This document shows positions 1 to 40,117 of a stretch of 40,117 bases of DNA, one piece after another (position 1 is the stretch's first letter; the number at the start of each line of letters is the position of its first letter). The stretch is from a virus, in the IMG/VR virus record IMGVR_UViG_3300015261_000106, positions 1 to 40,117 of that record. One strand, written 5' to 3'. Made by a program: the position numbers and the translations under genes. The notes beneath the pieces are model-generated. The model did no database searches, was not told the origin of the DNA, and saw only the letters and a list, made by a program, of their open reading frames with translations.

Positions 1-20
1 CTGGTATGATGCGCGCCACT

Positions 21-110
21 GGAGAGATGCCGGAGTGGCCGAACGGGACGGATTCGAAATCCGTTGTACTGGCGACAGTACCTAGGGTTCAAATCCCTAT
101 CTCTCCGCCA
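21..110 (+). tRNA. tRNA-Ser (anticodon CGA), integration target
   Basis: A complete class II tRNA folds here: acceptor arms GGAGAGAT and ATCTCTCC, an anticodon stem ACGGA/TCCGT around loop TTCGAAA (anticodon CGA, serine), a long variable arm as expected for tRNA-Ser, T arm TAGGG-TTCAAAT-CCCTA and an encoded CCA end. Its last 27 bases are the start of the prophage attachment repeat, so the gene has been rebuilt by the phage att sequence. Confidence 0.97.
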
Positions 111-167
111 TTATTGAATACGACTAAGCCCCTGAAATGGTTGAACATTTCAGGGGCTTTTTCGTTT
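84..167. repeat. attL: 84-bp direct repeat (left prophage end)
   Basis: This segment matches 39995-40078 with a single difference (C at 124, T at 40035). It starts in the T stem of tRNA-Ser, covers the 3' end of the gene and continues through the downstream terminator. It marks the left boundary of the integrated element. Strand exchange probably lies within the shared block, which both attP and attB must have carried. Confidence 0.93.
126..162 (+). terminator. Rho-independent terminator after tRNA-Ser
   Basis: A perfect 13-bp stem (AAGCCCCTGAAAT with ATTTCAGGGGCTT) around an 8-nt loop is followed by a T run. It ends transcription of the tRNA gene. Since it lies inside the att repeat, an identical copy (40037-40073) stays at the right end, so both junctions keep a terminator. 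Confidence 0.9.
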
Positions 168-180
168 CCGGCGTTTGGTT

Positions 181-198
181 TAGGGCATTTTTAGGGCA
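181..198 (+). promoter_or_regulatory. Candidate left arm-type integrase sites (TAGGGCA x2)
   Basis: TAGGGCA occurs at 181-187 and 192-198, 11 bp apart. The same pair with the same 11-bp phase and orientation occurs at 39885-39902 on the other side of the attachment site. Paired direct repeats on both flanks of a core are typical of arm-type binding sites of tyrosine integrases. The role is inferred from position and symmetry only. Confidence 0.55.
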
Positions 199-268
199 AA
201 AATGCAGATTAGCGTAGTGCTATTCATCTGACTGCCTGGCGTCTTGGTCAACTCGTTCCGGCTGATAT

Positions 269-991
269 TCAGCCGAAGTGCCGCTGCCTATGGCAGTTAG
301 GACATAGGGCGATAGCGTTCTCTACCGAGTCCTCTCCGTGATCGACCAAGCGAATTACATGGTGGACTTCAAGGTAGGCAGTACCATTGGAGCGTCGATT
401 AAAGGGGGCTGAACTGCCACACCCTTCACAGTGGCTCTTGGCGCGTAAAAGAACTTCGGCCACAACGTCGGGATTACGTTCAAAGTCCTGCACTATCCGC
501 ACGGTACGCTTAGGCTTTCTTGGCGCAGTGGCGAGCCTCTGGAGCCTGGCTGCAGAATCATCCGCTATCGCTGACTGCACACGCCTATCAAAATCGTTAC
601 CGGCTGGCATAATTTCAGCCATGCCGGATAAACGTATTCGGAACTCTCGCAAAAGAGCACTGAGACCCCGGTGATTATTCCCACGGGCTGCCGAATAATC
701 TAAGTTGCTCTGCACCGAGCGAAGTGCAGTTAGCAAATCATTTGCTCCCCTGGCTGCGATGACTTCCAACATTGCCCGTATAGCGGGCAAACCTAGATTA
801 GCCTTCCATGGAGTGCCTTTTAATAAATGTGAATAGCAGTTGAGGTGCGCATTGGCTGTGTGGGGTTCGAACCCATGAGTAGCGGTCAATCGTGCAAACG
901 CAACACTGCGTTTGAGGGCTCCGCTTTCCACGCGCTGGGCTAAATCTAATGCTGTCGCTGCGGCGGCGTCGGAAATCAGAATACGACTCAT
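269..991 (-). CDS. HNH endonuclease-like protein
   Basis: A 240-aa protein whose last 55 residues form an HNH (McrA-type) nuclease domain: a CEGC zinc pair, then EVHH with the catalytic histidines, the asparagine of SVENAIALCPNC, and a final HRQRH. The first 180 residues are mostly helical and not recognised. A GAG 8 nt before the ATG is a modest ribosome site. It is the gene nearest attL, downstream of the integrase on the same strand, where phages often carry cargo. It may be a restriction-like defence nuclease or a homing-type enzyme; the sequence does not decide between them. Confidence 0.8.
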   Translation of the reverse strand: MSRILISDAAAATALDLAQRVESGALKRSVAFARLTATHGFEPHTANAHLNCYSHLLKGTPWKANLGLPAIRAMLEVIAARGANDLLTALRSVQSNLDYSAARGNNHRGLSALLREFRIRLSGMAEIMPAGNDFDRRVQSAIADDSAARLQRLATAPRKPKRTVRIVQDFERNPDVVAEVLLRAKSHCEGCGSSAPFNRRSNGTAYLEVHHVIRLVDHGEDSVENAIALCPNCHRQRHFG

Positions 992-1095
992 TGGTTGCTC
1001 TCGCCCGTCGTTATTAAAATATGCGCCCGCCGGCGGCGAACGTCGTCGGCGGAGTGCACTTAGCTGATCAAGCTGTAGGTTCAGTGAAGTGTCAA

Positions 1096-2310
1096 TTACA
1101 TTCTAAACCCTAGCATCTGCGAAACCATCCCTGCCATGCTTTTAGTATCAGTAGGAATCCAGCGTCCATAGTGTTTCCTAACCATCGTCGTATCCGCATG
1201 TCCCAGTTGTCGGGCAACCCATTCTACTGGCACATAGCTCGACAGCATCTGACTGGCAAAGGTATGCCGACACTGGTTAGCCCCGCGGTGCCTGACCCCA
1301 GCCTTGTTCAAATGCTCAGTAAACCATTTGCTCACCGTCCTCCCATTCCACAAAAAACCGCTGGTGCTGCTACGAAACAGAAACCTGACCTTCTGCTTCT
1401 TGCTGGTGATGTTGTCCCGCTGAATCACCTTTATCTCCTCGGAGGGCGCTTGATGCGCTGAGGCGACGATTTCCTTCATTAGTTCCAAGGCGGGGTCAAT
1501 AAGCTCAACTGCGCGCAGTCTGGCGCGCTCTTTGGGCACCTTGAACTCACCCACAACCAATGCACGCCGAACGTGCACCACTCCCGCTACTAGGTCTACG
1601 TCCTCCACTGCCAATGCAATGAGTTCAGAGAGGGATAGACCCGCCCAGCAGTTGAATACGATCATTCGGGTGTCCGGTAACCGAGCGAGATCTGTCTTCG
1701 CAATCATTTCAATTTCATCGCGGCTAAACGGATCTGCAAATTCAGAGTCGTTATCCGATCCAACGTTACTGATTCGGTCCAGGGGATTACTTTTCAGAAT
1801 TCCATCGCCAAACGCGTCTGCCCAAACTCCCCTGACGATGGTGAAAATGTCATTTACCGTTTTAGGCGCAAGACCTTGCTTCAACAGTTGAGCTTGAAAC
1901 AGGGCGATGTCGCTCCTGCTGACATCTACGATCCGCCGCTTCCCAAATTTTTTGCTGACGTGAATAGCCTTGCTCACGTAGTTAACCACGGTGCTCGAAG
2001 CCTTTTGAGCTCGCTGCACCTCTAGCCACCGATCAATCCCCTCTTGAACTGTACGTTTATTTGCAGGTCCTCCAGTTCCTGAGAACATTGCTGCACGAGG
2101 GGAGTTGGGGAAATGAGCGGCATAATCGAATCGGCCTTCTTTGATCTCGGTAATGATTGTTCGTCGCTTATTGTCCGCATAAGCAATCGAAGTTTTGTTG
2201 ACCTTGGCGATACCATCCAAGGGTTCACGACATCGTTGCCCATTTAAGATGAACCAGATACGTAGCTGCTTGCCATTCATTTCTACGCCGGTCGGTAGCT
2301 TGTCGGTCAT
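1096..2310 (-). CDS. int: Tyrosine site-specific integrase
   Basis: A 404-aa phage integrase with an N-terminal arm-binding region, a core-binding SAM-like domain (about 85-180) and a C-terminal catalytic domain. Visible catalytic elements are Lys in KVPKERARLR, Arg348 in NQCRHTFAS, His371 in QLGHAD and the nucleophile Tyr381 in RKHYGRW. The first catalytic arginine, expected in a GLRxSEL motif, is Ser226 here (GLSLSEL), and the usual His of HxxR is Asn345. The start ATG overlaps the stop of the excisionase-like gene as ATGA, so the two are translationally coupled. It lies beside attL and very probably integrates the element into tRNA-Ser. Confidence 0.93.
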   Translation of the reverse strand: MTDKLPTGVEMNGKQLRIWFILNGQRCREPLDGIAKVNKTSIAYADNKRRTIITEIKEGRFDYAAHFPNSPRAAMFSGTGGPANKRTVQEGIDRWLEVQRAQKASSTVVNYVSKAIHVSKKFGKRRIVDVSRSDIALFQAQLLKQGLAPKTVNDIFTIVRGVWADAFGDGILKSNPLDRISNVGSDNDSEFADPFSRDEIEMIAKTDLARLPDTRMIVFNCWAGLSLSELIALAVEDVDLVAGVVHVRRALVVGEFKVPKERARLRAVELIDPALELMKEIVASAHQAPSEEIKVIQRDNITSKKQKVRFLFRSSTSGFLWNGRTVSKWFTEHLNKAGVRHRGANQCRHTFASQMLSSYVPVEWVARQLGHADTTMVRKHYGRWIPTDTKSMAGMVSQMLGFRM

Positions 2311-2558
2311 GGTTGGCCCTCCATCCAGCGTTCAATGGCAGACCGGTTGTAGACGATCACATTGGCTGGATCCCAGCGCCAGTGTTTGCCCTCAAGCCAG
2401 ATTCCCTTCGAGCGATATTTGCGAACAGCTTCGGTGCTAAGACCGAAGATGGGGTACAACAAGTCCTGGCGAAACCAGGCGCCCGAGCTTGTATAAATTC
2501 GGTTTATATCAGTGGTAGCCTCAGTAGCGCTTATTACACATGTAGCGGCCTTTCTCAT
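2307..2558 (-). CDS. Excisionase-like DNA-binding protein
   Basis: An 83-aa protein with a winged-helix excisionase look: LLYPIFGLSTEAVRKYR, then KHWRWDPAN and a closing IERWMEG helix, as in phage Xis proteins that set the direction of integrase. It overlaps the primase gene upstream and int downstream, both as ATGA. A good ribosome site (AAGGAG) precedes the ATG inside the end of the primase gene. Being read from the early operon, it would be made together with replication functions on induction. The family call rests on motif resemblance and position next to int. Confidence 0.75.
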   Translation of the reverse strand: MRKAATCVISATEATTDINRIYTSSGAWFRQDLLYPIFGLSTEAVRKYRSKGIWLEGKHWRWDPANVIVYNRSAIERWMEGQP

Positions 2559-5299
2559 CGGGTTGCTCCTTGCATCCTGTTGTTACGCTTAAATACCCAG
2601 CATTTCACCGTCATTGATCGGTTCATCATTGGGTTTTGGGCGGCCTGCCAGGCGCGTACAGCGCTGTAGGTCGCCTTGTTGCTTTCGAGTAATTTACGGC
2701 TACGGCTGTCGACCAGCAGCGACCTCAGAGTTTTAAGGTCGGCCAGGTTCTGCCGATGTTCGCTGGCTAGCTCGGCGAATTCATTCAGATTGATCGCGAT
2801 TAGTTGTGGGTCATTGCTGTGATTGACTTGGGGCCCTTCGCCGAGGGTTTCTAAGTAGTCGTAAACGTCCCAAAACTCAGCCACCAACGGGTGGTCGGCG
2901 CTGATGGCTCCCTGACGCTCCAGAGCCATGGCGGTCAAGGCCTGTTGCGTGATGAGCCTCTGACTTTCTTCCAGAGGGCAGATCAGGTCCAGGCAATCGA
3001 CAAGGGCCATGATTTGGCTGTGATTCTTGATGATCCGCTCAACACGGATCTCCTTGAGTTCACGCAAACCTTGCTCATGCACCGCCACACGCTCGGAAAA
3101 CTTCGCCATAGCCTGGGCCTCAGCTCGCACCGCCATCAGCAGAAAATAGCTGAGCTGTTCGACAGGTATTAGGTTGAGGTTGTCAGCTGCCGCCCGGCTC
3201 TCTGTGGTCACCTCAGGGCGGGCGAAATGAGTTTTGATAATTCGGGTTAGGATTGCCTCAGATGCACTGACGTCGGCGTTCTGGCTTATGGCTATGGTCC
3301 CCCGAAACGGTGGCTCGTAGGTTTCGTTGCCACTGGTTTTCATGCCTCTGGTGCCGAGGGTACCGCCGCCAAAAAAGTCTTTGAGTTCGTCCCAATCAAA
3401 CCCCTTGGCATGCACCTTATCTGGCTCGTTGCGGTCGCCCTCGATCAGGACCACAGGCATGTTGGACACTTGACCCATAGCGCGCTGCCGACCGGCACGG
3501 GTCGATTTTGATGGATCGAACCCTTCGTACTCTCGTCCCAGCAGCTTCCATAGAAAAGTCAGTAATGTTGTTTTACCGGCACCTGCCTCACCGGTGACCT
3601 CCAGAAAAGGAAACGATTTGTACCGGGCGCGGATTTGTTCGGCGAACAATGAGCCAAACCAAAACGCCAGCGCTACGATTCCCCTGGCACCAAAGCAGGT
3701 CCACAACATCGGTAACCAGTCCTGGCGGTACTGTTGGCCGTCGCGCTGAATGTGCATCGCAATTGACTTCTGCAGCGTCTTGAGCCGCAGCTTGTCGAAT
3801 TCAAAGAAGTCTTCTTTATTGACCTTGCTGAGAATGCCATTCCGTACGGCTAGGTCACCGAACACGTAAGCGCCATGCTCTTTGCTGTAGCCCACGTAAT
3901 CGATCGTCTCTACTGTTTTCAGCCCGTAGAGTTGGTCCTTCATGATCTTGTCGAGTTGCCGGCCGCTGCCAGTGAATACCGCGCCGGCAGCCATGCTGAG
4001 CAGGCGCTTTTTAAACTCGCTGGCGGCAGCGACCTGGCCGCCCGTAAAGGTATTCTTCACGCTACCGCCATCGTGGGGAAAGTCCACGCGGAAGTAGTAC
4101 CAGGACTCGTCGGTTACCTCGTTGCGTTGGAAATACAGCGCTTGGGGATAGCAATTGGCGATTTCAACGATGCCTCCGCATTGGCGTAGCACCTTCTCTC
4201 GACGTTGTTTGTCGGTAAGCAACTGGTCTTCGTGGCGCTCCGAAGACTCCAACGCCTGCATGGCCTTGTTGAACTTCTCCAGATCCATCTTGAACCAGTA
4301 CAACCGACTCTCGAACTCGAAGTGAAATTCATGACGCTCGCGCCATTCGTACATCCGTACGCCTTTCTCAGAAGCGCTTTCAGCGATCAGAAGCGAGCCG
4401 TGATAGCGGGCGGCTGCCAAGTCTTTAGTGATTTGCTCGGTACGCTGGATCTCATCATCCACAAAGGCCCAGCGCTGATGCAGGTCGTTCCAGTCAACTT
4501 TGCGGCTGTCGGGCTGAGGGATTTGGGCCGCTTCACTCTCATAACCCAAAGCCCGGGCCTGCCGAACCCACTGCCTAGTGTATCTGTGTGCACCAGGTTC
4601 GTTGTCCAGCGCCCAAACCAGTTTTGGCAGCTTGCCCCCGCGCAGCCTTGCAAGCGCTTTCAATGACTCTTCAGGAAAGGCGTTGGACGACATAGACGAC
4701 ACCGTCGCGATATCGTTGTGCACCATAGCAATGGCGTCAAAGATTCCCTCGACGATCCACAGTTCACTGACCTTCAACAGCTCGACGCAAGGCGGACACC
4801 ACCAAACGCCGCGGGGACTATCGCCGGGTTTGAAGCGAGCCTTCATCTTGCCAAATCGGTGCGGACGATCAATGAGCCGTTCCCAATAACCCCCTTTCTC
4901 CAGGGCAAATCGGACTGTGGCGCTGCCTTCGTTCAGTTCACGTGAGTAGAACGATTCCTGGGTGAACCATCCTTGAATGAACTCAAGCCGAAACCCCCGC
5001 GCAAACGTTAGGTAAGCCCGAGCTGTAGCATTAGGATACTGATCACAGGAGGGCGCCCGGCGGCTCCAATCATCGAACAGATCCTCGTACAGCTCCTTGA
5101 CGTGCCAGCGCTTGCCGCATTTGCTTTCGCGTCCGCAAAGGATCAGCCATGGTTTAGAAACACGGGTGTACAGCTCTTTTTGTCCGCAGGCCGGACACTT
5201 GCCGCCGCGCCAATAGACGTCGCTGAGTCGCGCTTTAAAGTCGTAATCGTTCTTGAGCCGTTGAAGTACTTCGGCCCGTAGTGTTTCTGACAGTTCCAT
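2555..5299 (-). CDS. Phage replication protein: zinc-ribbon, Toprim primase and helicase ATPase
   Basis: A large multidomain replication protein, 914 aa from the ATG at 5299 (an in-frame TTG at 5320 would add 7 residues). It opens with a zinc ribbon (CPACG at 35-39, then CGRESKCGKRW). A Toprim-like segment follows (ELWIVEGIFDAIAMV, later VWALDNEPG) at about 180-240. Further on is a Walker A loop (GEAGAGKTTLL) and a Walker B-like VVLIEGD of a helicase-type ATPase. This layout fits a primase-helicase that starts phage DNA replication, standing in for the P2 A-type protein, of which I see no trace. It is in the middle of the early operon and ends overlapping the excisionase-like gene. Confidence 0.85.
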   Translation of the reverse strand: MELSETLRAEVLQRLKNDYDFKARLSDVYWRGGKCPACGQKELYTRVSKPWLILCGRESKCGKRWHVKELYEDLFDDWSRRAPSCDQYPNATARAYLTFARGFRLEFIQGWFTQESFYSRELNEGSATVRFALEKGGYWERLIDRPHRFGKMKARFKPGDSPRGVWWCPPCVELLKVSELWIVEGIFDAIAMVHNDIATVSSMSSNAFPEESLKALARLRGGKLPKLVWALDNEPGAHRYTRQWVRQARALGYESEAAQIPQPDSRKVDWNDLHQRWAFVDDEIQRTEQITKDLAAARYHGSLLIAESASEKGVRMYEWRERHEFHFEFESRLYWFKMDLEKFNKAMQALESSERHEDQLLTDKQRREKVLRQCGGIVEIANCYPQALYFQRNEVTDESWYYFRVDFPHDGGSVKNTFTGGQVAAASEFKKRLLSMAAGAVFTGSGRQLDKIMKDQLYGLKTVETIDYVGYSKEHGAYVFGDLAVRNGILSKVNKEDFFEFDKLRLKTLQKSIAMHIQRDGQQYRQDWLPMLWTCFGARGIVALAFWFGSLFAEQIRARYKSFPFLEVTGEAGAGKTTLLTFLWKLLGREYEGFDPSKSTRAGRQRAMGQVSNMPVVLIEGDRNEPDKVHAKGFDWDELKDFFGGGTLGTRGMKTSGNETYEPPFRGTIAISQNADVSASEAILTRIIKTHFARPEVTTESRAAADNLNLIPVEQLSYFLLMAVRAEAQAMAKFSERVAVHEQGLRELKEIRVERIIKNHSQIMALVDCLDLICPLEESQRLITQQALTAMALERQGAISADHPLVAEFWDVYDYLETLGEGPQVNHSNDPQLIAINLNEFAELASEHRQNLADLKTLRSLLVDSRSRKLLESNKATYSAVRAWQAAQNPMMNRSMTVKCWVFKRNNRMQGATR

Positions 5300-5365
5300 G
5301 TTGCACCAAGTCGTGGGCAATACCCACCCAGCCCCACGTTCGCGTGGGGTTGAGTCAATTCATAG

Positions 5366-5620
5366 TTAGAGCGAATCAGGCAAGTTGGGAGTGACGTAAG
5401 GACGCATTGGCGCCGCGTATTGCTCGGTCCAGGCTAACTGCACCAAGTTCGTCGCAATGCCGGGTGGCACCTCCAACGCGACGATCAAGTGATGAACGCA
5501 GTTTTTGAACAGCTGATCGCCATTGATTAGATGCTTCGCCTGATGTCGGGCCAGATAAGCGAGAGCAGCGCGTTGCATGCTGCTGCGGTAATCGTGCGGA
5601 ATAGGCTGGCTATCGTTCAT
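5366..5620 (-). CDS. Small hypothetical phage protein (early operon)
   Basis: An 84-aa protein that I do not recognise. It has a basic, helical N-terminal half (SMQRAALAYLARHQAKHL) and a VPPGIATNLVQLAW segment. Its ATG overlaps the end of the Ogr-like gene by 11 bp, and it is separated by 66 bp from the primase start. The tight packing supports a real gene in the early operon. No membrane segment or catalytic motif is visible. Confidence 0.65.
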   Translation of the reverse strand: MNDSQPIPHDYRSSMQRAALAYLARHQAKHLINGDQLFKNCVHHLIVALEVPPGIATNLVQLAWTEQYAAPMRPYVTPNLPDSL

Positions 5621-5906
5621 TTAGTCCGCTCTGTCCTTGAGGGGGCAATAGGTCGAGTTGAGCTACGGTGGTGGCCATTGCCTCACGGCGCAGCGCTACA
5701 TCTGCCAGTGGCAGCTTGACTGATGGATTCGCCATCCCGCTGGGGCTCATTTCGTGTGTCATTTCAAACTGGGCGCGTACAGACCAGCCGCAAGCCTCGT
5801 TAGTGCATTGCAGATAAGCAATGCGAAGAAATACATGTGTACCTTCACTGGTACGGATGCGCATCCGCGACAGGCAATGAGGGCAGACCAGTTTGTATGT
5901 GCTCAT
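5610..5906 (-). CDS. ogr: Ogr/Delta-like zinc-finger activator of late transcription
   Basis: A 98-aa protein whose N-terminal part matches the Ogr/Delta family: CPHC (Cys8, Cys11), RIRTSEGT, then a second pair CTNEACG (Cys34, Cys39) and an aromatic tail. In P2, Ogr binds zinc and activates late promoters through RNA polymerase alpha. P2 ogr lies next to attL beyond gene D, but here the gene lies in the early operon, overlapping its upstream neighbour by 62 bp. The three TGT-N13-ACA sites in front of late units (18181, 23113, 29609) are its likely targets. Confidence 0.85.
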   Translation of the reverse strand: MSTYKLVCPHCLSRMRIRTSEGTHVFLRIAYLQCTNEACGWSVRAQFEMTHEMSPSGMANPSVKLPLADVALRREAMATTVAQLDLLPPQGQSGLNER

Positions 5907-6150
5907 GGCAGCGTCCTTGCGCTAGGGCTGATGTAGTGATAGCTGACGGCACGGTGCCGACCTTGATACCCAGTAAAACTGCGGCCCGATGAGCTTCACC
6001 CCGACGGCCTTTCTTACGTCCATTAAGCAAGTCGCTGACCAAGCTTGTGTTAAGCGTATTACGGCGGCAAAACTCGGCAATACTAAGGCCCAGCCGATCC
6101 AATTCGGCTCGGGCTTGCTCGCGTGTAAAAGGGGAGGGCATAGTGTCCAT
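5845..6150 (-). CDS. Cro-like HTH DNA-binding protein (BcepMu gp16-type)
   Basis: A 101-aa protein, or 98 aa if the ATG at 6141 is used; neither start has a strong ribosome site. Residues 10-55 form a helix-turn-helix of the kind in phage-associated BcepMu gp16-like proteins: LGLSIAEFCRRN, TSLVSDLLNGRKKGRRGEAHRAAVLLGIK. It is the first gene of the leftward early operon and faces the repressor across the control region. It therefore probably plays a Cro/Cox-type part in the lysogeny switch. The tail past residue 60 overlaps the Ogr-like gene in another frame. Confidence 0.8.
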   Translation of the reverse strand: MDTMPSPFTREQARAELDRLGLSIAEFCRRNTLNTSLVSDLLNGRKKGRRGEAHRAAVLLGIKVGTVPSAITTSALAQGRCHEHIQTGLPSLPVADAHPYQ

Positions 6151-6165
6151 TCGTCGGCATCCGTG

Positions 6166-6207
6166 TTGACTTTGGCGAAATTATGCCCAATAAATTATGC
6201 CTGTAAA
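6166..6207. promoter_or_regulatory. Divergent early/repressor promoters with operator repeats
   Basis: Leftward early promoter: TTTACA (minus strand, 6207-6202), a 16-bp spacer and CATAAT (6185-6180). Rightward repressor promoter: TTGACT at 6166-6171 with a weak AT-rich -10 around 6189-6196. AATTATGCC occurs twice as a direct repeat (6179-6187, 6193-6201), covering both -10 regions, and is the likely operator. The hexamers are read directly; operator function is inference. Confidence 0.65.
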
Positions 6208-6217
6208 GGGTGAAAGC

Positions 6218-6592
6218 TTGAGAAATTGTGCATCAAAACAAGACAAGGAAATTGGAGTAGGCGAGCGCTTACGCGAAGAACGAGTGAGGCTTGGGCTTAG
6301 TCAAGATGCACTTGCGCAACTGGGTGGCATCACCCGAAATACTCAGGGCAGTTATGAAAAAGGTGAGCGAAACCCTGATTCTGTGTACCTCACAGCGGTG
6401 ATCAAGGCTGGGGTCGATGCTCTGTATGTCCTGACAGCAAGGCATACGCATCGTGCGGTCGAAGGCCTGAGTGAGTCAGAAGAGCGGCTAGTACAGCAGT
6501 TCAGAATGTTGTCTGACTATGACCAAAAAGCTGTGCATCGTATCGTTGGCCTTATGGCTGAGAAAATCGAGCGCACAGAGCCTGCGAAATAA
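6218..6592 (+). CDS. cI-like HTH repressor of the prophage
   Basis: An XRE-family regulator: HTH at about residues 10-65 (GERLREERVRLGLSQDALAQLGG, shown here in parts: GLSQDALAQ, TRNTQGSYEKGERNP), then a helical C-terminal tail (SESEERLVQQFRMLS) likely used for dimerisation. An ATG exists at 6197, but it sits inside the promoter/operator. I choose the TTG at 6218, which has AAAGGG 7 nt upstream and lies past the expected transcript start, giving 124 aa. There is no S24 peptidase domain, so inactivation is not by LexA-type self-cleavage; it resembles the short P2 C repressor in that respect. Confidence 0.82.
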   Translation: MRNCASKQDKEIGVGERLREERVRLGLSQDALAQLGGITRNTQGSYEKGERNPDSVYLTAVIKAGVDALYVLTARHTHRAVEGLSESEERLVQQFRMLSDYDQKAVHRIVGLMAEKIERTEPAK

Positions 6593-6693
6593 CTCGTTGA
6601 AATTTTGCCGATTCGTTACGACGGATTTCGGTTTTGATTTCCCACAAGCCTAAGTAACGTTGCGCACGCGACGCACTTAATGGAGTAGTGGGT

Positions 6694-6867
6694 ATGTTAG
6701 ATCAGGATAAAAAAGACAAACTTCGCGTAGGAAGAACCAATAGCGAAAAATCTGAGCTGACACAAGAAGAGTGGAATCTTCTTACATGGTATAGGGAAAT
6801 GTCTGAGGTCGATCAGGGGTATTTCCAGCGGGTAGCGATGGCTTTGGCATACGCACTTCGAGCATAG
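6694..6867 (+). CDS. 57-aa ORF resembling the repressor C-terminal tail
   Basis: A short ORF downstream of the repressor, with a purine-rich ribosome site (GGAGTAGTGGG) ahead of the ATG. The product is basic at the start and then helical (LTQEEWNLLTWYREMSE, VDQGYFQRVAMALAYALRA). That part lines up with the repressor tail (SESEERLVQQFRMLSDYDQ) in the order acidic-hydrophobic-R-M-S-D/V-D-Q, but has no HTH. It could be a decoy subunit that pairs with the repressor, or the remnant of a duplicated regulator. The ORF is plausible but short; function is inference. Confidence 0.5.
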   Translation: MLDQDKKDKLRVGRTNSEKSELTQEEWNLLTWYREMSEVDQGYFQRVAMALAYALRA

Positions 6868-6913
6868 ATCATCCGGACGGAATGATTAGTCAAAACAATT
6901 ACCGAAATAACGA

Positions 6914-6939
6914 AGCAACCCGGTTCAAATCGGGTTGCT
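6914..6939. terminator. Hairpin between convergent repressor and abi transcripts
   Basis: A perfect 9-bp stem AGCAACCCG/CGGGTTGCT around an 8-nt loop. Minus-strand transcripts would continue into a T-rich stretch, and plus-strand ones into GTTCTAGATTT. It probably ends the abi transcript and perhaps also the repressor transcript. Confidence 0.65.
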
Positions 6940-6977
6940 CGTTCTAGATTTATCGTGGCGGTTAGCTGATCGTGACG

Positions 6978-7976
6978 TTAAATGCCAAAAAGCTGTCTAG
7001 GGAATCCTTTTTCATCGGGTAAGCCAAGCGCCGCGAAGGGGCAGCCAGGTACCTGAGGCTTCGAGTCTATGACGTCTGCCACTTGGTGGATCCACTGAGA
7101 GTTGGCGCCGATGGTTTTAACTAGAAACCAGAGAACTGCAATGAGTCCGTATAGGCGGCAAGTGGCGTTCGCATCAAGGTTGAGTTTTTTAAAATATGCA
7201 TCGTTCGGGACCGTAGGCAGTGGGTTTGCCGAAATCTGATTCCAGATACGACCGTGGTGGGCGCATCGATTCCGCAAAGTGTTGATCTCCTGCAGCCATT
7301 CTTTGAGGGTCCTGGAATTGGTCAGCCCGAGCCGGCTGCTGATCCTGTTGCGATGGCTGTCTTTAAGGATCTCGAAATATTTGGATGCTGTACCGAAGTC
7401 CCAAGCTTCAACAACTACCCAGAAGGGCATCGCTCTATGGTGCTTGCGATGCCATTCGATGCTGTCCTCCCGACTGCGACGAATTTGTTCATCTTGACGC
7501 GCCGACCATTCATCCCAAATGTTCCGTTGCTTACCGCTTTTTGTGGTGAAGGTCCTGGCTTGAGAGGGATTGATGAAACTGACGTCTTGATAGGCCATCG
7601 GGTCGTGGTAACCCACCTCATGAGCGATCACCGATCGTACATGAACCTCTACGCGCTCAATGGCGTCGAGCATCAGTTGGCGTAGTTTTTTGTCGAACAG
7701 GTAGATTTCAAAAACCGAGTCGAACGCTGTACCTGGAGTAAATGTGTTTTGCCGCAGGGGCTTTTTGCTGACGGTGCACAGCGTCACGTTACCGTTTGAA
7801 TCGCGGAGGAATTCGCGGCATGGATACCAGAACCCACTCAGGCGGTAATAGCCAACCTGACTAAGCTTACGTTCGGTGCGAGGAGCATCAGCGATGTGCA
7901 TGCCACGGCTGGCGAGCAGCGCGCATAGATCGCTGTAGGATCGAAAAGGCTTTGGCGGAGCTAATTGCGGCGACAT
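6978..7976 (-). CDS. Abi_2 family (AbiD/AbiF-like) abortive-infection protein, HEPN fold
   Basis: 332 aa from the ATG at 7976. It has the family signature: an N-terminal LLASRGMHIAD, then KLSQVGYYRLSGFWYPCR, and a HEPN-type R-x4-H motif (RNRCAH, about 235-240) followed by HGRIWN. Abi_2 proteins block phage growth at the cost of the cell, and the HEPN motif suggests an RNase. A TTG at 8003 would add nine residues but lies in the terminator of the small RNA upstream; ATG 7976 has GGACAAAGG before it. The gene faces the repressor module and sits downstream of a promoter-RNA-terminator unit that probably controls it. Confidence 0.88.
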   Translation of the reverse strand: MSPQLAPPKPFRSYSDLCALLASRGMHIADAPRTERKLSQVGYYRLSGFWYPCREFLRDSNGNVTLCTVSKKPLRQNTFTPGTAFDSVFEIYLFDKKLRQLMLDAIERVEVHVRSVIAHEVGYHDPMAYQDVSFINPSQARTFTTKSGKQRNIWDEWSARQDEQIRRSREDSIEWHRKHHRAMPFWVVVEAWDFGTASKYFEILKDSHRNRISSRLGLTNSRTLKEWLQEINTLRNRCAHHGRIWNQISANPLPTVPNDAYFKKLNLDANATCRLYGLIAVLWFLVKTIGANSQWIHQVADVIDSKPQVPGCPFAALGLPDEKGFPRQLFGI

Positions 7977-7987
7977 CCTTTGTCCAG

Positions 7988-8047
7988 AAAAAAGAAGGCC
8001 CAAACATAATGCTGGACTAAGCCAACACCAGAGGTTCGGGCGCTATT
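7988..8047 (-). ncRNA. Candidate small structured RNA upstream of abi
   Basis: Read on the minus strand from the predicted start near 8047. GCCCGAAC (8041-8034) pairs over all 8 positions (one G-U) with GTTTGGGC (8005-7998), which is followed at once by CTTCTTTTTT, a Rho-independent end. Inside, TGTTGG pairs with CCAGCA around a 6-nt loop. The RNA would be about 60 nt and end a dozen bases before the abi ATG, so abi is reached only by readthrough. This is the arrangement of type III toxin-antitoxin loci. Small RNAs are reported, to my knowledge, beside some AbiF-type genes. Confidence 0.65.
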
Positions 8048-8053
8048 GAATTA

Positions 8054-8082
8054 ATTATCTGCGCTTACCACCGCTGAGTCAA
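8054..8082 (-). promoter_or_regulatory. Near-consensus sigma70 promoter for the abi small RNA
   Basis: TTGACT (8082-8077), a spacer of exactly 17 bp, and GATAAT (8059-8054) on the minus strand: five of six bases match in each box. It points at the small RNA and the abi gene and starts transcription about 7 bp before the first arm of the RNA stem. It is one of the strongest-looking promoters in the window. Confidence 0.75.
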
Positions 8083-8106
8083 CGCGGAGTGCGCTCCTGT
8101 GGACCA

Positions 8107-8400
8107 TCATGGACTGGTCCCATACATGCCCCGGCCGGGTTTGGACGTGACGGCCGTCACCACGTCATCGATGACCGCCTTGCCCATCACCGTAAAATAA
8201 TGCGCCGCCCAAGCGTGTCGGTCAGTGTCGCGAATGAACGCCGCGTCCTCGGCGAATGACTTCGCCAGGAATAGCAGGTCCGACGCCATTGCCAATGCCT
8301 CATAGACGGGCACGCCAGAGTTGACCTGAAAAAGCGGATTGCCTGAGCAGTAGCCAAAGGGGGTCAGACCGACGGTTTTCTCTTCTGTGTGCTCGGTCAC
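8107..8400 (-). CDS. DUF3077 small protein
   Basis: A 97-aa protein with the DUF3077 pattern: TPFGYCSGNPLFQVNSGVP near the start, EALAMASDLLFLAKSFAED, and HAWAAHYFTVMGKAVIDDV. The family is widespread in Pseudomonas and has no established function that I know of. The start is GTG at 8400, with AAGGGG 7 nt upstream. The GTG overlaps the stop of a 31-aa leader ORF as GTGA. A conserved structured leader precedes both. The helical central part resembles that of the DUF6124 protein at 18234, whose gene has the same leader, so the two are probably distant relatives under the same control. Confidence 0.82.
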   Translation of the reverse strand: MTEHTEEKTVGLTPFGYCSGNPLFQVNSGVPVYEALAMASDLLFLAKSFAEDAAFIRDTDRHAWAAHYFTVMGKAVIDDVVTAVTSKPGRGMYGTSP

Positions 8401-8492
8401 TTGTCAACCCCTTTATCGGAGGTGCGGTGAGATTTGAAATCTGAACTGAGATGAGTTGAGTACTGAGATCTGTGTGGATTTAAGGTGTGCAT
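8397..8492 (-). CDS. 31-aa leader ORF coupled to the DUF3077 gene
   Basis: An ATG at 8492 has an ideal ribosome site (AGGAG, 7 nt away) and opens a 31-codon frame ending at the TGA that overlaps the GTG start of the DUF3077 gene (GTGA). The product is basic and Ser/His-rich (MHTLNPHRSQYSTH and on) and resembles nothing I know. The AGGAG can be buried in a 7-bp hairpin of the leader, so structure may control this ORF and, by coupling, DUF3077. It may be a regulatory leader peptide and not a functional protein. Confidence 0.45.
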   Translation of the reverse strand: MHTLNPHRSQYSTHLSSDFKSHRTSDKGVDK

Positions 8493-8497
8493 TGTCT

Positions 8498-8720
8498 AGC
8501 TCCTTGACCGATAGGAGCTGCCACTTCTCGTTACCAAGCGAATGGGTGGCAGCTGCGCGCAGGTTGGTAAACCGGGAGTCAAGGAAACCGGCACGCCCGA
8601 GAGCGTCCCACGCACAGCCGCCATAACACAATGTTGCAGGCGTAAAGAATCAGCCATTGTGAATGGCGCTGTTGCGTAACTCATCGGGTTACCAATCCCG
8701 GTCGCTGAATTTGTAGCGAC
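8498..8720 (-). promoter_or_regulatory. Structured leader, copy 1 (upstream of DUF3077)
   Basis: Read on the minus strand, this region shares block after block with 18591-18811: an upstream GTCGCT/AGCGAC inverted repeat followed by CGGG, an ATGGCGG-TGTGCGTGGGA stretch, a short hairpin with changed but still paired arms (ACGCT/GGCGT here, AGACC/GGTCT there), then AGCTGCCAC pairing with GTGGCAGCT (8554-8546 with 8524-8516). The same AGCT also pairs downstream: AGCTCCT (8519-8513) with AGGAGCT (8504-8498), hiding the AGGAG of the leader ORF. The two stems exclude each other. This suggests a cis-acting switch or antisense-type phage RNA (C4-like is one possibility that I cannot test). Confidence 0.65.
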
Positions 8721-9069
8721 ATGTCGAAGATATCCCCTGAGGAGATGGGCAACAAGGCTGTTACGGACCTTAAAACGCCTAAAAGGGAGCCTCTTACGCA
8801 ACACTCAGATTTTGCCTACAAACTCCGCAATAATCATCCAAAATTTCAAGAACAAAACTCAAGGCTTACGCTGTTTAGCGGTTAGCAGCGCTTATCTGAG
8901 CTTTTGGCGGTAATGACCGGTGGGTGATTAAGCCTAGCGTGGCCCTGGCGACGAGGGTAGGGTTGGATGATATTGATTTGCCATTATCGGGCGTTACGAG
9001 TTATACCTTTGCTTGGTGAGAAGGCACGTTGTTTTTTGACGTTACGTTCAAAGAAACTGCGAACATCTG
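8721..9069. other. Intergenic stretch without a recognised gene
   Basis: I see no ORF with a convincing ribosome site here. On the minus strand it is the far upstream and promoter area of the DUF3077 leader. On the plus strand it runs into the AT-rich promoter of the DUF2971 gene. Confidence 0.5.
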
Positions 9070-9098
9070 TTTAAAGTTAATAAAACACTATCTAAAAT
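9070..9098 (+). promoter_or_regulatory. Promoter of the DUF2971 gene
   Basis: TTTAAA at 9070-9075, 17 bp, then TAAAAT at 9093-9098, in a markedly AT-rich stretch 29 bp before the ATG. An AAGGAAA ribosome site follows at about 9117-9123. Confidence 0.55.
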
Positions 9099-9126
9099 AT
9101 ACCTATTTGGCTATTTAAGGAAAGTA

Positions 9127-10545
9127 ATGAGTAATTATTTTTACAGATTCAGATCAGTCCAACGACTTTTAGGCAGAGAAGGTGAGCCTGGTGAACTCGA
9201 GAAGCTGGAGATCTATTTTGCTTCACCTTCCGAATTAAATGACCCTTTGGAAGGGTACAAGGATATTTTTTGGTCCGGAGATATTGTGGTGTGGCGCAAT
9301 CTAATTCGTCACTATAGCACATGTCTTATACAGCAAGTTTTTATTCATTTTCTATCGAGTGAAGATGGCGATGCTTGTGGGGAGATATTAATTCACAATG
9401 TTGCAGAAGATCTTCCTCCAAAAATTCAAGAGTTGCTTGCCGAAGTTAATGAAGAACTGCTCAGTTTGGACGAGGTTTCGAATTACCTAAAAAATTTGTC
9501 CGAGTTGAAAAGGCAAGTCAGGCGAATGGAGCTTGTATTTCACTTGAGGTCATTGCATTCCGTGATTTTAGCTTTGGTTTTCGAAAAGATGCAAGCGGCT
9601 GGGATTTGTTCGGAAGAATATGCGAGTCAATTTTATACAAGAAAAGATACCTACATTCAATACTGTTCCAAAATTGTTGAGGCAATGAAAGATTTGGAGG
9701 GCGGTGATTCGTTAGGAGCCCTCTTTGACACAATCGCATCAACAATGGCTCAATCGAAAATAATCAGTGAGAAAAAAAAGTGGCCCAAAAATTGGTTTTA
9801 CTTGGTGTCGGAGTTTCCAGAGAGATTCTGCAGTGCACTGGAGCTGCTAACGCATCCTGCTTGGTATACAGCCTGCTTCATGTCAGAGTGCTCAAACTCC
9901 TCTATATGGGGTACGTATGGAGGGAATCATAAAGGCGTGTGTCTCAAATACAAAGCTAATAATGACTCCGCCGGAAATATAACTCTGCCCATGGAGCTTC
10001 CGAGCAGCTGGGGTACAGGGGGGATAGGGCGCTCTGTAGTCCCTTTGAGTTTTCATAAGATAGACTACGAGAAGTCGTTTATTGAAATTGATTTTTTTAA
10101 ATCACTCGGAAATCTACCCAAGGCTGTTATTGATAGGTACTGGTATTGTGATAAGGATGAAGTAAGGAGTTCCTGCTCGGAGGGGGTCTCTACCGATGAA
10201 TGGCGGGCTCGATATTGGAGTAGTTTTATTGAAATTGTTACGGTGAAACTGAGTGACTGGCGGTTTGAAAATGAGTATCGCTTATTGTTCTATCCTCTCA
10301 TGGATGTTTCTAATTCTGAAAACAGAAAGGCTACATATAAATTTGAGAATTTGGAAGGGATGATTTTTGGAATGAATACCCCTTTGCAGGACAAGTTGGA
10401 TATAATTAGGGTGGTTGAGCGACTATGTAATAAGCACAGGCGTAAGGATTTTAGTTTTTATCAGGCGCGGTATGATTCGGTGAGCAAGTCAATCGTGCAT
10501 GATAAGCTAAATCATATTAAGTTGGACGTCGAAGACTTTTCGTAG
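9127..10545 (+). CDS. DUF2971 family protein
   Basis: A 472-aa protein with the DUF2971 hallmarks: an N-terminal YRFRS, EIYFASPSELNDPLEG, a central ACFMSECSNSSIWGTYGGNHKGVCLKY, and near the end WRFENEYRLLFYP. The molecular function of the family is not established to my knowledge; members often occur in accessory regions and near defence genes. The gene is far more AT-rich than the structural genes, has its own promoter, and stands alone between two leftward units, all signs of a recently gained moron. The middle insertion (about 60-230) is helical and not recognised. Confidence 0.8.
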   Translation: MSNYFYRFRSVQRLLGREGEPGELEKLEIYFASPSELNDPLEGYKDIFWSGDIVVWRNLIRHYSTCLIQQVFIHFLSSEDGDACGEILIHNVAEDLPPKIQELLAEVNEELLSLDEVSNYLKNLSELKRQVRRMELVFHLRSLHSVILALVFEKMQAAGICSEEYASQFYTRKDTYIQYCSKIVEAMKDLEGGDSLGALFDTIASTMAQSKIISEKKKWPKNWFYLVSEFPERFCSALELLTHPAWYTACFMSECSNSSIWGTYGGNHKGVCLKYKANNDSAGNITLPMELPSSWGTGGIGRSVVPLSFHKIDYEKSFIEIDFFKSLGNLPKAVIDRYWYCDKDEVRSSCSEGVSTDEWRARYWSSFIEIVTVKLSDWRFENEYRLLFYPLMDVSNSENRKATYKFENLEGMIFGMNTPLQDKLDIIRVVERLCNKHRRKDFSFYQARYDSVSKSIVHDKLNHIKLDVEDFS

Positions 10546-10587
10546 TCTGTTGGCTGAAAGTTGGTCGTCTGGCGCAGGCAGTGTTAG

Positions 10588-10617
10588 AAAAAAAGCCCCC
10601 TAACTTGCTTAGGGGGC
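10588..10617 (-). terminator. Terminator of the D-com-methylase unit
   Basis: On the minus strand TTAGGGGGC ends a perfect 9-bp stem (GCCCCCTAA/TTAGGGGGC, 10595-10617) and is followed by seven T residues. It lies 20 bp past the methylase stop and closes the leftward late unit. The facing DUF2971 gene ends 42 bp away and may share it. Confidence 0.9.
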
Positions 10618-10636
10618 CCACGACTCTACGAGATCA

Positions 10637-11488
10637 TTACTCTTCTCTTATCAACCTCTTTCCAACCCACTCCGCGACCTGCGTAACAACGGCATTTCCG
10701 GCACTGAAAGCCTCCGCAAGGTTGGCCGCATCCAGTCCGAGGCAAAGCCCATCATCTTTAGACGCTCGCTGCCGCTCAACCATCTGATCCCATCCGTTCG
10801 GGTGAGCGACGAAAGTGGTACAGCCCATAGCGATCTGGGAGCCGGCTTTGTTTGCCAATAGAGTATTGGCAGCCCAGGCATCCGCGGGGCGTGGCCATCG
10901 GATCGAGCGAGACGCTGGAGGTATTGCGTCCACTGGCGCGGCGTCAGCCAGGAACTCGAAGGGGGGCATGCGTCGATAACCGGCGACCAGGAATATTCGG
11001 CGACGTTGCTGGGGGACTCCGAAATATTGAGCATTAAGCACTCGCCAGAATCCCACATACCCGCAGTCCGCAAGGGCCCGGATGACTGTCTCAAAGTCTT
11101 GGCTATCGTTGACAGCGAGCAGGTTAACGACGTTCTCAAGGACCACCCAGCCAGGTTGTATCTCTTTGAGGATGCGTATGACTTCCCAAAACAGGCCGCT
11201 GCGCTCGCCGCGTAATCCTCGGGTGGCTTGGTTGCTTTCTCTGCATCCGGCGATGCTGATGTCCTGGCAGGGGAAACCGGCGGTGAGGACATCGACGGGG
11301 GTGAGGTTGTGAGCGCCGCATTGGCGCACGTCTTCAAACTGGCGTGCATGGGGAAATCGATCGGCAAGCACAGCCCGGTTGATGGGGTTGAGTTCAACTT
11401 GCCAGGCGCTGCGGTATCCCGCGTTTTCAAATCCGACATCAAAGCCTCCTATGCCTGCGAACAGGCTGCCAAGGGTGGGTTGCTGCAT
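10637..11488 (-). CDS. DNA (cytosine-5) methyltransferase
   Basis: A 283-aa C5-methylase. Motif I is LFAGIGGFDVGF (9-20), the catalytic loop is GFPCQDIS with Cys74, motif VI is ENV (118-120), motif VIII is QRRRIF (161-166) and motif X is AEAFSAGNAVV near the C terminus. The target-recognition region is short, so it is a compact enzyme. No cognate restriction gene adjoins it; a solitary phage methylase usually protects phage DNA from host restriction. It overlaps the end of the Com-like gene by 40 bp at the tail of the late operon, so modification would occur late, before packaging. Confidence 0.92.
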   Translation of the reverse strand: MQQPTLGSLFAGIGGFDVGFENAGYRSAWQVELNPINRAVLADRFPHARQFEDVRQCGAHNLTPVDVLTAGFPCQDISIAGCRESNQATRGLRGERSGLFWEVIRILKEIQPGWVVLENVVNLLAVNDSQDFETVIRALADCGYVGFWRVLNAQYFGVPQQRRRIFLVAGYRRMPPFEFLADAAPVDAIPPASRSIRWPRPADAWAANTLLANKAGSQIAMGCTTFVAHPNGWDQMVERQRASKDDGLCLGLDAANLAEAFSAGNAVVTQVAEWVGKRLIREE

Positions 11489-11649
11489 TCAGGAACTCGT
11501 TGTTCTGGATGCTCGCGGCACACTGAGGGGAGGCTCTTGGCCTTCAAATGGTTGAGTGTCCGGCAACGCGGGCACTTGATCTGTAATTCATCGAAGCCGC
11601 TGGCGGCGGCGAGTTTGCGGCAGCAGTGGCCGCACCGTATGTCTTGCAT
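11449..11649 (-). CDS. com: Com-like zinc-finger regulator
   Basis: A 66-aa protein with the Mu Com pattern: MQDIRCGHC at the start (Cys6, Cys9), LAAASGFDELQIKCPRC (Cys26, Cys29), then NHLKA. Mu Com binds mom mRNA and exposes its ribosome site so that the DNA-modification gene is translated. Here the gene overlaps the front of a DNA methylase gene, so the same kind of translational control is likely. AAGGA 7 nt before the ATG is a good ribosome site. The C-terminal 30 residues are probably not conserved and cover the methylase start. Confidence 0.85.
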   Translation of the reverse strand: MQDIRCGHCCRKLAAASGFDELQIKCPRCRTLNHLKAKSLPSVCREHPEQRVPECSNPPLAACSQA

Positions 11650-11679
11650 GAAGTCGTCCTTGAAGGGGTGCCCGTAAGG

Positions 11680-12930
11680 TCATCGTTTCTCTGTCTGCAT
11701 CCGCAGCCATGCCCGATCAGCGGCCCGTTTTGCCGTCGTCTCCGTGGCGTACAACCATCGCAACCGCTTCGGCTTGGCCTGGTCTCCCGCCGTCACGCTC
11801 TTTTCGTTCCCGCTTCTTCTGTCGCGGTAATAGGCGATGACCCCGGTGAAGTCGCCGGTACTTTCCTCCGCTAGGCCCTCAACCGTGTCCTCTGGCAATT
11901 TGCTCTCAAGCTCCAGGCTTACCGAGTAGCCGCTCAACGGACTAAGGCTGTGTTGTACGTTGCCGCCGTACCAGATGATCGCGTCAATCTCCGGCTTCAC
12001 ACCCTTGAGCGTGTAGGTCAATTCCGGGATCAGATCAGGCCGACCCCGGGCCAGGATGTAGCTGAGCGTCGCGCTACCGCGTTGCATACGATTGAATTCA
12101 GCTCGCGCCGCACGTAAGGCGGATTGGCGGTCGCTGTAGGTATGGCGCAGGTCTTTGAGATCTTCACCGCCGCCGGCAATGGCTTCCTGTTTCTTGGCGC
12201 TATTCACATCGTAGAAATAAGCACGCACGCCGTCGTAGCTGTCGCGGTCGGCCAGCAGGTAGCGGTGCTGGTCACCGTCGGCTCGGGTGAGGGTGATGTG
12301 AGGCAGGAAAGCACCACTGGCGCTCTTGCCGCCGCCGGCCGGCAGGCATACCAGGCACCCGGCTTTGACGGTGGCCACCGCATCAAATTCTTCGCCCAAG
12401 CGGCTAATTAGGTTGGCGTCGGATTCGTTGGCCTGGTCGAACTGCAGGATGGGCAGTCCGCCCAGGACGTTCGATACGGTGGCGGTGAGGCCATTGCCCA
12501 AAGCGATGTCGCCCAGGACGGCGCCGAGCGTGGTGTTGCTCCAGCTGCGTTCGCGTTTGGTTTTCAGGCCCTTGCGCAGATCGGCCGACCGGGCGCGGAT
12601 GCTCAATACGTCCGGCGCGCCGCTATGCTCAGTTTCATCGACGGTGTAGCAGCCCTTATTCACCAGACCCGTGTCACTCCACCCCAGCCACAACCAGATG
12701 ACCGCGCCCTTGGGCGGGATAGCCAGCAGCCCGTCATGGTCACTCAGGGTGAGGGTGAGTTGGTCGGCCTCGATGCCGCGATTGTCGGTGAGCTCCAGTT
12801 GCATCAGCCGGGGGCTGATCAGTGGAGCAATGTCGTTGCCATCGACGGTGATGCGGAACGCGGGCATGGGATAGGCGGCGTCGTGCTGGTCCAGGTAACC
12901 AGTGACCCGCGAGAGAACAGCGTCAATCAT
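11680..12930 (-). CDS. D: Tail protein D (late control protein, baseplate hub)
   Basis: A 416-aa P2 gpD homologue; family members are T4 gp27-like hub proteins that seat the spike. Typical parts are PAFRITVDGNDIAPLI near the start, QLTLTLSDHDGLLAIPPKG, the RARSADLRKGLK block, and an LSRLGEEFDAVATVKAG-like middle. The start overlaps the U stop as ATGA. It is the last structural gene of the FI-to-D unit and is followed by com and the methylase. Confidence 0.95.
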   Translation of the reverse strand: MIDAVLSRVTGYLDQHDAAYPMPAFRITVDGNDIAPLISPRLMQLELTDNRGIEADQLTLTLSDHDGLLAIPPKGAVIWLWLGWSDTGLVNKGCYTVDETEHSGAPDVLSIRARSADLRKGLKTKRERSWSNTTLGAVLGDIALGNGLTATVSNVLGGLPILQFDQANESDANLISRLGEEFDAVATVKAGCLVCLPAGGGKSASGAFLPHITLTRADGDQHRYLLADRDSYDGVRAYFYDVNSAKKQEAIAGGGEDLKDLRHTYSDRQSALRAARAEFNRMQRGSATLSYILARGRPDLIPELTYTLKGVKPEIDAIIWYGGNVQHSLSPLSGYSVSLELESKLPEDTVEGLAEESTGDFTGVIAYYRDRRSGNEKSVTAGDQAKPKRLRWLYATETTAKRAADRAWLRMQTEKR

Positions 12931-13367
12931 AAGAGTGCCCTCATGATGCTGACGCCGACGCGGGTAGCGGCGCCGAGCAGGTCGATACGGTCGTCATCGA
13001 TGCGTTTGAGGCTGAGGGTGAATTCGATTCGCCGTGGTGTGCCATCGCGAAAGAACAGGGTCTTGGTTTCGCTCAAACGCTCGATAATCCACAGCCCATA
13101 GATCCGGCCGCTGCCCTCGACCATCGGCCAGGCCTTGCCGGTGTTCGCCATCAGGCGCAGCGCGTCGAGGCTTAACGCGCTGCCGGCCAGTTCCGGCAGG
13201 ATGATGCCGGGCAGGGTGATGGTGTCGTCACCGCCTCCCACGAACTGTCGCGCCGGGACAGCACCCACGCGGCTGTTGCTCGCGTGGCGCCATTCGGTCT
13301 GGCGTTGCAGTTCCTGGTAGGCGGCGGTGGAGAGGCTGAATACGAACATGCCCAAGGCAAGCATCAT
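12927..13367 (-). CDS. U: Tail protein U
   Basis: A 146-aa P2 gpU homologue: an N-terminal MLALGMFVFSLSTAAYQELQR, then WRHASNSRVG, GSGRIYGLWIIERLSE and TLFFRDGTPRRIEFTLSLKR, the conserved blocks of the family. gpU acts at the tail terminus and in tail assembly. The gene follows the tape-measure gene with a 6-bp gap and overlaps D by four bases. Two ATGs lie in tandem at the start, and either may serve. Confidence 0.95.
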   Translation of the reverse strand: MMLALGMFVFSLSTAAYQELQRQTEWRHASNSRVGAVPARQFVGGGDDTITLPGIILPELAGSALSLDALRLMANTGKAWPMVEGSGRIYGLWIIERLSETKTLFFRDGTPRRIEFTLSLKRIDDDRIDLLGAATRVGVSIMRALL

Positions 13368-13373
13368 GCTCGG

Positions 13374-15917
13374 TTACTCCAAGTCCGAAAGGCGGCTACG
13401 GCGTCGAGCGGCCTGCTCGTTTTGATGCCGGGCTAACTCAGCTCGCACCGTCCGAGCGACCGCGTTGGCGTCCATGCCGGGCGTGGTGTGGACGTGGATG
13501 GCGTAGGTGTCGTGGCTATCGAAGTGACGGGCTGGCGGAGGGATGATCGGCGCGCGGTTATCGAGGGTCACTGATTGCGCTGATGACAAACGTCCGCCGG
13601 CTTCGATGAGTTGTTTCCCCAGGGCCGTCATGGCGCGCACCGGGCCGTCGGCGTGCAGTGTTAAGCCCTGGGCGAGTCCATCAACTGTGAAACCGCCCAA
13701 TTCGGCAAAGACTCGCGATGGGCTATGGATGCCCAGCGTTTCCTTGAAGGTCTCGATCGTCCGAATGCCGAGGCGGTCCACCGCATCCTTGAGCTTGCCC
13801 ATGCCGGACTTCAGCCCTTCGACCAGGCCATCGATCATCAGCCCACCGAAGGCTGTGAAGCGATTGGGTAGATCGACGCCGAGGTACTTCATCACCGCGG
13901 CGAACGCCTGGTAGATCAGTCCGATTGGGCTGAAGTCGGCCAGCACTTTCAGAATGCCGCCCAGGCCATTGTCGAAGCCGGCCTGGATCTCGCGCCAAGC
14001 GCCGGTCAGATAGCCTGTTGCCGCATCCCAGTGCTCATACAACAGGTAGGCAGCGCCGGCGATGGCGGTAATAGCCAGCCCAATCGGATTGAGCATCAAC
14101 GCGCGCCCAACGAGCAGCAGCGACTTGGCTATGAACGGCAGCACGGTACGGCCCAACGTTGACAACAAGCCCATCAGCCCCGGCAGCCGAAAGCCCAGCA
14201 GGACCAGAAGATAACGCAGTGCTGCGAACGGCAGCAGCACACTCGCGACCGCCAGCATCAAACTGCCTACAATCACCGCCAACGCGGCCAAGATTGCGAC
14301 GGTCTTAACCAGGCCCGCCGCGAGCTTTGGATTTTCACGGGCCCAGGACTTGATGCCTCGTACCAATGAGGTGAGGGACTGAACCAGTTCCCTGAGCGGG
14401 CCGTTCTGCTGGTCCTGCAATTCAATGCCCAAGTCCTGCCACGCGCTGCTGAGGGTGGTCAGGTCACCCTTGAGGTTATCGGCCATGACCTTGGCGGTGC
14501 GGGCCGATTCGCCTTGGCTTTGACGCAGGCTGGCGATGAGCGTCTGCAACTGCCCGGTGCCGGCTTGTTCGATCAATTGCGCCATGCCCTTGACCGCTTC
14601 CTCGCCGGCGATGGCTTTCAACAAGCCGCCTTTTTCGGCGGTGCCCAAAGCGCGAGTTTTGTCGTGGATTTCCTTCAGCAAGTCGGGCAGGGGCCGCAGG
14701 TTGCCGGCAGCGTCGGCGGTGACGATGCTCAATTGCTGCAAGGCCTTTTCGGCGCCTTTGGGCGGGGCGGCCAAGCGGTTCATGATCGAGCTAAGCGCCG
14801 TGCCGCCCATGCTGCCTTGCAGGCCTGCATCGCCGAGTTTGCCGGCCATCGCCGCGGCGACTTCCAATTCCACGCCATACGTCTTCGCCATGGGCGCGGC
14901 ATATTTCATCGTGTCGCCCAGCATTTGAAGCGTGGTGTTCGAGCGGGTGAACGTACCCACCAAGACATCGCCGAGGCGATCCATTTCATCGGCGGTCAGG
15001 CCCAGTCCCGAGAGAATGTTCGAGGCGATATCAGCGGTCTGAGCAAGCTCAGTGCCGCCGGCCATCGCCAGGTTGAGCATGCCGGGCATAGCGGTCTGGA
15101 TGGCGAGGGGCTCGAACCCTGCCATGCCGAGATAACCTTGTGCGCCTGCCGCCTGGCCCGCAGTGAATTGAGTCGCGCCGCCCAGGTACCGAGCTTGAGC
15201 ACGCAAGGCTTTGAGTGCGTCGGCGTGCTCATCCAGGCGGGTGATCGCTTGCACCTGGCTCATGCTGGCATCGAAGTCGATGCCCGGCGATAGCATCCGT
15301 GCCCCGGCATACAAGAGCGAACCGCCGCCGGCCGTTGCGACGGCCCCCTTGGCCGTCAGCTCGCCAGCGCCGCGCCGTGAAGCATCCATCGAAGCCCGAG
15401 CGGCGCTGAGCCGGCGATGTTGCCCTGTCAACAATGTCAGTTGTTTGTGCTGTGCACTGAGGCTCGCATTGGTGGCGCCGATCTGTTCACGGAGCTGGCG
15501 CTCGTCACGTGACAAGTGTTGGGTGCTGATGCCTGCGCTGCCCAATCGGGTACGCAGCACCTGGAGCTGTTCGCCTTGTTTTCGATGCTGCTGTTTGAGG
15601 GCTTGAGCGGCCCGGACGGCAGCCTGAAATTCTTTCGTCATGGCTTTGGTGGGCGCGCCGGTTGCGGCGAACTGCTGGCTTAACGCATGGACCTTTACCC
15701 GTGCCGCGTTGAGCGCTTGCTCGGTGCGCAAAGCGGCCGACCGCTGAGCGCGCCAGGCGCTGATATCGTGCTGCTGCGTGTTGAGTGCCTTGAGACGGTC
15801 GCGGGCCTCTTTCAAGGCGCGAGCGGTGGCATGGCTGCGTTTGTCGATGGCCCTCAACGGGCCGCTGGCCTTGTCGATAGCGCCCAGCAAGACGCGCAGT
15901 TTCAAGTCATTCGCCAT
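13374..15917 (-). CDS. T: Tail tape-measure protein T
   Basis: 847 aa from the ATG at 15917 (MANDLKLRVLLG); an upstream GTG at 15926 is less likely. The first 200 residues are a charged coiled coil with many Gln/Arg. The TP901-type core follows (GIDFDASMSQVQAIT, AGGTELAQTADIASNILS). A strongly hydrophobic stretch of several membrane-like helices lies at about 535-650, and a helical tail with RAELARHQNEQAARR ends it. This is the normal build of tape measures, which set tail length and are ejected with DNA. It overlaps the E' frame by 11 bp. Confidence 0.95.
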   Translation of the reverse strand: MANDLKLRVLLGAIDKASGPLRAIDKRSHATARALKEARDRLKALNTQQHDISAWRAQRSAALRTEQALNAARVKVHALSQQFAATGAPTKAMTKEFQAAVRAAQALKQQHRKQGEQLQVLRTRLGSAGISTQHLSRDERQLREQIGATNASLSAQHKQLTLLTGQHRRLSAARASMDASRRGAGELTAKGAVATAGGGSLLYAGARMLSPGIDFDASMSQVQAITRLDEHADALKALRAQARYLGGATQFTAGQAAGAQGYLGMAGFEPLAIQTAMPGMLNLAMAGGTELAQTADIASNILSGLGLTADEMDRLGDVLVGTFTRSNTTLQMLGDTMKYAAPMAKTYGVELEVAAAMAGKLGDAGLQGSMGGTALSSIMNRLAAPPKGAEKALQQLSIVTADAAGNLRPLPDLLKEIHDKTRALGTAEKGGLLKAIAGEEAVKGMAQLIEQAGTGQLQTLIASLRQSQGESARTAKVMADNLKGDLTTLSSAWQDLGIELQDQQNGPLRELVQSLTSLVRGIKSWARENPKLAAGLVKTVAILAALAVIVGSLMLAVASVLLPFAALRYLLVLLGFRLPGLMGLLSTLGRTVLPFIAKSLLLVGRALMLNPIGLAITAIAGAAYLLYEHWDAATGYLTGAWREIQAGFDNGLGGILKVLADFSPIGLIYQAFAAVMKYLGVDLPNRFTAFGGLMIDGLVEGLKSGMGKLKDAVDRLGIRTIETFKETLGIHSPSRVFAELGGFTVDGLAQGLTLHADGPVRAMTALGKQLIEAGGRLSSAQSVTLDNRAPIIPPPARHFDSHDTYAIHVHTTPGMDANAVARTVRAELARHQNEQAARRRSRLSDLE

Positions 15918-16026
15918 CAGTGGCACTCCGTACCCGGGCGCGCTCGCGCCACGCCATCAACTCTTGCAGGCCCAGCCCATCCATGTCGGCCGGCGCCCAG
16001 TGGAAAACCACGGCCAAGTCGGCCAT
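15907..16026 (-). CDS. E': GpE-type tail protein (E' frame)
   Basis: A 39-aa frame that is a clear GpE-family sequence: MADLAVVFHWAPADMDGLGL, then QELMAWRERARVRS. It lies in the -1 frame relative to E. That frame is open from the slippery site at 16077-16083 to this stop, so the main product is probably the E-E' fusion of about 152 residues when E starts at 16364. Free translation from this ATG is also possible. As in P2, the products serve as tail-assembly chaperones. Confidence 0.85.
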   Translation of the reverse strand: MADLAVVFHWAPADMDGLGLQELMAWRERARVRSATDGE

Positions 16027-16034
16027 GGCGTCTT

Positions 16035-16364
16035 CTACGCAACGAGGCAGGCGTCCGTCTTCGCCGACTTCTGCAACAAAAAACCGGCAATCTTGCTGCC
16101 ACAGGCGAGCAGGTCTGCCGGGTCGAGGGCGGCGGCTTCCGGCGCGGTGATGCTCGGGGAGCTGATGCGCGGCAGGATCTTGAACAGGGTGGCGACGTCC
16201 ATGTTCAACAGGTCCACCAGGTGCACGCCGCGTAACTCACCGGACTGTGGTTTACGCAGGGTGATGCGCTCGATGACGCTCTTGCCACGGAGGATGGGCG
16301 TGTCCAGGGTGACGGTGTTTTCATCTACAGCGGGCAGAGCTTCAAGGATGTCTTCAGTCTTCAT
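16035..16364 (-). CDS. E: Tail assembly protein E
   Basis: 109 aa from the ATG at 16364, which has GGAG six bases upstream (an in-frame TTG at 16376 adds four residues). It shows the usual gpE features: acidic start, TVTLDTPILRGKSVIERITLRKP, GELRGVHLVDLLNMDVATLFKILPRIS, and SPSITAPEAAALDPADLLACG. It lies between the tail-tube and tape-measure genes, as in all P2-like phages, and probably chaperones the tape measure. Near the end it contains the slippery run T TTT TTG. Confidence 0.93.
   Translation of the reverse strand: MKTEDILEALPAVDENTVTLDTPILRGKSVIERITLRKPQSGELRGVHLVDLLNMDVATLFKILPRISSPSITAPEAAALDPADLLACGSKIAGFLLQKSAKTDACLVA
16077..16083 (-). promoter_or_regulatory. -1 ribosomal frameshift site in gene E
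   Basis: On the minus strand, GGT TTT TTG in the E frame forms the slippery heptamer T TTT TTG. Slipping back one base opens a frame that runs unbroken (VAEVGEDGRLPR and on) into the GpE-type sequence ending at 15907. P2 makes its E+E' protein at the same kind of site. The E-to-E' ratio would set tail chaperone stoichiometry. Confidence 0.8.
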
Positions 16365-16391
16365 GTCAGGCTCCAATGGATGTGAGGCAGA

Positions 16392-16907
16392 TCAGATGCC
16401 GAGGGCTTGGCGTTGCTTGTTCAGCAGATCCACGCCGTCGACGATCTCGATGAAATTGAGCAGGTCGATTTCGATGATTTCTTCGTTGTCGACGATCAGT
16501 TTGTAATAGCTGCAAGTGGTGGTGATGCTGTGCTCGGTGTCTTCACCGGGCTGGGCTTCGCCCATCTCGATGGTTTCGTGGCGACCGCGCATGACCACTT
16601 CCACAGCGCTCACGGCCTCGGTGTCGTCCTGTTGGAACGCGCCGGTAAAGCGCAAGGCAACGCCCGAGGCGTTGACGGCGCCGAACTGTCTGAGGGCGAT
16701 CAGATCCAGGCCTCCGGTTTTCCACTCGAACTGGATGCCGTCGTCGGAGAAACCGAGGTCGGCCTTGACCGGGCCGTTCATGCCGCCGCCGCGGTAGCCT
16801 TCCATCTTGCGACCGAGCGCGGGCAAGGTGACGGTCTTGACCACGCCCAGGTAGCTGTTGGCGTCGTTGAATAGGTTGAGATTCTTGAGTTTGCGAGGCA
16901 TGGCCAT
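16392..16907 (-). CDS. FII: Major tail tube protein FII
   Basis: A 171-aa P2 gpFII homologue: MPRKLKNLNLFNDANSYLG at the start, LPALGRKMEGYRGGGMNGPVK, and the conserved TTTCSYYKLIVDNEEIIEIDLLNFI block. It polymerises into the inner tube of the contractile tail. The ATG at 16907 (9 nt after GGAG) or the one at 16901 can serve. The gene follows the sheath gene by 29 bp in the same unit. Confidence 0.97.
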   Translation of the reverse strand: MAMPRKLKNLNLFNDANSYLGVVKTVTLPALGRKMEGYRGGGMNGPVKADLGFSDDGIQFEWKTGGLDLIALRQFGAVNASGVALRFTGAFQQDDTEAVSAVEVVMRGRHETIEMGEAQPGEDTEHSITTTCSYYKLIVDNEEIIEIDLLNFIEIVDGVDLLNKQRQALGI

Positions 16908-16936
16908 GGCAGGGATCTCCGTTGCGCGGGCGCGGG

Positions 16937-18106
16937 TCAGCTGTTGATCTTGTTGGCGAAGTCCATCAGGTAGCGGTCAGTGATGCGCTGCCGCAGCGTA
17001 AGGTCTTCCAGCGGAGGTACCGGTGTGTAGTCGTAATCCAGGAACAGCTTGCCGGCCTTGAGGCTGTCCTTGTGATTAACGTCGTCCGGGAACCAGCACT
17101 TGCCGCCGATCAAATAGCCCGCACCAATCATTTCGCGGAATTTGGCGTTGACCCCTTCGATGATGTCGCGCGCCAGGGACGCATGCAGCGGTTTGTCGAC
17201 GGCCCACATGTGCGCTTCGGCCATGGTGTCGGCCAGGATCTGCGCGGTGCGGGTGTAGTTCTCGAAGGCGAACAGCGGGTCGATGCTGGTGGTGCGGCTG
17301 CCCCAGAAGCGAAAGCCGCCCTCGTTGATCAGCGTGGTGACTTCATTGCTGTTGAGGTAGTTGGCGTCGGTGGCGGGGTTTTGCAGATCCCAGAATACGT
17401 CGGCGCTGATGCCGGTGACGCCGTTCACCGCGACGTTGGACAGGGTTTTGTGCCAACCCACTTCCTGATCGATTTTGGCGCGCAGGCCCAACGCCCGGGC
17501 CACGGCTGAGGCAGTGACGGTCCTGTTGTTGACCGTGTCCCAGTTCTGGAAATCAGGCCAGATAACCATCGCTTCGCGGGCGCCGAAGTTGTCCCGGTAG
17601 GCGACCACTTCTTCCTTGGTTTTGCAGTCCCAGGCGCTTACATAGGCGAAGCCGCGTAGCTGCTGAGCGATGGAAACCAGCGCGGTCGCCACAGGCAAGC
17701 TGTCCAAGCCTGGCACACCGAGAATGCGCGGCGTCATACCGACCCGGGCCTTGGCGGCGAGCAGGGCTTTCATCCCGGTGTACCTGCCGTCAGCGGTGGT
17801 GGTGCCGATCAGGGCACTGGTGGTTTCTTCCTCGGTGGTGCCCGCTTTCACCCGCACGACAAGGGTGTAGGGCCTGGTCTGGTCGGCGATGGCCTGAAGG
17901 CTGGTTGCCAACGTGCCTGTGGTGCCGGCCCTGCCGATGGCGGTTTGGACGTTGGTCAGCAGAACGGGAGCGTCGAAGGGAAAGACAGTGGCATCAGCAT
18001 CATCAGCCGTGCAGACCATGCCGATAACAGCGGTGGGGATGGAGCGAATGGGGCGGGTGCCGTCGTTGAGTTCGATGACCCGCACGCCGTGAAGATAGTC
18101 GGCCAT
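16937..18106 (-). CDS. FI: Tail sheath protein FI
   Basis: A 389-aa P2 gpFI homologue that forms the contractile sheath. Conserved parts are DYLHGVRVIELNDGTRPI, GLVCTADDADATVFP-like (here GMVCTADDADATVFP), the AVARALGLRAKIDQEVGWHK block and RFWGSRTTSIDPLFAFENY, with a C-terminal QRITDRYLMDFANKI. It is the first gene of its late unit. An 11-bp hairpin six bases before the ATG contains the only purine-rich ribosome site candidate, and an Ogr-type site lies about 80 bp upstream. Confidence 0.97.
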   Translation of the reverse strand: MADYLHGVRVIELNDGTRPIRSIPTAVIGMVCTADDADATVFPFDAPVLLTNVQTAIGRAGTTGTLATSLQAIADQTRPYTLVVRVKAGTTEEETTSALIGTTTADGRYTGMKALLAAKARVGMTPRILGVPGLDSLPVATALVSIAQQLRGFAYVSAWDCKTKEEVVAYRDNFGAREAMVIWPDFQNWDTVNNRTVTASAVARALGLRAKIDQEVGWHKTLSNVAVNGVTGISADVFWDLQNPATDANYLNSNEVTTLINEGGFRFWGSRTTSIDPLFAFENYTRTAQILADTMAEAHMWAVDKPLHASLARDIIEGVNAKFREMIGAGYLIGGKCWFPDDVNHKDSLKAGKLFLDYDYTPVPPLEDLTLRQRITDRYLMDFANKINS

Positions 18107-18112
18107 GGGTTG

Positions 18113-18143
18113 CCTGTGCAGTGTTTGAAGGACACTGCACAGG
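18113..18143 (-). promoter_or_regulatory. 11-bp hairpin over the sheath-gene ribosome site
   Basis: CCTGTGCAGTG and CACTGCACAGG pair perfectly around a 9-nt loop. On the minus strand the 3' arm ends in CACAGG, six bases before the FI start codon, so the only Shine-Dalgarno-like AGG is inside the stem. It could limit sheath translation or protect the 5' end of a very short leader. Confidence 0.6.
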
Positions 18144-18180
18144 CTGCCTCGCCCGTGCCGGTTCGGCGAGTCGGTGGCTC

Positions 18181-18199
18181 TGTAGGCAGGGGGGCTACA
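18181..18199 (-). promoter_or_regulatory. Ogr-type late activator site 1 (FI unit)
   Basis: TGT at 18181-18183 and ACA at 18197-18199 are 13 bp apart. On the minus strand it reads CTTGTAGCCCCCCTGCCTACA. The same TTGT-N13-ACA layout precedes the V and O/P units. No good sigma70 -10 follows, as expected for an activator-dependent late promoter. Confidence 0.65.
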
Positions 18200-18233
18200 A
18201 GGTCTGGCTAGGCTTTACGTCACGGGCTCGGCG

Positions 18234-18587
18234 CTAGCGCGGATCGACGTTATCTAGCGCCTTATTCGCCAACATCTCGCTCAACTCGATGACTTGTAGA
18301 ATGCCCAGCGCAACATGCCGCCGCGACCCTTCAAGGTCGAACGCAAGGATGTTGATCATGGCGTTGGCCGAAGCCAGGCTTTCACTGAGGTTGGCGAGCA
18401 GACTTTCAGTGTTGATGCCGTCGATGACGGTGAAGAGCTGACCCGGTGATGGGTCCGTTTTGGCTTCGCTTTCTTTCGGTTTTAGATAGAAATCAAGCGC
18501 GCGATCGGTGGCCTCTTGGACTTTCTTTGGATCGAGGCCGGCGCAACTGGGGTCCGTTTCCGGAGGGTTGGGAGTTACTTTGTACAT
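18234..18587 (-). CDS. DUF6124 small protein
   Basis: 117 aa from the ATG at 18587, which has AGGAG eight bases upstream; longer frames run into the non-coding leader. It shows MYKVTPNPPETDP at the start, VQEATDRALDFYLKP, and a helical C-terminal half (ESLASANAMINILAFDLEG, RRHVALGILQVIELSEMLANKALD). The pattern is the Pseudomonas DUF6124 family; I know of no proven function. It stands between the tail-fibre and sheath units behind a structured leader like that of the DUF3077 gene, and is probably a lysogeny-expressed moron with independent control. Confidence 0.8.
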   Translation of the reverse strand: MYKVTPNPPETDPSCAGLDPKKVQEATDRALDFYLKPKESEAKTDPSPGQLFTVIDGINTESLLANLSESLASANAMINILAFDLEGSRRHVALGILQVIELSEMLANKALDNVDPR

Positions 18588-18590
18588 GAT

Positions 18591-18811
18591 GACGCTCCTA
18601 GGGGTAATGGAGCTGCCAATCTCGCTGCTATACGAGGGGGTGGCAGCTGTACGCGGGTTAGCAGACCGGACCCCTAGAGCCGGCAGACCCGAAGGTCTCC
18701 CACGCACAACCGCCATTACATAGGTGCAGACAATAAAGCCTACTCTTGAATGCAGAGCATTGTGCGTTTGGGGAGTCAGGCTGCTAAACCCGATCGCTGA
18801 TTTTCAGCGAC
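18591..18811 (-). promoter_or_regulatory. Structured leader, copy 2 (upstream of DUF6124)
   Basis: This is the second copy of the leader at 8498-8720. On the minus strand: a GTCGCTGA/TCAGCGA inverted repeat, CGGG, ATGGCGG-TGTGCGTGGGA, the AGACC-TTCG-GGTCT tetraloop hairpin (18698-18685), then AGCTGCCA (18648-18641) pairing with TGGCAGCT (18618-18611). GCTCC (18613-18609) overlaps that second arm and also pairs with GGAGC (18598-18594), which contains the ribosome site of the DUF6124 gene. One stem must open for the other to form, which would switch translation on or off. Confidence 0.65.
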
Positions 18812-18980
18812 TCGGAAACGATAGAGCCCCGGCCCCATGGCGCACAAGCGGGCGGATTCTGTCTTAGTTGTAGGCAAAGGCGCAAGGTAGCGTAGCCTAT
18901 GGATTGGTATGCGGTGTTGCTGGGTATGTGGCTGTAGGGCTCAAGAGCCACCTTCGCGTGAACATTAAACATATCGGTGT

Positions 18981-19409
18981 TTATTGGCTCTGCGCAGCCA
19001 CCCATGCCGGCGGCGAAGGGCGATATTCCGAACGGGGAAAACCGGGCGCTACGGGCCAGTCTCGCAGGGCTTGGACGTAGTCCAGAAGCTCTTGTGATTG
19101 TTCGCGGGTGAGTGTTGTTTGCCTTGCGGAATCCACCTCGTCACGGTGGCGTTCGCGCAGCCAGCGCAGGCTGTTGAATTGAGCGTCTCGCCAAAGACGC
19201 TCAATAACTGCCAGTTGCTCCTCCGTCAACGGAGGTGGATCGATCAGAATCGGCAAACCTGTGGCGTCATGGCTACGCACTTTGCCTGGGGTGGGGTTAC
19301 CGATCACCTGGTCATAGCATTCGTCTGAAATCTCTACTGCGTCAGACGGGATAGCAGAGTGAAGACCGACGATGTAGCTGGTTCCGGTACTCTTACTGTA
19401 TTTGCGCAT
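18981..19409 (-). CDS. Tail fibre assembly chaperone
   Basis: 142 aa from the ATG at 19409, which has AGGG eight bases upstream. Another ATG at 19415 overlaps the fibre stop as ATGA but is too near that ribosome site. It has the features of the phage tail-assembly-chaperone (APC) family: an N-terminal strand-rich part (STGTSYIVGLH) and a helical C-terminal part (ERLWRDAQFNSLRWLRERHRD, QSQELLDYVQALRDWP). It directly follows the fibre gene and probably helps that fibre fold or attach. Such pairs change together with host range. Confidence 0.85.
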   Translation of the reverse strand: MRKYSKSTGTSYIVGLHSAIPSDAVEISDECYDQVIGNPTPGKVRSHDATGLPILIDPPPLTEEQLAVIERLWRDAQFNSLRWLRERHRDEVDSARQTTLTREQSQELLDYVQALRDWPVAPGFPRSEYRPSPPAWVAAQSQ

Positions 19410-19411
19410 GT

Positions 19412-20629
19412 TCATTTCCCTATGCAGATAATTTGGTATAAAACCGACCACTCTGGTGCCGCAACACCTGCGCTGCTAATCGATCTTGTTTGAATTCCAA
19501 TACTACTAAGAGATTTATTATAGTAATTAACGACAACTCCTTTAATGGAGGATGTTAATAATGAGTCGCTGTAATGTTTTTCTGTAAAAGCTATTGGCAG
19601 GCTTATGGCAATTTTGTCTGTTCCTTCGGGAATCTCGCCATTAATCCATTGAATGATGAGACCGCCCAGCCAAGAAGGGAAAACGACGTAGCCGTTTTTT
19701 TGAAACGATGCGTCAAAGCCCCATCGCATCGTTTTCGGAGATACCGCTACCGTATCAAGCTTCCCGGCATCGACTTCTGACTGGGTAGCCGTTCGTTTTG
19801 GCGCTTCGTTTTGTGTCACTTTCCGGAATGTTAGCGCTGTGGTGTTCAGTTCAATGGCGTCGTCCGTGATCAATTGCCAGATCGTATCGGCTTGGCTAGC
19901 GCCTTGCTCGACGGCTATCAATAGTGCCGGAGTTACTTTGGCACTTCTGTCAGCATCCGAGGCACGTTGCCAAGCTTCCGCAGAGGCGATGTAAATGCCA
20001 TTTTCCTTGGCCGCCTTCTGGTCCTTCACCAGCACTCGGTCGCCAGCATCCACCATCACACCGTCGATCTTCGTCAGACCCGTCAATTTGATGTTGTTGG
20101 TGGTGGCCACGCGTACCGACCGCTTGTGATCGAGCTTATGCAGTTCTTCTTCAATCCTGTTATCCACATACTCGCGAGTCGCAAGCACTACTGAAGGATC
20201 GATCTTCAGCTGAATATTCGCGGTGCCCGTGGTGATGATGTGCATCCGCACCACCTGGTTGCGACCAGTACCCTGCGTTAGCAAAGGCTTGTAACTGGGA
20301 GCCGCATTTCCAACTGCGCAAAAGACTCCGTCCTTGTCTTCAAGTGCTAACTCGCGCACCCACCAGCCGCCCACGTCAGGCGGTATAACCATCTCTGCGA
20401 TTAGAATGTTTGGGTCGGTGGGAGATACCCGTAATTGATTCAGTTGGGCACGGTAGACTTGGTTAATCAATCTCGTCTGCGTCGGACTCGGCACCGGGTC
20501 GGCGCCGTTGGCGTCACCGATCAACATGTACTTGGGCTCCCAAGGAATGCCGAGCGCGTCGCAGTTGGTTTTCTTGGCGGCGCCAAGCGCGGTCAACATG
20601 CCGCCGAATATCGTTTTCTCATCCACCAT
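19412..20629 (-). CDS. H: Tail fibre protein H
   Basis: A 405-aa tail fibre. Residues 1-150 are the conserved baseplate-attachment part (NCDALGIPWEPKYMLIGDANG, PSPTQTRLINQVYRAQLNQL, VIPPDVGGWWVRELALEDKDG). Then comes a repeat-like shaft (ATTNNIKLTGL, VDAGDRVLVKDQKAAKENGIY) and a C-terminal part of about 90 residues (YVVFPSWLGGLIIQWINGEIP and on) of lower GC that is probably the receptor-binding tip. It is short compared with P2 gpH. The start overlaps gene I by 11 bp. The tip's different base composition suggests exchange between phages. Confidence 0.9.
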   Translation of the reverse strand: MVDEKTIFGGMLTALGAAKKTNCDALGIPWEPKYMLIGDANGADPVPSPTQTRLINQVYRAQLNQLRVSPTDPNILIAEMVIPPDVGGWWVRELALEDKDGVFCAVGNAAPSYKPLLTQGTGRNQVVRMHIITTGTANIQLKIDPSVVLATREYVDNRIEEELHKLDHKRSVRVATTNNIKLTGLTKIDGVMVDAGDRVLVKDQKAAKENGIYIASAEAWQRASDADRSAKVTPALLIAVEQGASQADTIWQLITDDAIELNTTALTFRKVTQNEAPKRTATQSEVDAGKLDTVAVSPKTMRWGFDASFQKNGYVVFPSWLGGLIIQWINGEIPEGTDKIAISLPIAFTEKHYSDSLLTSSIKGVVVNYYNKSLSSIGIQTRSISSAGVAAPEWSVLYQIICIGK

Positions 20630-21245
20630 GGGGATACATGTCCATTTCGTCGAGGGTGTAGATGCTCACGTTGGTGTAGCCCTGGATGCCCACGTCGATG
20701 TCGGGATTGCTCCAGGGGTACACGTCGATTTCATCGCCGTCGTAAAGGGCGACGCCGAGGAAAGTGTTCAGTTGGGTTTGCAGAATGATGTCGAGGCCGA
20801 TGAGGTGCCGGGTCAGCGGCTTGGCGTCATCGATGAGCCAGATCAATTCGCGATACATCGCTTCAGTGATGCCGCTGTCGAGCACGCCGATCTTCAGGGT
20901 GAAAGTGGCTCGTGGGCCTTCTGGCTCGGTCTGCCACCACTCCACGATATCGAGCAAATACCCCAGCGGCTCCACGACGCGACGCAGCGAACCGAGGGTG
21001 CCTTTGCGCGAGTGGATGTAATAAGCGCTGCGGATGGCCGCGCGCTTGGCCGCTTCGCTCCACTGACTGTCCCAGCGATCGACGGAAAATGCCCAGGCCA
21101 GGTAAGGCAGTAGCGGCACAGGGCACAGGTCAGGGTTGTACAGAGTGCGCAGCGGTATCGGGACGCGCTGAATCTGGGCCAGGGCCTGCGCTGCCTGTCG
21201 CTCCAAGGGCGTTGCATTACTCGGCAGCAGCGGCCCGTCACCCAT
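20619..21245 (-). CDS. I: Baseplate protein I
   Basis: 208 aa from the ATG at 21245, which overlaps the end of J. The P2 gpI features are clear: LLPSNATPLERQAAQALA at the start, DLCPVPLLPYLAWAFSVDRW, AIRSAYYIHSRKGTLGSLRR and a C-terminal LYDGDEIDVYPW. It builds the baseplate wedge with J and W. The next gene, the fibre, starts inside its last codons. Confidence 0.95.
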   Translation of the reverse strand: MGDGPLLPSNATPLERQAAQALAQIQRVPIPLRTLYNPDLCPVPLLPYLAWAFSVDRWDSQWSEAAKRAAIRSAYYIHSRKGTLGSLRRVVEPLGYLLDIVEWWQTEPEGPRATFTLKIGVLDSGITEAMYRELIWLIDDAKPLTRHLIGLDIILQTQLNTFLGVALYDGDEIDVYPWSNPDIDVGIQGYTNVSIYTLDEMDMYPHGG

Positions 21246-22155
21246 CACTCGTCCCCAGCGCCAATTCAATACCCGTGCAAAAGGGCGCTTGGTATTTCGT
21301 GGCGACGATGTCTACCCAATCTTCCAGCACGACCTTGCGCACGCCTTCGACGTGGAGCGAGGCGTGAAGGATCGACTCTGAAACCTCCAAACCCAGGCGC
21401 CGCCGCTTATGCACGAAACGCACGAGCTTGGCATTCGCTGCCGCCAAGCTCAGTTCGTTTTCAGGCCCGGTCGTGAAGGGGTAGAGCTTGGCCTTGATCT
21501 GGTACCGGATGATCTGAGCGCTTTGCACGGTCAGCCGATCGCCAACGGGGCGGCGCTCATCGTCGCTCAGGTAGGCGTTCACGGCAGCCAACAGCGTGGG
21601 CGACGCAGTGCCATCGCCGAGCAGCGATTGCACCGTGACGACCGCCTCGGCCGGAAAGGGACTCTCGGCGGTGGCATCGGCCACTTGGCCGTCTGCCGAT
21701 CGAGCGTGAAAAATGTAACTGTTACGCGGGCCGGCCGTACTCAGGCCCTCCCACGCCATTTGGGACCGCTCGCGAAGGCTGTCGTCACTTTCCATCAACA
21801 GCGAGACTGGCGGCACGGCCGAGGGCTGGGCCTTCTGGATGACCAGGCGCTTGACGTTGTAATTGGCGGCCAGGTTGTCCAGGTCGCTGCCCTTTGCCAA
21901 GGCCAGCATGTTCGCGACCGATGCCTCATTGACGCGCTGACGCCAGATCATTTCGCGGTAGGCATTCTCCTGGAGCAGTTTGGTCAACGGCTCCGATTCC
22001 AGGTTGAGGCGCGCAGCAATCTCGGCGCGCTCTTCGACGGGCCATAGGCCGATGGCGTAGGCCTTGCGCTCGGAGAGGATCTGCTCGTAATCGATCTGTT
22101 CGACCACCTGCGGCGCTGGGAGTTGGCTCAAGTCAATGGCGACAAACGAACTCAT
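21238..22155 (-). CDS. J: Baseplate wedge protein J
   Basis: A 305-aa P2 gpJ homologue: FVAIDLSQLPAPQVVEQIDYE, the GSDLDNLAANYNVKRLVI block, DDSLRERSQMAWEGLSTAGP, and YIFHARSADGQVADATAESP. It belongs to the gp6/J family of wedge proteins. The start ATG overlaps the W stop as ATGA. It is in the middle of the V-W-J-I-H unit. Confidence 0.96.
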   Translation of the reverse strand: MSSFVAIDLSQLPAPQVVEQIDYEQILSERKAYAIGLWPVEERAEIAARLNLESEPLTKLLQENAYREMIWRQRVNEASVANMLALAKGSDLDNLAANYNVKRLVIQKAQPSAVPPVSLLMESDDSLRERSQMAWEGLSTAGPRNSYIFHARSADGQVADATAESPFPAEAVVTVQSLLGDGTASPTLLAAVNAYLSDDERRPVGDRLTVQSAQIIRYQIKAKLYPFTTGPENELSLAAANAKLVRFVHKRRRLGLEVSESILHASLHVEGVRKVVLEDWVDIVATKYQAPFCTGIELALGTSDG

Positions 22156-22496
22156 GCGCTACCTCCTAAATGCAGGGGTACGCTCAGGCTCAGCGGCTGG
22201 TTGCTGTCGACGATGCTGCCTTCGATGTCCAATGACGCCCGGCCTTGCAACGTGGCGCCGAGAAACTGCACACGGCTGAGGCTGATGCGCGGTTCCCAGC
22301 GCATCAGCGCCATGACGGTGGCTGCGTAGACTTGTAAGCGGGTGATGTCGTTGAACGGATGGTCCACCAGGTCGGGTAACAGGCTGCCGTATTCGCGGCG
22401 CATGACCCGGGTACCGAGTCGCGTGCTGAGGATGTCGCTCATTGATTGGGCAATGCTTTCTTCAGTGGTGAGGGACGCGCCGGTATATCGGTTCAT
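22152..22496 (-). CDS. W: Baseplate protein W (gp25-like)
   Basis: A 114-aa GPW/gp25 protein: SIAQSMSDILSTRLGTRVMRREYGS, DLVDHPFNDITRLQVYAATV, and MRWEPRISLSRVQF. It is a sheath-initiating wedge component and not an active lysozyme. It overlaps V by four bases. Confidence 0.96.
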   Translation of the reverse strand: MNRYTGASLTTEESIAQSMSDILSTRLGTRVMRREYGSLLPDLVDHPFNDITRLQVYAATVMALMRWEPRISLSRVQFLGATLQGRASLDIEGSIVDSNQPLSLSVPLHLGGSA

Positions 22497-23065
22497 ACGG
22501 GCTTCCCCGTCATGCCACTGCCAGGCGTGACGCCGCTGTGCGGGTGGTTTACCAGGCTGATGCCGGCTGCAATCACGTCCTTCGAGACTGTGATCTTTCC
22601 GGTGACTTTCTGGTTGCCGGTTTGGGTGTAATTGCCCTTGTGCGTGATGTCGCCGATCAGGTTGATGCCGCCGGGGCTCGTCAGGGTGGTGGTGCCGCCC
22701 TCGATGAGGGTGGCGCTAAGGTGGTGGGCGATGCTGTCGTACTCAATCACCGTGCCGTCGCGGTAGGTGTAACGGTGCAGGCCTTCTCGGTCGCCGTTGG
22801 CTGGGATGTGGTCGCTGAATAGGCCGGTTAGGACTACGCCATTGCAGAGTTGTCCGGAGGGACTGAAGAGCAGGACCTGTTCGTTTTCTGTCGGAGGATT
22901 CCACTCGCGGTCGGCGCCGGTGCGTAGGGCGATCCAGGGGAGCCAGGCGGTGGTGAGGGTTCCGGTTTTGACTCGCACACGTGGGGGCTTCATCTGGACG
23001 GCGGCGATGGTGCCGTAGCGGATGAGGTTTTCGATTAGGCGGGTGATGGTGGGTAGGTTGTTCAT
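22493..23065 (-). CDS. V: Baseplate assembly / spike protein V
   Basis: A 190-aa P2 gpV homologue. An OB-fold N-terminal domain (ENLIRYGTIAAVQM, PRVRVKTGTLTTAWLPW, ENEQVLLFSPSGQ) is followed by a beta-helix needle (DITHKGNYTQTGNQKVTGKI) and a tip with HPHSGV, which resembles the metal-binding HxH of spike tips. It starts the V-to-fibre unit. No clear Shine-Dalgarno precedes the ATG, and the Ogr-type site is so close (about 55 bp) that the message may be nearly leaderless. Confidence 0.94.
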   Translation of the reverse strand: MNNLPTITRLIENLIRYGTIAAVQMKPPRVRVKTGTLTTAWLPWIALRTGADREWNPPTENEQVLLFSPSGQLCNGVVLTGLFSDHIPANGDREGLHRYTYRDGTVIEYDSIAHHLSATLIEGGTTTLTSPGGINLIGDITHKGNYTQTGNQKVTGKITVSKDVIAAGISLVNHPHSGVTPGSGMTGKPV

Positions 23066-23112
23066 GGCGCCGATGGTGGCGTCAAGTGGGACCAGACGCA
23101 GCTTTGCAGGGG

Positions 23113-23131
23113 TGTATAAGCAACCCCTACA
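23113..23131 (-). promoter_or_regulatory. Ogr-type late activator site 2 (V unit)
   Basis: TGT at 23113-23115 and ACA at 23129-23131 stand 13 bp apart inside a larger inverted repeat (TTGTAGGGG with CCCCTGCAA on the minus strand). It lies between the accessory nuclease gene and V, and has the same layout as sites 1 and 3. Confidence 0.65.
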
Positions 23132-23144
23132 AGATGCATTAGAT

Positions 23145-24173
23145 TCAGCGCGGTAGAGAGAGCAAGAACTTATCAGTTACCTCAAACAAATAGTCTGTTG
23201 GGTCATTGCCTTTCTCTTTCATGTGAAGCATTTTGCAAATTTTTTCGTCATCAAGAATGATAATCAGCTTCCCTGCCTCACGCATGGCGCCTTGCGCCAT
23301 TTTGGTTGCGCTTTTGTGGGCGCCTTTTCTGGTAATCATGATGGCTACTTTTCGCAGCCCTTTCTCAAGGAGATATTTTTCAGTTGTTAATACTTGACCC
23401 TGTTTGATTGGCTCTGCATAATTTTTGAATTCGAAAAGGATATATCTGCTGTCAAGATGGTGCAATATAAAATTCCAGAACTCAGTAGAAGGTCTTATTC
23501 TGCATATAAAATCAAATCGATTTAGCTCGTCATCAGTTCTTTGTTGTTTCTTCCAGCCGGTTAGATGATCCTTGAATAAGTATTCAAGGATTTCTCGGCA
23601 CTTTTGTTCATAATCACTCCATGACGATTTTCCTGGTGTTATGGCGCGCAGCTCTTGACATAGGTCGGTGCCTTTGGTGCTCAATGGGATGGTGTTTTTA
23701 AGCTCGGTCTTTGGTTGTTCGAGGAGTTTGGATACTGAGTCGTAAGGTTGTTCAACACTAATGGATGAATCGTTCGGATCAATTTCAAATAGCGCATGCA
23801 ATTTTTCTGTGATCTCGGGAGAGTCAGAGGCAAGATGCAGTAAAAGTTGCCTGTCTAAAACTGAAATCCCATATTCATTTTTGAGGTGGCTTCGTTGTGC
23901 GTCCGTTATAACGCAGGATGCGATAAGCAGGCCTCTTACATTTGGGTCCTTGTCCATGTCCAATCTAATTAGTCGTGCGGCGTTGCTAAGTAAATTCAGC
24001 TGGGCGCGTTGTGTCTTATAGAATTTTATTTCGACTACCCATGTTATGTTGCCTTTTTTGACGAAAAAGTCGGCGCGGGTAGGTTTTTTGGTCGGTATGG
24101 AATAGCCGTTATGGCTGAGCAGTGCGGATATCGTTTTCTCAAAAGTTAGGCCTGTTTCGGTTAGGTCTCTCAT
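23145..24173 (-). CDS. Accessory protein with two restriction-endonuclease-like domains
   Basis: 342 aa from the ATG at 24173, preceded by GGTGAG (an ATG at 24191 lacks a ribosome site). Two separate PD-(D/E)xK-like cores are visible. The first, within residues 1-70, has GLTFEKTISALLSHNGY, ADFFVKKGN and WVVEIKFYK, an Mrr-like arrangement. The second, at about 195-250, has RFDFICRIRP and RYILFEFKNYA. The gene is AT-rich, lies between tail genes S and V, and has no methylase partner nearby. It is best read as a defence nuclease moron; the target is unknown. Confidence 0.7.
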   Translation of the reverse strand: MRDLTETGLTFEKTISALLSHNGYSIPTKKPTRADFFVKKGNITWVVEIKFYKTQRAQLNLLSNAARLIRLDMDKDPNVRGLLIASCVITDAQRSHLKNEYGISVLDRQLLLHLASDSPEITEKLHALFEIDPNDSSISVEQPYDSVSKLLEQPKTELKNTIPLSTKGTDLCQELRAITPGKSSWSDYEQKCREILEYLFKDHLTGWKKQQRTDDELNRFDFICRIRPSTEFWNFILHHLDSRYILFEFKNYAEPIKQGQVLTTEKYLLEKGLRKVAIMITRKGAHKSATKMAQGAMREAGKLIIILDDEKICKMLHMKEKGNDPTDYLFEVTDKFLLSLPR

Positions 24174-24225
24174 TGCACTCACCGATCTCATTAAAAAGGT
24201 TATTTGCTTGGGGCTAAGTTGGGAG

Positions 24226-24276
24226 GGATTACTCTGTCGAGTTAAAATGGCTTTGTGTTGTCTCGCGTAGTAATCC
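24226..24276. repeat. Inverted repeat GGATTACT/AGTAATCC upstream of the nuclease gene
   Basis: GGATTACT (24226-24233) and AGTAATCC (24269-24276) frame 35 bp between the GNAT-like gene and the nuclease gene. The left arm with its flank, GGGAGGGATTACTC (24221-24234), is identical to 38174-38187 upstream of the reverse transcriptase. It may be a shared operator or mobile-element scar. Confidence 0.5.
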
Positions 24277-24342
24277 TATGGATTTGTCGCTGTGTTACTT
24301 TGTCGGAATACTAGACCTCGTCTTGATACTATATTTCGATGC

Positions 24343-25185
24343 TTATTTTAATGCCTTCTCTATAGCGAAACCTAAGAAGACGCAGCCGATACAAATCGGA
24401 ATATTCAAGAAGCCAGCAATTGCTTTGAGGCGTGACCGTATCGTCCGATATTCGAGACGATAATAACGTTTTGAGGCTTTTAGACCTCTTACCTTATCCT
24501 TTAGCGTTGCCAGTTCTTGCCAGGTTTTATCAATAGATCTCATCCCGTAGTCTTTTTGTATGTTTGGCCAGTGAGCATATGCGACAAGATTCTCCACGGT
24601 TAGTCCGGGATCTGAGCTTCCTTGCATGCCCTCTGGACCGTCCCATATAAATTTTATGCCTGAGTTTTTATATAATTTATTTCGTCGATCCTTATTGTCT
24701 TTGTAGGCGTCCCCAGCAATCACGGAGATAGGTACGATGTTGTAGGACGGGTCAAACTGTTTTGCCCAGCTGACAATTCTATGGAAGAGATACGTGCCCA
24801 CATGTAAGCCTTGCATGGAGCTGTCAACCATGACCGATCCGTTGGTGAGTCGTACGCTTTTTCGGTAGGATTGCATTTCTCCGCCCATCTCACTTATCAA
24901 TGAGCCTGCTTTGTATGTCCCCTCACTTCCATATAGATAGGTGGCTCTAACTTTGATTTTTGCAGTGGAGGTGGAAGTGGTTTCTGATGACCAGTTTTGT
25001 GATTTGAATTGGGTTTCTATCAACAAAAAATGGGTTCTGGGGTAATGTTCGTGTTCGTATTTTACTTCAATAATTTCGAAACTGTTGGTTGTGTCTTCAG
25101 TCGAAATTCTTACATTTATCTCAGGGGTGATTTCAGCATGCTCCAATGCTTTGTCCTTCTCAATAATCAGATCTGCTGCCGCCAC
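24343..25185 (-). CDS. GNAT-like protein with a C-terminal membrane helix
   Basis: 280 aa from a GTG start with a weak ribosome site. The middle (about 115-180) looks like an acetyltransferase fold: VMVDSSMQGLHVGTYLFHRI, then NIVPISVIAGDA and DRRNKLYKNSGIKF, the last like the tyrosine-containing end of GNAT domains. Residues from about 255 form one hydrophobic segment (IPICIGCVFLGFAIEKAL) after a basic stretch, so the protein probably sits on the inner membrane facing the cytoplasm. It is AT-rich cargo between S and the nuclease gene. Function is unknown; an anti-phage or anti-host role is guesswork. Confidence 0.6.
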   Translation of the reverse strand: MAAADLIIEKDKALEHAEITPEINVRISTEDTTNSFEIIEVKYEHEHYPRTHFLLIETQFKSQNWSSETTSTSTAKIKVRATYLYGSEGTYKAGSLISEMGGEMQSYRKSVRLTNGSVMVDSSMQGLHVGTYLFHRIVSWAKQFDPSYNIVPISVIAGDAYKDNKDRRNKLYKNSGIKFIWDGPEGMQGSSDPGLTVENLVAYAHWPNIQKDYGMRSIDKTWQELATLKDKVRGLKASKRYYRLEYRTIRSRLKAIAGFLNIPICIGCVFLGFAIEKALK

Positions 25186-25238
25186 TTTATGCCAGTATGA
25201 GAATCTTTGGAACCAGTCAGAGGGTTAATAGCGTGTGT

Positions 25239-25694
25239 TCAGTTGATGTGTGTCAGCAACTGATCCCGAATCAGATCCAAATCGTGCTCCGTGAAACCTA
25301 GCACCTGCCGTTCTTTGTACTTTACCTCGTGGGACATATGACCATCACGCTCTTTCAGTCCGAATTGGTGTACACGGGCAATGCGTGCAATGCGTCCGGT
25401 GAAACCTAGGTTAATGGCGTTACCATCGCCTTGAATTTTCAAAAACCTTGCTGTGCGCAACTTTCGAAACATTCGTAGCTTGCGCTTCACCCGTCCTTGC
25501 TTTCCCAACAGGTTGTGCTGTTTCCGAGGTGCGTACCTGCTTCCATCCGGATTGCGCTGGGCAACTATTCTTTGTTGCTGACTGCGCCGTAGGGTTTGCC
25601 CGATGCGGCGGGCCAGTTTGTTACGTGCAGCGGGCTCAAGCTGAGCCAGCAGACCACTGGCCCAGTCCTCCAGCGCTTCCAGGCGAGTGGTCAT
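25239..25694 (-). CDS. S: Tail completion protein S
   Basis: 151 aa from the ATG at 25694, which overlaps the R stop as ATGA; longer frames are less likely. It has the virion-morphogenesis family pattern: LEALEDWASGLLAQLEP, QQRIVAQRNPDGSRYAPRK, and INLGFTGRIARIARVHQFG, with a closing LGFTEHDLDLIRDQLL. It completes the tail tip or tail-head joining with R. Accessory genes follow it instead of V. Confidence 0.94.
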   Translation of the reverse strand: MTTRLEALEDWASGLLAQLEPAARNKLARRIGQTLRRSQQQRIVAQRNPDGSRYAPRKQHNLLGKQGRVKRKLRMFRKLRTARFLKIQGDGNAINLGFTGRIARIARVHQFGLKERDGHMSHEVKYKERQVLGFTEHDLDLIRDQLLTHIN

Positions 25695-26191
25695 TTCGGT
25701 ACGACCCATTCGTTGCTGAAGCTCTGAGGGCCTGGTATCCACGCTGGGTCCAGGAGCGTGGCAGTACGTTGAGGTTCACCGGGGTGGCGAATAGTCGTGT
25801 TGCCATCGGCGTTTCTGCCCACGATAACTCGCTCGGTCAGCGACAGGGTCAGGCTGAAATCCACCTTGCTGTTATCCAGGATATCGGCTTCGAACTGGAT
25901 CCCCTCGGCGGACTTATTCAAATTCTCAAGCAAATCGGTTTGATTCACGCTCAACCAACCCAGAACCGGCAACATCACGCTGTCGGGATGGCCGGCGAAG
26001 TCAGTGAGGATGACCTGCAGATCAAAGCTGTACTCAAAGGACAGACTGGCGGCGGCAGTACATCGGATCTTGCCGTTGTCGATAAAAATCATCAGTCGGT
26101 CGGGGTTGTGCTTGAGTTCGCCAATGGTGGCGAGCAGGTGAGTACGCAGGCTTTCAGGTTTGTTCATGAGGTCTAGTCTTGTAGAGGGCAT
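25691..26191 (-). CDS. R: Tail completion protein R
   Basis: 166 aa from the ATG at 26191, which overlaps the X stop as TAATG; the ATG at 26167 (MNKPESLRTHLLA) matches the usual family start better. Conserved parts are DRLMIFIDNGKIRC, LSFEYSFDLQVILTDFAGHP and WLSVNQTDLL. In P2 and its relatives the holin, endolysin and Rz-like genes lie between X and R. Here nothing does. Confidence 0.93.
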   Translation of the reverse strand: MPSTRLDLMNKPESLRTHLLATIGELKHNPDRLMIFIDNGKIRCTAAASLSFEYSFDLQVILTDFAGHPDSVMLPVLGWLSVNQTDLLENLNKSAEGIQFEADILDNSKVDFSLTLSLTERVIVGRNADGNTTIRHPGEPQRTATLLDPAWIPGPQSFSNEWVVPK

Positions 26192-26403
26192 TAGTCCCAT
26201 AGATTCACCATCTGCCGCTGTGGTGCGGCCGTCTGGGCTGCGGGCATTTGCACGGCAAGGCCTTGGGGCAGCATCGGCCCGTAGTCGGCCAGGCCGGGGT
26301 TAGCTTCGAGTACGGCCTCGGTCACCCCAGCGGTGCGGCCGTAGTGACGCCAGCAGAGGGCGTCGACGGTATCGTTTTGGTGGGCACGGATAGTGACCTT
26401 CAT
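26191..26403 (-). CDS. X: Tail protein X
   Basis: A 70-aa P2 gpX homologue with the LysM-like pattern: NDTVDALCWRHYG, TEAVLEANPGLADYGPMLPQG. Its ATG overlaps the L stop (TGATG) and its stop overlaps the R start (TAATG), so L, X and R are coupled without any gap. Confidence 0.94.
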   Translation of the reverse strand: MKVTIRAHQNDTVDALCWRHYGRTAGVTEAVLEANPGLADYGPMLPQGLAVQMPAAQTAAPQRQMVNLWD

Positions 26404-26864
26404 CAGATCAACTCTACGGTGGTGCGATTGACGCCGAGAAAGTCACGCACCGCCCAACGCAAGTCGCGGCGGTAGTCGTCGATGTTCGGCGTAAGTTCTT
26501 CTGCGTTCTGGTGGCCGCTGTTTGTGGAGTCATAGGAGCGGTAGCGCTCGCAAACTTCAGCGCCGGTAGCAGCCTCGATCGCGCGGCGGTAGAGATGCAC
26601 CAGGACAAGTACGCCGTTGATGCGCTCGCCGGGCATGTCGGCAAGTTTCGTATGACCGGCCGTTTGTTGAGTGGTGCGCCATTCGCTCAGCTCGCGGTTG
26701 ACGCTGATAGCGGCGGCGATGACTGCCGTTTCCAGGCGCGGCGCGGTGACGCTGGCGTCGATTCGCAATGTGGCGCGCAACTGGTCTAGGTCGATCGTCG
26801 GCCAAACGGCGTCGGTGTTGATGTGACCGCCAGCGGCGTTGCCACTGGCTATGAATCCACTCAT
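26403..26864 (-). CDS. L: Head completion protein L
   Basis: 153 aa from the ATG at 26864 (MSGFIASG). It has the GPL family pattern: WPTIDLDQLRATLRIDASVT, RLETAVIAAAISVNRELSEW, and DDYRRDLRWAVRDFLGV near the C terminus. It stabilises filled heads and connects to the tail. It follows M after about 100 bp. Confidence 0.93.
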   Translation of the reverse strand: MSGFIASGNAAGGHINTDAVWPTIDLDQLRATLRIDASVTAPRLETAVIAAAISVNRELSEWRTTQQTAGHTKLADMPGERINGVLVLVHLYRRAIEAATGAEVCERYRSYDSTNSGHQNAEELTPNIDDYRRDLRWAVRDFLGVNRTTVELI

Positions 26865-26966
26865 GAGGCAGTACCCGGAATAGGTCGCCGGTGGTCGGGG
26901 CTTCACGTTCAGGTGCGTGGCCTGGCCGATCCGCCCCGAGCCGGCGGGGTGCGTGGAGACGCTCGG

Positions 26967-27665
26967 TTAGCCGGCGGTGCCGGCACGTTTGTTGAGCAGG
27001 CGCTCGGCCCGCTCCAGGTCCTTTTTGCCACCGCAGGCGTCATGCAGGGCGATGGCTTTTTTCAGTAGGTCGACGCCGGCCTGCAGTTGACCGGATTGGC
27101 CGAGCGTCTCTTCCGTAAGGCCTTCCAATGTGCCCCGACCCATTGCCAGGAAAAGCTTGGCGCGGGCTTGGTCGGGCATGTCTTCTGCGTCGGTGAGTTC
27201 GGCGGTGCGATGGAGGATGGCGAGATCAAACGAGCCGCCGATTTTCTGGGTCCTGAAGGCTGCGGTGGCGACTTCTTCAGCGACCAGGCAGCCCAACGTG
27301 CGGGCGAAGCGGTCGGGCATGACCATGCGGTGCTTCAGCACGTAGCCCGCGATGTCCAGGCCGCCGCTGAAGTCGCCGGCATCGAAGCGCCAGACCATGA
27401 CGGTGGTCATCACCTCGTCCTGAGCACCTTGCCCACCTTCCAGCACGCCTTGCACATAGGGTTCGTAGCTCGGCAACAGCTGGCGCTTGAGTTCGGCCTT
27501 GCCCTGGTTCGACTGCACCTGTTTCAGGCGCAGCCGATCTTGCAGCAGCTGATTCAACTGATGCTCATAAGCCGTCGCGCCGGCCATGGTCTGGGTTGGG
27601 TCGATGGCGGCGGCTTCGACGGCGGCGGTGACGCGTTCAAAGTGACGGCGGCAGGGGTTGGTCAT
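26967..27665 (-). CDS. M: Terminase endonuclease subunit M
   Basis: A 232-aa P2 gpM homologue: MTNPCRRHFERV at the start, QDRLRLKQVQSNQGKAELKR, VMTTVMVWRFDAGDFSGGLD, and LHDACGGKKDLERAERLLNK at the end. With gpP it cuts and packages DNA at cos. It is read from the O-N-M-L-X-R-S unit. Confidence 0.95.
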   Translation of the reverse strand: MTNPCRRHFERVTAAVEAAAIDPTQTMAGATAYEHQLNQLLQDRLRLKQVQSNQGKAELKRQLLPSYEPYVQGVLEGGQGAQDEVMTTVMVWRFDAGDFSGGLDIAGYVLKHRMVMPDRFARTLGCLVAEEVATAAFRTQKIGGSFDLAILHRTAELTDAEDMPDQARAKLFLAMGRGTLEGLTEETLGQSGQLQAGVDLLKKAIALHDACGGKKDLERAERLLNKRAGTAG

Positions 27666-27675
27666 GGTGGCCGTC

Positions 27676-28683
27676 TCAGCTCAGGGTGATGTTTTCGGCC
27701 AAGGCGGCACAGCCCAGGTCCTCGAGGATGTAGCTTTCGTTGACCGATTCGTAGTTCTCGATGCGGTCGCGCTTGGCGTTGTCGACAACGGTGCGGCGGC
27801 GGGTGCCTTCCTGCCAGTAGATCGACAGGTTGTCCAGGCGAGTGACCAGCAGACCGCTGGCCGGGAAATGCGGCACACGCACGGCCGGCAGGTTGCCGAG
27901 GCGCTTTTGGCTGGTGATGATGTCGGTCGCCAACATTTCGGTTGGCGCCTGCACCTTGTTGATCAGCGGGAAATACTTATCGGCCAACAGCCGGCGACCG
28001 CAGATGACTACCAGTTCGGTGTCTTCCTGATACCAAGGCTCGATGAATTCGTTAACCATGCTGACGACCAGGGCGTCGATGTTCTCGAAATCCTTGCCCT
28101 CGCCAATGACGATTTTGCCGCTGTTATCCGCCACTTCAGACATCACCCGCGCCGGGTTTTCCAGACGCATTTTTTGCAGCCAGCCGACGTTGACGTCCTG
28201 CAGTAGAGGATTAGTGACCGGGTTGGATGTCGGTGCGCGGCTGAGGCCGTTCCAGCCGATCATGATTCGGTTGAGAGCCTGGGCCTTGATGATAGCGTCG
28301 CGGATCCGCGCCTGGAAGTCCTTGAACTTGGCCCATTGGTCCAGCTTCTGGTAGCGGATGCTGGTGTCGAAGTTGGTCTGGGTGCAGGTGTACACACGGT
28401 CGTCCAGGCTGCTCGGGTCGCGGGGTTCGCGGTCTTTCACGGTGGTGTCGGTGGTGCTCGCAATGGTGCCGTCGATGCCGATCCCGACTTTCTCACCCGA
28501 CTGTTCCGCCACGCCGTAGACGTTGATGGCGCTGAGGAAGGCGCTGGATTCCTGAATGCGGGTTTCCAGTGTCTGAGCGACGCTGGGCTCTGCGGTGAAT
28601 TTGGTGGTGACGTCGGCCACCCCATGCAGTTGCGCCAGTTGATGCAGGTAGGCGTTGAAGAGAACTCGGGTGTCGTTGCGCAT
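27676..28683 (-). CDS. N: Major capsid protein N
   Basis: A 335-aa P2 gpN homologue: MRNDTRVLFNAYLHQLAQLH, then FTAEPSVAQTLETRIQES, RAPTSNPVTNPLLQDVNVGW, and the C-terminal NLSIYWQEGTRRRTVVDNAK. It folds as the HK97 type and is matured by the gpO protease. It is the second gene of the late unit running from O. Confidence 0.97.
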   Translation of the reverse strand: MRNDTRVLFNAYLHQLAQLHGVADVTTKFTAEPSVAQTLETRIQESSAFLSAINVYGVAEQSGEKVGIGIDGTIASTTDTTVKDREPRDPSSLDDRVYTCTQTNFDTSIRYQKLDQWAKFKDFQARIRDAIIKAQALNRIMIGWNGLSRAPTSNPVTNPLLQDVNVGWLQKMRLENPARVMSEVADNSGKIVIGEGKDFENIDALVVSMVNEFIEPWYQEDTELVVICGRRLLADKYFPLINKVQAPTEMLATDIITSQKRLGNLPAVRVPHFPASGLLVTRLDNLSIYWQEGTRRRTVVDNAKRDRIENYESVNESYILEDLGCAALAENITLS

Positions 28684-28704
28684 GTTGATTCGTCCTTGAG
28701 GGTG

Positions 28705-29535
28705 TTAGCAGTCGGTCACGACTTGGGTGCCGCCGCCGGAGACCTGCGGGCGCGTTTTCTGGTGGGGATCCTGGGTGGTAGAGAGCTTTGTTTTCAGGGC
28801 AGTGAATTCGGAGCTGAGTTGATCGAGCTGGGTCTTCAGCCCGGTCGAGAATTGCCTCTCGGTGGCGAGTTGGTCGGGCAAATCTTTAACGTGTTCGGCG
28901 ATGGCTTCGACCGCTTGGCCGACTTGGGCAAACTCGCTGTCGTCCCTGCTTTGTTTGCCGGTCAGCAGGGCTTGCACCTTGCTGAAGAGCTGGGCGCCGA
29001 TGCTGGGCTTGTCGTCGACTTCCTCGAACGTGAGGGCGGTTTCAACCGCCTCGGTGAACATTGAAGTTTCCGAGTAGTGGCGGTCTTGGAAGGGGCTGGC
29101 TTCTGGTTTCAGCGCCGAGAAGGCCAGGACGTCGGTGCCCAGGCTGGCCGGTGAATCGGTGACGGCCAAACCGACCATGTAGGCCTCACCGGTGTCGGCA
29201 AAGCTCTCGTCGATTTCGATGGACGTGTAGATCTTCTGCTTGGCCTTGTTCATGGCAACCAGGTCGCTGGTGGGCTCGACCTTGGCAAACAGGGCGAGCT
29301 TTTTCTGGCCGTTGACGTCCACCTCTTCCGTCTTCACCGCCAGCACATCGCCGTAGGCCTTGAACGGACTGTCAGGTAGCAGACTGCGAAAGTGCTCCAG
29401 CCAGATACGTGCGCCGTAGGTGGTCGGGTTGAAGTTTTTGGCGGCCTGTTCCAGCCAACTGCGCTTGATGGTGCGCTTATCCGAAGTCGCGCCCTCGACG
29501 GCGACGCGGAACCAGTTGCTGCGCAATTTCTTCAT
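28705..29535 (-). CDS. O: Capsid scaffold and protease O
   Basis: 276 aa from the ATG at 29535, with GAGG nine bases upstream (a TTG at 29550 would add five residues). It has the P2 gpO build: an N-terminal serine-protease domain with TYGARIWLEHFRSLLPDSPF and GLAVTDSPASLGTDVLAFSA, and a C-terminal helical scaffold (FSTGLKTQLDQLSSEFTALK). It assembles and trims the procapsid. Its promoter region is shared with the divergent P gene. Confidence 0.95.
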   Translation of the reverse strand: MKKLRSNWFRVAVEGATSDKRTIKRSWLEQAAKNFNPTTYGARIWLEHFRSLLPDSPFKAYGDVLAVKTEEVDVNGQKKLALFAKVEPTSDLVAMNKAKQKIYTSIEIDESFADTGEAYMVGLAVTDSPASLGTDVLAFSALKPEASPFQDRHYSETSMFTEAVETALTFEEVDDKPSIGAQLFSKVQALLTGKQSRDDSEFAQVGQAVEAIAEHVKDLPDQLATERQFSTGLKTQLDQLSSEFTALKTKLSTTQDPHQKTRPQVSGGGTQVVTDC

Positions 29536-29608
29536 GCCGGGAATCCTCAATGCGTTGCAATGAGCGGCATGGTCGTCACGGGCGCGCGCGGCGGCAACGA
29601 ATCAGGGC

Positions 29609-29627
29609 TGTAGACAGGGAGGGCACA
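29609..29627. promoter_or_regulatory. Ogr-type late activator site 3 (between O and P)
   Basis: TGT at 29609-29611 and ACA at 29625-29627 are 13 bp apart. On the minus strand it reads CTTGTGCCCTCCCTGTCTACA, matching sites 1 and 2 in layout. It stands between the divergent capsid unit and the packaging unit and could serve both. Confidence 0.65.
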
Positions 29628-29674
29628 AGGGCCGGCGCTACTGAGCTGCTGCTGTGGGCGGCAGCATCTGGGCT

Positions 29675-31432
29675 ATGACGACATCTGAGCTACTGCCCAT
29701 CGATCCCCGACGCCAATCCAAGTTTCTGTATTGGATGGGTTGGCGCATCTGCGAGATTGCCGAAGCGACGGGCGCAAAAGAAAAAACACTGCACAGTTGG
29801 AAGGCCCGCGACCAGTGGGACCGGGCCGATAACGTCGAGCGAATCGGCGGTGCCCTGGAAGCGCGCCTGGTGCAATTGATCCTCAAGGACAGCAAGACCG
29901 GTGGCGACTTCAAAGAGATTGACCTGCTGCACCGGCAGCTTGAGCGCCAGGCACGGATCCAGCGTTATCAGGGCGGCGGCACAGAGACTGACCTCAACCC
30001 GAATCTCGCCAAACGCAACGCCGAATCGAAGAAAAAAGCCGTCAGGAATGAGATCAATGATGACCAGATCGAGCTGCTGCGCGAGGCCTTCATCGATGGC
30101 TGTTTCGACTACCAGAAGGACTGGTACCGGGCCGGCAACCAGCGTACCCGCGTCATCCTCAAGAGTCGGCAGATCGGCGCCACGTATTACTTCGCTCGCG
30201 AGGCATTCATTGACGCGTTGGACACGGGGCGCAATCAGATTTTCCTGTCGGCGTCGAAGAACCAGGCCTACCTGTTTCGGGGTTACATCCAAGCCTTCGC
30301 TCGGGAAGTTATCGGCGTTGAGCTGACTGGCGACCCGATTGTGCTGCCCAACGGCGCCGAGCTGTTTTTCCTCGGAACCAACGCCCGCACCGCACAGGGC
30401 TACCACGGCAATTTCTATTTCGATGAGTTCTTCTGGACGTTCAAGTTCGAGGAGCTGAACAAGGTCGCCTCGGGCATGGCGATGCACAAGAAGTGGCGTA
30501 AGACCTACTTCTCGACGCCCTCCAGCATGGCTCACGAGGCCTATACCTTCTGGACCGGTGAGCGGTTCAACAAGGGCAAGCCTGCCGCTCAGCACACCAA
30601 AGTCGATGTGACTCACGGAGCCCTTCAGCAAGGGCGGCTTTGTGAGGATCGGTTGTGGCGCCAGATCGTGACGCTGCTGGATGCGGAGCAGGGCGGTTGC
30701 GAACTGTTCGACATCGAAGAGCTGCGCCGGGAATACAGCCCCGAGGCGTTCGCCAACCTGCTGATGTGCGAATTCGTCGACGACGGCGCGAGCATTTTCC
30801 CGCTGGCGATGTTGCAGCCATGCATGGTCGACAGTTGGGGGGAGTGGGCCGAGGACTACAAACCCTTCGCCATGCGACCGTTCGGCGATCGTCAGGTATG
30901 GGTTGGGTATGACCCGGCCGAGACGGGCGACTGTTCCGGACTGGTGGTGGTCGCGCCGCCGCTGGTACCAGGCGGGAAATTCCGCGTGATCGAGCGCCAC
31001 CAGTTTCGCGGCATGGACTTCGCCGCCCAGGCCGCTGCCATCAAGGGCGTCTGCGACCGCTACTGGGTGACCTACATCGGCATCGATGTCACCGGTCTGG
31101 GCAGCGGTGTAGCGCAGCTGGTGCGGCAGTTCTTTCCGGCGGTGACTACCTTCAGCTACTCCCCCGAGGTGAAAACTCGACTGGTGCTCAAGGCCTATGA
31201 CGTTATCCATAAGGGGCGACTGGAGTTCGATGCCGGCTGGACGGACATGGCCCAGTCGCTGATGGCTATCCGCAAAACCATTACGGCCGGCGGACGACAG
31301 TTCACCTACACCGCTGGCCGCAATCAGAATACCGGCCACGCTGACTTGGCTTGGGCGCTCTTTCACGCATTGCACAACGAACCGCTCGAAGGGCAGACCG
31401 CTGCCAACACTGGGCGAATGGAGATTTACTGA
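29675..31432 (+). CDS. P: Terminase ATPase subunit P
   Basis: 585 aa from the ATG at 29675. P2 gpP features: an N-terminal HTH-like part (AEATGAKEKTLHSWKARDQW), the family's ATP-binding loop KSRQIGATYYFAREAF instead of a classic GKS, Walker B FYFDEFFW, and a C-terminal nuclease domain with GYDPAETGDCSGLVVV and GIDVTGLG. It drives DNA packaging together with M and Q. The stop overlaps the Q start as TGATG. Confidence 0.96.
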   Translation: MTTSELLPIDPRRQSKFLYWMGWRICEIAEATGAKEKTLHSWKARDQWDRADNVERIGGALEARLVQLILKDSKTGGDFKEIDLLHRQLERQARIQRYQGGGTETDLNPNLAKRNAESKKKAVRNEINDDQIELLREAFIDGCFDYQKDWYRAGNQRTRVILKSRQIGATYYFAREAFIDALDTGRNQIFLSASKNQAYLFRGYIQAFAREVIGVELTGDPIVLPNGAELFFLGTNARTAQGYHGNFYFDEFFWTFKFEELNKVASGMAMHKKWRKTYFSTPSSMAHEAYTFWTGERFNKGKPAAQHTKVDVTHGALQQGRLCEDRLWRQIVTLLDAEQGGCELFDIEELRREYSPEAFANLLMCEFVDDGASIFPLAMLQPCMVDSWGEWAEDYKPFAMRPFGDRQVWVGYDPAETGDCSGLVVVAPPLVPGGKFRVIERHQFRGMDFAAQAAAIKGVCDRYWVTYIGIDVTGLGSGVAQLVRQFFPAVTTFSYSPEVKTRLVLKAYDVIHKGRLEFDAGWTDMAQSLMAIRKTITAGGRQFTYTAGRNQNTGHADLAWALFHALHNEPLEGQTAANTGRMEIY

Positions 31433-32451
31433 TGATCGAACAACTTGCCAGCCAGGAACTTTTGCCGGCCGCTCTCGATGCCTCCAGTGCGGGTACTCAG
31501 GTGTTTAGCTTCGGAGAGCCGACGCCGGTGTTGGGTGGACAAGAGGTGTTCGATTACCTGGAGTGTTGGTTCAACGGGCGGTGGTATGAGCCGCCGTTGT
31601 CGCTCAATGGCCTCGCCCGCTCTGTAGGGGCGAGCGTGCATCTGCATTCAGGATTGATGTTCAAGCGCAACCTATTGAGCAAGACGTTTATCCCGCATCC
31701 GATGTTGTCCCGGTCGGCTTTTGAACAGTTCGCCCTGGATTTCCTGTGCCTGGGCAATGGCTATTTGGAAAAGCGCCGCTCGGTGCTGGGCAACACCCGG
31801 CAACTGGTGCCGTCGCTTGCGAAGTACATGCGGGTTGGGCCGGATGGGCAGTTCTACCAGGTGCAGGGCTGGAAGAACGAGCACGCGTTTGAGCCAGGGA
31901 GCATTTTTCATCTGCGTGAAGCGGATTTGCACCAGGAAATTTATGGGTTGCCGGAGTGGATCAGTGCGTTGCAATCGGCGTTGCTGAATGAGTCGGCGAC
32001 GTTGTTTCGGCGTAAGTATTACGAGAACGGCAGTCATGCTGGATTTATCCTGTACATGACCGATGCGGCGCAGACTGAGGCGGATATCGACGCTTTGCGT
32101 AAAGCGCTGAAGGATTCCAAGGGGCCGGGGAATTTTCGAAACTTGTTTGTCTATTCGCCCACGGGCAAGAAGGACGGGATTCAGCTAATCCCTGTCAGCG
32201 AGGTAGCGGCCAAGGACGAATTCAACTCGATCAAAAATCAGACTCGTGATGATGTGCTGGCGAGTTTGCGGATTCCTCCACAGTTGATAGGCATTGTGCC
32301 GCAGAACGCGGGTGGGTTTGGATCTATTAGCGAGGCTGCTCAGATATATGCGGACAATGAACTGGAGCCTATTCAACAAAGGATGAGCCAGCTTAACGAT
32401 TGGATCGGTGAAGAGGTTATTTCGTTTAAGGTTAAGGGCCTAGAAAGTTAG
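31432..32451 (+). CDS. Q: Portal protein Q
   Basis: 339 aa from the ATG at 31432. It is a PBSX/P2-type portal: FSFGEPTPVLGGQEVFDYLE, LAVHSGLMFKRN-like (here GLMFKRNLLSKTFIPHP), FALDFLCLGNGYLEKRRS, and the C-terminal DDVLASLRIPPQLIGIVPQN with FGSISEAAQIYADNELEPIQ. It forms the ring through which DNA enters the head. It meets the leftward HEPN gene 23 bp after its stop. Confidence 0.96.
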   Translation: MIEQLASQELLPAALDASSAGTQVFSFGEPTPVLGGQEVFDYLECWFNGRWYEPPLSLNGLARSVGASVHLHSGLMFKRNLLSKTFIPHPMLSRSAFEQFALDFLCLGNGYLEKRRSVLGNTRQLVPSLAKYMRVGPDGQFYQVQGWKNEHAFEPGSIFHLREADLHQEIYGLPEWISALQSALLNESATLFRRKYYENGSHAGFILYMTDAAQTEADIDALRKALKDSKGPGNFRNLFVYSPTGKKDGIQLIPVSEVAAKDEFNSIKNQTRDDVLASLRIPPQLIGIVPQNAGGFGSISEAAQIYADNELEPIQQRMSQLNDWIGEEVISFKVKGLES

Positions 32452-32474
32452 GCCCAAGTGAACGGCTTCGGGGA

Positions 32475-33416
32475 TTACAGTTCCGCTATTATGCCGAATA
32501 TCAATTTTCTCATGTGTTCTTCGATTTCAGTATTGTTCCCCTCGAACAAGTGGTAAATGTCATTTGAAGTTAATATTTTTTTATAGATTTTCCTTGCTAT
32601 GTCATCGCAGTGCTGAGATGTTTCAATAAGGTCTTTTATGTCTTTGTCTGAGATGATATCCCCGTGTACGGTCTTTGATCGAATGCCATAAGCTTTTTTT
32701 GTTTTCTTAAATATTTCAAGTCTTTCATTCGGATCGCTTGATAATGAAAAAGCTATTCGCTCGGCTAGCTGGTGCGAGAGTTCCACAGCGTTGGTGCTCA
32801 ATAACGATTCAAAAAAAGAACAGTATGTTGATATTTTTATTGCTAAGTCACTAGCTCCGCGAGCCATTTGTAGATGGTAGCTAGCTACGTTGATTCTGCC
32901 TGTAGATTTTTGTAAAGCGGTATGCGCTGGGTTGTTCTGCTCTTTCAGTCCTCTAAATGTGTTAAAGGACAGGGCGCAAGCCGATTCAATATCTTCCTGA
33001 TTCAAGGTGAGTATTTCCTTGCCACCTTTCGCTAAGGAATAATGCATACTCAATGAGTTGCTGTGAATGCATGTGTTATCAGTTCCTATAGCGAAGCCGT
33101 TATCGCAATTAACATTGCAATCGCGTCCCAGCCAAAGTGCGATCAAAAAAGCTTGTGCTTCTCTTAGTAGATTAATTATCTCTATGTGTGCTCCCTCTTC
33201 AGCTAGAACACTGCCTGTTGTATAGATTACTGGTGTTCCGCTTGTGAGGAAGCTGTATTCGAGTTGGCCTAGGGCTGGAATTTGCCAAAGTGGTATTAGT
33301 GATTTAATAAAGTTCGGGTTGTTAGTTATGAAAGTGTTTTTTGCGGTTTTTATTGGGTTTTCTAGTGTGTGTGATATCTTTAAATCGGTCAGGCCTGTTA
33401 TGTATAAAAAATTCAC
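32475..33416 (-). CDS. HEPN-domain protein, putative defence RNase
   Basis: 313 aa from a GTG at 33416, with GAGG five bases upstream and a start NFLYITGLTDLKI that looks natural. Longer frames run into the YedK gene. Residues about 195-290 form a helical HEPN-like domain with an R-x4-H motif (RSKTVH, about 245-250) after SDLAIKISTYCSFFESLLS and LAERIAFSLSSDPNER, similar to ApeA-like HEPN proteins. The N-terminal part is not recognised. HEPN RNases are common toxins and phage-defence effectors. The gene is AT-rich and stands alone between the packaging unit and the SOS module. Confidence 0.65.
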   Translation of the reverse strand: MNFLYITGLTDLKISHTLENPIKTAKNTFITNNPNFIKSLIPLWQIPALGQLEYSFLTSGTPVIYTTGSVLAEEGAHIEIINLLREAQAFLIALWLGRDCNVNCDNGFAIGTDNTCIHSNSLSMHYSLAKGGKEILTLNQEDIESACALSFNTFRGLKEQNNPAHTALQKSTGRINVASYHLQMARGASDLAIKISTYCSFFESLLSTNAVELSHQLAERIAFSLSSDPNERLEIFKKTKKAYGIRSKTVHGDIISDKDIKDLIETSQHCDDIARKIYKKILTSNDIYHLFEGNNTEIEEHMRKLIFGIIAEL

Positions 33417-33466
33417 TTTTGCCTCGTTTTTATAAGTTGGCGTTAGGATGATTGTAAGGGGCTTTT

Positions 33467-34174
33467 TTAAGACCAATCCCCAGCGTCTGCCAAGGGTTCT
33501 ATCAACTCTGGACCTTGATTTTTCACATTTCCCACTTCTCTGCCTACGGGAAACCACTCGAAATCCTCGACAGGTCGGCAGTGATCTCGCGCAATTTCTT
33601 CAGCATGCGCCGGCTCAAGGTCAGACGTCAGCCATTCTCGAGCTTGCTCCGGTGATAGCACCAAAGGGCGTCGGTCATGAATATCCACCATACCCTGATC
33701 GCTAGCAGCGGTAATGATGACAAAACCGTCGCCTTCTTGCCCCTCAAGTCCAGATTGAGCCTGTGCAAGAGCGCCAAAGAACATAGGCTTCTGGGTTTTC
33801 AGTCGGATGAAATAAGGCTGTTTTTTCTTCGGGTCGTTGGGATCCTTGACCCACTCATACCAGCCCTCGCTAGGAACCAGAGCACGGCCATTCGGCCAAA
33901 GCTGTTTGAAGAACTTCCCCGTCGTGACGGTTTCAACCCTCGCATTGATGGGATCGGGGCGTTTTCCCTTCGCCCAAAATGGCGACCAGCCCCACCTGAT
34001 AGGGGTGATGTAAAGGCCGGCATCGCTGGTGTGCAGGATTTGCACGCGAGTCGTCGGGGCGATGTTGTACCGATTTATCGGTTCTGCATCGAAACCGCTG
34101 AATAGGGGAAGCTGTGGCCCTAGCTCCTCTAGGAATACTGCCATCCCTTCGTACTGCACGAATCTCCCGCACAT
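33467..34174 (-). CDS. yedK: SOS-response-associated peptidase / abasic-site shield (YedK, HMCES)
   Basis: A 235-aa SRAP protein. It begins MCGRFVQY, so Cys2 becomes the N-terminal nucleophile that bonds to abasic sites in single-stranded DNA. Further marks are NRYNIAPTTRVQIL, INARVETV, VPSEGWYEW and the conserved histidine of MVDIHDRRPLVL. It diverges from umuDC across a region with a perfect LexA box, so both are probably induced by DNA damage. Confidence 0.95.
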   Translation of the reverse strand: MCGRFVQYEGMAVFLEELGPQLPLFSGFDAEPINRYNIAPTTRVQILHTSDAGLYITPIRWGWSPFWAKGKRPDPINARVETVTTGKFFKQLWPNGRALVPSEGWYEWVKDPNDPKKKQPYFIRLKTQKPMFFGALAQAQSGLEGQEGDGFVIITAASDQGMVDIHDRRPLVLSPEQAREWLTSDLEPAHAEEIARDHCRPVEDFEWFPVGREVGNVKNQGPELIEPLADAGDWS

Positions 34175-34237
34175 GGGTTGTCCCGCCTGTCAGATTTTTC
34201 CTATACAAAATTGACCGCCAACCTTGTACAAAGTTAA

Positions 34238-34253
34238 CTGTATGTTCGTACAG
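34238..34253. promoter_or_regulatory. LexA (SOS) box
   Basis: CTGTATGTTCGTACAG is a CTG-N10-CAG site of LexA type with a symmetric outer part. It lies 19 bp before the umuD ATG and 64 bp from the yedK start, so LexA bound here can silence umuDC and perhaps yedK. Confidence 0.9.
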
Positions 34254-34271
34254 TATTCTAGAGCGTGCGTC

Positions 34272-34697
34272 ATGAGCTTTTCAATTTTAGGCCCTATTGC
34301 CGAGGGTGGCTTGAAGCTGCCCTTGTGTTCGTTTCGAGTGCCCGCCGGGTTTCCCTCTCCAGCGGCGGACCACATCGAAGCGCAGATCTCATTGGATGAG
34401 GTTCTGAACATTCGTGCCCCGCATGTCTACCTTGTCTCAATCGCTGGGGAGAGCATGCAGGGCGCCGGTATTTTTGAAGGCGATCTCGCGGTGGTGGACC
34501 GAGCTCTTGAGCCTGTGCACGGTCATATCGTCGTAGCGCTGTTGAACAACGAGCCGGTATGCAAGCGGCTTTGCATTCGCGGCAGGGAGGTGATTCTCCT
34601 TTCGGAGAACCCAAAGTATCCACCGAGGTACGTGCTTGAGGGCGACGAGCTGGTGATCTGGGGCGTCATTACATGCAGCGTGCGCAGCCATGTCTAA
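34272..34697 (+). CDS. umuD: UmuD-like DNA polymerase V subunit
   Basis: 141 aa from the ATG at 34272. It has the self-cleavage site Ala25-Gly26 (FRVPAGFPSP), the catalytic Ser61 in AGESMQGAG and Lys98 in PVCKRL, the normal S24 layout and length of UmuD. RecA filaments trigger its cleavage to UmuD', which joins UmuC. The gene follows a LexA box and overlaps umuC by 8 bp. Confidence 0.96.
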   Translation: MSFSILGPIAEGGLKLPLCSFRVPAGFPSPAADHIEAQISLDEVLNIRAPHVYLVSIAGESMQGAGIFEGDLAVVDRALEPVHGHIVVALLNNEPVCKRLCIRGREVILLSENPKYPPRYVLEGDELVIWGVITCSVRSHV

Positions 34698-35967
34698 ACT
34701 CCAGCCAGTTTTCGCCCTGATCGACTGCAACAGCTTCTATGCCAGTTGCGAGCGCGTGTTTCGACCCGACTTGGCCCGCGTGCCCATCGTAGTGCTGAGC
34801 AACAATGACGGCTGCGTGATTGCCCGCAGTTACGACGCCAAGCCCTATGTGAAGATGGGCGAGCCGTATTTCCAGATCAAGCACAAGCTGCATAAGCATG
34901 GCATCGTCCCGTTCTCGTCGAATTACGCCCTCTACGGCGATATGAGTGAGCGGGTCATGACGCTCATTGAATCAATGGTGCCTGCCGTAGAGGTCTACAG
35001 CATCGACGAAGCCTTTGCCGACATGACCGGCATTGATGGCCGGGATGCGCTCGGCAGAAAGATCCGTAGCCAGGTGCTTCGCTGCACAGGCATCCCGGTT
35101 GGGGTGGGGATCGCGCACACCAAAACTCTGGCAAAGCTGGCAAATCACACCGCCAAACGGCTCCAGATGGAGACCGGCGGAGTGGTCGATATCTGCGACC
35201 CGTTCAAGCGTGACTGGGTTTTGCGCAACACCGACGTGTCCAAGGTCTGGGGCGTCGGTCGCAAGATGAAGCTTAACCTGGACGCCATTGGCATCAAGAC
35301 CGCAATGGACTTGGCAAAGGCCGACCCGTGGACGCTACGCAAGAAGTTCAGTGTGGGGATCGAGAAGACCGCCCGGGAGCTGGCCGGCACGCCATGCCTG
35401 GAGTTGGACGAGCCGGACCCACCGAAGCAAGAGATCTGCTGTAGCCGGATGTTTGGTAAGCGGCTCACGGAGTTGGCACCAATCAGGGAAGCGGTAGCCA
35501 CCTACATGATGCGTGCCTCGGAAAAGCTCAGAGCACAGAAGTCGCTATGCAAGAAGGTCCGCGTCAGTATTCGCACGGGCATGTTCAACCCGGAGGAGGC
35601 GAAGTACGCCAATGGTGTGTTGATCGACCTGCCATACCCCACTGACGATTTGCGGTTGCTGACTAAGGCTGCGGTGGACGCGCTCGACCGGGTCTTCCGA
35701 CCAGGCTTTAAGTACAGCAAGGCTGAAGTGTTGTTGATGAACCTCTGTCAGCAGGGAGAGTACACCGACGACCTGTTTGTCACCCTCCAACCAGCCGACG
35801 CCACGAAGTTGATGGTGGTGCTAGACCAGATCAATGGGCGATGGGGAAGAGGTACCCTGCGTTCGGCCAGCGTCCCCGCCACCCCTGATTGGGGTATGCG
35901 GCGGGATATGATGAGTCGAAGCTTCACCACAAGGCTAGACCAGTTATGGGTGATCCCCTGTAAATAA
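34690..35967 (+). CDS. umuC: UmuC-like Y-family DNA polymerase
   Basis: A 425-aa translesion polymerase of the UmuC/RulB type: FALIDCNSFYASCERVF at the N terminus, VVLSNNDGCVIARSYDAK, SIDEAFADMTG with catalytic acids, a helix-hairpin-helix region (VWGVGRKMKLNLDAIGIKTA) and a C-terminal little-finger part. With UmuD' it copies damaged DNA at the price of mutation. Plasmids and phages often carry such pairs to survive UV. Confidence 0.97.
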   Translation: MSKLQPVFALIDCNSFYASCERVFRPDLARVPIVVLSNNDGCVIARSYDAKPYVKMGEPYFQIKHKLHKHGIVPFSSNYALYGDMSERVMTLIESMVPAVEVYSIDEAFADMTGIDGRDALGRKIRSQVLRCTGIPVGVGIAHTKTLAKLANHTAKRLQMETGGVVDICDPFKRDWVLRNTDVSKVWGVGRKMKLNLDAIGIKTAMDLAKADPWTLRKKFSVGIEKTARELAGTPCLELDEPDPPKQEICCSRMFGKRLTELAPIREAVATYMMRASEKLRAQKSLCKKVRVSIRTGMFNPEEAKYANGVLIDLPYPTDDLRLLTKAAVDALDRVFRPGFKYSKAEVLLMNLCQQGEYTDDLFVTLQPADATKLMVVLDQINGRWGRGTLRSASVPATPDWGMRRDMMSRSFTTRLDQLWVIPCK

Positions 35968-35996
35968 GCGATGGAAGCCACCAGACTTCTTGAAAG

Positions 35997-37646
35997 TTAA
36001 TTATGTTTTGCCATCCATTCGCCAAAAGTGGGTAGCGCTTCCTCGTTTGCAAACGGAAGTGTAATGAATGAACAGTATTGCTCTGCACGACTATATTTGT
36101 CTGGCTTGCATAAAAAATCAACTTCATATTTCTTCAGGATTTCGAATGTTTTTTCATCGCCATAAGGATCTTTTATATTATCGGTCAGATAAAGTTGATA
36201 AAGAAGAAGCCAGTGTTCGTCTATGACGTAGCGCGGACAGTCAAGTATTGAATTGCAATAGTCAACAACTGCGTCTGTGGCGGTCTTGAATTGAGATAGC
36301 ATAGTTAATGCGACGCAATCCTTTGAGCCAATAATTTCTTTTGTAGATTGTTCTGAAGGTTGTGCTTCTAGTCTTTCAAGGTAATAAAGAGCCCAGCACA
36401 TTCCGTCCGAGCGGCGTTGTAATGCATTGGTGTAAATTATTCCATTGAGTTTGTCTATGAGGCTATCTTTGTCATAATAGTCTACGCGTGCATCAATCTG
36501 TTCTAGGTATGGCAATAGTATAGGATAGTGCCATGCGAGGTTAAGTGTATACTGAAAAATATCTGCGGCTGCTCTATCCTTTAATCTTCGACAAATTGCA
36601 GCGACGGCAAATTTCAAAATACTCCCATCAGGTGTGCTGTTATTTAAGCGTACCGCGAGGTCCATAAATTGAAACGCGTCAGAGGTGTTCATGAAAGCAA
36701 TTTGCCCGTCATCACGTAATAGAGGCGGTAGGGCTGCCGTCAGCGTAGACACCCAGTGCTCTTGTAGTGGCTCGGGAAGTTCCACTATAGAGGTTTTTGC
36801 TAGGTTAAGAGCTAATTTGTATCGGCTGAGCTCCTTCCCTAAATCTCGAATAAATTCTTCAGCCTCAGCATGGGTATTACATAGGGCAGTGTAGTCGTCT
36901 ATGTAACGAACGAAGGAGTATTTCGTTCTTAGGCTTCGATCAACTGCTGCTAAGATGATCTCGACCGCAATGCTTGAAGACGCGGGACCAATGGGCAGTC
37001 CAGATGTTTCCCCGCGCTTTGCTGATCGTAACGCCTCATCAAGTTCACTGCTCCAATGAATATCTAGTTTCGGTTCAGTAAGTTTGGCTTTAGCTTCATC
37101 GAAGCCCTGAATAGCCCACTCTAGCGAATGCGTATAAATAGATCCAAAGCAGTTGGCTACGTCTGTGTGAGCACGAAATTTTTTGCCGAAGCTTTGTTCC
37201 ACTGAGGTCAAAGCTTTGGTTTCAGGGTCTTCATAGTTCATTATCAAGATGCGCCCGTCAATGTGGCAGTCGACAGTTATTGCGCTATTAGGATCTTGGA
37301 TGGACTTTTTTATGATGTCAATGTGTTTCTCCAAAACACTAAAAACTTTAGCGTAAGCCATGGGGTGTATCAAGCCTAGGACGCGAGAGACATTATTATA
37401 GCGAGTGGATCGGTATTCGGCTAAATCAAATCCCAGCCTTCTTCGAGCTTTGCTTAGTTGTACTTCCTCTAGAAGCTTGTGGGCAATTTCTGGCGTAAAA
37501 CGTCGCGTGCAGATGCTCGGTGGAAGTTCAGTGGCAAGGTCTTTTTGATTTGGGAAGTAATTCCACCTAGTAAGAGCTTCCAGAAAGTGTCGCTCCTCAA
37601 AGATAGCGGGGCTGGTGCTGATATGAGTAACGGCAAGATCTTTCAT
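35997..37646 (-). CDS. Reverse transcriptase, Abi-P2/DRT type
   Basis: 549 aa from the ATG at 37646 (569 aa from the ATG at 37706; neither has a good ribosome site). RT motifs in order: motif A TDVANCFGSIYTHSLEWAI (about 161-179), motif B GLPIGPASSSIAVEIIL (216-232), motif C YIDDY (248-252). A long helical C-terminal half follows. There is no maturase or integrase domain, so it is a stand-alone defence-type RT. Length and P2-like context recall the P2-family RT known to exclude T5 (Abi-P2). The gene is AT-rich and follows a structured intergenic region. Confidence 0.88.
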   Translation of the reverse strand: MKDLAVTHISTSPAIFEERHFLEALTRWNYFPNQKDLATELPPSICTRRFTPEIAHKLLEEVQLSKARRRLGFDLAEYRSTRYNNVSRVLGLIHPMAYAKVFSVLEKHIDIIKKSIQDPNSAITVDCHIDGRILIMNYEDPETKALTSVEQSFGKKFRAHTDVANCFGSIYTHSLEWAIQGFDEAKAKLTEPKLDIHWSSELDEALRSAKRGETSGLPIGPASSSIAVEIILAAVDRSLRTKYSFVRYIDDYTALCNTHAEAEEFIRDLGKELSRYKLALNLAKTSIVELPEPLQEHWVSTLTAALPPLLRDDGQIAFMNTSDAFQFMDLAVRLNNSTPDGSILKFAVAAICRRLKDRAAADIFQYTLNLAWHYPILLPYLEQIDARVDYYDKDSLIDKLNGIIYTNALQRRSDGMCWALYYLERLEAQPSEQSTKEIIGSKDCVALTMLSQFKTATDAVVDYCNSILDCPRYVIDEHWLLLYQLYLTDNIKDPYGDEKTFEILKKYEVDFLCKPDKYSRAEQYCSFITLPFANEEALPTFGEWMAKHN

Positions 37647-38067
37647 TTTAATTGGCTCGTTATGTTGGCGATCTGAGAATAGCAGTAGAAGCGCAGGGGT
37701 CGTCATATGCTGGCGCGCGCCGTCATCCCCCCACCACGCCTACGGGCTAAATTGGTCGCTTTTCTTGCACGTCTTCACTGGCCTAGGAGCATGGCGTGGC
37801 GGGTGCAAGTGGACAGCCACCGATAGGCAAATAGCCTGCGGAATTCTGCGGCAGCTGGGCCTGGCACGGCCGTCCGAGCGAATAATGAGCTTGGGATTTT
37901 AGGAGAGGTTTCCGGAAAAAAGTAATTTGGTTAGGAAGCGAATAGCGCTGTGCCTGAAGCGCTAGAGAGTCAGGCTTCAATGGATTACTCCCTAAGGAAA
38001 TTCTGAGTAATCCACAAGGTGATTTTTCTGTAAGTTATTGATATTAAAATATAAAAGAGGTTGGGGA

Positions 38068-38121
38068 AATTACCTTGATTAAAAGTAATAACCTCTCTAT
38101 GAAATTACCTAAGAATTACCT
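38068..38121 (+). repeat. AATTACCT repeated three times
   Basis: AATTACCT occurs at 38068-38075, 38103-38110 and 38114-38121, all in the same direction. Short same-direction repeats a few hundred bases from the tRNA-Gly palindrome (38371-38397) could be arm-type sites of a former integrase. Confidence 0.4.
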
Positions 38122-38272
38122 TGCCCAATCGCTCGCATAGTCAATGAGCTCAGGGATTTGTCATAGGACGGCGGGGAGGGATTACTCAGCTTACTCGTCT
38201 CCGACGGCTTTCTCGAAAAACTGAGAGATGGCTCGGGACTTTTTTGCTGGCTGAATGGTGCGCACGATTTCG

Positions 38273-38297
38273 AAAACTGTCACCAAAACTGTCACCA
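38273..38297 (+). repeat. 12-bp tandem repeat AAAACTGTCACC x2
   Basis: AAAACTGTCACC at 38273-38284 is directly followed by a second copy at 38285-38296 and a further A. It lies about 50 bp from the tRNA-Gly fragment. A reading frame across it (FENCHQNCHQSDEV) may be the decayed tail of an integrase gene, but this is weak. Confidence 0.5.
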
Positions 38298-38343
38298 GTC
38301 TGATGAGGTCAGGCTCCAGAATCGCTGGAAGCCTTGAAAATAG

Positions 38344-38397
38344 TGGAGCGGGTGAAGGGAATCGAACCCTCGTTATCAGCTTGGGAAGCTGATAACG
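38344..38397 (-). repeat. 3' half of tRNA-Gly(CCC), orphan attachment site
   Basis: The minus strand carries the anticodon loop TTCCCAA (CCC), the 3' anticodon stem, variable loop, T arm GAGGG-TTCGATT-CCCTT and acceptor end CACCCGC-TCCA of a tRNA-Gly(CCC). The D arm and 5' acceptor are missing, so it cannot be a working gene. Around the anticodon loop is a perfect 10-bp inverted repeat CGTTATCAGC/GCTGATAACG (38371-38380, 38388-38397), the symmetry expected of a tyrosine-integrase core site with a 7-bp crossover. Confidence 0.85.
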
Positions 38398-38423
38398 ATT
38401 CAGAACGCGGATTACTAGATCGA

Positions 38424-39641
38424 CTACTTGCGATGGTGGGCAAGCTGCAACGCCTTATAAGCCGGAAGAAAAAAGTTCGGAATTTCATCTTCGGTCTGGA
38501 AGTCCGCTAGTTTCGTATCTAAAGAAGGTTTTTCGGTGGTTTTGTCTCGGTGAATCATCCGGGTTTCACGCTTTAATTTTCCGTTAACGTCTAAGGCAAT
38601 AACTTCTAAGAATTCACCCGTGATTGGTAACTCTCGAATCGGGATCGAATACAGATTTTTGGCGCTGCGAAGCCAGCCCTCAGATATCCATAATATAAAA
38701 TTTGGCTTCAAGTACTGTACTCTGTCAGCGATTGTTCTCCAGAATATATACTTGTCGGCTTGATCATCAAAAAAGGTTGTAATCATGTCAATTGGCTTTG
38801 TTGTGGAGTCGAGCAAGAAACACATGGGGGTATGGTATCCGTCGCTATCAAAAATAGTTTTTGCGTATTTCCCATAGTGCTCTACCAAACCTTCAACGCT
38901 TGCAGTGGGGGCGCTTTTGTAAATGCCAGAGAGAGGACTGTTCTTAATGGCGTTTATATCGATTGGGATTCTCTTGTTACGTACAACGACCGAGTCTTTA
39001 GAGTTTAGCTTGAAGTATATTGTTTCACGCGGGTTGGAGTTTTCTACGCCTGACTCACTGGGTTGTCTAATATCTTGATTTAATGCTGCACCTAGATGGA
39101 GAGCCAGATTGTTGCAGCAATTGTATAGCCTTGAATATATGTATTTGAAGGCTTGCAGAAGTTCCCAGTTAGGTAAAGTGTTTGCTACCCAGGTGCGTTC
39201 TGTTTTAACGACTGCTGAGTCGGATATAGAACTAGGTAGGCTATGTTTAGCTAGTTTTCTTAGTTTTTTAACGTTAGCGTCAAGTAGTTCTGTTGGCCCG
39301 CAGGGGATGCTGATGTCTTGTTCAAGAATGTAAGAATAAAATAATGTGACAGATAAGGAGCTGTGCATGTCGAGGTCTCCTTCTTTTTCTATGGTGTTTC
39401 TGGAGTCTTTGGCCCAGGTCATTAGGGTGTCATTGGCCCATGCTTCTATAATGTTCTTTTTATACCAGGCTTCATAATCTGGGATTTCTGATTTTAATTT
39501 CTGAATCAAAAAAGTTACGGTGCGGGAGGTCTGTAGGAATTGATTGGTGTTCAACCGGAACAGCTCTGGATCGAAATATGTAGACTCACATTGAAGTAGT
39601 AATTGGGCTAAATCCTTAAGGCGGCGCTCCCATCTATACAT
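38424..39641 (-). CDS. Unrecognised 405-aa protein
   Basis: A real-looking gene: an excellent ribosome site (AAGGAG, six bases before the ATG), AT-rich, and 26 bp from the tRNA-Gly fragment. I do not recognise the protein. The N-terminal 150 residues are helical, with YRWERRLKDLAQLLLQCES, YFDPELFRLNTNQFLQTSRT and a motif WAKDSRNTIEKEGDLD that looks conserved. The C-terminal half is mixed alpha/beta, ending in KALQLAHHRK. No membrane segment is seen. Placed at the cargo-rich right end upstream of the RT on the same strand, it may be a defence protein, alone or with the RT; that is inference. Confidence 0.7.
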   Translation of the reverse strand: MYRWERRLKDLAQLLLQCESTYFDPELFRLNTNQFLQTSRTVTFLIQKLKSEIPDYEAWYKKNIIEAWANDTLMTWAKDSRNTIEKEGDLDMHSSLSVTLFYSYILEQDISIPCGPTELLDANVKKLRKLAKHSLPSSISDSAVVKTERTWVANTLPNWELLQAFKYIYSRLYNCCNNLALHLGAALNQDIRQPSESGVENSNPRETIYFKLNSKDSVVVRNKRIPIDINAIKNSPLSGIYKSAPTASVEGLVEHYGKYAKTIFDSDGYHTPMCFLLDSTTKPIDMITTFFDDQADKYIFWRTIADRVQYLKPNFILWISEGWLRSAKNLYSIPIRELPITGEFLEVIALDVNGKLKRETRMIHRDKTTEKPSLDTKLADFQTEDEIPNFFLPAYKALQLAHHRK

Positions 39642-39994
39642 CGCATTCTCCTTTCCGCAGCGTAATAAAATAATTAACCCATTCAGTTTTTGGGTGATGG
39701 AGGCATTGTGCCATAAAAAAGTGCTGCAAAACTGTTAGCCGGGGCAGGGTCCAATGGGGCGGAGTCATTCTGCGCGTGAACAGCCGACAGGCTACGGGTG
39801 GCTAAGGCGGAAATGAGATAGGTAAGGTAAGGTGATTTGCTTTGGACTCAAGCTCCGGCGTGGAGCTCATCCGAAGGCTACATCTAGGGCAAATTTAGGG
39901 CAGAATCAGGACCGCTTTGAACCGCTTTAGGCCTCGTCAGTCTTGGTCTCCTCCCATGTTTCAAGGCCTCTAGCGGTATAGACTGTCATCCAAA
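39642..39994. other. Right end, non-coding attP arm region
   Basis: No gene is seen. It holds the promoter area of the 405-aa gene, a TAGGTAAGGTAAGG-type direct repeat near 39820, a CTCCGGCGTGGAG hairpin, and the TAGGGCA pair. It is the phage side of attR. Confidence 0.5.
39885..39902 (+). promoter_or_regulatory. Candidate right arm-type integrase sites (TAGGGCA x2)
   Basis: TAGGGCA at 39885-39891 and 39896-39902, 11 bp apart, repeats the pair at 181-198 in spacing and orientation. In the circular phage the two pairs would flank the attP core. Confidence 0.55.
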
Positions 39995-40078
39995 AGGGTT
40001 CAAATCCCTATCTCTCCGCCATTATTGAATACGATTAAGCCCCTGAAATGGTTGAACATTTCAGGGGCTTTTTCGTTT
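39995..40078. repeat. attR: 84-bp direct repeat (right prophage end)
   Basis: This copy of 84-167 has one difference. It begins in the T stem of tRNA-Ser but is joined to phage sequence, so only the last 27 bases of the tRNA are present and the copy is non-functional as a tRNA. It includes a second copy of the tRNA terminator (40037-40073). Confidence 0.93.
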
Positions 40079-40117
40079 TTCGGGTTTGAGTGATTCTAGT
40101 GCGCATTGTTTTGCGCA

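Follow-up and report, generated by a model that had tools for sequence, protein, structure and literature searches.

A Hairpin RNA and an AbiF-Family Gene Form a Probable Type III-Like Toxin-Antitoxin Module on a Prophage

We describe a locus in which a gene of the AbiF/Abi_2 family is directly preceded by a short structured RNA. The window, by which we mean the whole stretch of DNA that was analysed, is the virus record IMGVR_UViG_3300015261_000106 (40,117 bases), in which tail- and capsid-type genes can be recognized by eye. With a probability that we put at about 0.85, the locus is a type III-like AbiF-AbiFr toxin-RNA-antitoxin, or abortive-infection, module carried on a prophage. Toxicity, RNA-protein binding, neutralization, the trigger and an anti-phage effect are all proposed here from published relatives, and by the same analogy the RNA would act as the antitoxin, the role already suggested for it in the original prediction.

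Results

Promoter, Hairpin RNA and Terminator Upstream of abi

All elements of the locus lie on the minus strand. The original prediction placed a TTGACT-N17-GATAAT promoter ahead of the RNA, and we located its -35 hexamer (TTGACT) at 8077-8082 and its -10 hexamer (GATAAT) at 8054-8059. This is a sigma-70-type promoter with a 17-nt spacer and 10 of 12 matches to the consensus, and its -10 hexamer ends 5 nt ahead of the conserved RNA. The promoter is conserved in 67 homologous loci, nearly all of which retain TTGAC. The -10 hexamer ends 5-6 nt upstream of the RNA in 62 of the 67, and 87% of them score 9/12 or higher as promoters, compared with 4% of shuffled leaders. The conserved RNA therefore starts at the likely transcription start.

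The AbiFr-type non-coding RNA, approximately 60 nt long, occupies 7988-8048, with a predicted 5′ end near 8048 and a 3′ end in the T-run. Its lower stem of 8 bp, assigned by folding and covariation, is formed by the 5′ arm GCCCGAAC (8034-8041) and the 3′ arm GTTTGGGC (7998-8005), the same outer stem that had been noticed from the sequence. Above it is a conserved 3x1 internal loop in which CUC (8031-8033) faces a single U (8006), bordered by an invariant C-G pair (8034-8005) and an invariant U-A pair (8030-8007). The upper stem-loop (8007-8030) had been described as a 6-bp hairpin, which has to be corrected: the helix has 9 bp, G-U pairs included (8030-8022 with 8015-8007), and is closed by the loop CUUAGU (8021-8016). 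The 58-nt segment folds at -22.5 kcal/mol (z = -5.0), a value equalled by none of 200 shuffles. Nearly all of the RNA is helix, the unpaired remainder being a conserved 5′ tail of 7 nt, the small loops and the U-run.

Behind the lower stem is a U-rich tract (7988-7996), which serves as the predicted terminator and contains the T-run at 7993-7988. The 12 nt that follow the stem contain 6-9 T in all 45 loci counted; the lower stem is therefore both a part of the RNA and a terminator stem. The T-run is followed after only 11 nt by the abi ATG (7976-7974), in good agreement with the predicted order of a ~60-nt RNA, a terminator and a dozen bases to the start codon. Because this gap leaves no room for a second promoter, abi would be reached by readthrough alone, as had been proposed. 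On the far side of abi, a consensus scan indicated a terminator-like hairpin at 6913-6940.

Abi Is Predicted to Resemble PbAbiF

The abi gene (6978-7976) encodes a protein of 332 amino acids from the ATG at 7976. It matches Pfam PF07751 with an E-value of 3.5e-52 (177.8 bits, against a cut-off of 25.6), and PADLOC calls the product AbiD (3.6e-51). The HEPN RNase motif R-N-R-C-A-H (7257-7274), which conforms to RN-x3-H and to the R-x4-H pattern first read from the sequence, aligns to RNSCCH of PbAbiF, and its residues R234, N235, A238 and H239 are invariant across 50 relatives. An AlphaFold2 model of Abi has a pLDDT of 96.1. When this model was compared with the PDB by Foldseek, the sole significant match was 8VZ6, the PbAbiF dimer bound to its ncRNA (E 2.1e-15, TM 0.72/0.80), in which the catalytic R and H align with those of Abi at 27% identity in the fold alignment. 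A sequence profile match between the two proteins gave an E-value of 4.8e-43. The domain and the modelled PbAbiF-like fold both place Abi in the AbiF/Abi_2 (AbiD/F) family.

The Hairpin RNA Is Conserved and Its Stems Covary

The hairpin RNA is a real, selected structure. Abi relatives were gathered from plasmids, from IMG/VR and from 84,980 species genomes, and their leaders bear the same RNA element. In an alignment of 28 leaders, changes on both sides of a pair (compensatory) were found in 10 of the 17 pairs and 93.1% of the cells pair, while sliding the partners as a control lowered pairing to 26-48%. In 30 held-out leaders, double changes were found in 14 of the 17 pairs and the lower stem was paired in 99.2% of the cells, with the reservation that these leaders were aligned by fitting them to the structure, a procedure biased towards pairing. 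The covariation score was reached by 0 of 500 shuffles in the building set and in the held-out set alike. These loci share descent, so that none of the counts are independent.

The covariance model built from the leader alignment (R1, whose E-values are rough) matches the window at 8048-7991 with 73.7 bits, a score to be read with the window sequence being a training member. R1 was run on homologous loci totalling ~600 kb, and each of its 36 matches at E < 0.001 lay directly upstream of an Abi_2 gene. Conservation of the two stems upstream of related abi genes, whose absence the original prediction had named among the results that would refute it, is thus borne out by the covarying pairs and by the placement of these matches.

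Two pairs depart from this pattern. C16-G55 and U20-A53, which flank the internal loop, are fixed in 58 of 58 leaders while the neighbouring pairs covary. We interpret this invariance as the probable mark of a site that is read by its sequence inside a covarying frame. The apical part of the RNA, on the other hand, is variable in the held-out leaders yet remains paired.

The surveys of genomes sampled ~500 of them under strict filters that lose weak matches. In a survey of the Rahnella family (198 genomes) the seed genome alone matched. We also looked for phage-borne decoy RNAs with two exact patterns in viral contigs; 201 stretches were retrieved. R1 gave only 5 matches on the 160 loci scored from this search, all on contigs already known to bear abi, so that no decoy was found among these loci.

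The RNA and abi Behave as One Unit

The window and four other loci (L011, L012, L013, L016) share nucleotide homology from 8047-8048 to the vicinity of the abi stop codon, and their flanks are unrelated; homology to a fifth (L025) begins at 8049. The homologous block reaches other genera, and it starts at the RNA and not in the upstream gene for a DUF3077 protein. The distances between the RNAs and those between the proteins are correlated (Mantel r = 0.73, reached by 0 of 2000 permutations), a correlation that is expected because co-inheritance demands it.

The 299 Pseudomonas genomes surveyed contain 14 intact abi genes of the window's clade (43% identity or more), each of them directly preceded by the RNA. 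R1 found 13 of these RNAs in the survey, and the divergent fourteenth, in G116, was confirmed at 29.9 bits. In the same genus, abi was broken, truncated or missing behind 16 of 29 RNAs. These toxin-less RNAs are what one would expect if the antitoxin could not be lost before the toxin; abi is also a far larger mutational target, and the surplus of RNAs lacking a toxin over toxins lacking an RNA is therefore taken as consistent evidence and not as proof.

Orphan R1 RNAs, scoring up to 78 bits and lacking an intact abi, were noted in Pseudomonas loci L152-L155, L163, L166 and L174-L178. Their promoters seem to be kept where read, and they may be solitary antitoxin RNAs or the products of recent decay. 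In L176 (1501-2224, plus strand) an R1-like RNA (51.8 bits) leads into a frame that by eye resembles a NYN-domain RNase; this is a single case and may be a recombination scar.

Two Alleles Occupy One Site in E. coli

In Escherichia coli, two versions of the RNA-abi pair are present at the same chromosomal site, represented by AR_0017 (allele A) and ACN001 (allele B). They share a left flank that is 90% identical and reaches ~20 nt into the RNA, as well as a right flank that is 97.6% identical. Between these flanks both the RNA and abi differ from one allele to the other; the A and B proteins are 51% identical, and both RNAs match R1. The RNA plus the toxin gene have been swapped as a block.

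Among 5,426 E. coli genomes, allele A was represented by its RNA in 73 and by its abi in 73 (a near-full gene in 72), and allele B by its RNA in 55 and its abi in 55. The equality of these numbers, which were compared as totals and not genome by genome, argues against mismatched pairs. In EcPNK004, which has allele A, abi is cut short beside an IS21-like element and the RNA is still present. The E. coli records listed carry no annotated feature where the RNA lies.

Discussion

Relation to Known Systems

The layout of the locus, in which a predicted structured ncRNA with its own promoter lies upstream of the toxin gene and a terminator separates the two, is that of AbiF-AbiFr. In the closest described case, the AbiFCd-RCd22 pair of the Clostridioides difficile phi027 prophage, the toxin is neutralized in trans by direct binding of the RNA RCd22, and its toxicity requires the catalytic R and H (PMC12373285). 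Both systems are prophage-borne, have an Abi_2/AbiF protein with a HEPN R-x4-H motif, and are arranged as a promoter, a short RNA, a terminator and a toxin gene reached by readthrough; they probably also have the abiF-type RNA core in common. The PbAbiF-AbiFr pair (Zilberzwige-Tal et al. 2025), which together with its relation to Cas13 is described in summary passages of PMC12373285 and PMC12737573, likewise encodes its RNA in cis. The type III build attributed to the locus at the outset is upheld by the fold match to PbAbiF with its ncRNA (8VZ6) and by the layout of AbiFCd-RCd22 (PMC12373285).

There are also differences, some of which weigh against our reading. RCd22, 98-132 nt long, contains the abiF motif twice and has its terminator as a distinct element, whereas the window has a single motif of ~60 nt whose lower stem is also the terminator stem. 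The window Abi is ~27% identical to the C. difficile phage homologues. The ToxIN, AbiQ, TenpNI and CptIN type III systems resemble the locus in that an antitoxin RNA and a terminator lie ahead of their RNase toxin. However, their toxin fold is unrelated to Abi, which among solved structures matched PbAbiF alone, and the antitoxin RNA of the ToxIN type consists of tandem repeats (PMC12373285). We found no tandem RNA repeats in the window or in the leaders read, which have a single 58-nt unit. Since features of the ToxIN type such as these repeats are absent, the locus is to be classified as AbiF-AbiFr and not as ToxIN.

The Rfam family RF03085 provides a further point of comparison. Its model (gathering threshold 37 bits) gave no match in the window, even at E-values up to 10, which counts against our reading, and none above the cut-off on 16 records; the Rfam abiF model found nothing in loci L001-L006, nor did R1 on the RF03085 locus L140. 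A hand alignment, on the other hand, showed that C[CUC]U...A[U]G, which forms the RF03085 core at consensus positions 10-14 and 20-22, is equivalent to C[CUC]U...A[Y]G of the window, with residues C10, CUC, U14...A20, U, G22 corresponding to C16, CUC, U20...A53, Y, G55. Both RNAs are situated upstream of abi, and in L140 the outer stem is followed by a T-run. It is the frame around the core that differs: in RF03085 the outer stem has 6 bp, the internal loop is 1x6 and the apical loop is tiny, whereas the window RNA has a continuous 8-bp lower stem, a long apical stem and no 1x6 internal loop. The core was detected in the leaders of 13 of 59 distant abi genes, as compared with 1.3% for shuffled sequences and 0.7% for random windows, and also in RNAs of alphaproteobacterial abi loci. 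The two families look like sister branches of one RNA superfamily. The kind of system is thus a known one, while the RNA variant is absent from Rfam, and its novelty is relative to Rfam only.

Some distant Abi_2 genes (L062, L070, L071, L073, L074, L081, L082, L203) directly follow a frame that by eye resembles HsdS, and no leader RNA was seen at these loci. The arrangement suggests that they are part of type I restriction operons and controlled in some other way.

Proposed Mechanism and Alternative Explanations

In the mechanism that we propose, a single promoter of the constitutive type would give rise to many copies of the ~60-nt hairpin RNA, which would be abundant because the lower stem and U-run of the hairpin itself would usually halt transcription. 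Occasional readthrough would yield the abi mRNA and a little Abi protein, presumably a HEPN RNase that dimerises. Through the region of its internal loop (C[CUC]U/A[Y]G) the RNA would bind Abi and keep the RNase blocked. Should phage infection or loss of the element stop RNA synthesis or remove the RNA, the longer-lived Abi, once freed, would cut RNA and cause cell arrest.

Part of this evidence would look the same if the hairpin were a transcriptional attenuator only, keeping abi expression low with no binding or neutralization in trans. A hairpin and U-run just before the gene would be expected in that case too, the lower stem and U-run are terminator-shaped in 45 of 45 loci, the RNA of the window ends 11 nt ahead of the ATG, and a phage-responsive leader has been described for AbiD1, as has a short terminated leader transcript (PMC12373285). 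An attenuator, however, needs no invariant asymmetric internal loop, and it is precisely C16-G55 and U20-A53 that are fixed in 58 of 58 leaders amid covarying neighbours. The same core recurs in RF03085 RNAs and in those of alphaproteobacterial abi loci, and the related RCd22 binds and neutralizes its toxin in trans (PMC12373285). We therefore consider pure attenuation unlikely. That the hairpin is simply the terminator of the DUF3077 gene (8107-8400), which lies upstream on the same strand, and stands before abi by accident is scarcely credible: the hairpin's own promoter stands between the two, the hairpin is kept where the DUF3077 neighbour is absent (for example in L157, L158, L164 and L165), and homology in several genera starts at the RNA and not in DUF3077.

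The reported ancestry of Cas13 in AbiF (PMC12373285, PMC12737573), a link that the original prediction also named, raises the question of whether the RNA could be a guide that steers the HEPN RNase to its targets, as crRNAs do for Cas13. This is very improbable, as the RNA is mostly helix without an unpaired segment of guide length, its apical part varies but remains paired, and repeats are absent. A type III-like AbiF-AbiFr module thus remains our preferred reading. More speculatively, and in our opinion rather doubtfully, the branch might form a distinct AbiFr class in which the RNA is antitoxin and terminator at once, one hairpin setting the dose of both RNA and toxin; cognate pairs would diversify and be exchanged as blocks, and solitary RNAs that remain once a toxin has been lost would neutralize incoming AbiF elements as anti-addiction or anti-defence elements.

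Cas13 is reported to have evolved from AbiF and its RNA partner, yet few such pairs were found described in the literature searched. The present work adds a covariance-supported RNA family, with relatives in Gammaproteobacteria and Desulfobacterota, that Rfam 15 lacks. The two E. coli alleles amount to a natural experiment, by which the specificity of RNA for toxin becomes directly testable in a standard host. If our reading is true, one hairpin and one gene make a clean minimal system for how an RNase came under RNA control.

Prophage Setting

An 84-nt direct repeat (98.8% identical) is present at the ends of the window, at 84-167 and 39,995-40,078, where it overlaps the 3′ part of a tRNA-Ser(CGA) gene, and an integrase-like gene was recognized by eye at 1096-2310. 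From these features we infer that the window is a P2-like prophage integrated in a Pseudomonas-like host, the host being deduced from the flank and from gene similarity. DUF3077 was considered as a third component of the module and rejected, as many loci lack it and in others it is broken.

In L014 (2694-4961) and L018 (2716-2983) the RNA-abi pair is found directly behind tRNA-Ser(CGA), the site used by the prophage of the window. Direct repeats of ~173 bp, spaced by just ~2.1 kb, enclose the pair in L014, where no integrase was seen, and the arrangement appears to be that of a minimal mobile cassette.

The minus strand of the window also encodes two C4 antisense RNAs together with a C4 target (c4-a1b1), at 8542-8628, 18636-18720 and 18773-18824, and a block of DUF3077 and C4 also flanks the abi RNA in Pseudomonas L020, L023, L049, L154, L156, L159 and L163. 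Beside the abi region is a DUF2971/PDC-S31-like protein (9127-10545, plus strand), and inserted among the tail genes is an Mrr_cat/PDC-M36A-like protein (23145-24191, minus strand); either may be a defence gene. Near the right end of the prophage, PADLOC identified a Drt4 reverse transcriptase of the DRT4 defence type (35997-37706, minus strand; 8e-213), which is adjoined by a gene for a protein of 405 amino acids (38424-39641).
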